A model generated the notes under the pieces. It was not told the origin of the DNA. It ran no database searches and saw nothing but the letters and a program-made list of their open reading frames with translations. This document shows, piece after piece, positions 1 through 64,000 of a stretch of 64,000 nt of DNA. The translations under genes were made by a program, and so were the position numbers. This stretch comes from an uncultured Ilumatobacter sp. GTDB taxonomy: Bacteria; Actinomycetota; Acidimicrobiia; Acidimicrobiales; Ilumatobacteraceae. How positions within the stretch are numbered: the first letter of the stretch is position 1; each line of letters begins with the position of its first letter. The DNA lies in the NCBI GenBank assembly GCA_905182555.1, contig CAJJBX010000016.1, positions 62,001 through 126,000 on the forward strand, in the 5' to 3' direction.

Positions 1-1137
1 GTCGATCACGACACCGGCATCTCGCGAGAGTTGGTCCCAATCGCCAGGCCGTACCGATGCTCCGTCGAAACGCAGTGGGCCGCCACTGATGACTGACATC
101 ACTCGGTCGCGCCGCCAACGCTGTTCTGGCAGCGCCAGCCCACCAAGCAGAGTTCGACCAGCAACCGAGTCGGCCAGCCGCCGCGGGTCGGGGCCGTTGG
201 CCGGAATCCCCGCAGCACCGAACTGCTGCTCGATGATCCGCAGGTACGGATCCGGCGCCGGGAAGAACACACCGATGCGGTCGAGTCGCACCCCATTGGC
301 AACGAGCCCAATGACACGGCTGCACACTTCGCGCACCTCCTCTGCAGCATCGGTGACTGAGATGATCGAGTCGCCGTGCGCGACCGATACAGACAAAGCC
401 TGGCGTCCGACGAGTGCGGCTTCACACGCCCGCCACGTCGGCTCGTCAGCTCGCGGTGCGCCCGAGACCCCAACAATGACCGACGAAGATGTGGCGGCGC
501 GCAACGCCTCGCCGATAAATCGGCCGATTGCCGGCGTGACCGGGGCCGGGAGATACCAGATGAGGTGGCCAAACGAGCTCAGCCGATCAGCAAGATCAGG
601 CCGGTCAGCGGCAGCTGTTGCCAGGTCGTGCTCGGTGTGGAACCCATCGAGCTGCGCAGCGATGCGCCGGTAGAACTTGACCGCAAGCAGCGCTGCAGTA
701 GAGCCCTCTTCAGAGATCGACTCGAGGCCAGCTTCGTCGACATTCGACAATTCGGCGAAGAGCGCGGCGAGCGCCGCCTCGGTGGCTTCGTGCTGGGCAA
801 CGGGCCGGTACACGTCGGGATCTTTCGCGAGCACCTGACGGACCGCAGCACCGAGCACCGGGTTGGTAATTGGTTGCTGTTCGAGCAGCAGATCGGCCGC
901 AGTCATTTCGGCGAGACGGAATGGCGTCACGAACGAGACGTTCGCAACGCCTCCCTTACCCCCATGCTCGAGTGCTCCGGACCCGAGCAGCCGGCGCGCC
1001 GACAGGCCAACGAAGTTCGATGGCACGATAACCGTGACCGGCACGAGCGGACCGGCAGCCTTGGCGCTGGTAACCCCGGCCGCCAACGCCTCCGACGCCG
1101 CACGCCCGTAGGCGACTACCTCTACCAATTCGATCAC
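1..1137 (-). CDS. AddB-like PD-(D/E)XK nuclease/inactivated helicase, 3' part outside window
   Basis: An uninterrupted minus-strand frame runs from a GTG at 1137 to the left edge, giving about 379 residues and continuing outside the window. It opens with VIELVEVVAYGRAA and contains DRIGVFFPAPDPYLRIIEQQ, then GIPANGPDPRRLADSVAGRT and RRDRVMSVISGGPL. This is the pattern of AddB/RecB-like proteins of Actinomycetota: a UvrD-like helicase fold followed by a C-terminal RecB-type nuclease. No Walker A glycine-lysine motif is visible at the N-terminus, which suggests an AddB-type inactive motor. The nuclease domain would lie beyond the window. An in-frame GTG at 1155 is an alternative start. Family-level identification is fairly sure; exact role in end resection or repair is inferred. 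Confidence 0.6.
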   Translation of the reverse strand, partial: MIELVEVVAYGRAASEALAAGVTSAKAAGPLVPVTVIVPSNFVGLSARRLLGSGALEHGGKGGVANVSFVTPFRLAEMTAADLLLEQQPITNPVLGAAVRQVLAKDPDVYRPVAQHEATEAALAALFAELSNVDEAGLESISEEGSTAALLAVKFYRRIAAQLDGFHTEHDLATAAADRPDLADRLSSFGHLIWYLPAPVTPAIGRFIGEALRAATSSSVIVGVSGAPRADEPTWRACEAALVGRQALSVSVAHGDSIISVTDAAEEVREVCSRVIGLVANGVRLDRIGVFFPAPDPYLRIIEQQFGAAGIPANGPDPRRLADSVAGRTLLGGLALPEQRWRRDRVMSVISGGPLRFDGASVRPGDWDQLSRDAGVVID

Positions 1138-1188
1138 ACATGTGAACGTACACACCGCCTGTCACAGAGTGACGAACACCGGAACGTG

Positions 1189-1947
1189 TTAAGTGACGTC
1201 GGAGACCGGCGGCAACTCATCCTCTGCGGCGTCGGTGCGATGCTCGCGCACTCGAACCGATGTGTGGTCCGGCGTCGGCGTGACTGCGGCACGACCGAGT
1301 TCGAAGATGCCCTTGATAAATAGCCCCCACACGTTGCGGAGTAAGACCAGACCGATAACGACAGCAAAGGCGATTGCGACCGGCACGCCAAGTGTGGCGA
1401 GCAGCAAGCGCTTGTCACGGAACAGCGGGGTGACCACACCAGAGTCGACACTCTCGCCGTTCGGTTGCAACGTGCGCACCGGGTCATCGATCACCGGGCA
1501 CTTGACGTCGGTGTCGTTCAAGCCGATCACGTCGTTGCCGCCGAAGAGCGGCTCGGGCGGTCGCACGTTCGAGGACAGGCCACCCAGCTCCGGGTCGAAT
1601 CGAGCGCCCACAAGGTATTTCTCATCGACATCGAGAAACTTCGCGTCCTCGAGATACAGCACGTCGATCAAGCCGTCGATCGCATAGCCACTTGCCGACC
1701 CGGCGCGCAGTTGGACGATTTCGAAGCGCACCTTCTCGAAGTCTTTGGCGACTGCCGTGCCCACGAATGCCACATCGGCGGCAGCAGGAACAATGCATCC
1801 CGGAGGAATGTTGATGAGACCTGATCCGACGTCTTCGGGGATCGGGTCATCGGGCCGAGGTGGCGCCGCTGCCGCACTCGCTGCAGCAAGAAACGTCACC
1901 AGCGCACCCATAGCGAGGGCGCACCGCACCGAACGACTCAACACCAT
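1189..1947 (-). CDS. Exported membrane-anchored protein of unknown function
   Basis: The 252-residue product has an N-terminal signal peptide (basic start, hydrophobic stretch ALVTFLAAASAAAA at about residues 15-28). An extracytoplasmic domain of about 150 residues with two or three cysteines follows. A single transmembrane helix lies near residues 185-207 (LLATLGVPVAIAFAVVIGLV), followed by a short charged cytoplasmic tail. The topology is therefore secreted domain, one membrane anchor, inside tail. I recognise no catalytic motif. It lies just upstream of the AddB-like gene on the same strand with a 51-base gap, so the two may be cotranscribed. No function is proposed. Confidence 0.75.
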   Translation of the reverse strand: MVLSRSVRCALAMGALVTFLAAASAAAAPPRPDDPIPEDVGSGLINIPPGCIVPAAADVAFVGTAVAKDFEKVRFEIVQLRAGSASGYAIDGLIDVLYLEDAKFLDVDEKYLVGARFDPELGGLSSNVRPPEPLFGGNDVIGLNDTDVKCPVIDDPVRTLQPNGESVDSGVVTPLFRDKRLLLATLGVPVAIAFAVVIGLVLLRNVWGLFIKGIFELGRAAVTPTPDHTSVRVREHRTDAAEDELPPVSDVT

Positions 1948-1994
1948 CTCTACCCTACGAACCGGCCACGGCTCGGACTGGTCATCTCGACCGA

Positions 1995-3510
1995 TCAGTG
2001 ATCTGCGGAGACGATTTCCTTGGTCCGCGTGTGCAGATCAGCGGCGTGCGGATTCATCCCGACCAGATGTGCCTCGATCCCGCGTTCGGCGAACTTGGCG
2101 ACCACTGCGTTCAGCGCGACGACCGCTGACGTATCCCAAATGCGGGCGTCCGTGCAGTCGATCTCGACACGGTCAACTTTGACGGCGTCGTAGTCAAACT
2201 GGTGTACGAGGTCATTCGTCGAGGCGAAGAAGAGCTGACCGCTGACGGCGTAGAGCCGCTCGTGGTTGTCGGGGTCGAGCACGCTCGTGACGCTGACAAC
2301 GTGGCTGACCTTGCGAACAAAGACCACCGCCGACAGCAGCACACCCGCAGCAACGCCGTACGCGAGGTTGTGAGTGACGACAACCACAATGACCGTGCCT
2401 GCCATGACCATGGTTTCGGATTTCGGCATCGACTGCGTGGTCTTGGGCATGATGCGGCACGATCGAAAAGTACACTAAAATCATCACGGCGACAAGTGCC
2501 GCCATCGGAATCTGCGCGACGAGGTCGCCGAGCACCATGATCAGAATCAGCAAGAACACACCAGAAGCGAGCGTCGACAGCCGGGTGCGACCACCCGAGC
2601 GATAGTTGATCATCGACTGCCCGATCATCGCGCAGCCGGCCATACCACCGAAGAAACCGGTGAAGACGTTGGCGATGCCCTGGCCCCGCGACTCCTGGTT
2701 CTTGTCAGAGTCAGTGTCGGTCAGGTCGTCGAGCAGCTGCGCGGTGAGCAGCGACTCAAGGAGACCGACGAACGTGAGCGTCAGTGAGAACGGGAAGATG
2801 ATGCTGAGCGTTTCCCAGGTGTAGGGGATGTCGGGCAGACCAAAGCCAGGCAGCGAGTTGGGCAGTGCGCCCATGTCGCCGACGGTCGGAAGCGACCAGT
2901 CGAAGTAGATGGCGCCCGCAGCAAGGACGCTGATCGCGACGAGCGGCGACGGCACCAGCTTGGTGATACGGGGCAGGCCGTAAATGATGGCGAGACCGGC
3001 AACGATGAACGCAAGGTTCAACGGGAGCTGATCCTTGTCACCGTCTTCGAGAATGATGTGGGGGATTTGTGCGAGGAAGATCAGGATCGCCAGGGCGTTG
3101 ACGAAGCCGAGCATCACGGTGCGCGGCACGAATCGCATCAGGTTGCCAACGCCGAGCCAACCGAAGACAACTTGCAGGACACCGGCGAGCACGGTCGCCG
3201 CGAACAAGTACTGCACGCCGTAGTCCTCAACGAGCGGGACAATGACCAGTGCCATGGCGCCAGTCGCAGCCGAGATCATACCGGCGCGCCCGCCGACCAT
3301 CGAGATGATGATGGCGATCGAGAACGATGCGTAGAGCCCCACCTTGGGGTCGACGCCGGCAATGATGGAGAACGAGATTGCCTCAGGAATCAACGCGAGT
3401 GCGACGACGAGGCCCGACAGCAGGTCGGCTTTGGGGTTCGACAGCCATGCGTCGTGGAAGCGGCTCCGCATGCTGGCGCGCGTCGGTTGATCGAGAGTAG
3501 TAGTGGTCAA
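1995..3510 (-). pseudogene. SulP-family anion transporter with STAS domain, frameshifted
   Basis: The N-terminal part matches a SulP/SLC26 permease: [20 protein letters not shown], many hydrophobic helices and the [20 protein letters not shown] segment. Near 2466-2476 the frame shifts by one. The protein continues in another frame as [36 protein letters not shown] and a C-terminal STAS domain with DCTDARIWDTSAVVAL. The simplest explanation is one extra base in the run of four T's (A's on the plus strand) at 2466-2469. A TTG at 3510 is proposed as the start because AGGAG lies about 8 bases upstream; ATG 3471 is the alternative. Substrate (sulfate or bicarbonate) cannot be told. The shift may be a sequencing error, since other core genes here are also shifted. 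Confidence 0.8.
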
Positions 3511-3530
3511 AGCGAGGCTCCTGGAGAAAA

Positions 3531-3551
3531 CTTGGGGGGTGGGGGGGAATT
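3531..3551. repeat. Poly-G tract upstream of the SulP gene
   Basis: The plus strand reads two adjacent G runs (six and seven G's) separated by a T, followed by an EcoRI-like GAATTC. It lies immediately upstream of the proposed SulP start, so it is in the 5' leader or promoter. Such tracts can slip or fold as G-rich structures; nothing here proves a regulatory role. Confidence 0.5.
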
Positions 3552-3728
3552 CCTGCCCGCCAGTCTCCTCGGGCCACGAAGTCTCGAAGGATACGGAAAC
3601 CATGGTTGTGAATGTGTGATCGTTCAATGGTGTATCGGTCACACCGGGCCCCATTTGAGCTGACGCGCCCAGCGGTGCGGTGCGGTTCGGTGCGGTGGGT
3701 CGGCTTCGAAGGACGCAATACTGCAGAC

Positions 3729-3839
3729 GTGGGATTCGACCCGAACCGCCCGTACAACGCCAAGCCGTTCGACTACGCCCTCGTTGTCGTCTGCCTCGCC
3801 GCAGCCATTGGCCTACTCGGCTGGGCGTTCTTCGGCTAA
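3729..3839 (+). CDS. Small single-pass membrane protein
   Basis: A 36-residue product begins at GTG 3729 with [19 protein letters not shown] and contains one transmembrane helix ([20 protein letters not shown]) reaching the C-terminus. The N-terminal half is polar with the hallmark DPNRP. The layout resembles tiny tail-anchored proteins found in Acidimicrobiia, but I cannot name a family. AAGGA occurs about 14 bases upstream, a little far for a ribosome binding site. The frame is open further upstream to ATG 3612, but that extension is arginine-rich and overlaps the leader of the divergent SulP gene. The gene is convergent with yraN. Confidence 0.45.
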
Positions 3840-3859
3840 TCAGGCCGGACGGACGTCGA

Positions 3860-4231
3860 TCAGAACGCGTTGGTGATCAGTTCGACTTGATTGCCGGTGA
3901 CGGCAGCAACGTCGAACCGGACAGGCTTGTAGCCGAGATCATGGGCACGTAGCCACTCGACGCCGAGCTGGCGAATGCGTCGCTGTTTCGCGACCGTCAC
4001 TGCAGCGGCAGGTGGCCCGTACAGGTCAGAAGCGCGGGTCTTCACCTCGCAAAAGACATGCACGTCGCCATCGAGCACGATGAGGTCGAGTTCGCCGGTC
4101 GGTGATCGCCAGTTGCGGTCAATCACCGGACAGCCGAGCCGTTCGTAGTGACGAGCAGCAAGGTTCTCGCCCCACTGGCCTCGGGCACGATTACGTAGAT
4201 CGGGTTCGTGTGATGGCTTGGCTGTGCCCAT
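3860..4231 (-). CDS. yraN: YraN family (UPF0102) endonuclease-like protein
   Basis: The 123-residue protein has the YraN layout: an N-terminal [17 protein letters not shown] stretch, then [18 protein letters not shown] and VFCEVKTR. The E, D and ExK residues form the PD-(D/E)XK nuclease core. YraN proteins resemble archaeal Holliday junction resolvases, but their activity in cells is not firmly established. Position supports the call: in actinobacteria yraN lies downstream of rplS, as here (108-base gap). The usual neighbours lepB and rnhB are absent from this interval. Confidence 0.9.
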
Positions 4232-4338
4232 GGGCGCGTTCCTCCAGCAGTAGATACTTGCTGGGGCGGTCAGCCCGAGGGGAACGTTCGCTCAATGCGA
4301 CCGTTCGATTGGTGGCCGGCAGAACGCCGGCCAGCGCA

Positions 4339-4686
4339 TCAGAAAGTGCGCTTCTCGCGGATCTTGGCAGCCTTGCCCTTGCGATCCCGCAAGTAGTAAA
4401 GCTTCGCACGGCGCACGTCGCCGCGCTTCATGACTTCGATCTTCGAGACCGTCGGCGTGTGCATCGGGAAGGTGCGCTCGACTCCAACTCCGTAGCTGAG
4501 CTTGCGGACCGTGTAGGTCTCTTGCAGCCCGCCGCCCTGGATGGCAATGACGTCACCCTGGAAGACCTGGATGCGCTCTTTGCCGCCCTCGACCACGCGG
4601 ACGTGAACCTTGAGTTCGTCGCCCGCCTGGAACTCCGGAATGTCGGTCCGGAGCGAGTCGTTGTCGATGATGTCGGTGGCTTTCAT
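4339..4686 (-). CDS. rplS: 50S ribosomal protein L19
   Basis: The 115-residue product matches bL19, which sits at the 30S/50S interface of the ribosome. Recognisable segments include [54 protein letters not shown] and [18 protein letters not shown]. Length is normal for the family. It follows trmD on the minus strand after an 84-base gap, the standard rpsP-rimM-trmD-rplS order. The start ATG at 4686 gives the expected MKATDIID N-terminus. Confidence 0.97.
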
Positions 4687-4770
4687 GGCGTTACGTCCAA
4701 GTGAATCGAGTCGAGAGTGTGATGTCAGTGCGGACCCGCGCTGACAGGGCCAGTAGATGATACGGGCGAA

Positions 4771-5523
4771 TCAGGAATATGGGACAGGCGGGTACGTGTC
4801 CAACAATTTCTGGTCAGCAGCCGACAGTTCGGCTTCCACCAGGTCAGGGCGGTCGCGCAATGTTCGGTGAAGTCGCTGTGCCCTGCGCCACTGTTCGACC
4901 TTGCCGTGATTCCCGCTGCGCAAGATGTCTGGTACACCCCAGTTACGAAACTCTGCAGGCCGTGTGAACTGGGGTTCCTCGAGTAATCCCGACTCACCGA
5001 AGCTCTCAGTGATCGGGCTCGCGGCATTGCCCATCGCTCCGCCACGCAGCCGGGTGACCGCCTCGATGATGAGGCAAGCAGCGACCTCTCCCCCACTCAG
5101 CACGACGTCACCGACGCTCACTTCGCCGTCACAAAGGTGCTGCCGGACACGATGGTCGACGCCCTCATACCGGCCACAGAGCAGGCTGAACCCGCCCGAG
5201 GTCTCGGCAAGTTCAGCGAGTTCGAAAGCCATTGCCTGATCGAACCGGCGGCCACCTGGGCTCATCAAGAGCAACGGACGAGGCGGTGCAGCAGCTTCGA
5301 CGGCGTCGAAAATTGGTTCAGCCTTCATCACCATTCCGGCGCCGCCACCGAAGGGGCTGTCATCAACCGTGCCGTGCACGTCGCTGGTCTGCTCACGAAT
5401 ATCGTGGGTTCGCAGATCGAGCAGGTTCCGCTCTTGCGCTTTACCGAGCAGGCTCTCCGCACAGAAGTCGTCGATGAGCTTGGGAAACAGCGAGAAAACG
5501 TCGATCCGGAGCGCCGACATCAC
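4771..5523 (-). CDS. trmD: tRNA (guanine37-N1)-methyltransferase
   Basis: TrmD methylates G37 of tRNAs that read CNN and UNN codons, using S-adenosylmethionine, and prevents +1 frameshifting. The product shows the SPOUT trefoil-knot motifs LLMSPGGRRFDQ, LLCGRYEGVDHR and DVVLSGGEVAACLIIEAVTR, plus DDSPFGGGAGMVMK near residue 60. The frame begins GTG-ATG at 5523/5520; the ATG at 5520 (MSALRIDVFSLFP) is the likelier start and overlaps the rimM stop codon. About 249 residues is normal. It is translationally coupled to rimM. Confidence 0.96.
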   Translation of the reverse strand: MMSALRIDVFSLFPKLIDDFCAESLLGKAQERNLLDLRTHDIREQTSDVHGTVDDSPFGGGAGMVMKAEPIFDAVEAAAPPRPLLLMSPGGRRFDQAMAFELAELAETSGGFSLLCGRYEGVDHRVRQHLCDGEVSVGDVVLSGGEVAACLIIEAVTRLRGGAMGNAASPITESFGESGLLEEPQFTRPAEFRNWGVPDILRSGNHGKVEQWRRAQRLHRTLRDRPDLVEAELSAADQKLLDTYPPVPYS

Positions 5524-6017
5524 TTGTCCAAAAGGTCGAAGAGCCCATCGGGAGTGTCAACCGTGACCACCCCATCGACGCGGCTGACAATGAACGTGGA
5601 CGGCACGAGATGGCCCGTGTCGAGTTCCAAGATGTCTGATGCCGGATTGGTCAGAACATTCGAGCACGTCCCGTGCTCGGTGCCGTCGACTTCGACGACT
5701 TTGGAACCAATCAGGTCGTGGAACCAGAGCGCATCTGCGTCAGCAATTGGTGCGGCATGGACAGCTACGTTGCTCCAAGTCTCGGCTGCCGTCCGGTCGG
5801 TGATCTGGTCGAACTTGACGACCCAACGGCCGTTCGGGAGCAGCTTGCTTGCGCCGACCACAAGGTCGCCCTTGGATGTTGCCAGCGTTGAACCGACGTC
5901 GAGTCGTTCGGTACGATTGGTGACCAACTGCACGAAGACGTCACCGCGCAGCCCGTGGGCGCGCCGAAGATGACCGACTTCGAGGAAGCCGTCAGGGATG
6001 GGGGTGGATCGGGCCAT
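5520..6017 (-). CDS. rimM: 16S rRNA processing/30S maturation protein RimM
   Basis: RimM binds uS19 and helps assemble the 30S head. The 165-residue protein has the N-terminal RimM beta-barrel (LEVGHLRRAHGLRGDVFVQL, then ERLDVGSTL) and the C-terminal PRC-barrel-like half (ALWFHDLIGSKVVEVDGTEH, DILELDTGHLVPSTFIVSRV). It lies between khpA and trmD, the conserved place for rimM, and its stop overlaps the trmD start, so translational coupling is likely. Confidence 0.94.
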   Translation of the reverse strand: MARSTPIPDGFLEVGHLRRAHGLRGDVFVQLVTNRTERLDVGSTLATSKGDLVVGASKLLPNGRWVVKFDQITDRTAAETWSNVAVHAAPIADADALWFHDLIGSKVVEVDGTEHGTCSNVLTNPASDILELDTGHLVPSTFIVSRVDGVVTVDTPDGLFDLLDK

Positions 6018-6034
6018 TGTGGCCTCCAGCCTGG

Positions 6035-6286
6035 TCAGTCGAGGAATTCGATGTCGAGTTCGACATCGTCTTTGCTGGCAGCTGCACGAGTGACCGTGCG
6101 GATGCTGGCAGCGGTGCGGCCACGACGGCCGATGACGCGACCGAGGTCGCCGTCGCCGACACGCACGTTCAGTGCGGGGCGGTTACCCGACTCGTCGACC
6201 TCAACGGTGACGGCGTCGGGATCATCGACGATTGAACGAACAATGTGCTCGAGAACTGCGACAGCCGTAGGAGCGATGTCGCTCAC
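6035..6286 (-). CDS. khpA: KH-domain RNA-binding protein KhpA
   Basis: The 83-residue protein carries a single type II KH domain with the signature VGDGDLGRVIGRRGRTAASI, where GRVIGRRGR is the GxxG loop region that contacts single-stranded RNA. KhpA/YlqC proteins bind sRNA and mRNA and, in Gram-positives, act with KhpB in envelope growth. It starts at a GTG that overlaps the rpsP stop (GTGA), so the two are translationally coupled. This is the normal rpsP-khpA-rimM order. Confidence 0.93.
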   Translation of the reverse strand: MSDIAPTAVAVLEHIVRSIVDDPDAVTVEVDESGNRPALNVRVGDGDLGRVIGRRGRTAASIRTVTRAAASKDDVELDIEFLD

Positions 6287-6555
6287 TTGGCAGCCTTCTC
6301 GGCCTCGAACTGCTCGGTTGCGCCAGAGACCTTGAGGAGCTTGGCAACGCGCTCGGTCGGCTGTGCGCCTTCCTTGAGCCAGGCAACAGCCTTGTCGTTG
6401 TCGAGCGTAAGGCCGGACGGATCCTGACGCGGGTCGTAATGACCCAGGATCTCGATAAACCGACCGTCGCGAGGCGAACGGGAGTCAGCCGCCACAATGC
6501 GATACTGCGGTTGCTTCTTCTTGCCAATACGTGTGAGCCGCAGCTTGACTGCCAT
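6283..6555 (-). CDS. rpsP: 30S ribosomal protein S16
   Basis: The 90-residue product begins MAVKLRLTRIGKKKQPQYRI and continues VAADSRSPRDGRFIEILGHY, the canonical bS16 N-terminus. bS16 binds the 5' domain and helps 30S assembly. It heads the rpsP-khpA-rimM-trmD-rplS group and is separated from ffh by about 117 bases. GGAG lies roughly 13 bases before the ATG. Confidence 0.97.
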   Translation of the reverse strand: MAVKLRLTRIGKKKQPQYRIVAADSRSPRDGRFIEILGHYDPRQDPSGLTLDNDKAVAWLKEGAQPTERVAKLLKVSGATEQFEAEKAAK

Positions 6556-6672
6556 CTTTAATCGTCACTCCAGAGTACGTGTTCGAGAAATTGAGAACGC
6601 CGAAAGACTAACGGCACCAGGCCGCCTTCCCACGCGGGACAAAGATCACATCCCACAGCTGCCTTGACGAAG

Positions 6673-8138
6673 TCAGCGTGGCATTCCAGGCATTCCAGGC
6701 ATTCCAGGCATCCCTGGGGTGCCAGGGAGGCCTGGAATCTCGAAACCGCTTGCCGCCGGATCGAATCCGAGGGGCAGACCCTTGGGCATCTTCTGACCGC
6801 CCTTGGCCCCCTTGCCGCCCTTGGCCCCCTTGCCTTTCTTGCTTTTGCCGGGTTTGCCGGCCATGCCCATCTTCTTCATCATCTTCTGCATCTCACCGAA
6901 CTGCTTCACCAGCCGGTTGACGTCGGCCACGGTGGTCCCCGAGCCAGCGGCGATACGAGCACGACGGGTGCCCTGGATGATTGCCGGGAAGGTGCGTTCC
7001 TCGATCGTCATCGACGTGATGATTGCTTCGATCGGCTTCAGATCGTTGTCGTCAATCTTGGCGTTCTTCAGCTCTTTTGGCATACCGGGCATCATGCTCA
7101 TCAACCCGCCAAGCGAGCCCATCTTCTTGAGCGCCTGCATCTGCTCGAGGAAGTCGTCGAGGGTGAACTGCCCCTCCATCAACTTCGTCGCTGCGGCCTC
7201 GGCCTGTTGGTGATGAAGGCCTTCTCGGCCTGCTCGATGAGCGTGAGCATGTCACCCATGCCCAGAATTCGACTCGCCATGCGGTCGGGGTGGAACTGTT
7301 CGAACTCGTCGAGCTTCTCCCCCGTCGATGCGAAGGCGATTGGTCGGCCGATGACTTCCTTGACCGACAATGCAGCACCGCCGCGAGCGTCGCCGTCCAT
7401 CTTCGACATGATGACGCCGTCGATTTTCAACGTGTTGTGGAAGGCCTCGGCGGTCTGAACTGCATCCTGACCGGTCATTGCATCGATGACGAGGAATGTG
7501 TAGTCGGGGTTGACAGCGCCAGAGATGAGGCGAACCTGCTCCATCATTTCGGTGTCGATCGACAGGCGACCGGCGGTGTCGACAATGACGACGTCGCGAC
7601 CAAGGCGCTTGGCCTCTTCGAGACCTTTCGTTGCCGTGAGGATCGGATCTTGCGGATCGGAGAACACCGGCACGTCGATCTGACGGCCGAGCGTGCGGAG
7701 TTGCTCAACGGCTGCAGGGCGCTGGAGGTCAGCACCAATCATCATCGGGTTGCGTCCCTGTGCCTTGAACCATGCGGCAAGCTTGGCCGAGTTCGTGGTC
7801 TTACCCGAGCCCTGCAAACCTGCCATCAGGACGACGGTCGGCGGCTTTGAGGCGTACGTGATGGTGAGCGTTTCGCCACCGAGCGCACGGGTCAGCTCGT
7901 CGTTGACGGCTTTGACCACCTGCTGGCCGGGGTCGAGCGCCTTGGAGCGTGTGGCGCCGAGAGCGTGCTCGCGAATGCGGTTGCAGATCGAGCGAACGAC
8001 CGTCAGGTTGACGTCGGCTTCGAGGAGCGCCGTGCGGATCTCCTTCATCACCTCATCAACGTCTGATTCGGTGAGTCGGCCCTTGCCCCGAACCTTGGTG
8101 ATGATGCCTTCGAGGCGGTTGGAGAGATTGTCAAACAT
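6673..8138 (-). pseudogene. ffh: Signal recognition particle GTPase Ffh, single-base frameshift
   Basis: Ffh binds 4.5S RNA and signal peptides and docks on FtsY to deliver membrane proteins. The N and G domains are complete: MFDNLSNRLEGIITKVRGKG, P-loop GLQGSGKTTNSAKLA, DVVIVDTAGRL and MSKMDGDARGGAA. After EQAEKAF the frame breaks. Restoring one base between 7214 and 7215 gives EKAFDHQQAEAAATKLMEGQ and joins the methionine-rich M domain (FTLDDFLEQMQALKKMGSLG). The C-terminus ends in tandem GMP triplets from a 9-bp DNA repeat. Restored length is about 488 residues, normal for the family. As ffh is essential, a sequencing or assembly error is the likely cause. Confidence 0.93.
6680..6715. repeat. 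Nine-base tandem repeat encoding the Ffh C-terminal tail
   Basis: The plus strand repeats GCATTCCAG about four times. In the ffh frame this encodes GMP triplets (PGMPGMPGMPGMP) at the extreme C-terminus, beyond the M-domain core. Methionine- and glycine-rich tails are common on Ffh, but a perfect DNA repeat is prone to length change. Confidence 0.7.
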
Positions 8139-8181
8139 CGCCGTCTACGTTACCGGGCAGCCGGTTCCCCGCCCAGGAGCC

Positions 8182-9294
8182 TCAGCGTTCGAACAGTGCC
8201 GAGACGAACTCTTCGGGATCGAAGTCGATCAGATCGCCAATCGTCTCACCAATGCCGACAAGCTTCACCGGGATTGCGAGTTCCGTCTCGATCGCGAACA
8301 CGATGCCACCCTTGGCCGAGCCGTCAAGCTTGGTGAGGACCACGCCGGTGACGTTGGTGACCTCACCGAACTCGCGTGCCTGCGTGAGGCCGTTCTGACC
8401 GGTGGTTGCGTCGATGACCAGCAACGTTTCGGTGACCGTTCCGGCACCCTTTTCAGCAACTCGCCGGACCTTGCCGAGTTCGTCCATCAGGTTGCTCTTG
8501 GTGTGGAGCCGCCCGGCGGTGTCGGCCATGACGAGTTCGACCTTGTTTGCGGCAGCTTTACCAACGGATCAAAATCCTCAGGCAATTTATCAAGCCAGGC
8601 CTCAGTTTTAGCCAACTCTTCAGTTTCGTAAGTTTCAGTCTTCCAAATCTGGAACGTGTCACCAGCTGCAATGAAGAACGCCTCAGATTCGAGATCAATT
8701 TTTGTGCGCAGCTTCGATGGTAAAACCAAACGGCCAGTTTCATCCACTGCTGTTGGAAAGGATTGGCCATGAAACAATCTTGAGGGAGCGGTCGGAGCCG
8801 ACAAGCCGCTTGGTCATCTCCGCTTGGAGCGCGTCGAGGAGGTCTGAGGGCTCGGTGATTTCCTTGTTCGCAACTTTGACGCGCAGTCCACTGAGTAGTT
8901 CGTCAGCGATTGCCACGCCGACGTCGGCGCGCAGGTCGAGCGTTTCAAGGTCGTCGAACGACTCATCGGTGATTGCTGAGCGGCCGAGCACGCCGGCAAT
9001 TGCGCCAGCAAACGTGGACCGGGCCTTCGCCAGGCGCTCACGAAGGGTGCCAGCAGGCGGTTCCTCTTCGACCGCAGGTTCATCTTCGACTCCAGAATCG
9101 ACTTCGGAATCGACCTCCGGCTCAGCAACGAGCGTGTCGCCCTCCGACTGTGCAACCGGCGGCCTGGCCGGTGGCGGCGTCGGCCGACCCGGCGCTGGTT
9201 GACCAACCGACTTGCGACGATTGAGGAGGACGACGCCGATGCCAAACGCAACGACGAAGACCGCCAGGATCAGAAAAAAGAACTCGATACCCAT
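8182..9294 (-). pseudogene. ftsY: SRP receptor FtsY, interrupted by foreign mraZ-like segment
   Basis: FtsY is the membrane-docked GTPase that receives the SRP. The N-terminal part (8783-9294) has a hydrophobic anchor FFFLILAVFVVAFGIGVVLL, an acidic proline-rich A domain and the N domain ending near TKRLVGSDRSL. The C-terminal part (8182-8550) has ANKVELVMADTAGRLHTKSN, LLVIDATTGQNGLTQA, VVLTKLDGSAKGGIVF and DFDPEEFVSALFER. The block in between, which should hold the P-loop (GxxGxGKTTT) and the DTFRAAA motif, is missing and replaced by about 230 bases of mraZ-like sequence in another frame. As written, no functional GTPase could be made. Position between smc and ffh is canonical. Confidence 0.9.
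8552..8782 (-). other. Foreign fragment: C-terminal half of an mraZ-like gene inside ftsY
   Basis: Read on the minus strand this stretch encodes FPTAVDETGRLVLPSKLR, then AFFIAAGDTFQIWKTETY and WLDKLPEDFDPLVK. That is the second SpoVT/AbrB-like lobe of MraZ, a division-cluster regulator, in the form seen in Alphaproteobacteria. Base composition is clearly more AT-rich than the flanks, with codons such as TTA, AAA and GAA. It has no start or stop of its own and replaces, rather than adds to, ftsY sequence. An assembly or gap-filling chimera is the most economical reading. Confidence 0.75.
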
Positions 9295-9452
9295 GAGTCG
9301 CCGACGCTATCTGTCACCTCGACGGGTCGGACCGAACATCGACCGCGGTCCGCCAGGGCAGCCCCTCAGTTCTGAGGCCTCTCAGGTGGCCCGAGAACAA
9401 GGCGCCTGATGACGTCGTTGAGCTTGCTGAATGAGGAGTTCACGCAACGCAG

Positions 9453-12400
9453 CTATCGGGCCAACTGTGCGGCCTCAGACGCGCGTTCGGTGACGACTTT
9501 GGATGACCCGCCCGGTTGCATGCTGACGCCGAGGAGCACGTCACCAGCTTCCATCGTGCGCTTCTGGTGCGAGACCACAATGAGCTGGGCGTCCTTGCGG
9601 AACTCCTGAATGAGGCCGAGGAACCGGTGCAGGTTCACATCATCGAGCGCAGCTTCGACTTCGTCCATCACATAGAACGGCGACGGACGTGATCGGAAGA
9701 CGGCGAAAAGGTAGGCGAGCGCCGTCAGCGAGCGCTCACCGCCCGAAAGAAGCGAGAGCTTCTTAACGTTTTTGCCGCTCGGTTTTGCTTCGACATCCGT
9801 GACGTATCGCCAAACCAACCGTCAACAATGACAGTTACGTCGATATTTACGATGTCGCCGACCTTGAGTTTTTTGTCACCTGGAATGCCGTGGCAAACCA
9901 CGTGGTTAACTGAAATCGACCGCCGCGATCACACGGGAGAGTTCCCGGCGAGTCGTCCGGACGTCTTCAAGTTGTTCTTCGAGGAACGCGTGCCGAGTCT
10001 GTAGTTCGTTGAACTCTTCAAGCGCCAACGGGTTGATCGGACCGAGCAACCTCAGTTCCCGCTCGAGTTCGCGGACACGTCCTGCCGGCGTTGCTCCGTC
10101 AGGAACTTCGGGCATTTCAGCGGCTTCGGCGACAGCCGGCTCGATGTCGAGATCCCGGCGCAACGTTTCGATCGCGGTTTCGAGGCGCAGTTTGGCTTCG
10201 GCCTCTTCAAGCTCAGCCTTGCGAGCCCGCTCGCGGGTGACGTCGAGCGACTTTTCCTTGTCGGCTCGTTCTCGCCGCAGCGTGTCAAGTTCGGAGCTGA
10301 AGCCGCGGACTTCGTCGCTCTGCTTGCGGCGTTGCTCTGCCAGCTCAGCGTGATGGCCTTCGACGACGTGGCGATGTTTCTCGACAAGCCCGGCGAGCCG
10401 ATCGATCACCGCAATCTGACGCTCGATGATCATCCGTTGGCCCTCAGCCGCGATACGTGCGTCCTTGTCCGCCTCAAGGCGGCGCTCAGTCTCGGCGAGG
10501 CGCCGCTCGTTCAGCTGATGACGTTCCTGGAGCCCGGCGTAACGAACCTCAATGTCTTTGCGACGCGATGCGAGCAGGGCTGCTCGAGCTTCGAGTTCGG
10601 CACGAAGTTCACCGCGGGCGCGTGCCGCTTCGGCCTCGGCCTGCTCGTCGCTTTCGAGTGCCGGGAGCAGCGCCTCAATCTCGCCGACTCGTCGCTGCTC
10701 ACGCGTGATGTTGGTCTCGGCGTCGTTAACGTTCTGATCGAGCGTTTCCAGTTCGGCGTGGACCGCTCGGTGCTCACCCTGGGTACGTGCGAGCCCCTGC
10801 GCCGCTGCGCTGAATCGAGCATCATTGGAGTCGAGCTTTTTCGCCAGCTCGCGTTCGGTGTTCTGCGTCGTGCGGAGCCTCTGCTCGGCCTCAGCAACAG
10901 CAGCCTTCGCTGCATCGAATTCAGCGGTGGCTGCAATTGATTGCTCGGTCGCTTCATCGAGCGCCGACGCCGTGGCACCACTGCCGGCGGTTCCGATTCT
11001 CCAACCGCTGATGCCAAAACGGTCGCCGCCGCCGGTGACGACGACTGCTTCGGGATGCTGCATTGCTGCGTCGAGCGCATCGGACAGGTTGTCGATACGG
11101 ACTGCCGAACCGAGCAGCCCGTCGAGCAGAGCGTCGACGCCCGGCCGCTGGCTACGGGTGTGCGGTCGGACGGCGTCGCCGACGCTCGGCGTGAGCGGCG
11201 CAGCTGGTCGGGCACCGAGTGCAATGACTGCGCCACTCGTGTCGCTGCTGCGCAGCGCGTCCAGTGCGCGGCGGCCCGCTGTTGGATCGGCGACCACCAC
11301 GGCCGTCAGCGACTCACCGAGTGCTGCCTCAACGACTGGCTCCCAGCCTTCGTCGATTTCAATGAGGTCGAGCAGGGTACCCAGGACGCCATCGACGCCT
11401 TCGAGCCGTTCGGCGCCAGCGCGGGCACGTGCGGCATCGAGTGCCATCTGTAGTGCTTCGACACGGGCCGACCATTTCGATGCGTCTTCGGCCAACTCGT
11501 TGCGAATCGACTTGCGTGCTTCGACAGTCGACTGTGCCTCGATGAGCGCCTGCTCGGCGACCTCAACTTCGCCAACGAGCGGGGCTTCGATTGCTCCTGC
11601 TTCGTCGCAGTCGGTGCGGAATCGTTCGGTGTCTTGGCTCGATGCCTGGAGACGTTCGCTGAGCGATGCCTTGCGGCTGACGAGCCGACGCAGCTCGGCT
11701 TCAGTGCGTTCGAGCGACGAGCGAATCGACTTGAGTTCGCCGCGAACTTCGGCTGCTGCGCTTGCAGCCTTCGTGGTGGTCTGGTCGGCACGGACGGCGT
11801 CCATGATGTTCTCGCGCTCGGACTTGAACGACTCCTCGTCGAAACCCAGCTGGCCCGTCTCCGGCTCCAACAGACCGAGCTCGCCGGCGGTCTTGTCGAT
11901 CTCGTCACGGAAACGAGCAGCATCGGCCTCGAGGTTGGCGACGACACCAGCATCGAGCAACTGGCCCTTGTCGCGCTCGAGCGAGCGGCGTCGCTCGACC
12001 AGCACAGCAGCAAGGCCGCGGGCGCGTTCACGTAATTGCTCGACATGCACAAGCCGATCGCTGATGTCGCTTGCTCCGCGCGCCGAAAGCTGTGCCTCGA
12101 CCGCCATCACCGACGTGTCGAGCGCTGCGAGAGCCGCCTTCAGCTCGCCCTCGGCCGTAGAGCTTTCGAGCTTGATGACCGCCAACGCTTCGAGCTTGGT
12201 ACGCAAGCCAGCAATCTCTCGGCCGGAGACGAAGGTCTTCAGCGCGGTGAGTTCTTCAATCAGCGAGCCGTGGCGTTCCGCTGCCTTTGCCTGCCGTTCG
12301 AGTGGGCGCAGCTGACGGCGGACTTCACGCAGGAGATCTTGCACCCGAAGGAGATTCGCCTCGGTGGCATCAAGCCGGCGCTCAGCCTTCTCCTTGCGCT

Positions 12401-12914
12401 TGCGGAACTTAAGAACACCCGCAGCTTCTTCGATGATTGCACGCCGGTCTTCTGGACGAGCGTTGAGGACCGCGTCGATCTGGCCCTGGCTGACAATCAC
12501 ATGCTGCTGACGGCCGACACCAGCATCACTCAGCAACTCCTGCACGTCGAGGAGGCGGCAGCTGACGCCGTTGATCATGTACTCGGACTCACCGGTGCGG
12601 AACAAGATGCGCGACACCGTGACCTCGGTGAAGTCGAGGCCGAGCGTGCCATCGGAGTTGTCGATAGTGATGCTGACCTCAGCGCGGCCCAGCGCAGGGC
12701 GCTTAGCGGTTCCGGCAAAGATGACATCGTCCATCTTCTGGGAGCGGACAGACTTCGGCGACTGGGCGCCGAGCACCCAGGCAATGGCGTCGACAACGTT
12801 CGACTTGCCAGAGCCGTTGGGTCCCACGACGACAGTCACGCCCGGCTCCAGCGCCATCGGCGTGCTGTCGGCGAACGATTTGAAGCCTTTGATGGTCAGA
12901 TTCTTCAGGTACAC
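9453..12914 (-). pseudogene. smc: Chromosome condensation ATPase SMC, interrupted near the C-terminal head
   Basis: SMC dimers with ScpAB organise and segregate the chromosome. The main part runs from GTG 12914 (VYLKNLTIKGFKSFAD) through Walker A GPNGSGKSNVVDAIAWVLG, a long coiled coil, a hinge with GVLGTLLDLIEIDEGWEPVV and the returning coil to [10 protein letters not shown] at about 9912. The C-terminal head resumes at about 9800 with [20 protein letters not shown] (ABC signature) and FYVMDEVEAALDD (Walker B). Roughly 40-50 residues between the two are missing, replaced by a foreign fragment of about 110 bases. It sits between mutM and ftsY as in other actinobacteria. Confidence 0.93.
9800..9910 (-). 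other. Foreign fragment: methionine aminopeptidase segment inside smc
   Basis: The minus strand encodes [20 protein letters not shown] followed by [20 protein letters not shown]. This is the highly conserved core of type I methionine aminopeptidase, in which the aspartates of NIDVT and GDTSRM are metal ligands, in a form typical of Alphaproteobacteria. It is out of frame with the upstream smc part, which stops at TAA just inside the fragment. It has no start and no C-terminal domain. Like the mraZ piece in ftsY, it replaces native sequence. Confidence 0.8.
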
Positions 12915-12954
12915 AGCGATCAAGAAGCTACTTGCTCGACACCCCACTCCCCCA

Positions 12955-13003
12955 ACCCCTGGTCACACTGTGTCTCACACTGTGTCAGGCACAGTGTGAC
13001 CGG
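12955..13003. repeat. Dispersed palindromic element, copy 1
   Basis: GGTCACACTGTG at 12961-12972 and CACAGTGTGACC at 12990-13001 form a perfect 12-bp inverted repeat. A further CACACTGTG copy lies in the loop. It fills the gap between mutM and smc. Related elements occur at 18829-18882 and 25522-25556, always between genes. Confidence 0.7.
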
Positions 13004-13016
13004 AACAGCGCGGATG

Positions 13017-13853
13017 TCAGCGTTGGCAGATCGGGCAATAGTGCGTCGACCTGCCGCCAGCGACGATGCGCCGGATCCAGCCTCGACCGCAGGTGCTGCA
13101 TCGCTCGCCAGCACGGCCGTACACGCGGTGTTCGTTTTGGAAACTGCCGCTCTCGCCATCGACGTCGACGTACTGTGCATCTCCAAGCGTCGAACCGCCC
13201 ACCTCGATCGACGCCATGAGGATGTCGATGATCGCCGAATGTAGCCGCCAGGTCGCCGCTGCATCGATGGTATTCGCTGGCCGTTCGGGCCGGAGGCGCG
13301 ACCGATGGAGAATCTCATCGGCATAGATATTGCCGATCCCGGCGACGTATTGCTGGTCGAGCAGAAACGGTTTGAGCGCCTTGCTCGTTCCACGGACCAT
13401 TTTGCGCAATGCGGTGCGCGGGAAGTCTTCCGCAATCGGGTCGGCACCGAGTTGGGCGAGGGGCGGGAGCTCGACGGCCACATTTGCCGGGTCATAAACG
13501 ACCACCTCACCGAAGGTGCGCGGGTCAACAAACCAGCACTCGGTGCCGTTGTCGAGGTGCATCACGACGTGCGTATGGGCTGGACGGTCGGCGCCAGCAG
13601 GCGCGAGGAGTACTTGGCCGCTCATCCGCAGGTGGATCATCATCGAATCGCCAGAGTCGAGCGGCATGATGAGGTACTTCCCGCGCCGCTCGGCGCGCAA
13701 AACGGTCGTGTTGGTCAGGCCGTCGATCAACGCCTCACGAGACGTCCGACGCACCACACGCTCTCGACCGACATCGACTCGCTCGATCCGTCGGCCGGCG
13801 AGTTGCTGCTGCAGACCACGCCGAACGGTCTCGACCTCAGGCAGCTCGGGCAT
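13017..13853 (-). CDS. mutM: Formamidopyrimidine-DNA glycosylase (Fpg/MutM)
   Basis: MutM removes 8-oxoguanine and ring-opened purines and nicks the strand by beta,delta-elimination. The protein begins MPELPEVETVRRGL, in which Pro2 is the catalytic nucleophile and Glu3 an acid. RGKYLIMPLDSG includes the conserved lysine of the N-terminal domain, followed by HLRMSGQVLL. GIGNIYADEILHRSRLRPE is the helix-two-turn-helix. The C-terminus is a complete zinc finger with CSTCGRGW and CPICQ. The 278-residue length is normal. It starts three bases after the rnc stop, so the genes are tightly coupled. Confidence 0.97.
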   Translation of the reverse strand: MPELPEVETVRRGLQQQLAGRRIERVDVGRERVVRRTSREALIDGLTNTTVLRAERRGKYLIMPLDSGDSMMIHLRMSGQVLLAPAGADRPAHTHVVMHLDNGTECWFVDPRTFGEVVVYDPANVAVELPPLAQLGADPIAEDFPRTALRKMVRGTSKALKPFLLDQQYVAGIGNIYADEILHRSRLRPERPANTIDAAATWRLHSAIIDILMASIEVGGSTLGDAQYVDVDGESGSFQNEHRVYGRAGERCSTCGRGWIRRIVAGGRSTHYCPICQR

Positions 13854-13856
13854 CGA

Positions 13857-14549
13857 TCAGCCCAGTGCATCGGCTGCGAGCGAAGCGGCTGCCTGTTCGG
13901 CGGCTTTCTTCGAACGACCGAACCCTGCTCCGAGGATGTCACCGTCAATGACCACCTCAGCGTGGAAGCGCTTCGCGTGATCCGGGCCCGTTGAAGTGAC
14001 CACGTAGTCGGGCGCGCCCTTGCCGGCGTGGGCAGCGAGTTCTTGGAGGTGCGTCTTGTGATCGAGTTGGTCGAGCCGTTCGATCGACGTCGACAGGCGC
14101 GGTGCGACCCAACGTTCGACCATGGCGTACGCCGGTTCGGCCCCGCCGTCCAGATACACGGCACCAAGCACGGCTTCAAACGCGTCGGAGAGAAGCGACG
14201 GCTTCTCGGCTCCGCCCGCAGCCGCTTCGCCCTTGCCAAGGAACAGATACCGGCCGATACCAATTTCTTCTGCAACCTCAGCGAGTGCGTTTGCATTGAC
14301 AACGCTCTTGCGAAGATCGGTCAGCAAACCTTCGGCCAGTGTGTCAAAACGGCGGAACGCAATATCGGCAATGACCCAACCGAGCACGGCATCGCCGAGA
14401 AACTCGAGGCGTTCGTTGCTCGGTTCGCCGGGCGTCTCAGCGCACCACGAACGGTGTGCCATCGCACGTCGCAGGAGTGCCGGGTCAGCAAATTCGTGGC
14501 CGACTCGCCGAGCGAGCAATGCCAGGTCACCGGATCCCGGATCGCTCAC
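13857..14549 (-). CDS. rnc: Ribonuclease III
   Basis: RNase III cuts double-stranded RNA, including the rRNA precursor stems visible at 50455-50597 and 47310-47325. The catalytic signature NERLEFLGDAVLGWVIAD is near residue 40, and the second acidic cluster lies in SDAFEAVLGAVYLDGG. A double-stranded-RNA-binding domain ends the protein (THLQELAAHAGKGAPDYVV, GRSKKAAEQAAASLAADAL). GTG 14549 is chosen as start because it lies seven bases past the acpP stop and gives 230 residues; an ATG at 14600 would run back into acpP. Confidence 0.95.
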   Translation of the reverse strand: MSDPGSGDLALLARRVGHEFADPALLRRAMAHRSWCAETPGEPSNERLEFLGDAVLGWVIADIAFRRFDTLAEGLLTDLRKSVVNANALAEVAEEIGIGRYLFLGKGEAAAGGAEKPSLLSDAFEAVLGAVYLDGGAEPAYAMVERWVAPRLSTSIERLDQLDHKTHLQELAAHAGKGAPDYVVTSTGPDHAKRFHAEVVIDGDILGAGFGRSKKAAEQAAASLAADALG

Positions 14550-14556
14550 GGAGGCT

Positions 14557-14835
14557 TCAGGCGCTTTCGTTGGCGTTTTCGTACACGTAGTCCACAGCAT
14601 CGCGCACGGTCTTCAGATCTTCGAGGCTCTCGTCTTCGATGGTGAAGCCAGCGACTTTCTCGCTCAGTGCCTCCTCCAGTGCTTCGACGAGTTCGATCAG
14701 CGCAAGCGAATCGGCTTCGAGGTCATCGGCGAACGACTGGCCTTCGGTGATCGTGTCTGGCTCGATTTCGAGGATGTCAGACAGTGCGTCGCGCACAATC
14801 TTCAGGACTTCGTCGCGGCTGATGACTTCACTCAT
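14557..14835 (-). CDS. acpP: Acyl carrier protein
   Basis: The 92-residue acidic protein has the phosphopantetheine attachment motif ADSLALIELV, in which the DSL serine (about residue 43) carries the prosthetic group. It is slightly longer than the usual 75-80 residues at the C-terminus (YENANESA). Its place between plsX and rnc is conserved in actinobacteria and links it to fatty-acid and phospholipid synthesis. The start ATG at 14835 gives MSEVISRDEVLKIVRD. Confidence 0.95.
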   Translation of the reverse strand: MSEVISRDEVLKIVRDALSDILEIEPDTITEGQSFADDLEADSLALIELVEALEEALSEKVAGFTIEDESLEDLKTVRDAVDYVYENANESA

Positions 14836-14875
14836 TGCGCCACTCTACCCCTCTACCAGGCTCGGGCTCTCGCCA

Positions 14876-15877
14876 TTACCCGTCGCGTTCGTCGGTCGTC
14901 ATCTCAGCTGCGATGACGTCGCGAATTTCGCCGACCAGGTCATGTTCGACCAGTTCCCTGGCGACCGCAATGCCATTCGTGATCGCCGTGGGGCTCGACG
15001 ACCCGTGCGAAATAATGCAGACACCGTCAACGCCGAGCAGCACCGCGCCGCCATACGTATCTGGGTTGAACCGCTCGTACAGCGGAAGCAGCGCTGGCAT
15101 GAGTGCGTCAGCGTGCTCCTTGTACTCCGGCTGAGCGAAGGCTTCAAGCAGCGCCCCGATGAGAAACTGCATACTGCCCTCCAGCGTCTTCAACACGACG
15201 TTGCCGGTGAAGCCGTCGGTGACGCAGACATCGATATCAGCGCTCATCACATCGCGGCCCTCGACGTTGCCAATGAAGTTGATGCCCTGGGCGTTCACAA
15301 GGAGTTCGTAAGCCTCCTTGCGCAGTGCGTCGCCCTTGCCGGGCTCTTCGCCAATCGACAAAAGCCCAACGCGCGGGTTCTCGATACCGAAGCCACGGCG
15401 GGCGTAGACCGAACCCATCAGAGCGAACTGCACCAGCCATTCGGCCTGGACGTCGGCATTCGCGCCAGCGTCGAGCAGAACGGTCGGGGTCGAACCAGGG
15501 ACCGGAATCGGAGTCGCGATCGCGGGTCGCTTGACGCCCTTGATGCGGCCCATGCGAAGCAGCGCAGCCGCCATCGTGGCCCCGGTATTACCAGCCGAGA
15601 TCATGGCGCTGGCGTTTCCATCGCGCACAGCCTCGGCAGCCCGAACGAGCGTCGAGTCCTTCTTCTTGCGAACGCTCTGCGCTGGATCATCCTTCATACC
15701 AATGACTTCAGAGGCAGGAATCAGATCGAGCGTGACGCCACCAGAGGTGAGGCCCGCGAGGTCTTCAGGGCCAACCAGAACGACCGGGGTACCGGCAGCG
15801 ACGGCAGCAAAAGCGCCCTCAAGGTTGGGTTGTGGCGCGGCATCGCCGCCCATTGCATCGACAGCGACGGGGAGCAT
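14876..15877 (-). CDS. plsX: Phosphate acyltransferase PlsX
   Basis: PlsX converts acyl-ACP and phosphate to acyl phosphate, the donor used by PlsY in the first step of phospholipid synthesis. The 333-residue protein begins MLPVAVDAMGGDAAPQPNLE, a hallmark N-terminus. Further family segments are SAGNTGATMAAALLRMGRIK, LLDAGANADVQAEWLVQFAL and DGFTGNVVLKTLEGSMQFL. ATG 15877 is the start; the frame remains open upstream but runs through rpmF. The rpmF-plsX-acpP order is widespread. Confidence 0.96.
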   Translation of the reverse strand: MLPVAVDAMGGDAAPQPNLEGAFAAVAAGTPVVLVGPEDLAGLTSGGVTLDLIPASEVIGMKDDPAQSVRKKKDSTLVRAAEAVRDGNASAMISAGNTGATMAAALLRMGRIKGVKRPAIATPIPVPGSTPTVLLDAGANADVQAEWLVQFALMGSVYARRGFGIENPRVGLLSIGEEPGKGDALRKEAYELLVNAQGINFIGNVEGRDVMSADIDVCVTDGFTGNVVLKTLEGSMQFLIGALLEAFAQPEYKEHADALMPALLPLYERFNPDTYGGAVLLGVDGVCIISHGSSSPTAITNGIAVARELVEHDLVGEIRDVIAAEMTTDERDG

Positions 15878-15900
15878 GTCCGCAAGAGATCCGGAGGGGA

Positions 15901-16077
15901 TCAGACTTCGACGACGACGCGGTCGCGGTACCAGCCGCACTCGCCACACACCGTGTGCGGTGTCTTGGCGTTGCCGCAACGGGGGCAGATGCTCCGCGGC
16001 GGTGTCTGCAGCTTCCAGGCGCTCGCACGACGGCTGCGCGTTTTCGACTTCGAAGTCTTCTTCTTGGGAACGGCCAT
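15901..16077 (-). CDS. rpmF: 50S ribosomal protein L32
   Basis: The 58-residue protein starts MAVPKKKTSKSKTRSRRASA and contains CPRCG and CGECG, the two zinc-binding pairs of the C+ type of bL32. Presence of all four cysteines implies the zinc form. It precedes plsX by 23 bases on the same strand. The frame remains open upstream, but the MAVPKKK start is diagnostic. Confidence 0.96.
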   Translation of the reverse strand: MAVPKKKTSKSKTRSRRASAWKLQTPPRSICPRCGNAKTPHTVCGECGWYRDRVVVEV

Positions 16078-16281
16078 CGTTCGCTCTTTCGCTACTGCAT
16101 CGACCACTCTGGTCGACTGGAGATCTGATTCGCTGGCGGCGAGGAGCCTCGCAGCGACGTGCAACGTTATCGGCCCTCAGCCACAATCAACATGCGGCGT
16201 GACGAACGCGTGCCTCTGTGCCCCATCTGTTTGCCTGACTCTCGCGGCTGACATGGCAACCACCTGAGTCCCGCAGACGGT

Positions 16282-16791
16282 TCAATCGTCGAGAACGAGG
16301 CCGTCAAGATCAGCCCAGCGATGGTCGGTCACCGTGTTGTCACAGTTGCAGGAGGCCTTATTCCAATCGATACCGCAGGCCGGACAGAGACCTTTGCAGT
16401 CGGGCTGGCAAACCTGTTCTGCGTCGAGTTCAATGAGGGCCAACTCGCGAACCATCGGGACCAGGTCGAGTTGACCGTTCTCGATTGGGTAGGCCTCTTC
16501 GTCGATCGTTTCGATCTGGTAGCGCTCGTCGATGTCGACTTGGGCCACACCAGTGAGGTCCTTGAGGCAGCGACGACACGGTGCCGACCACGGCGCTCCG
16601 ACAGTTCCGGTGACGGCGATCCCGTCGTTCATCGATTCGAGTTCGATTGCAACGTCAATCTCGCCGTTCAATCGCTCGTGAACGACTCCGAGCGCCTCAG
16701 CCGAGATTTCCTCAATCACCGGCAGGGTGGCTCCCGGCCGCCGCAACAGCTCGACCGCATTGATTCGAAGAGGCCGCAGCAAATCCACCAT
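16282..16791 (-). CDS. DUF177/YceD family protein
   Basis: This family is linked to 23S rRNA accumulation and sits next to rpmF in most bacteria. The 169-residue product shows the typical ending QPDCKGLCPACGIDWNKASC, with a metal-binding cysteine cluster, and an internal PCRRCLKDL pair. It lies upstream of rpmF, the standard DUF177-rpmF pairing, though the gap of about 200 bases is longer than usual. A direct biochemical role is not established for actinobacterial members. Confidence 0.9.
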   Translation of the reverse strand: MVDLLRPLRINAVELLRRPGATLPVIEEISAEALGVVHERLNGEIDVAIELESMNDGIAVTGTVGAPWSAPCRRCLKDLTGVAQVDIDERYQIETIDEEAYPIENGQLDLVPMVRELALIELDAEQVCQPDCKGLCPACGIDWNKASCNCDNTVTDHRWADLDGLVLDD

Positions 16792-16954
16792 TGAGAAAAC
16801 GCTACCGCAAGCCCGTCACTCCGAGAGTCCGTTCCTCAGTCTTCTGTCAGCAGCGGCGATCACGGTTCGGTGAGGTCAGAAGCATGATTCCGAGTTGACC
16901 TCCGACCACGAGCGGTGAGAGCTGCCGCGGAGATCGCCAAAGCTGGCGCCGCTG

Positions 16955-17566
16955 CTAGTGGTCTTGGTCGAAGAAGGCGTTAGAGGCAAGCGAATCGTCG
17001 ATAACCGGCAGGCCGCCCGTGTTCGTCGCGTCGGGTTGCGGATCACCAATCGACAAGCGCTGGCGCCCAGCGTTGACCGTCTTCTGCAACTTGTCGAGCA
17101 GAATTTCAAAGCTGCCCAGCCGCTGGTCGAGGAAGTCTTCGGTCTCGTGCTTCAAGCGCCGGGAGTCGGCGTCTGCAGTCTCCATGACGGTCCGAGCTCG
17201 CTGCTCGGCGGCACGCACAACCTCGGTGCGCTGCACCATGCGCTCGGCACGGACACGAGCGGCTTCGAGTAGTTCGTCGGCTTCGCGACGAGTTTTGGCG
17301 ACGAAGTCCTGTCGCTCCTTCAGCATCCAACGCGCCTGGCGGAGTTCGTCAGGGAGGCGATGGAGTGCTTCATCAAGCAGTTCGACGACTTCGTCGCGGT
17401 CGATGCGCGGCGACGACGACAACGGCATCGTTGGTGCGTCGGCGATGATGTCGATGACGCGGCGGAGCAATGTTTCGGCATCGCCGACCGGCCCCGTTGG
17501 AAGCACTGGGCTCCGGGTAGGCTCGTCGATCTCTTCGTACTCGTCGTAGTTGTCGTCGTAACTCAT
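16955..17566 (-). CDS. DivIVA-like coiled-coil septation protein (SepIVA-type)
   Basis: The 203-residue protein has an acidic N-terminus (MSYDDNYDEYEEIDEPTRSP), then a long alanine- and arginine-rich coiled coil (about residues 75-170, for example RREADELLEAARVRAERMVQ). It corresponds by position and composition to the mycobacterial gene between coaD-side genes and the DUF177-rnc-fpg-smc cluster. That gene (Rv2927c, SepIVA) is a DivIVA-like protein needed for division. Annotation pipelines often mislabel such proteins as ATP synthase subunit B because of the coiled coil. Its start overlaps the coaD stop by four bases. Septal function is inferred from synteny. Confidence 0.75.
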   Translation of the reverse strand: MSYDDNYDEYEEIDEPTRSPVLPTGPVGDAETLLRRVIDIIADAPTMPLSSSPRIDRDEVVELLDEALHRLPDELRQARWMLKERQDFVAKTRREADELLEAARVRAERMVQRTEVVRAAEQRARTVMETADADSRRLKHETEDFLDQRLGSFEILLDKLQKTVNAGRQRLSIGDPQPDATNTGGLPVIDDSLASNAFFDQDH

Positions 17567-18078
17567 TTGCGTTCCTGCTTATCTGCGAAGACGGTGCGCA
17601 ACGCGACGGCAACAGTGGCCGGCACCAAATGCCCGATTTCCTCACCGTACTTCGCAATCTCCCTCACAAAGCGACTACTGATGTAGCCCAGCCCGGGCGA
17701 GCACGGAAGGTACACGGTGCGAATACCTGTGACGGCGTGATTGTTCTGCGCCATCTGCTGTTCGATTTCGAAGTCTTCGCTGTTGCGGAGCCCCTTGACA
17801 ATGAAGTCGACACCGAGATTCCCAGCGGCCTGAACGGCGAGCCCGGTCTGCGCTTCGACGGTGACACCATCGAGATGCGCGAGCGCTTGCTCGGCCAGTT
17901 CGATCCGCTGGGCAACGGGGAACAGACCGCTCGTTTTGGCGTGGTTGTGCATCACAACAACGACCACGTCTCCAAAAAGTTCGTGCGCCTGCTCGATGAC
18001 GTCGATATGCCCGAGGTGCAGCGGATCAAAGCTGCCCGGATACATCACTCGCTGGCGTTTCTCGCCGGAACCGTTCAC
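17563..18078 (-). CDS. coaD: Phosphopantetheine adenylyltransferase
   Basis: CoaD transfers AMP from ATP to 4'-phosphopantetheine, the penultimate step of coenzyme A synthesis. The nucleotidyltransferase motif YPGSFDPLHLGHIDVIEQA is near the N-terminus, and the second motif YISSRFVREIAKYG, a variant of ISSTxxR, is near the C-terminus. GTG 18078 is chosen as start: it overlaps the rsmD stop in a GTGA and gives 171 residues, near the normal 160. A longer in-frame ATG at 18156 would overlap rsmD by about 80 bases. Confidence 0.95.
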   Translation of the reverse strand: MNGSGEKRQRVMYPGSFDPLHLGHIDVIEQAHELFGDVVVVVMHNHAKTSGLFPVAQRIELAEQALAHLDGVTVEAQTGLAVQAAGNLGVDFIVKGLRNSEDFEIEQQMAQNNHAVTGIRTVYLPCSPGLGYISSRFVREIAKYGEEIGHLVPATVAVALRTVFADKQERK

Positions 18079-18605
18079 GTGGCCGAGACTAGTTCGACGC
18101 GTTCGAAGAACGTCACCATTGTGCGTCCATACTTTTTTTCGCGGGTGATCTTCCACCCATCTGGACAGTCAATCGAGCGACCCGATTCTGCGATCACGAG
18201 GTCAGCGCGGACCACTCGCAGCAATTCGGCCCAGGCATCGAAGCCGTACGGCGGATCTGCCAAGACGATGTCGCAGTCGATTGCCGACGCTGTGGCCATA
18301 GCGTCTGAGGTGATCACCTTGGAACGGTCGCGCAGCCCGAGCGCGTCAATGTTTTCCTCGAGAACACGAAGGGCCGCCCGATCGCGTTCGACGAACACGC
18401 AGCGTTCGGCGCCGCGCGACAGCGCTTCGATCCCAACGGCACCAGTGCCGGCGAATAGGTCGGCGACGAGCGCGCCATCAAGCACGCCTGAACTCCCAAG
18501 CGAGTTGAAAATCGCCTCGCGCACTCGATCGGTTGTCGGTCGGGTGGATGTCCCATCCGGCGACACAATCTTTCGACCACCCAGTTCTCCAGCCACTACA
18601 CGCAT
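18075..18605 (-). CDS. rsmD: 16S rRNA (guanine966-N2)-methyltransferase RsmD
   Basis: RsmD methylates G966 of 16S rRNA. The protein begins MRVVAGELGGRKIVSPDG and carries RPTTDRVREAIFNSL, the SAM-binding ADLFAGTGAVGIEALSRGA and the catalytic IVLADPPYGFD. The 176-residue length is normal. ATG 18605 is preferred to 18653 because MRVVAGE is the family start. It is coupled to coaD by a GTGA overlap, the usual rsmD-coaD pair. Confidence 0.94.
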   Translation of the reverse strand: MRVVAGELGGRKIVSPDGTSTRPTTDRVREAIFNSLGSSGVLDGALVADLFAGTGAVGIEALSRGAERCVFVERDRAALRVLEENIDALGLRDRSKVITSDAMATASAIDCDIVLADPPYGFDAWAELLRVVRADLVIAESGRSIDCPDGWKITREKKYGRTMVTFFERVELVSAT

Positions 18606-18634
18606 CCGAGCGATGATAGGGGCACACTGGGGTC

Positions 18635-18826
18635 GTGCTCGCTCCCCCGCCACAGATCACCTGCATCGACTGCGGCGGCCGCTGCTTCCTCCTGACGATG
18701 CCACGCGAAGACGGCACGTGGGAAGTCGAAGACGTCGTTGCCTACCGCTGCGAGGATTGCCTCGACCGATGGGACCTCGTGCTCGACGAGTCAGACATCG
18801 AGAGCGACGGACGCCCCGACTGGTAG
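18635..18826 (+). CDS. Small zinc-ribbon protein
   Basis: A 63-residue product starting at GTG 18635 has two CxxC knuckles (CIDCGG near residue 10 and CEDCLDRW near residue 40), which would bind one zinc ion. The rest is acidic. It is transcribed divergently from rsmD, with only 29 bases between starts. Such short zinc ribbons are common next to coaD/rsmD in Acidimicrobiia-like genomes, but no function is known to me. Confidence 0.7.
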   Translation: MLAPPPQITCIDCGGRCFLLTMPREDGTWEVEDVVAYRCEDCLDRWDLVLDESDIESDGRPDW

Positions 18827-18828
18827 CC

Positions 18829-18882
18829 GGTCACACGGTGCCTGGCACGGTGTGAGGCACGCTGCGAGGCACGGTGTGACCG
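18829..18882. repeat. Dispersed palindromic element, copy 2
   Basis: GGTCACACGGTGCC at 18829-18842 pairs with GGCACGGTGTGACC near 18868-18881. A third GGCACGGTGTGA unit lies between them at about 18844. The element sits between the convergent ends of the zinc-ribbon gene and recG, where it could act as a two-way terminator. There is no long T run on either side. Confidence 0.65.
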
Positions 18883-18886
18883 CTGA

Positions 18887-21028
18887 TCAGGACTTGGCGA
18901 GGAACTCTTCGTCTTGATCGCTGAATACGAGATCGAGTTCGTCGGCCAAGATCGCGTGCTTCGCGAGATCCGGATCGCCGTCAACGATTTCGAACGCCGC
19001 CCCGCGAGCCAGCTCGACGAGCTTGCGATCGCGTCGGAGTGACGCCAACTTCAGATCGCTTCGACCCTTCTGCGCGGTCGACATCAGTGTGCCTTCACCC
19101 CGCAGATCGAGGTCGACTTCGGCAAGTTCGAAACCATCGGTCGTGGCGACCAGGGCTTCGACACGAGGGTTTCCAACAACTGCGTTGCCCTCATCGATCT
19201 TCGTTCTGCTGAGTACCAGCCACAGTCGAGCGTGCTCGCCCGCCGCCGCTCCCACGCAGCTGGTGGAGCTGGGCGATGCCAAGGTCGTGCTTTTCGATAA
19301 TCATCAGGCTGGCATTGGGTACGTCGACGCCGACCTCGATCACCGTTGTCGCTACCAAAAGGTTGATCTCGCCGGCTTTAAAGCGCTGCATTATGTCGAG
19401 TTTCTCGCCCGCAGTTTGCCGTGGAGCATGCCCAATCTGAGCCCCTGGAGTTCGCCGAAGGCAAGCCGTTCGAGAGTCTCTTCGGCAGATGCAACTTCGA
19501 GTTTCTCGCTTTCGCCAACAAGCGGGCAGACAACATACGCCTGACGGCCAGCAGCAACTTCGTTTTTGATGTCGTTCCATACCCCAGCTTCCATGAGGCC
19601 GCCGTCGGCCCACATGGTGACAATCGGCGTTCGGCCCGGCGGCAGTTCGTCAAGGACGCTGACGTCGAGGTCACCGTAAACGGTCATCGCCGCCGTACGC
19701 GGAATTGGTGTCGCTGTCATGACCAAGGTGTCGGGCACCGCGCCATTGGCCGTCTTTGAGCGAAGCGCCGCACGTTGCTCGACACCGAACCTGTGCTGTT
19801 CGTCGACCACAACGACACCGAGGCTCGAGAAATCGACGGTGTCTTGGATCAGTGCGTGCGTCCCGATGGCGATGTCGACGCTGCCGTCGGCGAGCCCCGC
19901 AAGCACCTGCTTGCGATCGGCGCCGGTCACCCGGTTCGTGAGAAGTTCAACACGGAGCGGTCGATCGCCGAACAAGTTGCCCGGGTCGGGCACCGTCACA
20001 CCATCGAGCATTGCGCGAACGCTCGTGGCGTGCTGTTCAGCGAGGACTTCGGTCGGCGCCATCAACGCACCCTGATGTCTTCCATCGACGGCTGCCAGCA
20101 TTGCAGCAACGGCCACGACGGTCTTGCCGGAGCCGACATCACCCTGGAGTAACCGATGCATGGGCTGCGTGCTGCCGAGGTCAGCATTGATCTCTTCGAT
20201 GGTCCGCGTCTGGGCACCCGTCAACGGGAATGGCAGCGACTCGTAGAACCGTTTGACAAGCGGGCCGCCAATCGTGTGTTGGATCCCGAGCGAGTCGCGT
20301 TCCAGAGCTCGCTTGCGCAGGACCAAGACGAGTTGCACCCGAAGGAGTTCGTCAAACGCGAGCCGGTATCGGGCCAACTCCTTCGTCTTCATATCGTCGG
20401 GGAGATGGATTCCTGCAAGCGCTTCGGAACGGTCGATCAGCCTGTGGCGTTGACGGATCGCCTCGGGTACCGGGTCGGCGATGGTCCGTTCAGCGCATCG
20501 ACGAAGCGTTTCTTCGACCCATCCGGCCATCTCCCAGGTATTGATCTGCGCCTTTTCGCTTTGCGGGTAAATCGGCACGATCTTGCCGGTGCGGTCCCCG
20601 ATCAGGTCGACGACAGGATTCGACATCTGCAGGCCACCTCGATAGGTGTCGGCCTTGCCGAAGAGTGCGACATGGAGCCCTTCTTTAAACTGCCGTTCGC
20701 GCCACGGCTGGTTGAAGAACACCAGGTCCATCCGACCAGACCCGTCACCCACATTGACGTTGATCATCGACCTGCGGTTGCGGGTCGTGCGCTTCGTAAC
20801 CGATCGGATCGTGACGAGCACGAGCGCCTCCTGACCAGGAACGAGGTCGGCAATGCGCGCCTCGTTGGTTCGATCGATCCAGCGCCGTGGGTAGGTGGTG
20901 ACCAGGTCGAGAAGGTGAGTAATCCCCACTACGGCCAGCGACGCCTGCTTCTTCGGTCCAACGCCACGCAATCGCTCGACAGGAATCAGCGAAAGATCCC
21001 GCATCGTGATCGGCCCCAGCTCACTCAT
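18887..21028 (-). pseudogene. recG: ATP-dependent DNA helicase RecG, two frameshifts
   Basis: RecG drives branch migration and regresses stalled forks. The first frame covers residues 1-540: the wedge/OB region (VTIRSVTKRTTRNRRSMINV), Walker A LLQGDVGSGKTVVAVAAML, VVVDEQHRFGVEQR and MTATPIPRTAAMTVYGDLDV. Near 19409 one base appears to be missing and the frame changes to [20 protein letters not shown] and [17 protein letters not shown]. Near 19240-19255 a second change, consistent with two missing bases in a GC-rich run, leads to [20 protein letters not shown] and the C-terminus. All parts of the family are present, so the breaks look like sequencing errors. Confidence 0.9.
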
Positions 21029-21116
21029 CAGGTACCAAACTTAGCGAGACGCCAACATTCCCATGCTCGTGTCGAGATTTCTGCCGACTGTCCAACGGAA
21101 ACTTCGACGCAAAAGG

Positions 21117-22826
21117 CTATTCGATCCCGAACAGGTAAGGGTAAAGAGGCTGACCGCCGCGCTGGACTTCGACGGCGATGTCGGCACGATGGTCGCTCAG
21201 CCAGCCCTCAATCGCTGCGGTTGACTCTGCTGTTGCGTCTTGACCGGCGATAACCGTCACCAGTTCGGCATCGTCGTCAAGAAGATGCTCGAGGAGCGCA
21301 ATCGACACACTGTGCGGCGAATCGCTAATGGCTGCGATGCCATCACCCTTCACAATGCCAATCCAATCGCCTTCCTTGATCGGGCCGGCATCGGAGCTTG
21401 TATCGCGGATCGCTTGGGTGACCTCGCCGGTCGCTACTGACTCAGCAGCTTCAACCATCTGGGCGTAGTTGATATCAGCAGACGCCTCTGGGTCGTACAC
21501 GACAAGTGCAGCGAGCGCTTCCGGCATCGATGTGGTTGGTACCACCATCACCTGTTTGGCGCTGAGGGCGTTGACCTGCTCGGCAACGGGGATGATGTTC
21601 TTGTTGTTCGGCAAGATGACCACTTGATCGGCGTTGACCGCAGCGACGGTGTCGAGGAGTTCCGAGGTCGACGGATTCATCGTCTGGCCGCCCGTGACAA
21701 CACCCTGTACCCGCAATTGGGCGAACAGTTCAACGAGACCTTCACCGGAACACACAGCAACGACGGCCGTGGTGACGGGCGGGAGCCCGCCTCCGGCCTT
21801 GGTGATACTGGCGTTGGTTGTATCGCCGGTCATCGCTGCTTCGCGTTTGGCGTGTTCTTCGTCGACCTCCTCGAAGAGGTCGGTCACACGGATTTGCTTC
21901 GGGCGGCCACCAAGGTCGAGCGGCACCTCAATCGCTGCACCGATGTCGTTGGTGTGGACGTGACAGTTCCAGATCCCGTCGCCACCGACGACGACGATCG
22001 AGTCGCCGATTGCACCCCAACCCTGCTTAAAGGCATTGATCTGCTCATCGGCGAGATCCATGAAATACATCACTTCGTAGCGCTGGTCGGCCACGTCGAC
22101 TTCGTCAGCGCCGCCGATCTTCATGCTGCCTGATCGCTGCGCCGGTTGGTCGAATGCTGCTGCGACAGCCCCACCGGAGCCGTCGTCTTCTTCTGGATCG
22201 GGAAGCGCTTCGCCGTCCACCACGTGGAGGGCTGAATCGAGCAGCAGCAGGAATCCGGCACCGCCAGCATCGACGACGCCGGCGTCTTTCAAGACCGCCA
22301 GTTGCTCCGGCGTGTTCTCCAACGTCCCGGCGAACACCGTCAGCGCGGCGACGACTTCAACGAGCGACCCACCTGCATCGGCGGCCTCTTTTGCTCCGTC
22401 GGCACTCAGACGAACCACCGTGAGGATCGTTCCTTCGATCGGCTTCAGCACGGCTTGGTAGGCACCGGTTGCTGCAGCCTGTAGCGCTTCGGCGAACTTC
22501 GCTCCGGTGACGGGCGCCTGAGTCTTCAGCGTCGTGGCGATGCCCCGCATGATCTGGCTCAAGATGACGCCACTGTTGCCACGGGCCCCCATCAGCGAGC
22601 CGTGGCTGATTGCATCGCACGTAGCATCGAGGTCGTCAGGATCGGTTCCGTCCATCTCGGCAACAACGGCGTCGAGCGTGCGCGCCATATTCGTGCCGGT
22701 GTCGCCATCTGGGACCGGATACACGTTCAACCGGTTCAAACCGCCCGCATGAGCCCTGACGGCATCTCGGAAGGTTCGAACCGTGTCGCGCAGGGCTTCG
22801 GTGTTCAACCGTTCAAGTGTTGGCAC
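21117..22826 (-). CDS. fakA: DAK-domain protein, fatty-acid kinase FakA type
   Basis: FakA-type proteins phosphorylate fatty acids bound to FakB (DegV) partners, feeding PlsX/PlsY; older annotations call them dihydroxyacetone kinase-like or YloV. The N-terminal DhaL-like domain has NVYPVPDGDTGTNMARTLDA, whose aspartates bind Mg-ATP, and SHGSLMGARGNSGVILSQIM. The middle and C-terminal regions match the DAK1_2 part, ending GGQPLYPYLFGIE. GTG 22826 (VPTLERLN) is the preferred start; ATG 22886 lies further upstream. Being next to recG is the common arrangement. It is divergent from rpmB. Confidence 0.85.
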   Translation of the reverse strand: MPTLERLNTEALRDTVRTFRDAVRAHAGGLNRLNVYPVPDGDTGTNMARTLDAVVAEMDGTDPDDLDATCDAISHGSLMGARGNSGVILSQIMRGIATTLKTQAPVTGAKFAEALQAAATGAYQAVLKPIEGTILTVVRLSADGAKEAADAGGSLVEVVAALTVFAGTLENTPEQLAVLKDAGVVDAGGAGFLLLLDSALHVVDGEALPDPEEDDGSGGAVAAAFDQPAQRSGSMKIGGADEVDVADQRYEVMYFMDLADEQINAFKQGWGAIGDSIVVVGGDGIWNCHVHTNDIGAAIEVPLDLGGRPKQIRVTDLFEEVDEEHAKREAAMTGDTTNASITKAGGGLPPVTTAVVAVCSGEGLVELFAQLRVQGVVTGGQTMNPSTSELLDTVAAVNADQVVILPNNKNIIPVAEQVNALSAKQVMVVPTTSMPEALAALVVYDPEASADINYAQMVEAAESVATGEVTQAIRDTSSDAGPIKEGDWIGIVKGDGIAAISDSPHSVSIALLEHLLDDDAELVTVIAGQDATAESTAAIEGWLSDHRADIAVEVQRGGQPLYPYLFGIE

Positions 22827-22889
22827 GACGCAAAAGCTTAGAGGTTGTGTGGCACATGGCCTTGAGTCAAGCGAAGCTTCTGACACAAG

Positions 22890-22917
22890 TTGCGGTCCGC
22901 AGTTGTGTTGGTAGCCT
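22890..22917 (+). promoter_or_regulatory. Possible sigma-A-type promoter for rpmB
   Basis: TTGCGG at 22890-22895 and TAGCCT at 22912-22917 are separated by 16 bases and lie about 70 bases before the rpmB start. The hexamers are imperfect but of the actinobacterial type. The call is tentative. Confidence 0.3.
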
Positions 22918-22989
22918 CACATGGCTGTTTCAGGCACCAGCGTGCTCTGAACAAATCTGACTTGAAGCGAATCGTCGCAGGAGAATCCA

Positions 22990-23181
22990 ATGGCATCTAA
23001 GTGTGAATCGTGTGGCAAGGGCCCGTCATGGGGCATGGCTGTGTCGCACTCGCACCGTCGTACAAAGCGACGCTGGAACCCGAACATCCAGCGCGTCCGT
23101 GCGCTCGTGAACGGTTCAACCAAGCGTCTGAACGTCTGCACCGGCTGCATTAAGTCCGGCAAGATCGTCAAGGCCGGCTGA
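22990..23181 (+). CDS. rpmB: 50S ribosomal protein L28
   Basis: The 63-residue bL28 contains SHSHRRTKRRWNPNIQRVRA, the family core. It carries CESC near the N-terminus and CTGC near the C-terminus, so it is the zinc-binding form. A ribosome binding site is seen as AGGAG a few bases before the ATG. It is divergent from the FakA gene, the common rpmB-fakA-recG arrangement. Confidence 0.96.
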   Translation: MASKCESCGKGPSWGMAVSHSHRRTKRRWNPNIQRVRALVNGSTKRLNVCTGCIKSGKIVKAG

Positions 23182-23203
23182 GGCCGAGCCTTCGGTTCAT
23201 CTC

Positions 23204-23425
23204 ATGCAGGGCGTCATCAAGGCTTACGACCCCACATCCGGGGCCGGTCTCGTCATGTGTGACACCGACCTCAATGATTACGAGCTTGCTGGCAATGCGC
23301 TGGCAGGGTCGATCTTTCGCATGGTACGCCAAGGCCAGCGCGTGATTTTCGAACTCGACGATGCCGGCCGAGCTACCAAGCTCAGCCTCGGCTCCGAGAT
23401 CGACATGAAGACCCCCGGCCACTGA
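23204..23425 (+). CDS. Small cold-shock-domain-like protein
   Basis: The 73-residue product (MQGVIKAYDPTSGAGLVMCD, later MVRQGQRVIFELDDAGRA) has the length and strand pattern of a cold-shock OB-fold: GVIKAYDPxxGxGLV resembles the RNP1-side GTVKWFxxxKGFGFI, and the ending VIFELDDAGRATKL resembles VxFxxxxxxKGPxA. It lacks the aromatic RNP residues. It follows rpmB by 23 bases and is likely cotranscribed. Nucleic-acid binding is inferred. Confidence 0.6.
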   Translation: MQGVIKAYDPTSGAGLVMCDTDLNDYELAGNALAGSIFRMVRQGQRVIFELDDAGRATKLSLGSEIDMKTPGH

Positions 23426-23721
23426 GACAACGCGGCCCGTCCGCGCCTCACGCAACCCGACATCGCGGGCTTCACGCTCGTTCTGGCGCGCCTGAGACGA
23501 CAACCGCTTGCGCATCGTTCGGGAGATGATCAGGCGACCGGTCTCCACTCATCTCTCCTGGTGATCTCCTGTCAAGCCCATATCGCTTTTCGTGATGAGG
23601 TATTCGCACATCAGATAGTGCGCTCTAACCACGCCGCTTAGTGCCCACGGGGCCACCTCTTCGCCTATCGTCGGTTTCGAACACTTTCGAACACTTTCGC
23701 CGCATGATCGAGGAGCAACGA
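23426..23721. other. Intergenic region before pckG
   Basis: About 296 bases separate the cold-shock-like gene from pckG. A short arginine-rich minus-strand frame (GTG near 23548) exists but its downstream half is antisense to the cold-shock-like gene, so I do not call it. The pckG promoter is probably here; I see no clear operator. The ribosome binding site GAGGAG lies just before 23722. Confidence 0.4.
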
Positions 23722-25509
23722 ATGAGTGGAACCACCAGTAATCAACGTCTCAAAGATTGGGTCGCCGAGTGGGCTGCCATCATGCAGCCGGCAGACATCT
23801 ACTGGTGCGACGGTTCCGCAGACGAATACGAGCATCTCTGCCAGCAATTGGTCGATAGCGGAACGTTCACCAAGCTCGACGAAGCAAAACGCCCGAACAG
23901 CTACTGGGCGCACTCCGATCCCGGCGACGTCGCCCGCGTCGAAGACCGCACGTTCATCTGCTCCGCCACGGAAATAGAAGCTGGCCCAAACAACAACTGG
24001 CGCGACCCGGCCGAAATGCGCGCGGAGATGCGCCGCCTCTACACCGGTTGCATGAAGGGTCGCACGATGTACGTGGTGCCGTTCTCCATGGGCCCGCTCG
24101 GTTCGCCGATCGCACACATCGGCGTGCAGCTCAGCGACTCCGCTTACGTCGCCACGAACATGCGCATCATGACGCGCATGGGTCAAGGCGCTCTCGACGC
24201 ACTTGGTGACAACCAGTGGGTGCCTTGCCTCCACTCCGTCGGCGCACCGCTTGCTGATGGCCAAGCTGATGTCCCGTGGCCCTGCGACGCCGAGAACAAG
24301 TACATCGTGCACTTTCCCGACACCCGCGAGATCATGTCCTATGGCTCCGGCTACGGCGGCAATGCGCTGCTCGGCAAGAAGTGTTTTGCACTTCGTATCG
24401 CTTCGGTCATGGCCCGTGATGACGGCTGGCTCGCCGAACACATGCTGATCCTGAAGCTCACCAACCCGCAGGGGGAGTCGAAGTACATCGCAGCTGCCTT
24501 CCCGTCAGCCTGCGGCAAGACCAACCTCGCAATGCTCGTCCCGACGATCCCCGGCTGGAAGGCCGAGACCATTGGCGACGACATCTGCTGGATGAAAATT
24601 GGCGACGACGGCCGGCTCTACGCCATCAACCCCGAAGCTGGCTTCTTCGGCGTCGCGCCCGGCACCAGCAACAAAACAAACCTCAACGCCATGGAAACGC
24701 TCTGGGGAAACTGCATCTACACCAACACCGCGCTCACCGACGACGGCGATGTCTGGTGGGAAGAGATGACCGACACTCCCCCGGCGCGTGCCACCGACTG
24801 GCGCGGTGACCCATGGAACCCTGAAGTCACAACGCCTGCTGCGCACCCGAACGCCCGCTTCACCGCACCGGCATCGCAGTGCCCGTCTGCTGCACCCGAG
24901 TGGGAAGATCCGGCCGGCGTGCCGATCTCCGCAATCCTCTTTGGCGGGCGCCGCCGTACCACGGTGCCGCTCGTGACCGAGGCCAACGACTGGGACCATG
25001 GCGTGTTCCTCGGCTCGATCATGGCCTCGGAGAAGACCGCTGCGGCTGAGGGAGTGCAGGGCGAACTTCGCTTTGATCCAATGGCCATGCTGCCGTTCTG
25101 CGGCTACAACTACGGCGACTACTTCGCCCACTGGCTCTCGATGAAGGATCGCACCGACGTGGCCAATCTGCCGAAGATCTTTTTCGTCAACTGGTTCCGT
25201 CGCGACGAAGACGGTCGATTCCTGTGGCCTGGATTCGGCGAGAACGCCCGGGTACTCAAGTGGGTCTTCGAGCGAGTCGACGGCACTGTCGATGCCATTG
25301 ACTCACCAATTGGCAAGCTTCCAGTTCCTGATCAGCTCGACCTCTCGGGTCTCGACATCAATCAGGCTGATCTCGACACACTGCTCGCCGTCGACACCGA
25401 AGGATGGAAGGGCGCAGTGTCTCAGATCCGCGAGCACTTCGACAGTTTCGGCGACCGACTCCCGGCCGAATTGAACGCCGCAGTCGATCAGCTCGAAGCA
25501 GCCCTGTAG
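23722..25509 (+). CDS. pckG: Phosphoenolpyruvate carboxykinase (GTP)
   Basis: PckG interconverts oxaloacetate and PEP with GTP/GDP, linking the TCA cycle to gluconeogenesis. The GTP-type motifs are clear: [38 protein letters not shown]-loop [20 protein letters not shown] with the reactive cysteine, kinase-2 IGDDICWMK, and [18 protein letters not shown] 23722 with GAGGAG about 8 bases upstream is chosen over GTG 23641. The 595-residue length is normal. It is convergent with rpmA, in the spot where many actinobacteria have obg. Confidence 0.97.
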
Positions 25510-25521
25510 CGACCGCAGCGG

Positions 25522-25556
25522 CCCGGTGACACTGTGCCTGGCACAGTGTGACCGGG
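25522..25556 (+). terminator. Palindromic element copy 3, likely pckG terminator
   Basis: CCCGGTGACACTGTGCC and GGCACAGTGTGACCGGG form a 17-bp stem with one mismatch around a single T, followed by CCTTTTCG. The core GACACTGTGCC/GGCACAGTGTGAC is the same as in the elements at 12961 and 18829. It starts 13 bases after the pckG stop, so it can terminate pckG. Confidence 0.65.
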
Positions 25557-25582
25557 CCTTTTCGCGTTGGGCTGAAAACGAC

Positions 25583-25610
25583 GAAGGCCGGGCCTTGCGG
25601 CCCGGCCTTC
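25583..25610. terminator. Strong hairpin between pckG and rpmA
   Basis: GAAGGCCGGGCC (25583-25594) and GGCCCGGCCTTC (25599-25610) pair perfectly over 12 bp with loop TTGC. It lies 19 bases past the rpmA stop on the minus strand, so it likely ends the rplU-rpmA transcript. With the element just upstream it separates two convergent genes. Confidence 0.7.
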
Positions 25611-25628
25611 AATCAGTTCGAATTGTGA

Positions 25629-25883
25629 TCAGTTGCCGGAGACGACCGAAACAGCCTTGCGGCCTCGGTGGTTACCGAACTGCACGACGCCATCAGCGAG
25701 TGCGAACAGTGAATCGTCCTTGGCCTTACCGACGTTGTTGCCGGGATGGAACCGAGTTCCACGCTGGCGAACAATGATGGCTCCGGTGCGAATGTCTTCG
25801 CCACCGAAGACCTTTACGCCGAGGCGTTGTGCGTTGGAGTCACGGCCGTTGCGGGTTGAACCGCCGCCCTTTGTCTTTGACAT
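25629..25883 (-). CDS. rpmA: 50S ribosomal protein L27
   Basis: The 84-residue bL27 begins [20 protein letters not shown] and has [20 protein letters not shown] and the [13 protein letters not shown] core. The N-terminal tail reaches the peptidyl transferase centre. It follows rplU by 16 bases. The usual downstream obg is missing; a terminator and the convergent pckG follow instead. Confidence 0.97.
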
Positions 25884-25899
25884 GAGAAGTCAGCGCCCT

Positions 25900-26214
25900 T
25901 TAGTTGGGGAATTTGATGGACGTAATTTCGACCACGTCATACTTTTGACGATGGCCGTAACGACGATGGTTGTTGGTGCGGCGTTTGAAGGTAAAGCCGT
26001 TGATCTTCGGACCAGCTGCGCGGCCGACGATCTTGGCGGTGACTGAAGCTCCTACGAGCTCGTCGGCCGTTGCCAGTACAGTGTCGCCGTCGACGAGCAT
26101 GACGGGGGTGAGCGACACGTCGCTACCTTCGTCTGCGCCGAGCAGTTCGAGCTGCACTCGCTGGCCTTCAGCCACTTTTTCCTGCTTGCCGCCTGAGGCG
26201 ATTACTGCGTACAT
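25900..26214 (-). CDS. rplU: 50S ribosomal protein L21
   Basis: The 104-residue bL21 begins MYAVIASGGKQEKVAEGQRV and ends with the GPKINGFTFKRRTNNHRRYG and RQKYDVVEITSI segments that contact 23S rRNA. The rplU-rpmA pairing is universal. It is preceded by a 66-base gap to the MBL-fold gene. Confidence 0.97.
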   Translation of the reverse strand: MYAVIASGGKQEKVAEGQRVQLELLGADEGSDVSLTPVMLVDGDTVLATADELVGASVTAKIVGRAAGPKINGFTFKRRTNNHRRYGHRQKYDVVEITSIKFPN

Positions 26215-26280
26215 AGCGATAAGCGATGATAACGGCTCATTGCCGCGAATGCTCCCGCCACGCTCAGGCTTCCGTGCACC

Positions 26281-27555
26281 TCAGTCTGCACCGGACCCAG
26301 CAATCTGTTCGGATTCACGCGCTGCGGCGGCAAAGATCCCCTTGGCCATGAGCGATGTTTCTTGCTTTCGCCGGCCACGATAAATGAGCGCACGCTCTCG
26401 GTGAATACCGCTGTCGGCTGGGGCAGCCCATCCCGCCAAATCGGCCAAATGGCAGGCCAACCGATGATCTCCCTGCTCAGCGACGATCTGAGCGCGAGCG
26501 ATCAACACATCGACGCCGCCAGCAAGGGAAGCCAGTTCGGTCGCGAGCGCAGCATCGGGCGACGGCTTGAGCCGGCTCGCAGCGCCGTCCCACCACCCGC
26601 CGAACTGCCGCCAGACACCACGTACGACGAATTCGGGCTCGTCGTAGAGCGGCCGGAGATAGGGCTTGCTCAGCAAATCTTCCGGGACAGTGACTGAATG
26701 CACAATGGTGTCAAGCACTTCACCGGCGTTCATCATGTCGATGACCTCGCTCACGATCAGTTCCAACGACGTCGCGACGTCATCGAGAACTCGAGCGATG
26801 CGGTCCTTGCCTTCGATCGGCAACCCGTGTGCTGGAAGCAGCAGTTCTGGCCCCTTCGCAATCATCTTGCGGAGCGCTTCTGCCCACTCGATGGGGTATC
26901 GCTGAACCTTTTGCGGGTTGCCGGCGTTTGGGAAGTTCCAGATGAAAAAGTCACCTGACGTGATCCACTTCTCCTCAGGGAACCATCCCCACAGGTGATC
27001 GTCGGTCTCGCCACGTGCATGGTGCAGCTCGATTGTCCGGTTACCAATCTGGAGCACGTCGTGATCGTCGACGATGTGGTCTGGCCGGTGGGTATTCGAC
27101 GGGATGAACTCGGGCAACTCTCCCATTCCGTAGTCGCCCGAGACGCCCCCAAACTGGCGAGCGTTGATCTGGACGTTCCAGTCGTTCGTCGCGGCGTATC
27201 GGTCGAATCGAACGTCAACGTTACGGTGACCAACCACGGTGATGTCGTCGTAGGCGGCGTCGAATGCAACGCTGCCGCCGACGTGATCAGCATGTCCGTG
27301 GGTATAAACGATGTGGGTGACCGGGTCGCTGGTCCACCCCTTGATGGCCTCGACAATCTGCTGTCCTGTTTGGACGTGCGAGGCATCGAACGCCACGAGA
27401 CCATCACCCGTGTCGGCAACGACGCTGTGGCTGAAGCTCTCCACAATGGCGAGGCCATCAGCGACTTCGGAGAGCTCGTTGTTGATTCGGTTAAAAGGGC
27501 GGTCCGTCAGCCCGTTGTCGATGACATCGTTGGAGAGCGCAAGCAAATCAGCCAT
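26281..27555 (-). CDS. MBL-fold hydrolase, alkyl-sulfatase-like
   Basis: The 424-residue protein has a metallo-beta-lactamase domain with the dinuclear metal motif VYTHGHADHVGGSVAFDAAY (HxHxDH) and later ligands in ELHHARGETDDHLWGWFP and LLPAHGLPIEG. An alpha-helical C-terminal region from about residue 275 (ELIVSEVIDMMNAGEVLDTI, then GGWWDGAASRLKPSP) resembles the dimerisation domain of class III alkyl sulfatases. This suggests hydrolysis of an ester, possibly an alkyl sulfate; substrate is not shown. It is downstream of the HesB-like selenoprotein gene, on the same strand with a 30-base gap. Confidence 0.85.
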   Translation of the reverse strand: MADLLALSNDVIDNGLTDRPFNRINNELSEVADGLAIVESFSHSVVADTGDGLVAFDASHVQTGQQIVEAIKGWTSDPVTHIVYTHGHADHVGGSVAFDAAYDDITVVGHRNVDVRFDRYAATNDWNVQINARQFGGVSGDYGMGELPEFIPSNTHRPDHIVDDHDVLQIGNRTIELHHARGETDDHLWGWFPEEKWITSGDFFIWNFPNAGNPQKVQRYPIEWAEALRKMIAKGPELLLPAHGLPIEGKDRIARVLDDVATSLELIVSEVIDMMNAGEVLDTIVHSVTVPEDLLSKPYLRPLYDEPEFVVRGVWRQFGGWWDGAASRLKPSPDAALATELASLAGGVDVLIARAQIVAEQGDHRLACHLADLAGWAAPADSGIHRERALIYRGRRKQETSLMAKGIFAAAARESEQIAGSGAD

Positions 27556-27585
27556 GAGCGCTGACTCTACGCTTTTCGAATCTGG

Positions 27586-27900
27586 TCAAATGCAACACGC
27601 ATCGTCGTCGCCGCCGGCACCGGGCTTCGCCTGAAATTCGATCGACAATGACTTTGTGAGTTTGCCCTTGGTGACGATCCGCATCTGCTCGGCCATACCA
27701 ATGAGCTGCGGGGTGATCAGAATCCGGAAGTCCTCGTGGCGCAGTTTGCGGTACGCGGCGAGGTTCTTGTTCTTGACGTTGGTGTCGACCGACACCTCTG
27801 CAACCTTGCCTCAACCAGTGGGGCGGATGAAGTCGATCGACATCGTTCCACCCTTTTTCGCCAACACCTTGCGAGCATCCTCGGTGATCTGAATCTTCAT
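27586..27900 (-). CDS. HesB/IscA-like candidate selenoprotein (in-frame TGA = Sec30)
   Basis: From ATG 27900 the frame reads MKIQITEDARKVLAKKGGTM, then SIDFIRPTG, TGA at 27811-27813, then GKVAEVSVDTNVKNKNLAAY and on to a C-terminal DDDACCI. Apart from that one TGA the frame is open for 104 residues and ends at TGA 27586. Layout resembles A-type Fe-S carriers (HesB/IscA): the TGA falls at the first conserved cysteine (GxC context) and the C-terminal Cys-Cys matches the distal pair. HesB-like selenoproteins are a known family, notably in marine metagenomes. A hairpin with SECIS geometry follows the TGA. Selenocysteine insertion is inferred; a point error turning a Cys codon into TGA is the alternative. 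It lies between rng and the MBL hydrolase, outside the usual rng-rplU arrangement. Confidence 0.75.
27781..27813 (-). promoter_or_regulatory. Candidate bacterial SECIS element of the HesB-like gene
   Basis: On the minus strand, 14 bases after TGA comes GGTGTC, loop GGTC, then GACACC: a perfect 6-bp stem (27781-27796). The apical loop begins 21 bases after the TGA and has G in its first two positions. These features fit the bacterial SECIS model (loop 16-37 bases after UGA, guanine at the loop start). Confidence 0.6.
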
Positions 27901-27986
27901 CAGATCAGCATCGCACACCCCTCACCGGTGTGGCACCTCTTGTTTATGATGAATCTCAGAACGCGATGAATTGCCGGTCGAGGCGG

Positions 27987-29859
27987 TTACTCAAGCATGG
28001 AGTAGTCGACAACAACGCCGCGGCCATCGCAATCGGGGCAGATCTCGCTGTACTCGGTCAGTAGGCGGAACGCCGATGCGCTTGCGGGTCATCTCGACGA
28101 GCCCGAGCTCAGACACGTCGAATACCTGCGACCGTGTCTTGTCTCGAGCGAGCGAGTCACGAAGCGCCTCGACGACCTTGCCGCGGTTCTCGCGAATCTC
28201 CATGTCGACGAAGTCAATGACGATAATGCCGCCGATATCGCGCAGCCGCAGTTGCTTGGCAACCTCGACCGCCGCCTCCATATTGTTGTGGAAGACAGTC
28301 TCTTCGAGGTTCGACTTGCCGACGTTCTTGCCCGTGTTGACGTCGACCACGGTGAGCGCTTCGGTGCCTTCAATGATCAAGGAGCCACCAGACGGCAGCC
28401 AGACCTTGCGATCGAGCGCCTTGTGTACCTGCTCGTGGACGTGGTGACGTTCGAACAGCGAAAGACCTTCTTTGTCGGCGTCGTAGTACTCAACCCGGTC
28501 AGCCAAGTCAGGATTAAACGCTGCGACGTAGTCGCGGACGTCTTGCCAGAGGCGCTTATCGTCAATGAGGACACCGCGATAATCGGCGTTGAACTCTTCC
28601 CGGATCACTCGCACCGCGAGTTCGGGCTCTCGATACAACAGCCCGGGGCGCTGGGCCTTTGCGGCCTTGCTCTCGATTACTGCCCATTCCTTGAGCAGAA
28701 TGGTCATGTCGGCAATGAGTTCTTCCTCGGTTGCCGATTCGGCTGCGGTACGAACAATGATGCCGTGCTCGTCGGGCTTGACTCGGTCAAGGATCCCTCG
28801 CAGGCGCTTGCGGACATCATCCGGCAACCGTTTCGAGATGCCATAGGTCTGAGAGTTCGGAATCAAAACGACGAAGCGACCTGGCAACGACACTTCCTGC
28901 GTGAGACGGGCACCCTTGTGCGCGATCGGGTTCTTCGTGACCTGGCAGAGAATCAACTGCTTGTTCTTCAGGATGTCCTCGATGCGCGGGTTCGAGCCCT
29001 TGACTTCAATGTCTTCAGGCTCGTACTGCACGTCGCTTCGGTAGAGCACAGCGTTCTTCGGCGTGGCGATATCGACAAATGCCGCCTCCATGCCGGGCAG
29101 CACGTTCTGCACTTTGCCGATGTAGATGTTGCCGTGAATCTGCGCGACATCGTCCGAGGGGCGACTGACGTAGTGCTCGATGAGGTTTCGACCTTCGAGC
29201 ACCGCGACCTGCGCCAAGCCCGGCCGCGCCTGGACGCACATGAAGTAACGCCCGATCGGCTTGCCGTTGCGCTCACGCCCGCGACGCTGCTCGAGCCAGG
29301 CATCATCCATCTGCTGGGTGTCGCCCCTGCCGCGTCCCTTGCTCCGACCGCGCCGGTTTTTCTGGTTCTTGCCCTGCGTGTCGCTTGGCCTGTCGCCCTG
29401 TCGGCTCTTTGGCTTGCGACCATCTCGGCCATTGTCCTCGCCTGACTGGGGCTCGCGAGCCTGGCCATGGCCGCCGCCGCCCTTGCCGCCGCCTTTACCG
29501 CGACGATTTCTCTTTGGCTTGTCGTTCTCGCCGTCGTCGCGCTCTCCATCGTCGCGCTGTTTGGCAACCGACCCAGGTGACATGGTGGACGGCACCGACC
29601 TCGTGTCGCCAATCTTTGGCTTGCGGACCAGGCCGCTCTCGGCAGCTTCGGCCGACGGCCTGCCTTCGCGAATCCGGTCCGGAAGCTCGACGTCGTTCTT
29701 GTCGTTCGACTCGGTGGTCTCATCGCTCCGCTGACTTGCCGGTTTGCGATTCTGGCCACCGCGCGAGCCACGCTGGCGTTGTTTGGCCGGCTGGTCAGCA
29801 GATGGTGCTGAGCTGTCGGCCTCTGAGCCGACGGATTCGTTGTCGTCCGAGTGTTCCAT
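27987..29859 (-). pseudogene. rng: Ribonuclease E/G, one-base frameshift near the C-terminus
   Basis: RNase E/G endonucleases process rRNA and decay mRNA. After ATG 29859 (GAAGGGA ribosome site upstream) a disordered arginine/glycine/lysine-rich tail spans about 200 residues. Then come the S1 region (GNIYIGKVQNVLPGMEAAFV), the DNase-like core (LTVVDVNTGKNVGKSNLEET, GGIIVIDFVDM) and LVEMTRKRIG. Near 28064-28068 one extra base shifts the frame; corrected, it continues LLTEYSEICPDCDGRGVVVD to a stop at 27987. CPDC would be the Zn-link. Probably a sequencing error. Between rodA and rplU the placement is normal for actinobacteria, apart from two inserted genes. Confidence 0.92.
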
Positions 29860-30046
29860 TGGAGAAGTCCCTTCTGCGGAAGTGCGCCACGGCGCCCTCC
29901 GGGACGGAGTCGAGCAGCGAGTGATCGCGCCGGACACCGTCATCGTCATTCGATGGGTGTGATCGCAGCACACGCTGCAAGGTCTGCGCCGTTGCCCCGA
30001 CCAGCAGGGTAAAAAGCACCCACAGAGTCGGATCAGCTACGGCCAT
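29795..30046 (-). CDS. Possible small membrane protein overlapping the rng start
   Basis: From ATG 30046 a frame encodes MAVADPTLWVLFTLLVGATA and a hydrophilic tail, 83 residues in all. The N-terminus could be a membrane helix. The last 65 bases overlap the rng start in another frame and become arginine-rich there, so the real gene, if any, may be shorter or frameshifted. I recognise no family. Confidence 0.25.
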   Translation of the reverse strand: MAVADPTLWVLFTLLVGATAQTLQRVLRSHPSNDDDGVRRDHSLLDSVPEGAVAHFRRRDFSNGTLGRQRIRRLRGRQLSTIC

Positions 30047-30213
30047 CGACCCAATCTACCGGAGCCCGAGGGCCGTAAGCGGGAGCCTGTGAGCAGAAGC
30101 AACAGCGCAGCCGGAATGAGCAGCCGCGCAGCCGCCGGACCGCCCCACCCCAGCGACGCAGGAGCAAGCTCGGGCGCCAGCCCGAGAAAAGCAGGAGCAG
30201 CGGCGCAGCCGCC

Positions 30214-30248
30214 GGACGACGCAGTCGTCCGATGCGCGTCAGCGCATC
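30214..30248. terminator. Two adjacent hairpins at the 3' end of rodA
   Basis: GGACGAC-GCA-GTCGTCC (30214-30230) and GATGCGC-GTCA-GCGCATC (30231-30248) are two perfect 7-bp hairpins back to back. The second contains the rodA stop codon in its loop. They could terminate or protect the rod-shape operon transcript. No T run follows. Confidence 0.45.
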
Positions 30249-31393
30249 CTGCGCATGTGCACGCTCTGGACCAGGCCGAACATCGCAAAGTAGACAATCA
30301 AACCTGAGCCGCCGTAGGAGATAAACGGGAGCGGCAGACCAGTGACGGGCATGATCCGCACCGTCATTCCCACGTTCTGGAAGATCTGCCAGAGCAACAT
30401 CGTGAACACACCAGCGCAAATGTAGGTGCCGAGCAGGTCGCGCGACAGGTGGGCAATCCGCCACACACGGATCAAAGCAATCCCGAGGAGGCCAAGCGTT
30501 ACCGCACAGCCGACGAGGCCGAATTGTTCACCGACTGCAGCAAACGGAAAGTCGGCCCACATGACTGGAATGTCGCGTCCGTTCGTGAGCGGCCCCTGCA
30601 GCCAGCCCTTGCCCCACACGCCGCCGGTGCCGATGGCTCGCATTGCATTCTCGGCCTGATACGTCTCATCGGCACCGGCAGCTGCGGGGTTGATCAGCGC
30701 CCGGATTCGTGCCGATTGGTAATCGTTGACGAGCTGTCCAAAGAATGCTGCAGCAACCGTCGTGACCGACAAGATGCTGATCATCGCGATGTAGCGGGCC
30801 TTGGCTCCCGCAACGAGCAGCACTCCCATCGCGAGAGAGATGATCACTGAGGCTGAGCCCAGGTCCGGCTGGATCACAATCAGCACAGCTGGTGCGCCAA
30901 CGATCAACAAACCGCCAAGAAACCGGGCATACGACACTTCTTCGCTACGTTCATCAGAGAGGTAGACAGCCAGCATCAGCAGCGTGGTGAACTTGGCGAG
31001 CTCAGCTGGCTGGACGTTGAACGGGCCGAGATCGAATGAGATGCGGTCTTCGCCGCTGGCGATACCGAGCAGGATGAGTAAGACCAGGACGACCAATGTG
31101 AGGCCGTACATGAATCTTGCGCGTTCCTTCCAGACTTCGTAGTCGAACGCCATGACGACGAACATCACGACCACGGCAACGAATGCGAAAATTACCTGTC
31201 GAGTCGCAAACGCATACGGCTCGTCAACAAGGCGCGTCCTCGATGCCGAGAACACGACGAAGCCACCCATGATCGTCAGCACAATCTGCACCGTCATCAA
31301 CACCCAGTCGATGTTGCGACTGGGATCAGCCGGGCTCGCACTGATGTTGCCAAGCCCCGAGTCGGGCTTGCGGGAGAGGAAGGATGTGGCCAT
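30239..31393 (-). CDS. rodA: Rod-shape SEDS glycosyltransferase RodA
   Basis: RodA polymerises lipid II into glycan strands during elongation, together with PBP2. The 384-residue protein has about ten membrane helices and SEDS signatures: FNVQPAELAKFTTLLMLAVY, VIQPDLGSASVI, a large loop with MRAIGTGGVWGKGW, and the C-terminal PVTGLPLPFISYGGSG. It follows mrdA by 21 bases, and the mreBCD-mrdA-rodA operon is intact. Confidence 0.95.
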   Translation of the reverse strand: MATSFLSRKPDSGLGNISASPADPSRNIDWVLMTVQIVLTIMGGFVVFSASRTRLVDEPYAFATRQVIFAFVAVVVMFVVMAFDYEVWKERARFMYGLTLVVLVLLILLGIASGEDRISFDLGPFNVQPAELAKFTTLLMLAVYLSDERSEEVSYARFLGGLLIVGAPAVLIVIQPDLGSASVIISLAMGVLLVAGAKARYIAMISILSVTTVAAAFFGQLVNDYQSARIRALINPAAAGADETYQAENAMRAIGTGGVWGKGWLQGPLTNGRDIPVMWADFPFAAVGEQFGLVGCAVTLGLLGIALIRVWRIAHLSRDLLGTYICAGVFTMLLWQIFQNVGMTVRIMPVTGLPLPFISYGGSGLIVYFAMFGLVQSVHMRRMR

Positions 31394-31414
31394 CAGTGCG
31401 ACCAGTCTGCCCGA

Positions 31415-33673
31415 TTAGCCACGACGGGAGAAGCAGCTGGTGTTGTTGAGCTTCTTCGGTGCTGCTGGGAAGATCGAATTGGTATCGAGCGGCTCTGAGA
31501 TCGTCACCGGATCGGTCGGGGCAACTCCTGAGAGCTGAAGGAACATGCACTTCACAACCGGGCCAGCTGCGGTTGCGCCGTACCCAGCCTTCTCGAGGTA
31601 AGCGGCGACCGTGTACGGCTGCTGGGGGTCGATGCTGTAACCCGTGAAAGCCGACGAGTCGTTCCACGGGAAGTTGTTCCGGCCCTGTGCCGTGCCGGTC
31701 TTCCCCGCAATCTGAATAGCCGACGACGGATAGTCAAAGAACAGCTTCTCCCCGGTGGTGCTGTGCAGGTAATCGCTGAAGTGGCCCGGCCCGGTGATGA
31801 CTCGCCGCAACCCTGAGCCGATTTCATCTCGGATCTCGGCAGGCATCGGAATCTGCCGAACGACTTCGCCGTCCACATTCGGCTCTTCGGCGAACCGGGC
31901 TTGCGAGATGTCGGCATACCCCTGGCGATCGGAGTCGGGGACACCGGCTTCGAACACAGCCTTGATGATCTCGGGCTTCATCACAAACCCGAAGTTTGCT
32001 ATGGCGCCGTAGCCCACAGCGAGCTGCAGCGGCGACGCCGACAGCAAACCCTGACCGATAGCGAGCTGGACATTATCGCCCGTGAAGTACCCAGCGCCCT
32101 CGTCTTTGCTGATCACTCCGCTCGCGGCGTAGCGCTCCTTCAGTTCCCGGTCCGGAACGGTGCCATCAAACTCAAAGGGCAGATCGATGCCGGTGTCGGA
32201 ACCGAAGCCGAACAGTTTGACCTGCTGTTGGAGTAAATCCTTCTGCACATTTTCTTCCATGATCAGCTCGCCGATCCGGTAAAAGAACGCATCACTCGAC
32301 ACGGCGAGCGCTGTATGCACATCGACGGTGCCGTACACGCACGGCCCACCGAATGGGCAGGTGGCGTTCTTGTACACACAACGCACGAGGCCTGAGTCGC
32401 ATTTGTCTTTGTCGACCGACAACATCTTGTACGTGCCAGTGTCTTCGTAGGTTTCGGTTGTCGTGAGGAGCCCGGTGCTCAGCGCCGCGTATGCGGTGAA
32501 CGGCTTGAACGTCGAACCCAAGTTGTACCGCCCCTGGATTGCACGGTTGACAAGTGTGGATCGGTCGGGATCGGTCTTGACCGTGTCGGGGATCGGCAAC
32601 CCGCTCACCGGGTCGTATTCAACAGCTTCCAAGTCGGTGGCGTCGAAGATCTCGCCGAACTTGCCACCACCGAGGTCAGATTCGAACCACCGGTTGTCGA
32701 ACGTCGGGTACGACGCCATTGCAATGACGTGGCCGGTCTCGTGGTTCTGCACCACGACAGCCCCGGCAGGCGCCTTGAAAGGCACCTCCTCCGGGTAGTA
32801 AATCTTCTCGTCGGTCACGGGATCGATTTCGTAGAACGCACGGGTTGTGAAGCTTGTATCCCTGTCGAGCGGATTCCTAGCAACTGCCTGCTGCCGAAGC
32901 CGAAGCTGTGTTTCGAGTACCTGCTCGGCATACTGCTGCTGGTCGAGGTCGATCGTCAATTGGATGTCTCGCCCGTTGATCGGGGGCACTTCTTCGATCA
33001 CGCTCACGATGCGGTTTCGGTTGTCGACCTCGAACCTGATGTAGCCCCACTCGCCGTGGAGTTCTTCTTCCATACTCAGCTCGACGCCAAACTGCCCGAC
33101 GCGCTCGTTAAGAGAGTAACCGTTGCTTGTGTACTGGTCTTTCGTCTCGACTGTGATGGCGCCCATGTATCCGACGACATGGCTCGCGAGCGGCGCATAG
33201 GGGTAGATCCGCTCCGAGTCTTCGATGATCGTGACGCCCGGTAGGTCTTCGACGCGTTCTTGGATGGCGATCGCCGTTCGTTCGTCGACGTCTTCCGCGA
33301 CGGGCATCGGCAGCAGCGTGTCGAAGATGCCGCGTTGGAAGCGGTCTTCCATATCTTCGACCGGCACATCGACCCATCCCGACAGGCGCCGAAAGATCTC
33401 TTCACGCTGGCTTTTACGACGCAGGAGTTCCCAGTCGACCGCGACCGAGAGCGAACGCTGGTTGTCGGCCAAAATGCGTCCGTCGGCATCGAAGATACGA
33501 CCGCGTTCGGGGATCAACGGCTTCGTCCGCACCTTAGTGATGTCCACTTCTTGCTGCAGTGATTCCGCTTCTACCGTCTGCAAAAACCAGAGGCGAGCTC
33601 CGACAAGTGAAAAGAGCAGGGTGCCCACTACGGCGAGCACGCCGAGCCTGGTTGCGCGCTTGTCAGCAGCCAT
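31415..33673 (-). CDS. mrdA: Penicillin-binding protein 2 (elongation transpeptidase)
   Basis: The 752-residue class B PBP has one N-terminal membrane anchor (LGVLAVVGTLLFSLVGARLW), a pedestal domain with LIPERGRIFDADGRILADNQ, and a transpeptidase domain. The active-site motifs are GSTFKPFTAYAALSTG (SxxK), SSDAFFYRIGE (SxD in place of the usual SxN) and IAGKTGTAQGRNNFPW (KTGT). It crosslinks peptidoglycan with RodA. It is somewhat longer than typical PBP2 (600-700 residues). Position within the mre operon supports the assignment. Confidence 0.94.
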   Translation of the reverse strand: MAADKRATRLGVLAVVGTLLFSLVGARLWFLQTVEAESLQQEVDITKVRTKPLIPERGRIFDADGRILADNQRSLSVAVDWELLRRKSQREEIFRRLSGWVDVPVEDMEDRFQRGIFDTLLPMPVAEDVDERTAIAIQERVEDLPGVTIIEDSERIYPYAPLASHVVGYMGAITVETKDQYTSNGYSLNERVGQFGVELSMEEELHGEWGYIRFEVDNRNRIVSVIEEVPPINGRDIQLTIDLDQQQYAEQVLETQLRLRQQAVARNPLDRDTSFTTRAFYEIDPVTDEKIYYPEEVPFKAPAGAVVVQNHETGHVIAMASYPTFDNRWFESDLGGGKFGEIFDATDLEAVEYDPVSGLPIPDTVKTDPDRSTLVNRAIQGRYNLGSTFKPFTAYAALSTGLLTTTETYEDTGTYKMLSVDKDKCDSGLVRCVYKNATCPFGGPCVYGTVDVHTALAVSSDAFFYRIGELIMEENVQKDLLQQQVKLFGFGSDTGIDLPFEFDGTVPDRELKERYAASGVISKDEGAGYFTGDNVQLAIGQGLLSASPLQLAVGYGAIANFGFVMKPEIIKAVFEAGVPDSDRQGYADISQARFAEEPNVDGEVVRQIPMPAEIRDEIGSGLRRVITGPGHFSDYLHSTTGEKLFFDYPSSAIQIAGKTGTAQGRNNFPWNDSSAFTGYSIDPQQPYTVAAYLEKAGYGATAAGPVVKCMFLQLSGVAPTDPVTISEPLDTNSIFPAAPKKLNNTSCFSRRG

Positions 33674-33799
33674 GTTGTCAGTGTGCCCCTTCGTGCGAGT
33701 GGATCGACGTCCGCCTGATGCGGTTGTTCTTCACACAACCGTAATGTAGTTCCGCACATTGGCGACGTGGACCGCGACAGGGCATGTTCATCGACCGTT

Positions 33800-34339
33800 T
33801 CAGAGTGCCGGCTCGCGTGGCGGCGCCACCCAGTCAACGCGCTTAATCCGAAGACACCAGCGCGCCAACGGAACAAAAACTGGGCTCAAGAGGCCCGCTG
33901 CAATAGCCACCACGGGGACAACGATGGTCAGACGCGGCTCGAACGGGTCGGGAACACCAGTGAACAGGCGCACAACGGGCAGCATCACTTCGCCGACCGC
34001 TGCTCCAAGCGTGGTGAACAGCATCGCCAGCCACCACTGCGGATCGGCCACGATCACTGCGAGCAGCCCGGCAACAGCGCCGGCCAGTGTCATAGCGACG
34101 GCCGTCGAGCCGATCGGGAGCCCCTCGAGCATGTCGTACATCACACCCAACGTGAATCCAGCGATTGCGCCTCGCTCGGAACCTGCGGCCGCGCCAGCCG
34201 CCGCGGCGAGCGCGAGGACAACCTGGACAATCACCCCCGCGACGGTGAATTCCACGAACAGCGACCGCTGCAGTGCGAGCAGCACCATGCCGGCCGGAAC
34301 GAGCCGGATAAACGGGCCTTGCCAGATCGCAGCAAGCAT
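33800..34339 (-). CDS. mreD: Rod-shape membrane protein MreD
   Basis: The 179-residue hydrophobic protein has about five membrane helices and the MreD-like segment GAIAGFTLGVMYDMLEGLPI. MreD sequences are poorly conserved, so the call leans on length, topology and position between mreC (34 bases upstream) and mrdA. The 126-base gap to mrdA holds nothing I recognise. Confidence 0.88.
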   Translation of the reverse strand: MLAAIWQGPFIRLVPAGMVLLALQRSLFVEFTVAGVIVQVVLALAAAAGAAAGSERGAIAGFTLGVMYDMLEGLPIGSTAVAMTLAGAVAGLLAVIVADPQWWLAMLFTTLGAAVGEVMLPVVRLFTGVPDPFEPRLTIVVPVVAIAAGLLSPVFVPLARWCLRIKRVDWVAPPREPAL

Positions 34340-34373
34340 CAGGTCCCAACGCTCCGTGCTGGACGGGCGCCCT

Positions 34374-35537
34374 TCACTGCTCGACTTCGGACAGCGGGGT
34401 GTACTTGACCACGCGAATGAAGTTCAGCTTCGTCACGTCGGCATACGGGAGAACGTCGAGCAAGGGACCGCCGGGGCCTGAACGGTCGGCGCGGTTGATC
34501 ACGACACCGACGGGGATGTCGGGCGGGGCGAGGCTGTCGAAGCCGCCAGCTGTCACGACCAGGTCGCCCTCTTGGAGAACTGCGATACTCGGGTTGTCCT
34601 GAAGGAAACGGATCTGGGGAATGAGGCCTCGGCCGCGCCCCTCGAGTGCGCCGAACTCCTTGGCCGCGAGCGTCAGAACGGTGGTCGTGGTCGTCGTGGC
34701 AGCGGCAACCAGGTCCACCGGATCATCGAGACCGGCCGATGCCTCGCCAACGACCGGTTCGAATGATTCGCCACCGGGCGCGCCAGGATCGGTCACGAGC
34801 GGACCGACATCTGCGAAGATGACAGGGTCCACATCGTTCTGCGGCAGGGTGGTTCCCGTGTTGAGCACGTCGGTCACAAGCGTCGTGGATGGGCCCACTG
34901 TCGTGGCAACCAGATCCTCCAACTCCTCGTTGGTTTGACCCGAGGGATTGGTGTTGGTCGGAGTGCTGTCGGCCTCCGGTGCACCGAGCACTCGAACAGG
35001 GACGACATAACGCGCATCGGTGATCAGTAGCACCTTGGCAGTGTTGTCGGTGACGCTGGTGATCTTGCCGATGAGACCCGCCTGGTTGACGACCGGCATC
35101 CCGACCTTAAACCCAGAGCTACGGCCTTTGTTGATCTCAATGATCTGATCAAGGTTGTTCGATGATGCGCCCACGACCTTGGCGACTTCGGTCGGGATCC
35201 CGGCCAGAGAATCCAGGCTGAGAAGCGCCAACAGCTCCTGGTACTCCTCAACACTGAGGCGTGCCGTTGCTTGTGTACCAATCAGCCGATCAACCTGGTC
35301 TTGCAGCGCCTGGTTCTTGCGTTCGAGGTCGTCGTATTCCGTGATGCCATTCCACGCACGACCAAGAGGAGTCGCAATCACGTCCGTGGCCGACTCGACG
35401 GGGCTCATGACCCGCGAGAATCCGTCACGGGCGCGGTCAAGGACTGGGTTGCCGCGCAGATCAAGCGTAAGCAGCAGCGCACACGTGAGCAGCAGCCCAA
35501 AGATGACTCGGCGGCGGCCGACGGTATAGATCGCCAT
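34374..35537 (-). CDS. mreC: Rod-shape protein MreC
   Basis: MreC links cytoplasmic MreB to the periplasmic synthases. The 387-residue product has a membrane anchor (VIFGLLLTCALLLTLDLRGN), a short coiled coil (YDDLERKNQALQDQVDRLIG) and two beta domains with AKVVGASSNNLDQIIEINKG, GMPVVNQAGLIGKITSVTDN and a C-terminal GDLVVTAGGFDSLAPPDIPV. An unusual threonine- and valine-rich insertion of about 90 residues splits the beta domains, making it longer than most. Confidence 0.93.
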   Translation of the reverse strand: MAIYTVGRRRVIFGLLLTCALLLTLDLRGNPVLDRARDGFSRVMSPVESATDVIATPLGRAWNGITEYDDLERKNQALQDQVDRLIGTQATARLSVEEYQELLALLSLDSLAGIPTEVAKVVGASSNNLDQIIEINKGRSSGFKVGMPVVNQAGLIGKITSVTDNTAKVLLITDARYVVPVRVLGAPEADSTPTNTNPSGQTNEELEDLVATTVGPSTTLVTDVLNTGTTLPQNDVDPVIFADVGPLVTDPGAPGGESFEPVVGEASAGLDDPVDLVAAATTTTTTVLTLAAKEFGALEGRGRGLIPQIRFLQDNPSIAVLQEGDLVVTAGGFDSLAPPDIPVGVVINRADRSGPGGPLLDVLPYADVTKLNFIRVVKYTPLSEVEQ

Positions 35538-35582
35538 GTCAGAAGGCTCCTGGAGTCAGGGACCGACCCAGTCCGAAGATGG

Positions 35583-36614
35583 TCAGCGTTCCCCGCCGAG
35601 CGACATCAACCCGCGCATTGCATCGATGTTCTCGAGCGCACGGCCGGAACCGATGACGACGCTGTACAGCGGCTCGTCAGCGACGCGGATCGGCATTCCA
35701 GTTTCGTGAGAGAGGCGCTCATCAAGCCCGCCGAGCAGGGCGCCGCCGCCCGTGAGCATGATGCCGTCTTGCATGATGTCGGCAGCGAGTTCCGGTGGTG
35801 TTTTATCGAGGGTGGTCTTGACTGCGTCAATGATGGCACTGATCGGCTCGGCAAGAGCCTCGCGGATATGTTCCGTGGTCACTTGCAGGGTTCGCGGAAG
35901 CCCCGAAATCAGATCGCGACCTCTAATGTCGGCGGTGATCTCTTGTTCCATGGGCCACGCAGAACCCATCTGGATTTTGATCTCCTCGGCGGTGCGTTCA
36001 CCGATCGCCAACGAGAACTCCTTCTTTATGTACTGCAACACGGCCTCGTCGAGTTCGTCGCCAGCAACGCGCACCGACTGAGCGGTGACAATGCCACCGA
36101 GCGAGATGACGGCGACCTCTGTTGTGCCACCGCCGATGTCGACAATCATGTTGCCGGACGGCTCGTGTACCGGCATACCAGCTCCAATTGCCGCCGCCAT
36201 TGGCTCTTCGATAATAAATACTTTTTCGCTGGTTGCGTATTCGGCGGCATCTTGCACGGCGCGCTGCTCCACACCGGTGATGCCGGACGGCACACAAATG
36301 ACCATGCGCGGCTTGCTCCACTTTGAGGCGTGCACCTTCTGGATGAAGTAGCGCAGCATCTTCTCGCACACCTCGAAGTCGGCAATGACGCCGTCTTTGA
36401 GGGGCCGAATGGCCTTAATATGATTCGGCGTGCGGCCAATCATGCGCTTGGCTTCGAGACCAACAGCGACGGGTCGACCGTCGTTGGCGTTAATCGCGAC
36501 GACCGACGGCTCGTCAAGCACAATCCCTTGGCCGCGCACATAAATCAGTGTGTTCGCCGTACCGAGGTCGATCGCAAGATCACGCCCCAGGCTGAGTGGA
36601 TTGTTACGGGCCAT
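35583..36614 (-). CDS. mreB: Rod-shape actin homologue MreB
   Basis: The 343-residue MreB has the actin-fold ATP site: [20 protein letters not shown] (phosphate 1), [18 protein letters not shown] (phosphate 2) and [20 protein letters not shown] (adenosine). It filaments under the membrane and steers the RodA-PBP2 elongasome. ATG 36614 ([12 protein letters not shown]) is chosen over the frame's earlier start at 36635. It heads the mreBCD-mrdA-rodA operon. Confidence 0.96.
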
Positions 36615-36727
36615 GATCTGGCCTTCCCTTCGCAAGCTGTAGTTCGAGTTCTGTCGGGCACCGGCGATCCCGCCAGCAAGGTGGGCACGCCGGATTCCTC
36701 ACCCAGAGAGTATCAGGGCGATGAATG

Positions 36728-37138
36728 TTACAGATTCGGGAAGAAGATAGCGATTTCGCGCTGAGCCGACTCGAGCGAGTCGCTGCCGTGAACGAGATTC
36801 TCGGTGAAGAGGATTCCCAGGTCTCCACGGATGGTGCCGGGTGCGGCGCCGCGCGGGTTGGTGGCACCCACCATGGTGCGGACGACTTCCCACGTGTCTT
36901 CCGGGCCTTCGATGACCATTGCGACGGCCGGGCCGCGGCTCATGAACTCGACGAGCTCGCCGTAGAAGCCCTTGCCAACGTGCTCTTCGTAGTGACGCGC
37001 AAGCGTGTCTGCGTCGAGCTGACGGAGCTCCATCGCAACGATGTCGAGGTTCTTGGCTTCGAAGCGGGAGATGACCTGACCCATGAGCTTGCGCTCCACG
37101 GTGTCGGGCTTGAGGAGAACGAGTGTGCGATCAGACAT
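36728..37138 (-). CDS. ndk: Nucleoside diphosphate kinase
   Basis: Ndk equilibrates nucleoside triphosphates through a phosphohistidine. The 136-residue protein has RTLVLLKPDTVERKLMGQVI, MVGATNPRGAAPGTIRGDLG and NLVHGSDSLESAQREIAIFF, where the histidine of VHGSDS is catalytic. The frame is open upstream through the folC gene, but MSDRTLVLLKPD at 37138 is the family start. folC-ndk order is conserved in actinobacteria. Confidence 0.96.
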   Translation of the reverse strand: MSDRTLVLLKPDTVERKLMGQVISRFEAKNLDIVAMELRQLDADTLARHYEEHVGKGFYGELVEFMSRGPAVAMVIEGPEDTWEVVRTMVGATNPRGAAPGTIRGDLGILFTENLVHGSDSLESAQREIAIFFPNL

Positions 37139-37217
37139 GGCCCGCGACGCTATCGCTGCTGTCTGCATCGCGCGCTCGGGCGCTGGCCTACCTGCCGGCG
37201 AATCTGGACTGGGTGAG

Positions 37218-38519
37218 TCAGTTGGAGTGGCGCTGCACGACGGGGCGCGCCTCGCCAGCTGTGTAAAGACTGCCGCAGACGAGGACAGCATCGTCGCCGT
37301 CGGCGTACTCGAGCGCACGACGGCACGCCTCTGCAACCGAGTCGTAGGCGGAAACATTTTCGCAGCCAAGTTGTTTAGCGGCAGCAACGACCTGCGCCGC
37401 CGGCACACCCCGCGGCGACGGCGCCGTGCAGGCAAAAACAGCATCGAACTCATCGGCGCGGAGCGCGGCGAGCATTTCGCCTGGCTCGCGCAGCGTGCCG
37501 AACACGAGGAGGCGTCGGCCTTCCGGGTGGAAATCATCGAAGAAGACCTGGGCGCAGGTGTCAGCACCGACCGGGTTGTGGGCACCGTCGATGATCGTGA
37601 GCGGCTGACGGCCGAGCACTTCGAACCGGCCGGGCATCGACACTTCGGACATTCCTTCGTTGACGATGTCGCCCGCAGGAGGATTGGCGAAGAACACCTC
37701 GACGGCCGTGAGCGCAACAGCAGCGTTGACACCCTGGTACGCGCCATGCAGCGGGACAAACACATCGGGGTACAGCGTTGTTGGCGTGCGCAGATCGAGC
37801 ACGCGGCCCCCAACAGCCAGAGCATTACTGTCGACGTCGAAATCTTCTCCACGAACGATGGTCGTGGCAGCACCGGCGTTCTGGAAGATCTCGACAATAT
37901 CCGGCCGGGTCTCGCCGATCACTGCCGCGCAGCCAGGCTTGATGATGCCGGCCTTCTCGTTGGCAATGTGTGCAAGCGTTGGCCCAGCAAACTCCATGTG
38001 GTCCATGCCAATGTTCGTCACGACGGCTACAACCGGGTTCACGACGTTGGTGGCGTCCCACCTGCCAAGAATCCCGACCTCAATCACCATCACATCAACG
38101 GCAAGGTCGGCGAACCAACGAAAAGCCGCAGCGGTCATGATTTCGAAGTAGCTCGGCCTCATCCCGACGACCGCTTCGAGGTCGGCGATCGCAGCGATTT
38201 GCTCAGCGAACTCCTCGTCACTGATCGACTCACCGTTGCGACGCATTCGTTCGTTGACTCGCTCGAGATGCGGACTCGTGTAGGTACCAACGCTGAGGCC
38301 GGCAGCGGCGAGCATCCGCGAAATCATTTGAACGGTTGAGCCCTTGCCGTTCGTGCCAGTGACGTGGATGACCGGCGCACAGTGTTGCGGGTCGCCCATG
38401 ACCGAACAGAACGCCTCGATCACGTCGGTGGACGGCGAATCGATCCGACCAGTCTTTTGATACGAGGCATGGTCGTCGAGGTATGCAAGCGCAATCTCGT
38501 AGGTGAAGTCAGCATTCAT
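37218..38519 (-). CDS. folC: Folylpolyglutamate/dihydrofolate synthase
   Basis: FolC adds glutamate to folates and, in bifunctional forms, makes dihydrofolate. The 433-residue Mur-ligase-fold protein has P-loop VTGTNGKGSTVQMISRMLAA, TSPHLERVNERMRRNGESIS, VIEVGILGRWDATNVVNPVV, GMDHMEFAGPTLAHIANEKA and the C-terminal IDGAHNPVGAD. It lies between clpX and ndk; valS, often next to folC, is not here. Confidence 0.94.
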   Translation of the reverse strand: MNADFTYEIALAYLDDHASYQKTGRIDSPSTDVIEAFCSVMGDPQHCAPVIHVTGTNGKGSTVQMISRMLAAAGLSVGTYTSPHLERVNERMRRNGESISDEEFAEQIAAIADLEAVVGMRPSYFEIMTAAAFRWFADLAVDVMVIEVGILGRWDATNVVNPVVAVVTNIGMDHMEFAGPTLAHIANEKAGIIKPGCAAVIGETRPDIVEIFQNAGAATTIVRGEDFDVDSNALAVGGRVLDLRTPTTLYPDVFVPLHGAYQGVNAAVALTAVEVFFANPPAGDIVNEGMSEVSMPGRFEVLGRQPLTIIDGAHNPVGADTCAQVFFDDFHPEGRRLLVFGTLREPGEMLAALRADEFDAVFACTAPSPRGVPAAQVVAAAKQLGCENVSAYDSVAEACRRALEYADGDDAVLVCGSLYTAGEARPVVQRHSN

Positions 38520-38624
38520 AGGGAAAGGGGCCTCAAGGCAATCAATCTAGGCTCGTTCTGAGACAGTGACGCGCAACAAAGTCGGGCTTGGAACGCTCGG
38601 GCAGAGCCCTCAAGCTCTCGCTCT

Positions 38625-39902
38625 CTAGCTCGCTGCTTTGCGTTGACGTGGCGCCTTCTTGGGTACCAGCGTCGGGTTGACCTTGTCGATGACCACAGCG
38701 CGATCGATGACGACCGTGCTGACGTCATCACGACCCGGCAGCTCATACATCGTATCGAGCAGGACTTCTTCCATGATTGCTCGAAGGCCACGGGCTCCAG
38801 TCGCTCGGAGCAAGGCTTGGTCGGCGATTGCATCGAGGCCATCTTCGGTGAACTCAAGCTCGACGTCTTCGAAACTGAACACCTTTGAGTACTGCTTGAC
38901 CAGGCTGTTCTTCGGCTCGGTGAGAATCGACACGAGGGCTGCTTTGTCAAGGCTGCGGACAGCGCCGACCATCGGGAGGCGGCCGATGAACTCGGGAATC
39001 ATGCCGAATTTCACGAGGTCTTCCGGCAGGACCTGGGCGAACAGTTCGCCTGGATCTTGGTCTTGCGACGACTGGACGGTGGCGTTGAAGCCGATGCCCT
39101 TGTGTCCAATCCGCTGCTCGATGATCTTTTCCAGCCCGGAGAATGCGCCACCGAGAATAAACAACACGTTGGTGGTATCGATCTGGATGAATTCCTGGTG
39201 CGGATGCTTGCGGCCGCCCTGTGGCGGTACCGATGCCTGCGTGCCTTCGAGGATCTTCAGCAGCGCTTGCTGCACACCTTCACCGGACACGTCGCGGGTG
39301 ATTGATGGGTTCTCGCTCTTGCGCGCAACCTTGTCGATTTCATCGATGTAGACGATCCCGGTCTCGGCGCGCTTCACGTCGAAGTCAGCAGCCTGGATCA
39401 GCTTGAGTAAAATGTTTTCAACGTCTTCGCCAACGTATCCCGCTTCGGTCAACGCTGTGGCGTCGGCAACTGCGAACGGGACGTTGAGCTGACGGGCCAG
39501 CGTCTGAGCCAAGTGGGTCTTGCCACAACCGGTTGGGCCGAGCAGCAGAATGTTGGATTTGGCCAGTTCGACCTCGTCACGCCGGCCAACCGTTGTGGCC
39601 TGACTCTGATACTGGATTCGTCGGTAGTGGTTGTACACCGACACGGCGAGGATCTTCTTAGCTTCGACCTGACCGACGACGTAATCATCAAGGAACGCGC
39701 GAACCTCGCGCGGGTTCGGCAGGTTGTCAAAGCTGAGCTCGGCGGTTTCGGTGAGCTCTTCTTCGATGATCTCGTTACAGAGATCTATGCACTCGTCACA
39801 GATGTAGACACCTGGACCCGCAATGAGCTTTTTAACCTGCTTCTGCGACTTACCGCAGAACGAGCATTTCAACAGTTCGCTGGTCTCACCGAATTTCGCC
39901 AC
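38625..39902 (-). CDS. clpX: ATP-dependent unfoldase ClpX
   Basis: ClpX unfolds substrates and feeds them to ClpP. The 425-residue protein has an N-terminal zinc finger ([20 protein letters not shown], then [11 protein letters not shown]), Walker [21 protein letters not shown], Walker [14 protein letters not shown], the GYVGEDVEN pore loop region, the IGF-type loop ([14 protein letters not shown]) and sensor 2 [20 protein letters not shown]. clpP lies upstream on the same strand after a 111-base gap. Confidence 0.97.
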
Positions 39903-40013
39903 TGTTGCTACCCCTCAAGGACTTGTCGTTTGCATTGATCCCGACCGAACCCGGGGCGAGACATTGTCGCTCACCCACGCCCACCGGTCGCGGACCCCAC
40001 ACCTATTGAGGTG

Positions 40014-40664
40014 TCAGCGAATCGGGCCTTCCCGGTTGACGCTCTCCCGGGACGAGATCACCGTATCGATGATGCCATACTCCAGCGCTTCATTCGCTTC
40101 CATCACGAAATCACGGTCGGTATCAGCATGGATGCGTTCGATTGGCTGGCCCGTGTGCTTGGCCAGGATGCCGTCGAGAATCTCGCGCATGCGCAGAATT
40201 TCCTTTGCAGCGAGCTCGAGATCGGTGACCTGGCCGTAGCCAACCTGGCCAGATGGCTGGTGCAGCAGCACTCGTGAGTGCGGGAGGGCAAGACGCTTGC
40301 CCTTGGTGCCAGCAGCGAGCAGCACGGCGGCTGCAGATGCAGCCTGGCCGAGGCAGATCGTGGCAATGTCGTTCTTGATGAACTGCATCGTGTCGTAGAT
40401 CGCAAACAGCGCCGTAATGTAGCCGCCGGGGCTGTTGATGTAAATGCTGATGTCCTTGTCGGGATTCTCCGACTCGAGGTGAATGAGCTGTGCACAGATC
40501 AGGCTGGCGATCTGGTCGTCGATCGGCGTCTGCAGGAAGATGATGTTGTCCTTAAGCATCCGGCTGTAGAGGTCCGATGCGCGTTCGCCGCGGCTGGTCT
40601 GCTCGATGACGTTCGGAACTAGGTAGCTCTGCGCGTCGTATGCGGCGCGGGGATCAAAGTTCAT
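40014..40664 (-). CDS. clpP: ATP-dependent Clp protease proteolytic subunit
   Basis: The 216-residue ClpP has the serine-protease triad: Ser110 in [16 protein letters not shown], His135 in [11 protein letters not shown] and Asp181 in [13 protein letters not shown]. The glycine-rich [20 protein letters not shown] is the oxyanion side. Actinobacteria often have two clpP genes; only one is in this window. Its start overlaps the tig stop by four bases. Confidence 0.96.
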
Positions 40665-42094
40665 GACTCGCCTGCTTCCTCGGACGTTGCGTCCGTATCG
40701 TCGTTCTGGTCGTCGTTCTGGTCGTCGGTGTCAGCTGCATCACCGGAGTGATCGTGGACATGATTGCCGTCTTCGTCGCGATTATGGCCGAGAACGAGGT
40801 CTTGGTCCATTGCAGTGCCATCTTCGTCAACGAAGTTGACGTTATGGACGAGCCAGTCGAGCGCCTTGTTCTTTTTGATCTGCGCGAGCAGCTCCGGAAC
40901 GGCATCATTTTGCTCGTAGGCACGACGGATTTCCTTTGCCTTCTGGCCGTACTGCATTGCCATCCGAGCGTATTCGCCCTCGAGTTCGTGGTCTTCGACT
41001 TCGAACGCTTCGGCAACCGCAACCGCACGCAGCGCAAGGTCTGATTTGACAGCATCTTCGGACTGGCCACGCATCGACTCGATGAACTGCTCGGGCTCTT
41101 GGCCTGTGGCCTGCATCCACTGAGCAAAGTCGATGCCCTGGGCCTGGAATTGTTGCATCGTGTTTTGCACACGCTGATTGAGGTCGGAATCGACCATCGA
41201 CTCGGGTGCTTCGATCTCGGTCAGTCCAGTGAGGGCGGTCGTGATCTTGCTGACCAGGCCCTGACGCATCTGGTTGAGCTTGACTTCCTGCATCGACTCC
41301 TTGAGCGAAGCTGTCCACTCGTCGATCGTGTCGAACTCGCCCGTGTTGTCAGAGACCCACTCGTCGGTGAGCTCCGGCATTTCCATCTTCTGGACCGAGG
41401 CGACCTTGACGGTGAAGTCGGCTTCCTCTTCGGTGCCCTTCGGCGATGAAGTGAAGGCCAGCTCGCCACCGGCTGAGGCGCCGGTGAGTTGCTCATCAAA
41501 ATCGTCGGTCACCCAGCCCTGGCCGAGTTCGTAGTTCCAATCTTCGGTGTTGAGACCAACGACCTCTTCGCCATCGCGGGTCGCAGCAAGATCGAGAGTG
41601 ACAAAGTCGCCGATTTCGGCAGGGCGATCAGCGTCGACGAGCGAGCCGCTCTTGCGGAGCTCAACCTGACGAGCGTCGTCGAGATCGGCTTCGGTGACGT
41701 CGAGCACCGGAAGTTCGATCGTGAGCGAGTCGTACCCGGGCACTTCGACGAGCGGACGGATCGTGCACGTGGCTTCGAACTCGACCGGACCGGACTCTTG
41801 CCCGTCGGTAATTTCGACTTCTGGCGTGGCGATGAGGTCGACGTCGTTCTCGCGCACAGCCTGGGCGAGGTACTCGGGCACCCCGTCACGAAGCGCCTGC
41901 TCACGGGCCGGACCGATGCCGACTTGAGCTTCGAGCACCTTCCGCGGAGCTTTGCCCGGACGGAAACCAGGGAGGCGGACCTCTTTAGCGATCAGCTTAA
42001 ACGCCTTGTCGATCTGGGCGTCGAACTCAGCTTCTTCGACTTCGACGTACAGCTTGATTTGGTTGCCCTCGAGGGCTTCTACAGAACTCTTCAC
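40661..42094 (-). CDS. tig: Trigger factor
   Basis: Trigger factor binds the ribosome exit at uL23 and has prolyl isomerase activity. The protein begins at GTG 42094 ([20 protein letters not shown]). It carries the ribosome-binding [17 protein letters not shown], an FKBP-like domain ([20 protein letters not shown]) and a helical chaperone domain. An acidic aspartate/asparagine-rich tail ([20 protein letters not shown]) ends the 477-residue product. The tig-clpP-clpX order is conserved. Confidence 0.96.
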
Positions 42095-42184
42095 AGACGT
42101 CCGAGTGTACCGGTGACGATCATTGGTTCGACCCGGGGCGAGACCGCCGGCGATCGATGTCACCAACGGAGCGTTGGCGCAGGA

Positions 42185-42454
42185 TCAGGTGTCTTTGGCG
42201 GCGAGCTTGGCGAGCCGTTTAGCCGTGCGGCCAATCGGCTCGATGTTGCGGTGATCGAGATCGCCGACTTCGGCGCCGTTCTCGAACAGCACGCGATAGC
42301 GCTGCCAATTGAACCCGTTGGCAAGAATGACCTTGCCCTCGGTACCAATGGGAACGCCGTGAACTTCGGTGGTCGTGCGGACCTTGTCGTTCATCTTGAG
42401 AAAAATCTGGCCGTCATGCGGCGAGGCGAGCTTATGCGGCTTCCAGAACTCCAT
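42185..42454 (-). CDS. Small conserved protein of unknown function
   Basis: The 89-residue product (MEFWKPHKLASPHDGQIFLK, then VPIGTEGKVILANGFNWQRY and RVLFENGAEVGDLDHRNIEP) is soluble and has a beta-rich, SH3-like pattern: KVRTTTEVHGVPIGTEGKV resembles small KOW-type barrels. It ends lysine/arginine-rich. It precedes tig on the same strand by 90 bases. No family named. Confidence 0.6.
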   Translation of the reverse strand: MEFWKPHKLASPHDGQIFLKMNDKVRTTTEVHGVPIGTEGKVILANGFNWQRYRVLFENGAEVGDLDHRNIEPIGRTAKRLAKLAAKDT

Positions 42455-42687
42455 CTCTTCCTATTCTGCCGCATGACGACCCATTTGACGCAAGTTTTCA
42501 GCTCGCAAGTTCGCTAAGACGAGCTTCGTCTTGCCGTCAAGGTCGCTCAGCTCGGCGGCCACAGGTGATCGAGCCAGCCCGTTCGAGCACCTTGATGTGT
42601 TTCGGTAATCCACGACATCGTCACTTTCCTACTTGGATATTTACCAAGTAGGAAAGTGCATGCTCTCGCTTCCGCTCTCAACGGCGT
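42455..42687. other. Intergenic region with a long inverted repeat
   Basis: This 233-base gap between the flavin reductase stop and the small gene at 42454 has no plausible coding frame and no tRNA. Its one notable element is the inverted repeat at 42622-42658. Promoters for the small gene and tig could lie here. Confidence 0.5.
42622..42658. repeat. Perfect 15-bp inverted repeat, possible operator or hairpin
   Basis: CACTTTCCTACTTGG (42622-42636) and CCAAGTAGGAAAGTG (42644-42658) pair perfectly with loop ATATTTA. The element is markedly AT-rich against its surroundings. It lies 30 bases past the flavin reductase stop and about 170 bases before the small gene. No T run follows on the minus strand, so a protein-binding site is as likely as a terminator. 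Confidence 0.8.
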
Positions 42688-43293
42688 TCAGTCGGGCCGG
42701 GCGATTTCGAACAGGTCGGTGGAGTTGCTATATGCGTTGCCCACGTGACGGCCGATGGCTTTCAGGTCGAGCTGGTTGATCCGCGTCCCGTCGAGCAATT
42801 CTGCGTCGATGTGGAACTCGACGGCCTCACCGATCACCAGGGAACTGCCATGGTCGGGGTGGCCAATGTCGATGATCTGCGTGACGACACACTCGATGTT
42901 GGCTCGGCACTCACCCACCATCGGCGGCCGAATCGACACCGACGGCGCTGCCGTCAAGCCAGCCTCGGCGAACTCGTCGACGTCGGCGGCGTGGCTTGCC
43001 GCTGTGGCGTTCATTGCCTCGACGACCTCGGTAGTGACAATGTTGATCGTGAACTCTCCGACCTCACGTACGTTGGCGAGCGTGTCCTTGCGGCCGCCTC
43101 GGCCTGGCGAGAAGACGAACGTCGGCGGCATGCCAGAGACGCAATTGAAGAACGAATAGGGCGCGAGGTTCGCGACGCCGTCCGCCGAGATCGAACCGAT
43201 CCAACCGATCGGCCGCGGAACGACGAGGCCGGTCGCCAACTTATACGGATCGGCGCCGGTGAGGTCGGCGACGGTGAAGCGAGACTTTTCCAT
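42688..43293 (-). CDS. Flavin reductase-like FMN-binding protein
   Basis: The 201-residue product has the flavin reductase split-barrel: YKLATGLVVPRPIGWIGSIS, GVANLAPYSFFNCVSGMPPT and FVFSPGRGGRKDTLANV, with EFTINIVTTEVVEAMNATAA further on. Such proteins bind FMN and reduce it for a partner oxygenase or act as oxidoreductases. ATG 43293 (MEKSRFTVADLTG) is preferred to 43335. It lies downstream of an acyl-CoA ligase and DinB remnant on the same strand; partner unknown. Confidence 0.88.
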   Translation of the reverse strand: MEKSRFTVADLTGADPYKLATGLVVPRPIGWIGSISADGVANLAPYSFFNCVSGMPPTFVFSPGRGGRKDTLANVREVGEFTINIVTTEVVEAMNATAASHAADVDEFAEAGLTAAPSVSIRPPMVGECRANIECVVTQIIDIGHPDHGSSLVIGEAVEFHIDAELLDGTRINQLDLKAIGRHVGNAYSNSTDLFEIARPD

Positions 43294-43335
43294 GCTGGGC
43301 AGTGTGGCAAGCCCAGGCGCAACCCGCGCTGTCAA

Positions 43336-43634
43336 CTAGCTAGCCAACTGGGCGCGTCGCATCGTCTTTGTCATCGCGCGGAGATGGGCTGACTTCAGGT
43401 TCGCCAAGATCTGCTGGAGCTGGTCCTCATCATGGAACGACACGAGACCGACCGCGTTGAAGTCACGGTCGCCCATCGATATGGCCGGGTCGAACGGCGC
43501 GATCTCGCGTGCGCCCACGACGATCCCGCGATCCGGTCGCGAAATGCCGGGCCGACGCCGGCGATGAGGTGACCAATCGCTTCGCACACGCTCCACTCCC
43601 CCGGTTCTGGCCGAGTGGCGAGCGTCGAGCGCTG
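43336..43634 (-). pseudogene. Truncated, frameshifted DinB-like domain remnant
   Basis: Directly after the acyl-CoA ligase stop, and in the same frame, the sequence reads LATRPEPGEWSVCEAIGHLI and AGVGPAFRDRIAG, a DinB_2-type segment (PGEWSVxEVxxHL). The frame then shifts near 43530 to EIAPFDPAISMGDRDFNAVG and ILANLKSAHLRAMTKTMRRA. The first helix of the domain is missing. A GTG at 43638 could start the second frame only. DinB-like proteins are metal-binding four-helix bundles; this one looks decayed. Confidence 0.55.
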
Positions 43635-45197
43635 TCACCTGGTCCGTAGCTCCTTGCGAAGAATCTTGCCGGCCGCACTTTTGGGGATTGCCTCAATCAC
43701 TTCGAGGACCTTGATTTGCTTGTAGCTGACCAAGTGCTCAGCCACGAGCGCCTGGATCTCTTCCAGCGTCACTGTTTCGCCTTCGACCGCCGTCACGAAA
43801 GCCTTGGGGACTTCGCCTGCTTCGTCATCGGCGATGCCAATGACAGCCACGTCGGCCACCTTTGGATGGGTGATGATCAACGCTTCAAGCTCGGCCGGCG
43901 CGACCTGGAAGCCTTTGAACTTGATGAGCTCCTTCAGGCGATCCACAATCGTCATGTGCCCAAACTCGTCGATGATCGCGACGTCGCCGGTATGCAACCA
44001 ACCGTCAGCATCAACGGTCGCAGCAGTGGCTTCGGGGTTGTTGAGGTAGCCCTTCATCACCTGCGGACCACGGACCCAGAGCTCGCCACGGTCGCCAACA
44101 CCCTGGTCCTCGCCACCGACGGGGTCGACGATGCGGCTCTCGGTGTTGGATGCGGTAATGCCGCTCGTTCCAGGCCGGTAATCGCCTTCGACGGTGCAGT
44201 GACTGACCGGGCTGAGTTCGGTCATGCCGAAGCCTTGAACAACTTCGCAACCAAGACGGACGCCGGCTTCAGCGGCCAGTTCGGCGCCGAGCGGTGCCGC
44301 ACCCGAGAAAATCTGACGGACCGACGACATGTCGTATTGGTCCACGATCGGATGCTTGGCGAGGCCGAGGATGATTGGCGGCACGGCGAAGAAGCGGGTG
44401 ATCTTGAGGTCCTGGACTGCCTGTAGTGCTTCCACCATGTCGAAGCGAGGCATCGAGATGGTGGTGACGCCGTTGGCGATCAGACCGTTCATCAGGACCT
44501 GCATGCCGTAGATGTGGAAGAACGGCAAGGCCGCCAGGGCGACTTCATCGTCTTTGTAGAGGATGGCGTGCTTGACCTGTTCGATGTTCGCCACGAGGTT
44601 CCGATGGGTAAGCATCACGCCCTTCGGCATGCCGGTGGTGCCTCCGGTGTACAGAAGAACAACGGTGTGATCGGCGACATCGACGGAGACCTGTTCGATT
44701 GGATCGCCGAACACGTCGACCAATGAAGTTGCGCCTTCAACGGCGGCATCGCCGAAAGAGTCCATCAAGATGATCTCGTTGACGTCAGTGCCTTCGATTG
44801 CTGCCCTGGCAACCTCAAGGAACATCGGGACAACGAACAACATGCTTGCGCCGGCGTCTTGCAGTTGGTGGCGGACCTCTTCGGCACCGTAGGTCGGGTT
44901 GATCGTGGTCACGGCCGCGCCGGCAACAGCCACGCCGTGGAAAATGACGGCGTACTCGGGAACGTTTGGAGCCATCAGCCCGACAACCGTGCCTGGAGCG
45001 ACGCCGCGGGCGGCAAGTCCGCCAGCGAGCGAGTGAATCGCCGTGCTCAGCTCGGCAAACGTGTACGAACTTGTACCGGCGGCATCGCGGATAGCGACGC
45101 GGTCAGGCATGTCACCGACCGTGCGGAGTACGTGCGCGGTGATCGTAACGTCGGGGATTTCGACGTCCGGCAGTGGGCTGGTATGGATGATGGTCAC
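43635..45197 (-). CDS. Acyl-CoA ligase (AMP-binding, 4-coumarate-CoA ligase-like)
   Basis: The 520-residue ANL-superfamily enzyme activates a carboxylate with ATP and transfers it to CoA. Motifs: VVLLYTGGTTGMPKGVMLTH (P-loop), GFGMTELSPVSHC, GELWVRGPQVMKGYLNNPEA, GWLHTGDVAIIDEFGHM and DRLKELIKFKGFQVAPAELE, with the C-terminal catalytic lysine in PKSAAGKILRKELR. The pattern is nearest to 4-coumarate- and medium-chain acyl-CoA ligases; substrate unknown. It lies 82 bases downstream of the UGSC operon, on the same strand. Confidence 0.92.
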   Translation of the reverse strand: MTIIHTSPLPDVEIPDVTITAHVLRTVGDMPDRVAIRDAAGTSSYTFAELSTAIHSLAGGLAARGVAPGTVVGLMAPNVPEYAVIFHGVAVAGAAVTTINPTYGAEEVRHQLQDAGASMLFVVPMFLEVARAAIEGTDVNEIILMDSFGDAAVEGATSLVDVFGDPIEQVSVDVADHTVVLLYTGGTTGMPKGVMLTHRNLVANIEQVKHAILYKDDEVALAALPFFHIYGMQVLMNGLIANGVTTISMPRFDMVEALQAVQDLKITRFFAVPPIILGLAKHPIVDQYDMSSVRQIFSGAAPLGAELAAEAGVRLGCEVVQGFGMTELSPVSHCTVEGDYRPGTSGITASNTESRIVDPVGGEDQGVGDRGELWVRGPQVMKGYLNNPEATAATVDADGWLHTGDVAIIDEFGHMTIVDRLKELIKFKGFQVAPAELEALIITHPKVADVAVIGIADDEAGEVPKAFVTAVEGETVTLEEIQALVAEHLVSYKQIKVLEVIEAIPKSAAGKILRKELRTR

Positions 45198-45279
45198 AGC
45201 GAGAAACTAGCCAGATGCACCCATCTTCACCAGATTCACCAACGCAATCGCTGCGGAGTGAGATCCAACAGGATTGGGT

Positions 45280-46350
45280 TCAGCCAATCACCCAAGGCAA
45301 GTCGCACGCGGCACCGGTCGCAACCCGTTCGTGAACAATGGTATTGCGGTGTGCTCCGGCAGCCCACGACGGGAATACCGCTGAGTACAGGCCGCTCCCT
45401 CCGGAAATGAACACGACGATGTCGTCGGGCCGCCGGACCGCCGGGATCAAGTCGTCAGCTGCCCCAACGGGGACGAAGCCGGTGTTCAGCGACCGGATAT
45501 GTCCGCGTGTGTTGACAGCGAGGCGGTGCAGCTCGGCCTGAACGTAGCGACGGGACATGCCCGCATCGCCAAAAACTTGCGCGTGTTCGGGGTTGAGCGC
45601 CACCGCAACGGATCCACCCGAGAAATTGGCGTTGTTTGACCCGGTGTTGGCGATCCCCGCGGCAAGGGCCCGGAGTAACCGCGCTGGCGAATCAGGATCG
45701 TCACCGTCATTTTGGAACAGCACCGAGTGAGGCGCCTCGGCGCCAAGGATTGTTACGACCGACTCGTCCGCGCCATACCCGAGCGACTCGGACAGCGACC
45801 CCCACGGCGATGACCGTTCGGCCTCTGCGAGGCAGAAGCTGAACTTGCCGGGCTGGCCGAGCAGCGCCATGTCAGACACTCCCGGGCGAGCGTCGCCGAT
45901 GTTCATCATGCACAACCGAACTGCGCGCCCAATCGAAGCGTTCGCGCGATGACCGGGCCCGAGCGCGCCGAAACCACCAGCGATTCCGCAGTGTTCTACG
46001 ACCGGGCCATTAACGATCATCAGCGGTGCCGTGCAGTGCGTTGTTGACTGCATCTCGCCGAGGTCGAATTCGGTTTGGAGCATTGCTCTCATCGCAGCAA
46101 CAACGACCGGCATGTGATCAGGGACGCAGCCGGCCATCACCGCGTTCGTGGCAACCTTCTCAATCGTCGTGGAGCCACCCCCGGGGCCCATGGCCCCCAG
46201 ATCAATGTCGGCGTCCAACCCTGATGCGAGCACGAGGCGGGCGACGCGGTCTGGTGCCGGGATGACGACCGGTAGCCCATCGGTGCAACCAGAATCGTGG
46301 AGCAATTCGAGTGCCTCGGCCTCGTTCGCCGCACTCAGTAACCCGGTCAT
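45280..46350 (-). CDS. Conserved protein paired with the UGSC selenoprotein
   Basis: The 356-residue product (LLHDSGCTDGLPVVIPAPDR, KVATNAVMAGCVPDHMPVVV, NGPVVEHCGIAGGFGALGPG, ANASIGRAVRLCMMNIGDAR, LLGQPGKFSFCLAEAERSSP) belongs to a widespread conserved family of unknown function that I recall near UGSC-type genes. It has conserved cysteines and no signal peptide or membrane helix. Its ATG overlaps the UGSC gene stop (ATGA), so the two are translationally coupled. The SGCTDGLP motif near residue 20 and the many conserved cysteines and glycines suggest an enzyme; a thiol-dependent role with the selenoprotein is inference only. Confidence 0.8.
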   Translation of the reverse strand: MTGLLSAANEAEALELLHDSGCTDGLPVVIPAPDRVARLVLASGLDADIDLGAMGPGGGSTTIEKVATNAVMAGCVPDHMPVVVAAMRAMLQTEFDLGEMQSTTHCTAPLMIVNGPVVEHCGIAGGFGALGPGHRANASIGRAVRLCMMNIGDARPGVSDMALLGQPGKFSFCLAEAERSSPWGSLSESLGYGADESVVTILGAEAPHSVLFQNDGDDPDSPARLLRALAAGIANTGSNNANFSGGSVAVALNPEHAQVFGDAGMSRRYVQAELHRLAVNTRGHIRSLNTGFVPVGAADDLIPAVRRPDDIVVFISGGSGLYSAVFPSWAAGAHRNTIVHERVATGAACDLPWVIG

Positions 46351-46901
46351 CTGATCCCCTGGGAGACATTGTCAGGCGACGCTGCGCCGCGCAGCACTGC
46401 CACCACACGCGCAGCGATCGACTTCGCGACATCGCCCATTGCTGCCTCGCCGCTCCCGGCAACCGGATGCGGCAGACGCAGACGCGGAATGTCGGGCATG
46501 CCTGCGGAGGCGGCGACCGAATCGCCCTGCGGCCAAAAGACCTCAGTCACGAGGGCTACTGCAGCCCCGCCTCGGCGGGCTACTTCGATTCCGTCACGCA
46601 CGGTGCCGGATGTGCAGCTTCCTCAATGCCCGTAGGCGGTCACGACTGCAGAGCAAGAGTCGGCGATCTTCGCGAGGTGTTCTTCGCTGGCCAAGGCACT
46701 CGCGTTCCCCTTGTCGAGATGAATGAAATTGACGCCGGGCAATTCGTGGGTCAGTGATTTTTCGAGGTGCCCAAGAAACGCAACCGAATCTGGAAAGCCA
46801 TTCGCGAAGAGAGCGACAGTTTCGCCGGCTGCCAGCAGGGCCGTGTTTGCATACGGCTCAACTGGTCGACTCGGCACACCACGTGGATCCAAGAACTGCA
46901 T
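46347..46901 (-). CDS. UGSC-family selenoprotein (Sec93 encoded by TGA)
   Basis: From ATG 46901 the frame reads MQFLDPRGVPSRPVEPYANT, ETVALFANGFPDSVAFLGHL, ADSCSAVVTAYGH, then TGA at 46623-46625, then GSCTSGTVRDGIEVARRGGA and a C-terminal VFWPQGDSV, DIPRLRLPHPVAGSGEA. The TGA lies exactly where the UGSC motif requires selenocysteine, between VVTxYGx and GSCTS. Read through, the product is 184 residues, the size of the family. UGSC-containing proteins are known selenoproteins, abundant in marine metagenomes; their reaction is not known. The U-x-x-C pair looks redox active. A SECIS-like hairpin follows the TGA. The gene lies just downstream of the rRNA operon terminator. Confidence 0.88.
46590..46625 (-). 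promoter_or_regulatory. Candidate bacterial SECIS element of the UGSC gene
   Basis: On the minus strand, 12 bases after the TGA, TCCG pairs with CGGA, then a G/A mismatch, then CAC with GTG, enclosing loop CGTGC (46590-46610). The loop begins 21 bases after the TGA, and its second base is G. Spacing equals that of the HesB-like gene's hairpin. Confidence 0.55.
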
Positions 46902-47072
46902 AGAGCAAGTCTCGCGCCCGGCCCACCAACAAAACGATCCGGCCCGCCCGGACCGAAACAACGCAATTGTCGTTGTGACGCAGCACGCTGGGTCCGCCCG
47001 GACCGGTCTCGAAGCGTTTTGTGAATCGAGGCTGGCCCGCAGGGACAGTCTCGTTTGAGAGCACGATCTCTC

Positions 47073-47097
47073 GGTGCTGGTGCTGGTGCTGGTGCTG
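47073..47097. repeat. GGTGCT tandem repeat
   Basis: Four consecutive copies of GGTGCT lie between the rRNA terminator and the UGSC gene. On the minus strand they read AGCACC repeats. No function is evident. Confidence 0.7.
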
Positions 47098-47106
47098 GGG
47101 TGAAAA

Positions 47107-47151
47107 CGTAAAAAACGCACCACCGGCAAAAATCCGGATGGTGCGTTTTTT
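47107..47151 (-). terminator. Rho-independent terminator of the rRNA operon
   Basis: AAAAAACGCACCA and TGGTGCGTTTTTT flank an inner CCGG/CCGG pair and an A-rich loop. On the minus strand the hairpin is followed by six T's, directly downstream of 5S rRNA. The symmetric A and T runs could stop transcription both ways. Confidence 0.88.
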
Positions 47152-47157
47152 GAGTAA

Positions 47158-47274
<117 letters not shown>

Positions 47275-47309
47275 TATGTTGTCAACTTAGGGTATTCCCC
47301 TAAGGACTC

Positions 47310-47325
47310 CAGAGCAAGCACGAGC
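47310..47325 (-). other. 3' arm of the 23S processing stem
   Basis: CAGAGCAAGCACGAGC (plus strand) is the exact reverse complement of 50455-50470. Together they flank 23S rRNA and would form the double-stranded stem cut by RNase III. Confidence 0.8.
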
Positions 47326-47332
47326 TGTTTAA

Positions 47333-52265
<4,933 letters not shown>

Positions 52266-52830
52266 AAATATGCCCAACCCAACCAACCACCAAAGTGATC
52301 GACCAAGCCAAAGCGTTAAGTCAGAAGAGCGCAACATATCGTTCCGAAGAAACGAGCCGGGAAGGCTCTCGAGTCCGCTGCGTCCTTGCTGTGTTAGCCC
52401 ACCGTATTGAAATCAACGCAAAAAACGAATCAATCGTGACGACAGGCCGGTATCCGTGTTTGGTGCCACCAGGGACGGTGACACCGAAATTGACTGGGCA
52501 GATCCAACAACCACCCGAAAGTGACCGCAGTTCTGCCCGCACTGGCATTCTGTCTTCTCTTCTGTTTTCAAGGAGCTAAAAGCTCTGCGCACATGCCTTG
52601 ACCTGGTGTTTAACCAGATCATTGACCTCGGTGCTTCGTTCTCACTGCGGCTACTGCCTCCGTGGAGCGAAGAACAAAGCTACAACCATCGAAGGGTTGC
52701 CACAACCTGGTGCAAAAGTTTTACGTCGAAGAACTTCCATCGTGGCCACCACAACGCATCGGGGTCGGTCAAAATCGGGGCCCGGCGCCGATCTCTCACC
52801 GGGCCCGGGCCAATCGCTACTGTCGGAGAC
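52266..52830. other. rRNA leader and promoter region, shared with the amidase gene
   Basis: This 565-base region has no convincing gene. On the minus strand it holds the 5' arm of the 16S processing stem (GTCTTCTCTTCTGTTTT on the plus strand, 52552-52568), exactly complementary to 50581-50597. Next to it on the minus strand is a boxA-like CTCCTTGAAAACAG. CTGGT-GTTTA-ACCAG (about 52605-52619) is a short palindrome. I cannot place the rRNA promoter with confidence. Confidence 0.55.
52552..52568 (-). other. 5' arm of the 16S processing stem
   Basis: This 17-base segment is the perfect reverse complement of 50581-50597 in the spacer. The two arms bracket 16S rRNA and form the RNase III substrate that releases pre-16S. 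The flanking AGCTCC bases extend the pairing. Confidence 0.82.
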
Positions 52831-54306
52831 GTGACTTCTCTTGATGTAGCAACAGCGACCACCATGCAGCTCCTGATCGCGCTGCAGCGGCGTGAGGTAT
52901 CAAGTGTGGAGGTGCTCGATGCCATGTTGAACAACATCGAGCGAATGAACCCCGCAGTCAACGCTGTCGTGGCAATGGACATGGAGCGCGCTCGGGCTGA
53001 GGCCACTGCTGCTGACAACTCTCGGACAGCCGGCGATCCGTGTGGCCCACTGCACGGTCTGCCAATGACAATCAAAGATTGCTACGAGACCCTCGACCTG
53101 GTGACGACTGCCGGCGCCCCGGAGCTCTCCGAGCACATGCCGACCCGTGACGCTGACGTTGTGCGGCTCCTCCGCCGAGCTGGCGCCATTGTGTGGGCGA
53201 AGACCAACGTCCCGTACTACGCAGGTGATCACCAGACCTACAACGACGTCTACGGCATCACCAACAACCCGTGGGACCTCACCCGGACCTCGGGCGGATC
53301 ATCCGGTGGTGCGGCCGTCGCTGTTGCTTGCGGTTTCACAACAGCCGAGATTGGTAGCGACATCGGCAACTCGATCCGTCAACCAGCGGGGCTGAACGGG
53401 GTCTTCGGACTCAAGACGACACATGGCCTGGTCTCAGGACGCGGCCACATCCCGGGGCCATCGGGCTCACTGACGTCTGCCGATCTTGGCGTGTTCGGCC
53501 CACTTGGCCGGTCGTGCGGCGATCTCCGAGTACTGCTCGAGGTGTTGACGAACTCGGGATCCGCTTTTGGAGGTGTGCCCGGGGCCGAGCTTCCTCGCTT
53601 CGAACAACAGCCAGACGTTGCCGACCTCAGGATCGGTGTGTGGTCTGACGATGCAATGGCCCCAGTCGACAGCAGCGTCAAAGACTTGATCGAGAATGCC
53701 GCTCGGCGGCTGGGCGCCGAGGGTGCCGTAGTCGACAGCGAAATTCGGCCGTCGATCGCTCCCTCCGACCTGCATCGCACCTACATGCAGCTACTCAACT
53801 CGACAATGTCGCCGGGTATCGCGGGCGATATGTGGAAAGGACTCGTTGCCAAGGCCGGCGGGAGTGCCGAGCACGTCGACGACGACGCTGTCATGTTCGC
53901 CCGCAACTCCGCTCTGGCGCATCGCGATTGGCTGGCAGCAAACGAGCAACGAGCGTATGCGCAGCACGCTTGGGCGGAGGTGTTCGACAACGTCGACGTG
54001 ATGATTGCGCCCATCCAACCCGTCGCAGCCTTCCCCCACGACACCGAGCGCTCATACGGCAAGCGCACATTGAGTGTGAACGGCTCGGATGCGCCGTACC
54101 GAGGCATTCTCTTCTGGGCAGGTCTCGCGACAATGCCCCATTTGCCATCGGTCGCCATCCCCATTGGCCAGACTGCAGAGGGCCTCCCGGTCGGCATGCA
54201 GCTGATCGGCCCGAAGTGGTCAGACCACAAGATCCTCAGCATCGGTGAAGAAATCTCCTCGGTCCTCGGACAGCACTTCACTCCTCCGCCCCTTGTGACC
54301 GGGTGA
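52831..54306 (+). CDS. Amidase signature family hydrolase
   Basis: The 491-residue enzyme hydrolyses an amide with the Ser-cisSer-Lys triad: lysine in LPMTIKDCYET, cis-serine and nucleophile in LTRTSGGSSGGAAVAVACGF and IGSDIGNSIRQPAGLNGVFG. In the last motif the usual GGSIR reads GNSIR. GTG 52831 with GGAG five bases upstream is the start; the longer frame to 52606 runs into the rRNA leader. Substrate unknown; no gatB or gatC is nearby, so a role in Glu-tRNA amidation is unlikely. Confidence 0.9.
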   Translation: MTSLDVATATTMQLLIALQRREVSSVEVLDAMLNNIERMNPAVNAVVAMDMERARAEATAADNSRTAGDPCGPLHGLPMTIKDCYETLDLVTTAGAPELSEHMPTRDADVVRLLRRAGAIVWAKTNVPYYAGDHQTYNDVYGITNNPWDLTRTSGGSSGGAAVAVACGFTTAEIGSDIGNSIRQPAGLNGVFGLKTTHGLVSGRGHIPGPSGSLTSADLGVFGPLGRSCGDLRVLLEVLTNSGSAFGGVPGAELPRFEQQPDVADLRIGVWSDDAMAPVDSSVKDLIENAARRLGAEGAVVDSEIRPSIAPSDLHRTYMQLLNSTMSPGIAGDMWKGLVAKAGGSAEHVDDDAVMFARNSALAHRDWLAANEQRAYAQHAWAEVFDNVDVMIAPIQPVAAFPHDTERSYGKRTLSVNGSDAPYRGILFWAGLATMPHLPSVAIPIGQTAEGLPVGMQLIGPKWSDHKILSIGEEISSVLGQHFTPPPLVTG

Positions 54307-54341
54307 CGTTGTGCCGGCGCCCACCGCTGCTCTCGGGGTCC

Positions 54342-54944
54342 TCAGGCTGGCGACAGTGCCGCCACGAGAAACTCTGACTCCTCACTGAAGCCACGCAGGT
54401 CCCAGGACGCGGCACGGAGATCCACCCTGAAGTTGGCCGCCTCGACATCTTCGAAAAAGCCGTCAAATTCGTAGCCGCGTCCCGCACCAAGACCAATCAC
54501 GAGACGACCGCCGTCCACAAGATGCGAGCGCATCTTTTCAAGAACAACGCGTCGAGTGCTCGTTGCAAGAAACGCCATCACGTTGCCAGCGCACTGGAGC
54601 CGCGGGTCACTGATCCCGCGCGCTGGAAGGTCGTAGTTGTCTTCGAGTCGCCGTTTGATGCCCTCGGCCCGGGATGATCCTCCCCCGCCGCTGCGATCAG
54701 TTCCGGATCGCCATCGACGCCGACAACGTCATGTCCAAGGTCAAACAAGATCGCACCCACGCGGCCGGGACCGCAGCCAGCATCCAAGACGCGCGCGCCA
54801 CGGCAACTATATTGCATCGATGCACCGCGCCTCGCCGCCGAGATCGAACCCCTCTGCGGCAAGATCACGAAATTTTTGGATGTATCGCTGCGAGTGCTCC
54901 GGATCCTCTTCGATAATTCTCGTCCACTCGCTGCGTTCTCTCAT
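54342..54944 (-). pseudogene. SAM-dependent methyltransferase, at least two frameshifts
   Basis: Three frames together give one class I methyltransferase: MRERSEWTRIIEEDPEHSQR and AAEGFDLGGEARCIDAI in the first, ARVLDAGCGPGRVGAILFDL plus HDVVGVDGDPELIAAAGEDH (SAM motifs I and II) in the second, and YDLPARGISD, GNVMAFLATSTRRVVLEKMR and LVIGLGAGRGYEFDGFFEDV in the third. Breaks lie near 54805-54815 and 54645-54655. The methyl acceptor is unknown. Sequence error is as likely as decay. Confidence 0.75.
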
Positions 54945-55208
54945 GAGGAGAATCGTAGGCGTCCGCCCCGATCGGCTCCGTGACGCAGCTGCAGCGCGGC
55001 CGAGCCTCACCCAGCAGCCTGTCGAGGTCGACATGACCCTCCGGATCCTCTCCGATGATGACTCTTGCCTCGTTTCGAAATCTGGTGGTTTGTCGTCGTT
55101 GCCAATGACTGAGCGACGTATCTCGGCGATGCCTCGGTCCGGGCCAGCGAATCACTTAGGCACCATCGTTCCGGGAGCCGCTGTGGGCTCGTACTCTCAC
55201 CCATTGAA
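54945..55208. other. Intergenic region before the topoisomerase genes
   Basis: A minus-strand frame (GEDPEGHVDLDRLLGEARPR region) is open for about 90 residues but has no match I know and overlaps the methyltransferase start. I see no clear gene. It should contain the promoter of the downstream topoisomerase pair. Confidence 0.4.
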
Positions 55209-57198
55209 ATGAACGCCAACAACACATACGAAGCCGAACAGATTCAAGCCCTCAGTGGCCTCAGCCATGTCAGGGCCAGGCCCCTCATGTATCTGGGGTC
55301 TGCTGGCGTCGGGATTGCGGGGCTCCACCACCTCATCTGGGAGATCGTCGACAACTCCGTCGATGAGGCAATGGCCGGACACGGTGACCGCATCGAAGCC
55401 ACACTGCACCGCGACGGCTCGGTCTCGGTTCACGACAACGGTCGGGGCGTCCCGGTCGGGAACATGAAAGACGGCCCGCACAGGGGTCGATCAGCGCTCG
55501 AAGTGGTGCTGTGCGAGACCAATGCCGGCGGCAAGTTCGATTCTGACAGCTACAAGGTTTCCGGCGGGCTCCACGGCGTGGGTGCATCCGTCGTCACTGC
55601 GCTGTCGAGCAAGATCGCCGCCGAGATCCGTCGGGAAGGCAGTGTTCACCGGCTCACGCTCGGCACCAAGAAGAGCCGCAACGGCGACGTCGAGCCCGGC
55701 GTTGCCATTGAACCAATTCATGTCGTCCGCAAGTGCGCCAAGGGCGACACCGGCACCATGATCAGGTTCTGGCCTGACCTCGACCTGTTCCACGACGACC
55801 ACGGAGTCGCATTCGACCAACCTCAATGGTCGCTGCGCATCATCGCCGACCGGTTCCGCCACAAAAGCTTCATCCATCCAGGCGTCACGTTCGCTGTCAT
55901 CGACAACCGCAACGGCGCCAAAGAACTCTCAGAATGGTGCTCCAATGGCGGCGTTGCCGACCTCGTGACCGAGATGACCGAAGACACCGGCCTCGTCGCG
56001 CCCGTCGTGTCGTTCCAAGGCAACGACGGCGATATCACGCTCGATGCTGCGATTGCTTGGACCGTTGATGGCCGCGACACCAGCATTGGATTCGCAAACG
56101 GCGTCGCGACACCGGAGGGCGGCACCCACATCAACGGGTTCCGGACTGCCGTAACCGAGTCGGTCCAGAAGTACATCGGCGACCGAGACATGTTGAAAGA
56201 CAAAGAGTCGCAACCCAATACCAGAGACATTTTTGCTGCCGGGCTGATGGTCGCCTCCATCATGCTGCCTGGCCCGCAGTTCGCCGGGAACTCGAAGTCG
56301 AAGCTGATGAATCCTGAGGCCACGTCTCGAACGCGTGCAATCGTCATGCCTGCCATGGCCCGTTGGCTCGAAGAGAATCCCGAACCGGCAAAGAAAATCG
56401 CCGACCTCGCCATCTCATCGATGCGGTCCAGAACCAAGTCGAATGCCGAGCAGGCAGCCGTCCGCGCCTTGCTCGGCAAAGGCAACAAGTCACGCAATGG
56501 GTTGCCTGCGAAACTGCGCGATTGCACGTTCAAGACCGACCGGCCCACCGAACTGCTGCTCGTTGAAGGCGAGTCGGCAGGCGGCACCGCCATCGATGCC
56601 CGCGACCCCTCGTTCCAGGCAATCTTGCCGTTGCGTGGCAAGCCGTTGAACTCCTACCGCGAGTCGATCAGCCGAGTCGTCAAGACAATGGCCGATCTCA
56701 TTTTGTCGATGGGTTGCGGCATCGGCGACGACTTCGACCTCGAAAAGCTCCGCTACGACCGCCTCGTCGTACTCGCCGACGCCGATGACGACGGCCTCCA
56801 CATCCGAGCACTCATCCTGGCGTTCCTCTACACGTGGTGCCCGGGCCTCGTTGAATCCGGACGGCTGTTCTACGCGCTGCCGCCGCTCTGGACAACCGTT
56901 CACCGGGGCGAGCGGATTTACCTCGAAGACGACGCGGCAATGCGCTCGTGGCGAGCCGACTTACCCCCGCCCACAAAGCCCACATGGGCACGCTGTGGAG
57001 GGCCTTGGCGAGATGGATGCCCACGGGACTGCGCGCCTGTCATCGGGACCCGCCCGCGTGATCGGCGTCGTCCATATCGAGGACCCTGCCAACCTGGCCC
57101 GCCTCGCCGAGCGTCTCTTCGGCCCGAAGTCCGAACTCCGCAAAGCGTGGTATCTCGAACGATCCGGCGAGTCCCTGACCGTCGGAGGCGCGAACTGA
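55209..57198 (+). pseudogene. parE: Type IIA topoisomerase B subunit (ParE/GyrB-like), two frameshifts near the end
   Basis: The B subunit hydrolyses ATP to drive strand passage. It has the GHKL motifs WEIVDNSVDEAMAGHGD, VHDNGRGVPVGNMKDG and GGLHGVGASVVTALSSK, then the TOPRIM domain with LLLVEGESAGGTAIDARDPS and VVLADADDDGLHIRALILAF. GES replaces the usual GDS. Near 56970 and again near 57000 single-base shifts occur. Corrected, the end reads HKAHMGTLWRGLGEMDAHGT and IGVVHIEDPANLARLAERLF, to TGA 57196-57198. The A subunit follows at once. ParE rather than GyrB is inferred, as gyrBA normally sits by dnaA. Confidence 0.85.
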
Positions 57199-59583
57199 TG
57201 GCCCGCAAGAAGAAGGCCGCAGCTGCGGTGAGTTCACCGAAACGATCATCGAACTGTCGGCTGGGGACCAACTCGACCGCGACTACTTCGCCTACGCGCG
57301 AGCGGTCGTCGAAGATCGTGCAATCCCAGCCGCTGCTGACGGGCTGAAGCCAGTCCATCGCCGGATCCTGTGGGACATGTGGACCCAGCGCCTCACCCCC
57401 GATCGGCCCTTCGTCAAGACCGCCCGCGTCGTCGGCGACACGATGGCGTTGTTCCATCCGCACGGCGACGCCTCAATCGCTGATGCTCTCGCGCGTCTCG
57501 CCCAACCGTTCTCGAACCTTGTGCCGCTCCTCGATTTCCACGGCAACGTCGGTTCCCCCGACTTCTCGCCGGCTGCGCCGCGCTATACCGAAACCCGGCT
57601 CGGGCAATTCGGTGTCATGTTGCTCAACGAGGTCGACCAGGGCGTCGTCCCGATGGTCGAGAACTACGAAGGCTCGACCATCGAGCCGACCGTGCTGCCT
57701 GCCGCGTATCCCAACTTGCTCGTCAACGGCGCCAACGGCATCGCCGTTGGGCTGTCGTCGTATCTGCCACCACACGACCCCCGCGAAGTGGGCCAAGCCG
57801 CGTTGATGCTCCTCGACCGCAAGTCAGCCAGCGTCGACGAACTCATGACCGTGCTACCCGGCCCGTCGTTTCCGTCCGAATGCACCGTTACAAACGGCGA
57901 CGAACTCAACGACATCTACCGCTCCGGGCAAGGTCGCGTCGTGGTCCGCGGCGCCTGGATCGTCGAGCCGGTCGGCCGCAGCCGTCAACAGATCATCATC
58001 ACCTCGCTGCCCTACGCCGACACGACCCTCGGTTCCGTCGAGAAGTTCATCGCTCAGGTCGGAGACGCACTCGACAACGGCGATCTCGCTGGAATTACTG
58101 CGTTTAACGACGAATCCTCGAACGGTCAGACCCGCATCTCGGTGGAGCTCTCCGCCGGCGTCAACGCCGACATGATCACCCCCGGCCTGTTGCGATTCAC
58201 AAACCTGCAAGTCACCAGCCAAAGCGCTCAGGCACCTGGTTGGACGAGAACGACACCGTCCGGCTCTACAACTTGCGGAGCGCCCTGCAGGCGTGGATCG
58301 CCCATCGAATTCGTGTCGTCGTGTCCCGCTCCGAATACCGGTTGTCGAAGATCGCAGAACGTCTCCACCGGCTGCGCGGGTTCCTCGCCGTCCTCGTCGA
58401 CATTGATGAGACCATCAGGATCGTTCGCACGTCGAAGACTCGGCCCATTGCCCGCGAGCGCTTGATCGAACGGTTCGCGATCGATGAGACCCAGGCCAAT
58501 GCCGTTCTCGACCTGAACCTCGGCCAGCTGACCGAAGACGCCGTCATCGAGTTTCAGACCGAAGCAACGGCCCTCGAAACCGAGCAGGCGAAACTCGAAC
58601 GGCTGCTGTCATCGGAGACTCGCCAGCGCACACAGGTCGCACGCGAGTTGACCGAGACGATGGACTCCTTCAAGGACCTTCCGGAGCGGGTCACGACAAT
58701 CACCACTGAGAGCGCTCCCAAAGTGTCAAAGGCCCAGATGGTCCTCGATGTGCCGACGACCCTGTACCTCGACTCTGCCGGATGGATGCAAGCAATCGGG
58801 CAGGGTTCAAAGGCCAAACCAAAACTGGTCCCACTGCAAACGTTCGACACGACCACGGCAACAACGCTCGTCGCGCTGACCAACAGCGGCCACCTGTTCC
58901 GCACCCTCGTCGCAAGCGTCGGCGAGAAGCCGACCGCTGCAGCCAGCGTGTTGCCGGGTCTGGCGGGTGAACCTCTTCGCTGGTGGCTTGAGCCTGACCT
59001 GCCTGCCGACCTACTCCTCGTCATGTCAGATGGCCAGGTGAAACGCATAGCGACCGAGGACTGCGAAGGCGGCGACCGCAAGGGCGGCATCTCGATCGTC
59101 AAACTGGCCGCCGGCGCGAGCGTCGTGTCCGTGGAGGCGTTCGACGACAACGCTCACATTCTTGTCGCCACATCCGACGGGCAAGGCATTCGTTTCTCAC
59201 CTGATGGCCTGCGCCCCATGGGTCGGACAGCGGCCGGCGTGCGTGGCATCAAGACCGACGCCACAGTCATCTTCGGTGGCCTTCCGGCCATCGGCGACGT
59301 GCTCATCCTCACCACCACGAAGGGGATGGGCAAACGCTGCGACCCTGGCGAGCTGCCCGAGCAGAACCGTGGCGGCAAAGGCGTGCGCGTCATGCCTGCA
59401 GGTAAGTGGGGTCCGCTCCACACCGGAGCGCTGACCAGTAGTAGCGACGTCCTCGTCTTCGACGCAGGAGACAACACCGAGCCGACTTCGGTGTCAGTCG
59501 GTGCGTTCCCGCAAACAGCCCGCGACGCTAAGCCAGGGAAAATCCGCGGCCACAGCTCCGTTATCGACCGCATCATCGGCTGA
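57198..59583 (+). pseudogene. parC: Type IIA topoisomerase A subunit (ParC/GyrA-like), two frameshifts
   Basis: The A subunit cuts and rejoins DNA. ATG 57198 overlaps the parE stop (TGATG). After MARKKKAAAA a base is missing near 57225; the restored frame runs GEFTETIIELSAGDQLDRDY, DGLKPVHRRILWDMW and GDTMALFHPHGDASIADALA. The catalytic tyrosine is in AAPRYTETRLGQ. A second shift near 58235 leads to WLDENDTVRLYNLRSALQAW and the C-terminal beta-pinwheel, with PEQNRGGKGVRVMPAG resembling a degenerate GyrA box. That degeneracy fits a decatenating topoisomerase IV. Confidence 0.85.
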
Positions 59584-59699
59584 CGGGTGACGGGCCACTC
59601 CTACGACAAGGCCCTTGCGCTCTGAGCCGAACCGATAGTTTCGGCAAACTCGTTGCAAGAGAGCTCCACCTCACATCGCCTGGTTGCGACCAGCCTGGG

Positions 59700-60053
59700 T
59701 CAGTCTTCTGATCCGGTGCCGTATTCGTTCGGGCCGTCGCTCGCCTGTACGTAGAAAACAATCAGGATGATGGGGCCGACGAGCGGAATCAAGCCGACCA
59801 GGATCATCCACCCCGACTTGCCCGTGTCGTGGAGGCGGCGGATTGCAATCGCGATACTGGGGAGCAGCGCCGCGAGTGCGTAGCCGAGGTACAGCAGGAA
59901 AAAGATTGACGAGATGCCGCCGAGTATCGACAACACCACAGCGACGGCGACACTGATGGCGACGAAGCGCCAGAATCCACCCACGGATGTACGACCGGAA
60001 AAGTCGGTGTACCTCGTGAATGCGGTCTTGTAGGCGGTGATGAATTGATCCAT
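59700..60053 (-). CDS. DUF805 family membrane protein
   Basis: The 117-residue protein begins MDQFITAYKTAFTRYTDFSG and RTSVGGFWRFVAISVAVAVV, the DUF805 signature (F-x-G-R-x-x-x-x-x-F-W). It has three or four membrane helices and the conserved loop IAIAIRRLHDTGKSGWMILV, then LVGPIILIVFYVQAS. Function unknown. ATG 60053 is chosen; the open frame upstream is not plausible protein. Confidence 0.9.
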   Translation of the reverse strand: MDQFITAYKTAFTRYTDFSGRTSVGGFWRFVAISVAVAVVLSILGGISSIFFLLYLGYALAALLPSIAIAIRRLHDTGKSGWMILVGLIPLVGPIILIVFYVQASDGPNEYGTGSED

Positions 60054-60138
60054 GCTGTCCGGTCCTTGTCTTACCCTTGTGCGTTTGTGCAATGAAGATA
60101 AAACTAGACGATAGTTGTTCGGGGGCGAGTGATCGTCG

Positions 60139-60801
60139 ATGCTCGTGAGTATGGAGATTGTCTTCGACCGCGAACCAACCGGCGAGAGCGCCAGCTCCGT
60201 TACACGCGTTCGTTGGGCCTTGGTCGGCAGTGGCGCATTGCTCGCGATCGTCATCGCTCTAGCAGTACTCCGCGTCTCTGAGCCCACATCACGCAGGGGC
60301 GCCCAGGCCATACCAGCCAGTTCATTCGTGCTCGAACAAGCCGCTTTCGACGGATGGGAACCACTCGAGCCCACCGCCGGTGCACTGCGCGCCGGATTTC
60401 CCGCACCGATGGTCTGGAAAGAAGACCGGGTTTGTATCGGACTCGCCAGGACCGACTTCGGCCCCGAGGATTTTCGGCCGAGCACGGCCCGGTGCGAACG
60501 GCAACGCGCTGAGAACATGGCAGCCAACGAAATCCGGTCGCTCCTTTCCATCCGGAGCGGATTCGACACGTGGCACTTCATCGAGGCCCCCGGCGACATC
60601 GACGCAATCAAGGTGCGCTTGGCGACCGGCGCGGCCCTGGGCGGCGAACGAATTCATTTGTCGGGATCGACTGCGGCATTGCGACTCGAGGACGGCCGCG
60701 ATCTTGCGTCCATCGAGTGGTCGACCAAATCTCTCAGATACCGATGTCTGCCTGACCCGACCGCCTGGCGAACCTCCAAGTTCTGCGCGGACGCCGACTG
60801 A
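60139..60801 (+). CDS. Single-pass membrane protein of unknown function
   Basis: The 220-residue product has one transmembrane helix near residues 25-46 (WALVGSGALLAIVIALAVLR) and an extracytoplasmic domain of about 170 residues. That domain has four cysteines (VCIGLA, ARCERQ, YRCLPD, KFCADAD) that could form disulfides. No family recognised. It diverges from the DUF805 gene with an 85-base gap. An internal ATG at 60151 is an alternative start. Confidence 0.6.
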   Translation: MLVSMEIVFDREPTGESASSVTRVRWALVGSGALLAIVIALAVLRVSEPTSRRGAQAIPASSFVLEQAAFDGWEPLEPTAGALRAGFPAPMVWKEDRVCIGLARTDFGPEDFRPSTARCERQRAENMAANEIRSLLSIRSGFDTWHFIEAPGDIDAIKVRLATGAALGGERIHLSGSTAALRLEDGRDLASIEWSTKSLRYRCLPDPTAWRTSKFCADAD

Positions 60802-60901
60802 GTAGTCGAGACGAGACTGACTGCAGGTCCGCGACCGCTCGTCCTGAAGCGACGCCCGCCAGCGCCAGCGCAACGGCGAACGCAACAAATCAGGCGTGCG
60901 G

Positions 60902-61381
60902 TCAGTTGATCTTTCGTATCAAATGATTCAAGGTGTCGGCGACGTAGACGTTGCCGGCAGTATCAACAGCCACCCCGGCCGGGTGTTGGAAGGTGGCAGC
61001 AGTACCGGTGGCGTTGCTATCGCAGTCGTAGTTGCCGTCAGGTGTGTCACCGACACGAACCGTGTCGTAGGTGAGAGTCCGCCCGTTCACGACCGGCGAC
61101 GACAACTCAACGACCACGTTCACCGTGGCCCCGTCAACTTGACAGGCGAAATCAGCGTTCGGCGGGTCAGCAGCAAACGTGCCGCCTTCTGCCCACAGCG
61201 ACACAAAATCCGCTGTCGCCATCTGCCCCGCTTCTCGCACCGGACGATCCGAGAACCAGCCGGTGCTCGGACTCACCTCGATCATCGTGAGCGTGCCACC
61301 GTCAAGGGTGGCACCGTCGGCGTCTTGCACAAACAGCAACGACACCAACCGCCAAAGCACGCATCCGGCAAACCTGACCAT
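60902..61381 (-). CDS. Short protein ending in one NHL repeat
   Basis: The 159-residue product starts with a short hydrophobic segment (FAGCVLWRLVSLLFV) and ends AATFQHPAGVAVDTAGNVYV plus ADTLNHLIRKIN. The end is one complete NHL beta-propeller blade. A functional propeller needs five or six blades, so this is a fragment of a larger NHL protein or a case of a single-blade unit. A segment with CQVDGATVNVVVELSSPVVN precedes it. Confidence 0.5.
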   Translation of the reverse strand: MVRFAGCVLWRLVSLLFVQDADGATLDGGTLTMIEVSPSTGWFSDRPVREAGQMATADFVSLWAEGGTFAADPPNADFACQVDGATVNVVVELSSPVVNGRTLTYDTVRVGDTPDGNYDCDSNATGTAATFQHPAGVAVDTAGNVYVADTLNHLIRKIN

Positions 61382-61395
61382 GAGTTATTCGAGCA

Positions 61396-61447
61396 GCAAA
61401 ACGCCTCGTCTGAGACCGGTCACAGCGGCCAGGGCGGGCGTTTTTGC
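61396..61447 (-). terminator. Inverted repeat downstream of the SHOCT gene
   Basis: GCAAAACGCC (61396-61405) and GGCGTTTTTGC (61437-61447) pair around a 31-base loop with its own partial pairing. On the minus strand it follows the SHOCT gene stop and ends in TTTTGC, so it may terminate that transcript. Confidence 0.5.
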
Positions 61448-61462
61448 GTTTCACACGTCAGT

Positions 61463-61954
61463 TCAGAGTTGGTCGGCGAGGGCCTTGCGTTTCGTTTCGT
61501 ATTCGTCGTCGGTGAGAATGCCCTCGTCGAGCAGCGCCTTCAGTCGACGTAGCGACGCTTCGATTGTTGCGGGGGCAGGCGTGGCCCTTGGCGCACGCGC
61601 GGCCGGGTCGGGCCAGACGCAGGCCTCGAGCCAGCGGGCAGCGGGAGTCGAGGGGGCCACCTGTTCGTCGTCTTTTGGGCGAGCCCAGATGATCGTGGCC
61701 CCGACGATGACAAGTGCGATCAACGAGGCGGCTGCCGCCTTGACAGCCGCCCCGGCAGCGTCGTAGTCCGGGACTGCGTCGGACAGGACTTTTTCGCATT
61801 GCTCTGGGTCGAACGCGCTGTCACATCTCGCCACGATCTTGGCCGTAGGTGCTGGCTTGGTTTCGTCAGTGCTCAACATCTGGAGTGAAATGACGCCCAG
61901 GACGGCGATCCACAGGACGGCCACGGTGGCGAAAACCTTGGATCGAGTGCTCAT
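61463..61954 (-). CDS. SHOCT-domain membrane protein
   Basis: The 163-residue product has two membrane segments (VFATVAVLWIAVLGVISLQM near residue 10 and AASLIALVIVGATIIWA near 80). It ends in a SHOCT motif: IEASLRRLKALLDEGILTDD and EYETKRKALADQL. SHOCT tails are oligomerisation modules on many membrane proteins. Two cysteines (ARCDSAFDPEQCEKV) lie in the extracytoplasmic loop. Function unknown. ATG 61954 is preferred to 61975. Confidence 0.75.
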   Translation of the reverse strand: MSTRSKVFATVAVLWIAVLGVISLQMLSTDETKPAPTAKIVARCDSAFDPEQCEKVLSDAVPDYDAAGAAVKAAAASLIALVIVGATIIWARPKDDEQVAPSTPAARWLEACVWPDPAARAPRATPAPATIEASLRRLKALLDEGILTDDEYETKRKALADQL

Positions 61955-62167
61955 AACTGGTTGAACATTAGCCACTCGCGCAGACCGTTTTTAGAGCGTC
62001 ACACGCGATATGCGACGCCTGCGCTCATGGACGGTTCTCGTGTCGTGGTGGTCGTGGTGTGTCGCTCCTTCGTTGTGGATGAAGTAAAAAGACCCCTACG
62101 CGACCCCCACGGCTGACAAATGCCTCGCCATGGCCACCGGCCAGAACCGCAAAGATCCTGGTAGGTG

Positions 62168-62244
62168 TGGTCGGGGTGGGGAGATTCGAACTCCCGGCCT
62201 CCTGCTCCCAAAGCAGGCGCGCTACCAAGCTGCGCTACACCCCG
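62168..62244 (-). tRNA. tRNA-Pro (TGG anticodon)
   Basis: On the minus strand the gene begins CGGGGTGTAGCGCAGCTTGG, has anticodon stem-loop CCTGCTTTGGGAGCAGG (anticodon TGG), T-arm GGGAGTTCGAATCTCCC, and ends CACCCCGACCA with CCA encoded. Acceptor arms CGGGGTG and CACCCCG pair perfectly. Length is 77 bases with CCA. The TGG anticodon reads CCA and other proline codons. Confidence 0.95.
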
Positions 62245-62280
62245 TAGCGAGTCAGGATGTTATCCGGCGCCTAACGAGAG

Positions 62281-62772
62281 TTAGAGCGCAAACGCGCGGC
62301 CCATTCCAGCCGGCGGCGCAGGCCAATGGCGCACACCGACATCCAGGCCAGCGGCGCTGAACGCGTCGCTGAGTTGGTTGACGTGGAGATCGAGCCGACG
62401 GTCGGTCGAGTCGATGTTCGTCATCACCCGCACCACATCGAGGTACGCCCGGCGATACAGCGCACCGTGCCCGTTGGCCGGACCTGCAAGGACATGCGCA
62501 AGTTCGTGGGCCGCCGTAGCAACGGTCATTTGTGAGCGAGCAAGGCGGATCATGCCCAGCCCTCCGCCAGAGTCGGTGCACCGAGTGCTCGACGAGTGGG
62601 CATCTGACCGGGCAGCTCGAACATCCACTCCCCCGCGCGGCCACCAGGAGTCAGCCACAACGGCGTCGATCAGCGCTCGCACCTGATGAAGCTTCCGGAC
62701 AGATTCGAGGTCGGTACCGTCGAATGCCACCAATTCAGCTGCGTAGAGCGCGCCGCGATCCGCGTCACTCAC
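62281..62772 (-). CDS. Zincin-like protein (HELAH motif)
   Basis: The 163-residue product from GTG 62772 has VATAAHELAHVLAGPANGHG at about residues 84-103. HELAH gives two zinc-ligand histidines and the catalytic glutamate, and the histidine of GHG could be the third, as in SprT-like and related metalloproteases. GALYRRAYLDVVRV resembles the FxxAYxxVV that follows the third ligand there. The start overlaps the DUF2786 stop (GTGA), so the two are coupled. Function as a protease is inferred. Confidence 0.7.
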   Translation of the reverse strand: MSDADRGALYAAELVAFDGTDLESVRKLHQVRALIDAVVADSWWPRGGVDVRAARSDAHSSSTRCTDSGGGLGMIRLARSQMTVATAAHELAHVLAGPANGHGALYRRAYLDVVRVMTNIDSTDRRLDLHVNQLSDAFSAAGLDVGVRHWPAPPAGMGRAFAL

Positions 62773-63497
62773 GGCTTCGCGCGCCCAATGGCGCGTCGAC
62801 CCGAAAGCCTCGACCGTCCGACGTCCGCTCGGCTGGCGGCAACCGACCCGGCGGCCCAACCGCCGGCCTGCGCTGCACTCGGCGCCCGAGCCGTACGGAC
62901 CCGACCGAAAGCTGTTGCTGCAAAATCATTGATCCGGGAGTTTCGGCTCAGCACCGCAACTGCATGGCGTCCAGAATCATCGACAGCACGCTCTGAGCCT
63001 GCGGCAACCGCCTGCGAATCCTTTAATGTCTGGCTGATCTTCTCGGCGAATCCAAACAGGAACGACCTTCGGAAGCGCTGCGTCGCTGCCGGTGTCCCTC
63101 GACGCTCACCTGCCATCTGCGACGCTGCCTGCTGGTGGAGCGAGTTATAGAGCACCTCGACAACGTCCAGGTCACTCCGAAAGCCCGCCGCCATTGCAAC
63201 CGTGCCGTTGGGTCGCGACACGAAGACCACTCGCACATCATGAGGCTCCGCAACGGCTTGCAACAGCGCGAGCCGTGCACGCACATAGGCCCCTCTACCG
63301 AGCTCGAATTCGCAGACGCGCAGGTCATCAGATGGGTCGACGTCGACCAGTCGGGCCGGATCGATGCGGTGAGCGGCAATAATCTCTGCTGCTTTTCTTG
63401 AGAATGCATCGGCCTCGTGAGCATTGCTCGTTCCCTCTGCTTTGTCCAGGAGTTTGCGGACACGAACAAGTAGCTCAGCGGTGGTATCTGAAGTCAT
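62769..63497 (-). CDS. DUF2786-domain protein
   Basis: The 242-residue product has the DUF2786 N-terminus: LLVRVRKLLDKAEGTSNAHE, ADAFSRKAAEIIAAHRIDPA. The middle (YNSLHQQAASQMAGERRGTP, FRRSFLFGFAEKISQTL) matches the domain that follows DUF2786 in phage and actinobacterial proteins. The C-terminus is arginine- and alanine-rich. ATG 63497 is the chosen start. It is translationally coupled to the zincin-like gene downstream. Function unknown. Confidence 0.8.
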   Translation of the reverse strand: MTSDTTAELLVRVRKLLDKAEGTSNAHEADAFSRKAAEIIAAHRIDPARLVDVDPSDDLRVCEFELGRGAYVRARLALLQAVAEPHDVRVVFVSRPNGTVAMAAGFRSDLDVVEVLYNSLHQQAASQMAGERRGTPAATQRFRRSFLFGFAEKISQTLKDSQAVAAGSERAVDDSGRHAVAVLSRNSRINDFAATAFGRVRTARAPSAAQAGGWAAGSVAASRADVGRSRLSGRRAIGRAKP

Positions 63498-63723
63498 TTT
63501 GTTACCAGTAGTTGATCTTTGGTGCGTCAGCGGCGGTTGCATCCATCGTCTTTGCCGATGTCCACTTCCGAAAGGATCAGCATCGGTGATGACCGACAAT
63601 CTTGTGCCAACACTTCCTACACCCCAGCTCAAGACCGCTCGGTCTTTGTCTCGGAAGTTTTGTCTTCTCGATAAGCAAATCTTCGAAGTTTGCTCGCTGA
63701 GCCGCCCGTCGCTGCTCTAGTTT
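63498..63723. other. Divergent intergenic region
   Basis: This 226-base gap lies between the DUF2786 start and the plus-strand frame at 63724. I see no gene or clear promoter. It is less GC-rich than its surroundings. Confidence 0.4.
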
Positions 63724-64000
63724 ATGGATATGGAAGTTGCTTTGGGTTCGACAGTAACCCCCTTTCTCGTTAAGCACCCCGAGTGGGCAGTGACGGTTCC
63801 AACCGCCGAGGCAGCTGCAATCACGGAGCAGATCATCGACCGGGGGATGAGCAGCTTCGGGGCAACGCTTCCGATCGACTTGGCCGACCTCACCGCCGCC
63901 ACCGCCACCGCCACCGCCACAGTTGACGACGAGACCGACGGCCGCTCCCTTCGCCGATCCCACAACCGCACCGCCGTCATTATCTCACTTTCCCAGCTCA
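63724..64000 (+). CDS. Partial protein of unknown function, open at the right edge
   Basis: From ATG 63724 a plus-strand frame stays open to the end of the window: MDMEVALGSTVTPFLVKHPE, AEAAAITEQIIDRGMSSFGA, TLPIDLADL, then an alanine/threonine repeat from GCCACC units, then DDETDGRSLRRSHNRTAV. Codon use is like neighbouring genes. No family recognised; the protein may end soon after the edge. Confidence 0.45.
   Translation, partial: MDMEVALGSTVTPFLVKHPEWAVTVPTAEAAAITEQIIDRGMSSFGATLPIDLADLTAATATATATVDDETDGRSLRRSHNRTAVIISLSQL
63895..63922. repeat. GCCACC microrepeat
   Basis: Three to four GCCACC units lie inside the partial frame and encode alternating alanine and threonine. Such hexamer runs are prone to length change. 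Confidence 0.6.

Follow-up and report, generated by a model that had tools for sequence, protein, structure and literature searches.

A divergent branch of UGSC-family selenoproteins with a putative SECIS element of its own and a constant partner gene

On the minus strand of the window, as we call the whole 64,000-nucleotide stretch of DNA analysed here, a gene of the UGSC family is crossed by an in-frame TGA, and the locus raises two questions: whether this codon is read as selenocysteine (Sec), and in what kind of enzyme such a residue might work. The features on which the answers depend are the following:

46347..46901, minus strand: predicted selenoprotein gene of the UGSC family, 184 aa, Sec being residue 93 (PF24696, E 1.8e-39), read in frame from the ATG at 46901 to the stop TGA at 46347-46349
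46623-46625, minus strand: internal in-frame TGA, putative Sec codon, from its conservation and the sel genes of the genome
46591..46609, minus strand: candidate SECIS-type element, proposed hairpin CCG-G-CAC-(CGUGC)-GUG-A-CGG with the apical loop at 46598-46602, from the consensus fold
45280..46350, minus strand: partner gene, 356 aa, its start overlapping the UGSC stop in the ATGA at 46347-46350
43635..45197, minus strand: acyl-CoA synthetase (AMP-binding), PF00501, E 8.9e-92

The original prediction of one frame with a single internal TGA, made without naming the strand, was borne out, with a read-through protein of 184 residues, and the residues that it gave for the two flanks of the site are those found (VVTAYGH-U-GSCTSGTV). 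Its assignment to the UGSC family also held, as the read-through protein matches Pfam PF24696 with 136.1 bits, versus a gathering cut-off of 25, over profile positions 2-171 of 172. Residues 1-92, before the TGA, and residues 94-184, after it, match adjoining halves of this profile when taken alone (E 4e-11 and 1.6e-19, respectively). The motif reads U93-G-S-C96 in the window protein, and U/C-G-S-C showed no variation across 68 aligned UGSC members, which were chosen by hand. Both sides of the TGA are under purifying selection, with dN/dS values versus close relatives of 0.09-0.14 upstream (three pairs, four further ones being saturated at synonymous sites) and of 0.14-0.23 downstream (seven pairs). 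A complete rRNA operon precedes the gene on the same strand, and after the 5S rRNA gene (47157-47273), ahead of the UGSC start, comes a terminator-like hairpin (46935-46957, minus strand); a search for a sigma-70 promoter in 45100-47350 found none.

Relatives were collected by a profile scan of contigs, with peptide patterns open to any residue at the Sec site and hence also to Cys forms. All of the 80 named relatives (the best 80 of 277) have TGA at the site, and no Cys form (TGC or TGT) of the window's branch was seen among them. Within 298 genomes of the order, each of the 42 full-length orthologues at 50% identity or more, the window's included and several contig-edge fragments left out, contains at least one internal TGA, and in 19 order orthologues that were fetched it stands at the exact site. 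One genome of the same genus (G134), assembled in one contig, carries a TGA-bearing orthologue 76% identical to the window's, together with the partner gene and SelA on that contig.

The Sec-decoding genes that the original prediction called for, namely tRNA-Sec, SelA, SelB and SelD, were all found in the genome of the window (G000), a draft assembly 72.7% complete, with 26 contigs and 2.56 Mb in all. Its tRNA-Sec has the anticodon UCA and its SelB scores above the cut-off, and SelA and SelD are likewise present. The SelD gene (G000 contig C1:68369-69286, L022) has an in-frame TGA of its own, and its product is probably a selenoprotein too. Across the order, a SelA match better than E 1e-20 is missing in 12 of the 150 UGSC-bearing genomes, six weak SelA matches having been dropped. 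Four of these 12 have a UGSC form without a stop (G053, G155, G246, G255), four are only 78-90% complete (G001, G063, G170, G197), one has only a weak UGSC match (G018), and another is 100% complete (G180). Two genomes, G242 (L024) and G261, 96% and 94% complete, contain a UGSC gene with TGA and neither SelA nor the partner; for these, contamination or decay are the sole explanations that we can offer.

That the TGA at 46623-46625 is a true stop, due to sequencing error or a pseudogene, or belongs to a code with TGA as another residue, is extremely improbable: nothing was found in its favour for the window gene itself, and a second UGSC copy of the same genome, on contig C2, is broken by a change of frame, so errors or decay do occur in this assembly, but TGA in 80/80 relatives (best 80 of 277), purifying selection before and after the codon, nearly frozen SECIS codons and the sel genes of the genome all stand against it, as does the terminal stop of the UGSC gene, which is itself TGA. 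The conserved TGA, the sel genes and the near-frozen SECIS codons thus support the original prediction, and the window gene almost certainly encodes a selenoprotein in which this TGA is read as Sec.

Bacterial SECIS elements are hairpins that follow soon after the TGA and carry G or GU in the apical loop. The hairpin that had been predicted after the TGA can form from 13 bases downstream (46609-46591) and is present in the window's own predicted fold; with its loop CGUGC it agrees with this rule, the hairpin being absent from many single-sequence folds. The codons at positions +6 to +10 after the TGA, GGC ACC GTG CGT GAC, are nearly frozen. In 51 non-redundant sequences (less than 85% identity) out of 81, their entropy was 0 to 0.14 bits, the exceptions being one ACG at +7 and Ser AGT in place of CGT at +9 in two loci (L098, L105), versus a mean of 1.74 and a minimum of 1.08 bits for 36 conserved four- or six-fold codons elsewhere. 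The conserved G/T/V/R codons among +6 to +11, five in number and including codon +11 with its 1.40 bits, differed from those 36 with a Mann-Whitney p of 2.8e-4. The near-frozen stretch spans Actinomycetota and Gammaproteobacteria. The exact 15-mer of these codons is shared by 78 of the 81 loci; from another genome collection, which may share species with the first set, 18 of 19 have it as well, the remaining locus being one base off. Allowing two mismatches at most, a pattern of TGA plus core, derived from the window gene and its relatives, had a single occurrence in the window and none in 100 shuffles.

RNAalifold, applied to 76 distinct sequences, returned CCG-G-CAC-(CGUGC)-GUG-A-CGG as the consensus. 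Four of its six pairs are invariant across the 81 loci and are neutral on the fold, because they offer no variation. Another is C-G in 79 loci and C-C in 2, and the last is C-G in 54, U-A in 26 and G-G in 1. As the 26 U-A loci form exactly one clade of the tree, the change from C-G to U-A was probably a single compensatory event. Folded as single sequences, the proposed hairpin appeared in 30/51 cases with the first 51 bases and in 13/51 with the first 39; the window's own 51-base fold contains all six pairs. An alternative stem, TGCAC/GTGCG, was less stable in 46 of the 51 sequences (mean -3.7 vs -5.7 kcal/mol) and leaves the frozen bases after the stem unexplained, and the frozen outline fits the proposed fold better. 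The other UGSC branches have a different hairpin, of the type GUCGUGC-AGUGU-GCACGAC, with loops AGUGU, AGUCU or AGUUU placed two bases nearer the TGA than the loop proposed for the window's branch; in 12 distinct sequences 80 of 84 of its cells were paired, vs 12-49% in slid controls. When this other register was imposed on the window sequence, two places were mismatched. The place of the element is therefore well supported and its pairing less so: the SECIS very probably lies at 46591-46609, and the exact pairing given above is probable, with a confidence lowered because the single-sequence folds were mixed.

The statement that the residues around the TGA match the family motif exactly stood for U-G-S-C itself, but not for what precedes it. 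GH comes before U in the window and in 80/80 named loci (best 80 of 277), with a search equally open to D, N, Y or A before U, whereas GD or AD was found in 29 of 30 fetched loci of the other branches, the 30th being incomplete. In addition, seven sequences from other branches show K at the place of ANGF/Y in the window's branch. On a tree with five other UGSC sequences, the clade of the window sits on a long branch with support of 100/97. The gene scores 92 bits with the NCBIfam model NF041046, versus a naming cut-off of 125, so this model would give it no name in the NCBI pipeline, and the original prediction that the gene is likely unannotated is plausible. Judged by its sequence, the window gene lies outside the NF041046 equivalog, in a divergent GH-UGSC branch and not in GD/AD-UGSC. 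It otherwise resembles the known UGSC proteins (PF24696, NF041046) in the whole-length profile match, the motif, the Sec of UxxC, the single TGA and the size.

The nearest named kin of the gene are Ilumatobacter MAGs, at 78% or less. Proteobacteria contribute 12 of the best 80 relatives (of 277), eleven of them gammaproteobacterial and one labelled just 'Proteobacteria'; two proteobacterial loci (L149, L153) have an open frame about 2 kb downstream that looks like SelA, a name given from its sequence. The wider UGSC family was present in 150/298 genomes of the order and in 29 of 396 genomes drawn from the phylum, 14 of these 29 belonging to this family or order. One genome of the order (G012) gave ten UGSC matches, a possible expansion, some of which are perhaps fragments. 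A search for viral relatives yielded 69 stretches that fit a pattern, none of them coding for a relative.

The most constant neighbour of the window's branch is the partner gene, which the original prediction had overlooked, as it had the separateness of the branch and the earlier publication of the family. By tblastn it was found directly downstream on the same strand in 80/80 relatives (best 80 of 277), including 11 loci in which mechanical ORF picking had missed it. The gap between the two genes ranges from -11 to 62 bases in 77 loci with a settable start, and is exactly -4, a four-base overlap as in the window, in 27 loci. Among the 298 order genomes, 146 have both UGSC and partner, 4 UGSC alone, 3 the partner alone and 145 neither (Fisher p 9e-76, kinship ignored). 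The orientation separates the branches: in the order, the partner is downstream in 17/17 loci of the window's branch, two more being unscorable, and in the other UGSC branches it is upstream in 25/25 loci where it was found within a 1.5-kb flank, with four further loci having no partner in the flank and one unscorable. It is likely, on this strict linkage, that UGSC works with the partner.

The partner family had no credible Pfam match among 53 members, and searches of NCBIfam and PDB likewise gave nothing credible. The best of three PDB profile matches, the transcriptional regulator 3him, covers 92 residues (E 5e-4) and was taken as a chance match because no other part fits. Three cysteines are nearly invariant, C75 in 52/53 members and C173 and C349 in 53/53, and R135, N137, R142, K169, N239, N240 and W329 are, like C173, invariant. 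Partners beside UGSC proteins of the AD-UGSC-TSCSVHD type are longer at the N-terminus by about 110 residues, in which CxxC and VPT occur. This extension was read in five of 21 other-branch partners (L026, L047, L048, L050, L051) and in the one on contig C2; it was not seen in the other 16, and the window's partner is without it. For the C2 stretch, 34 of 44 PDB matches were thioredoxins, all weak (best E 0.021), and Pfam reported no thioredoxin domain in the sister-branch partner.

The C2 locus just mentioned contains the second UGSC copy of the window genome (G000 contig C2:121990-122489; L054 at about 7986-8510, minus strand), whose TGA is followed by a hairpin like those of the other branches, and it is the N-terminal part of this copy that is split by the change of frame. 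Besides the partner with the thioredoxin-like N-terminus, it adjoins two genes that look CoA-lyase-like by eye.

Further out, the surroundings of the window's branch are less constant, and no constant third gene beyond the partner was found in 81 loci. In the window, the acyl-CoA synthetase gene begins 82 bases past the partner, and, counting the window, 12 of the 81 loci have kin of it nearby. Elsewhere, neighbouring genes were named by eye as aldo/keto reductase, MaoC-like, SDR, enoyl-CoA hydratase or ammonia-lyase. Nitrile hydratase, P450, MaoC, SDR and SnoaL neighbours are common mainly to one clade and may thus be plain synteny. One clade of Acidimicrobiia (L106, L110, L118-L121, L125 and kin) has, upstream and on the opposite strand, genes that by eye look like the alpha and beta subunits of nitrile hydratase. 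The neighbouring genes point weakly to organic-acid catabolism.

The AlphaFold2 model of the UGSC protein is confident (mean pLDDT 95.7, pTM 0.90) and consists of five beta-alpha units, with Sec93 directly before the helix that follows strand 3. Among the best 50 of its 1780 PDB matches (E of 10 or less), flavodiiron proteins lead, along with azoreductases, a flavodoxin-like domain, TIR, FtsZ, PurE and others. Their TM-scores by query length do not exceed about 0.5, and thioredoxins are absent from these 50. The fold is thus predicted to be flavodoxin-like and not that of thioredoxin, whose topology, with CxxC near the N-terminus, differs from a model with the motif at residue 93. The model of the partner (pLDDT 87.4) had no convincing Foldseek match, the only ones being weak and to fumarate hydratases and the Toblerone fold.

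Taking these results together, we favour, with reasonable though far from full confidence, an explanation in which a SECIS-decoded Sec serves in a two-subunit selenol/thiol redox enzyme of catabolism. The SECIS at 46591-46609 would recruit SelB with Sec-tRNA, so that Sec is inserted at the UGA of 46623-46625. UGSC and partner are probably co-transcribed and translationally coupled, the coupling being proposed because of their four-base overlap, and the two proteins would form one enzyme. Its UGSC subunit would be a five-stranded flavodoxin-like alpha/beta protein with the selenolate of U-x-x-C placed where the helix following strand 3 begins. It is this selenolate that would attack the substrate or reduce it, with the resolving Cys then forming a selenenylsulfide, to be re-reduced by a thioredoxin-type donor; in a sister branch, the partner itself has a thioredoxin-like stretch, with CxxC, at its N-terminus. 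Selenol/thiol redox catalysis by UGSC and partner is held with the same reasonable confidence as the explanation as a whole. The acyl-CoA ligase, aldo/keto reductase, SDR and MaoC-like neighbours in several clades suggest a carboxylic or CoA-linked substrate or product, but that the substrate is a carboxylate is a doubtful suggestion.

A possible and tentative extension is that GH-UGSC and its orphan partner constitute an undescribed class of selenoenzyme, catalysing a reductive step on an organic acid that is apparently impossible with Cys. Such an enzyme would combine a flavodoxin-like selenol subunit, with no Cys version in the best 80 of 277 relatives, and a partner whose model has no convincing structural match.

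Three other functions were weighed against the two-subunit redox enzyme. The one that survives best, and is still unlikely, has UGSC and partner acting like glycine or D-proline reductase (GrdB/PrdB, PF07355), the selenolate breaking a small acid at a C-N, C-O or C-X bond. This would be an analogy of mechanism, and perhaps a distant homology. It draws on a common layout of strand-U-x-x-C-T-helix-G-strand, with U-G-S-C-T here and U-P-L-C-T in seven GrdB-like proteins of the order, on a single hhalign alignment that superposes both motifs, and on the two-subunit arrangement and catabolic neighbours. However, the hhalign comparison of UGSC with six of these seven GrdB-like read-through selenoproteins (L172 was left out) gave a probability of 0.4% and E 0.13, a PF07355 match was listed for none of 68 UGSC members, and the partners differ, so homology to GrdB finds no support from the profile comparison. 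Searched by sequence, the GrdB-like set had no relative among solved structures. Of 148 order genomes, 53 have a match to GrdB-like genes (PF07355). Seven loci that were fetched (within L167-L184) show U-P-L-C-T with TGA, and PF07355 matches occur at three places in the window genome (contigs C3, C6 and C9), one of them below the cut-off.

Rather improbable is a reading that assigns catalysis to the partner, as a hydratase- or lyase-like subunit possibly with an Fe-S cluster, and makes UGSC its electron- or selenium-dependent activator. Such a role is favoured by the three nearly invariant cysteines and by the class I fumarate hydratases that Foldseek weakly matched (E 5e-5), but these matches have a TM-score of about 0.28 and an rmsd of about 16 A, C349 falls in a low-confidence stretch of the partner model, and the C2 partner ends without a comparable Cys. 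Even less probable is that UGSC is a generic thiol oxidoreductase or antioxidant of thioredoxin fold, with the partner merely adjacent. The UxxC redox motif is shared with thioredoxin-fold selenoproteins, but the confident UGSC model places it after strand 3 of five beta-alpha units, at residue 93, with no thioredoxin among the best 50 of 1780 PDB matches, and the strict linkage to the partner (80/80 loci of the best 80 of 277, and both genes in 146/298 genomes) goes against mere adjacency.

The UGSC family is already known: proteins containing this motif have been in print since 2008, in the Global Ocean Sampling paper PMC2398784, where a thioredoxin-like fold was proposed for them, as repeated in PMC13188914. 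The former also mentions UGSC fused to an 'Unknown_1' domain, which could be the partner described here. In Geodermatophilaceae, which are Actinomycetota as is the source of the window gene, UGSC-motif selenoproteins of the same motif family occur with a tRNA-Sec of anticodon CUA (PMC5330540), in contrast to the TGA codon and UCA anticodon found here. The literature passages found on UGSC give no reaction, no GH branch and no partner, and the literature search listed no title on UGSC function. GH-UGSC is therefore a well-marked branch of a known family, with no description in those passages, and what is new in it is a shifted SECIS of its own, a reversed gene order, a constant partner and a differing predicted fold.

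In conclusion, the near-frozen SECIS core is a signature by which more members, which gene callers may split or drop, could be detected in DNA, and the combination of a fixed partner, a branch in which no Cys form was seen and a confident predicted fold unlike the published guess makes the function of these selenoproteins testable.
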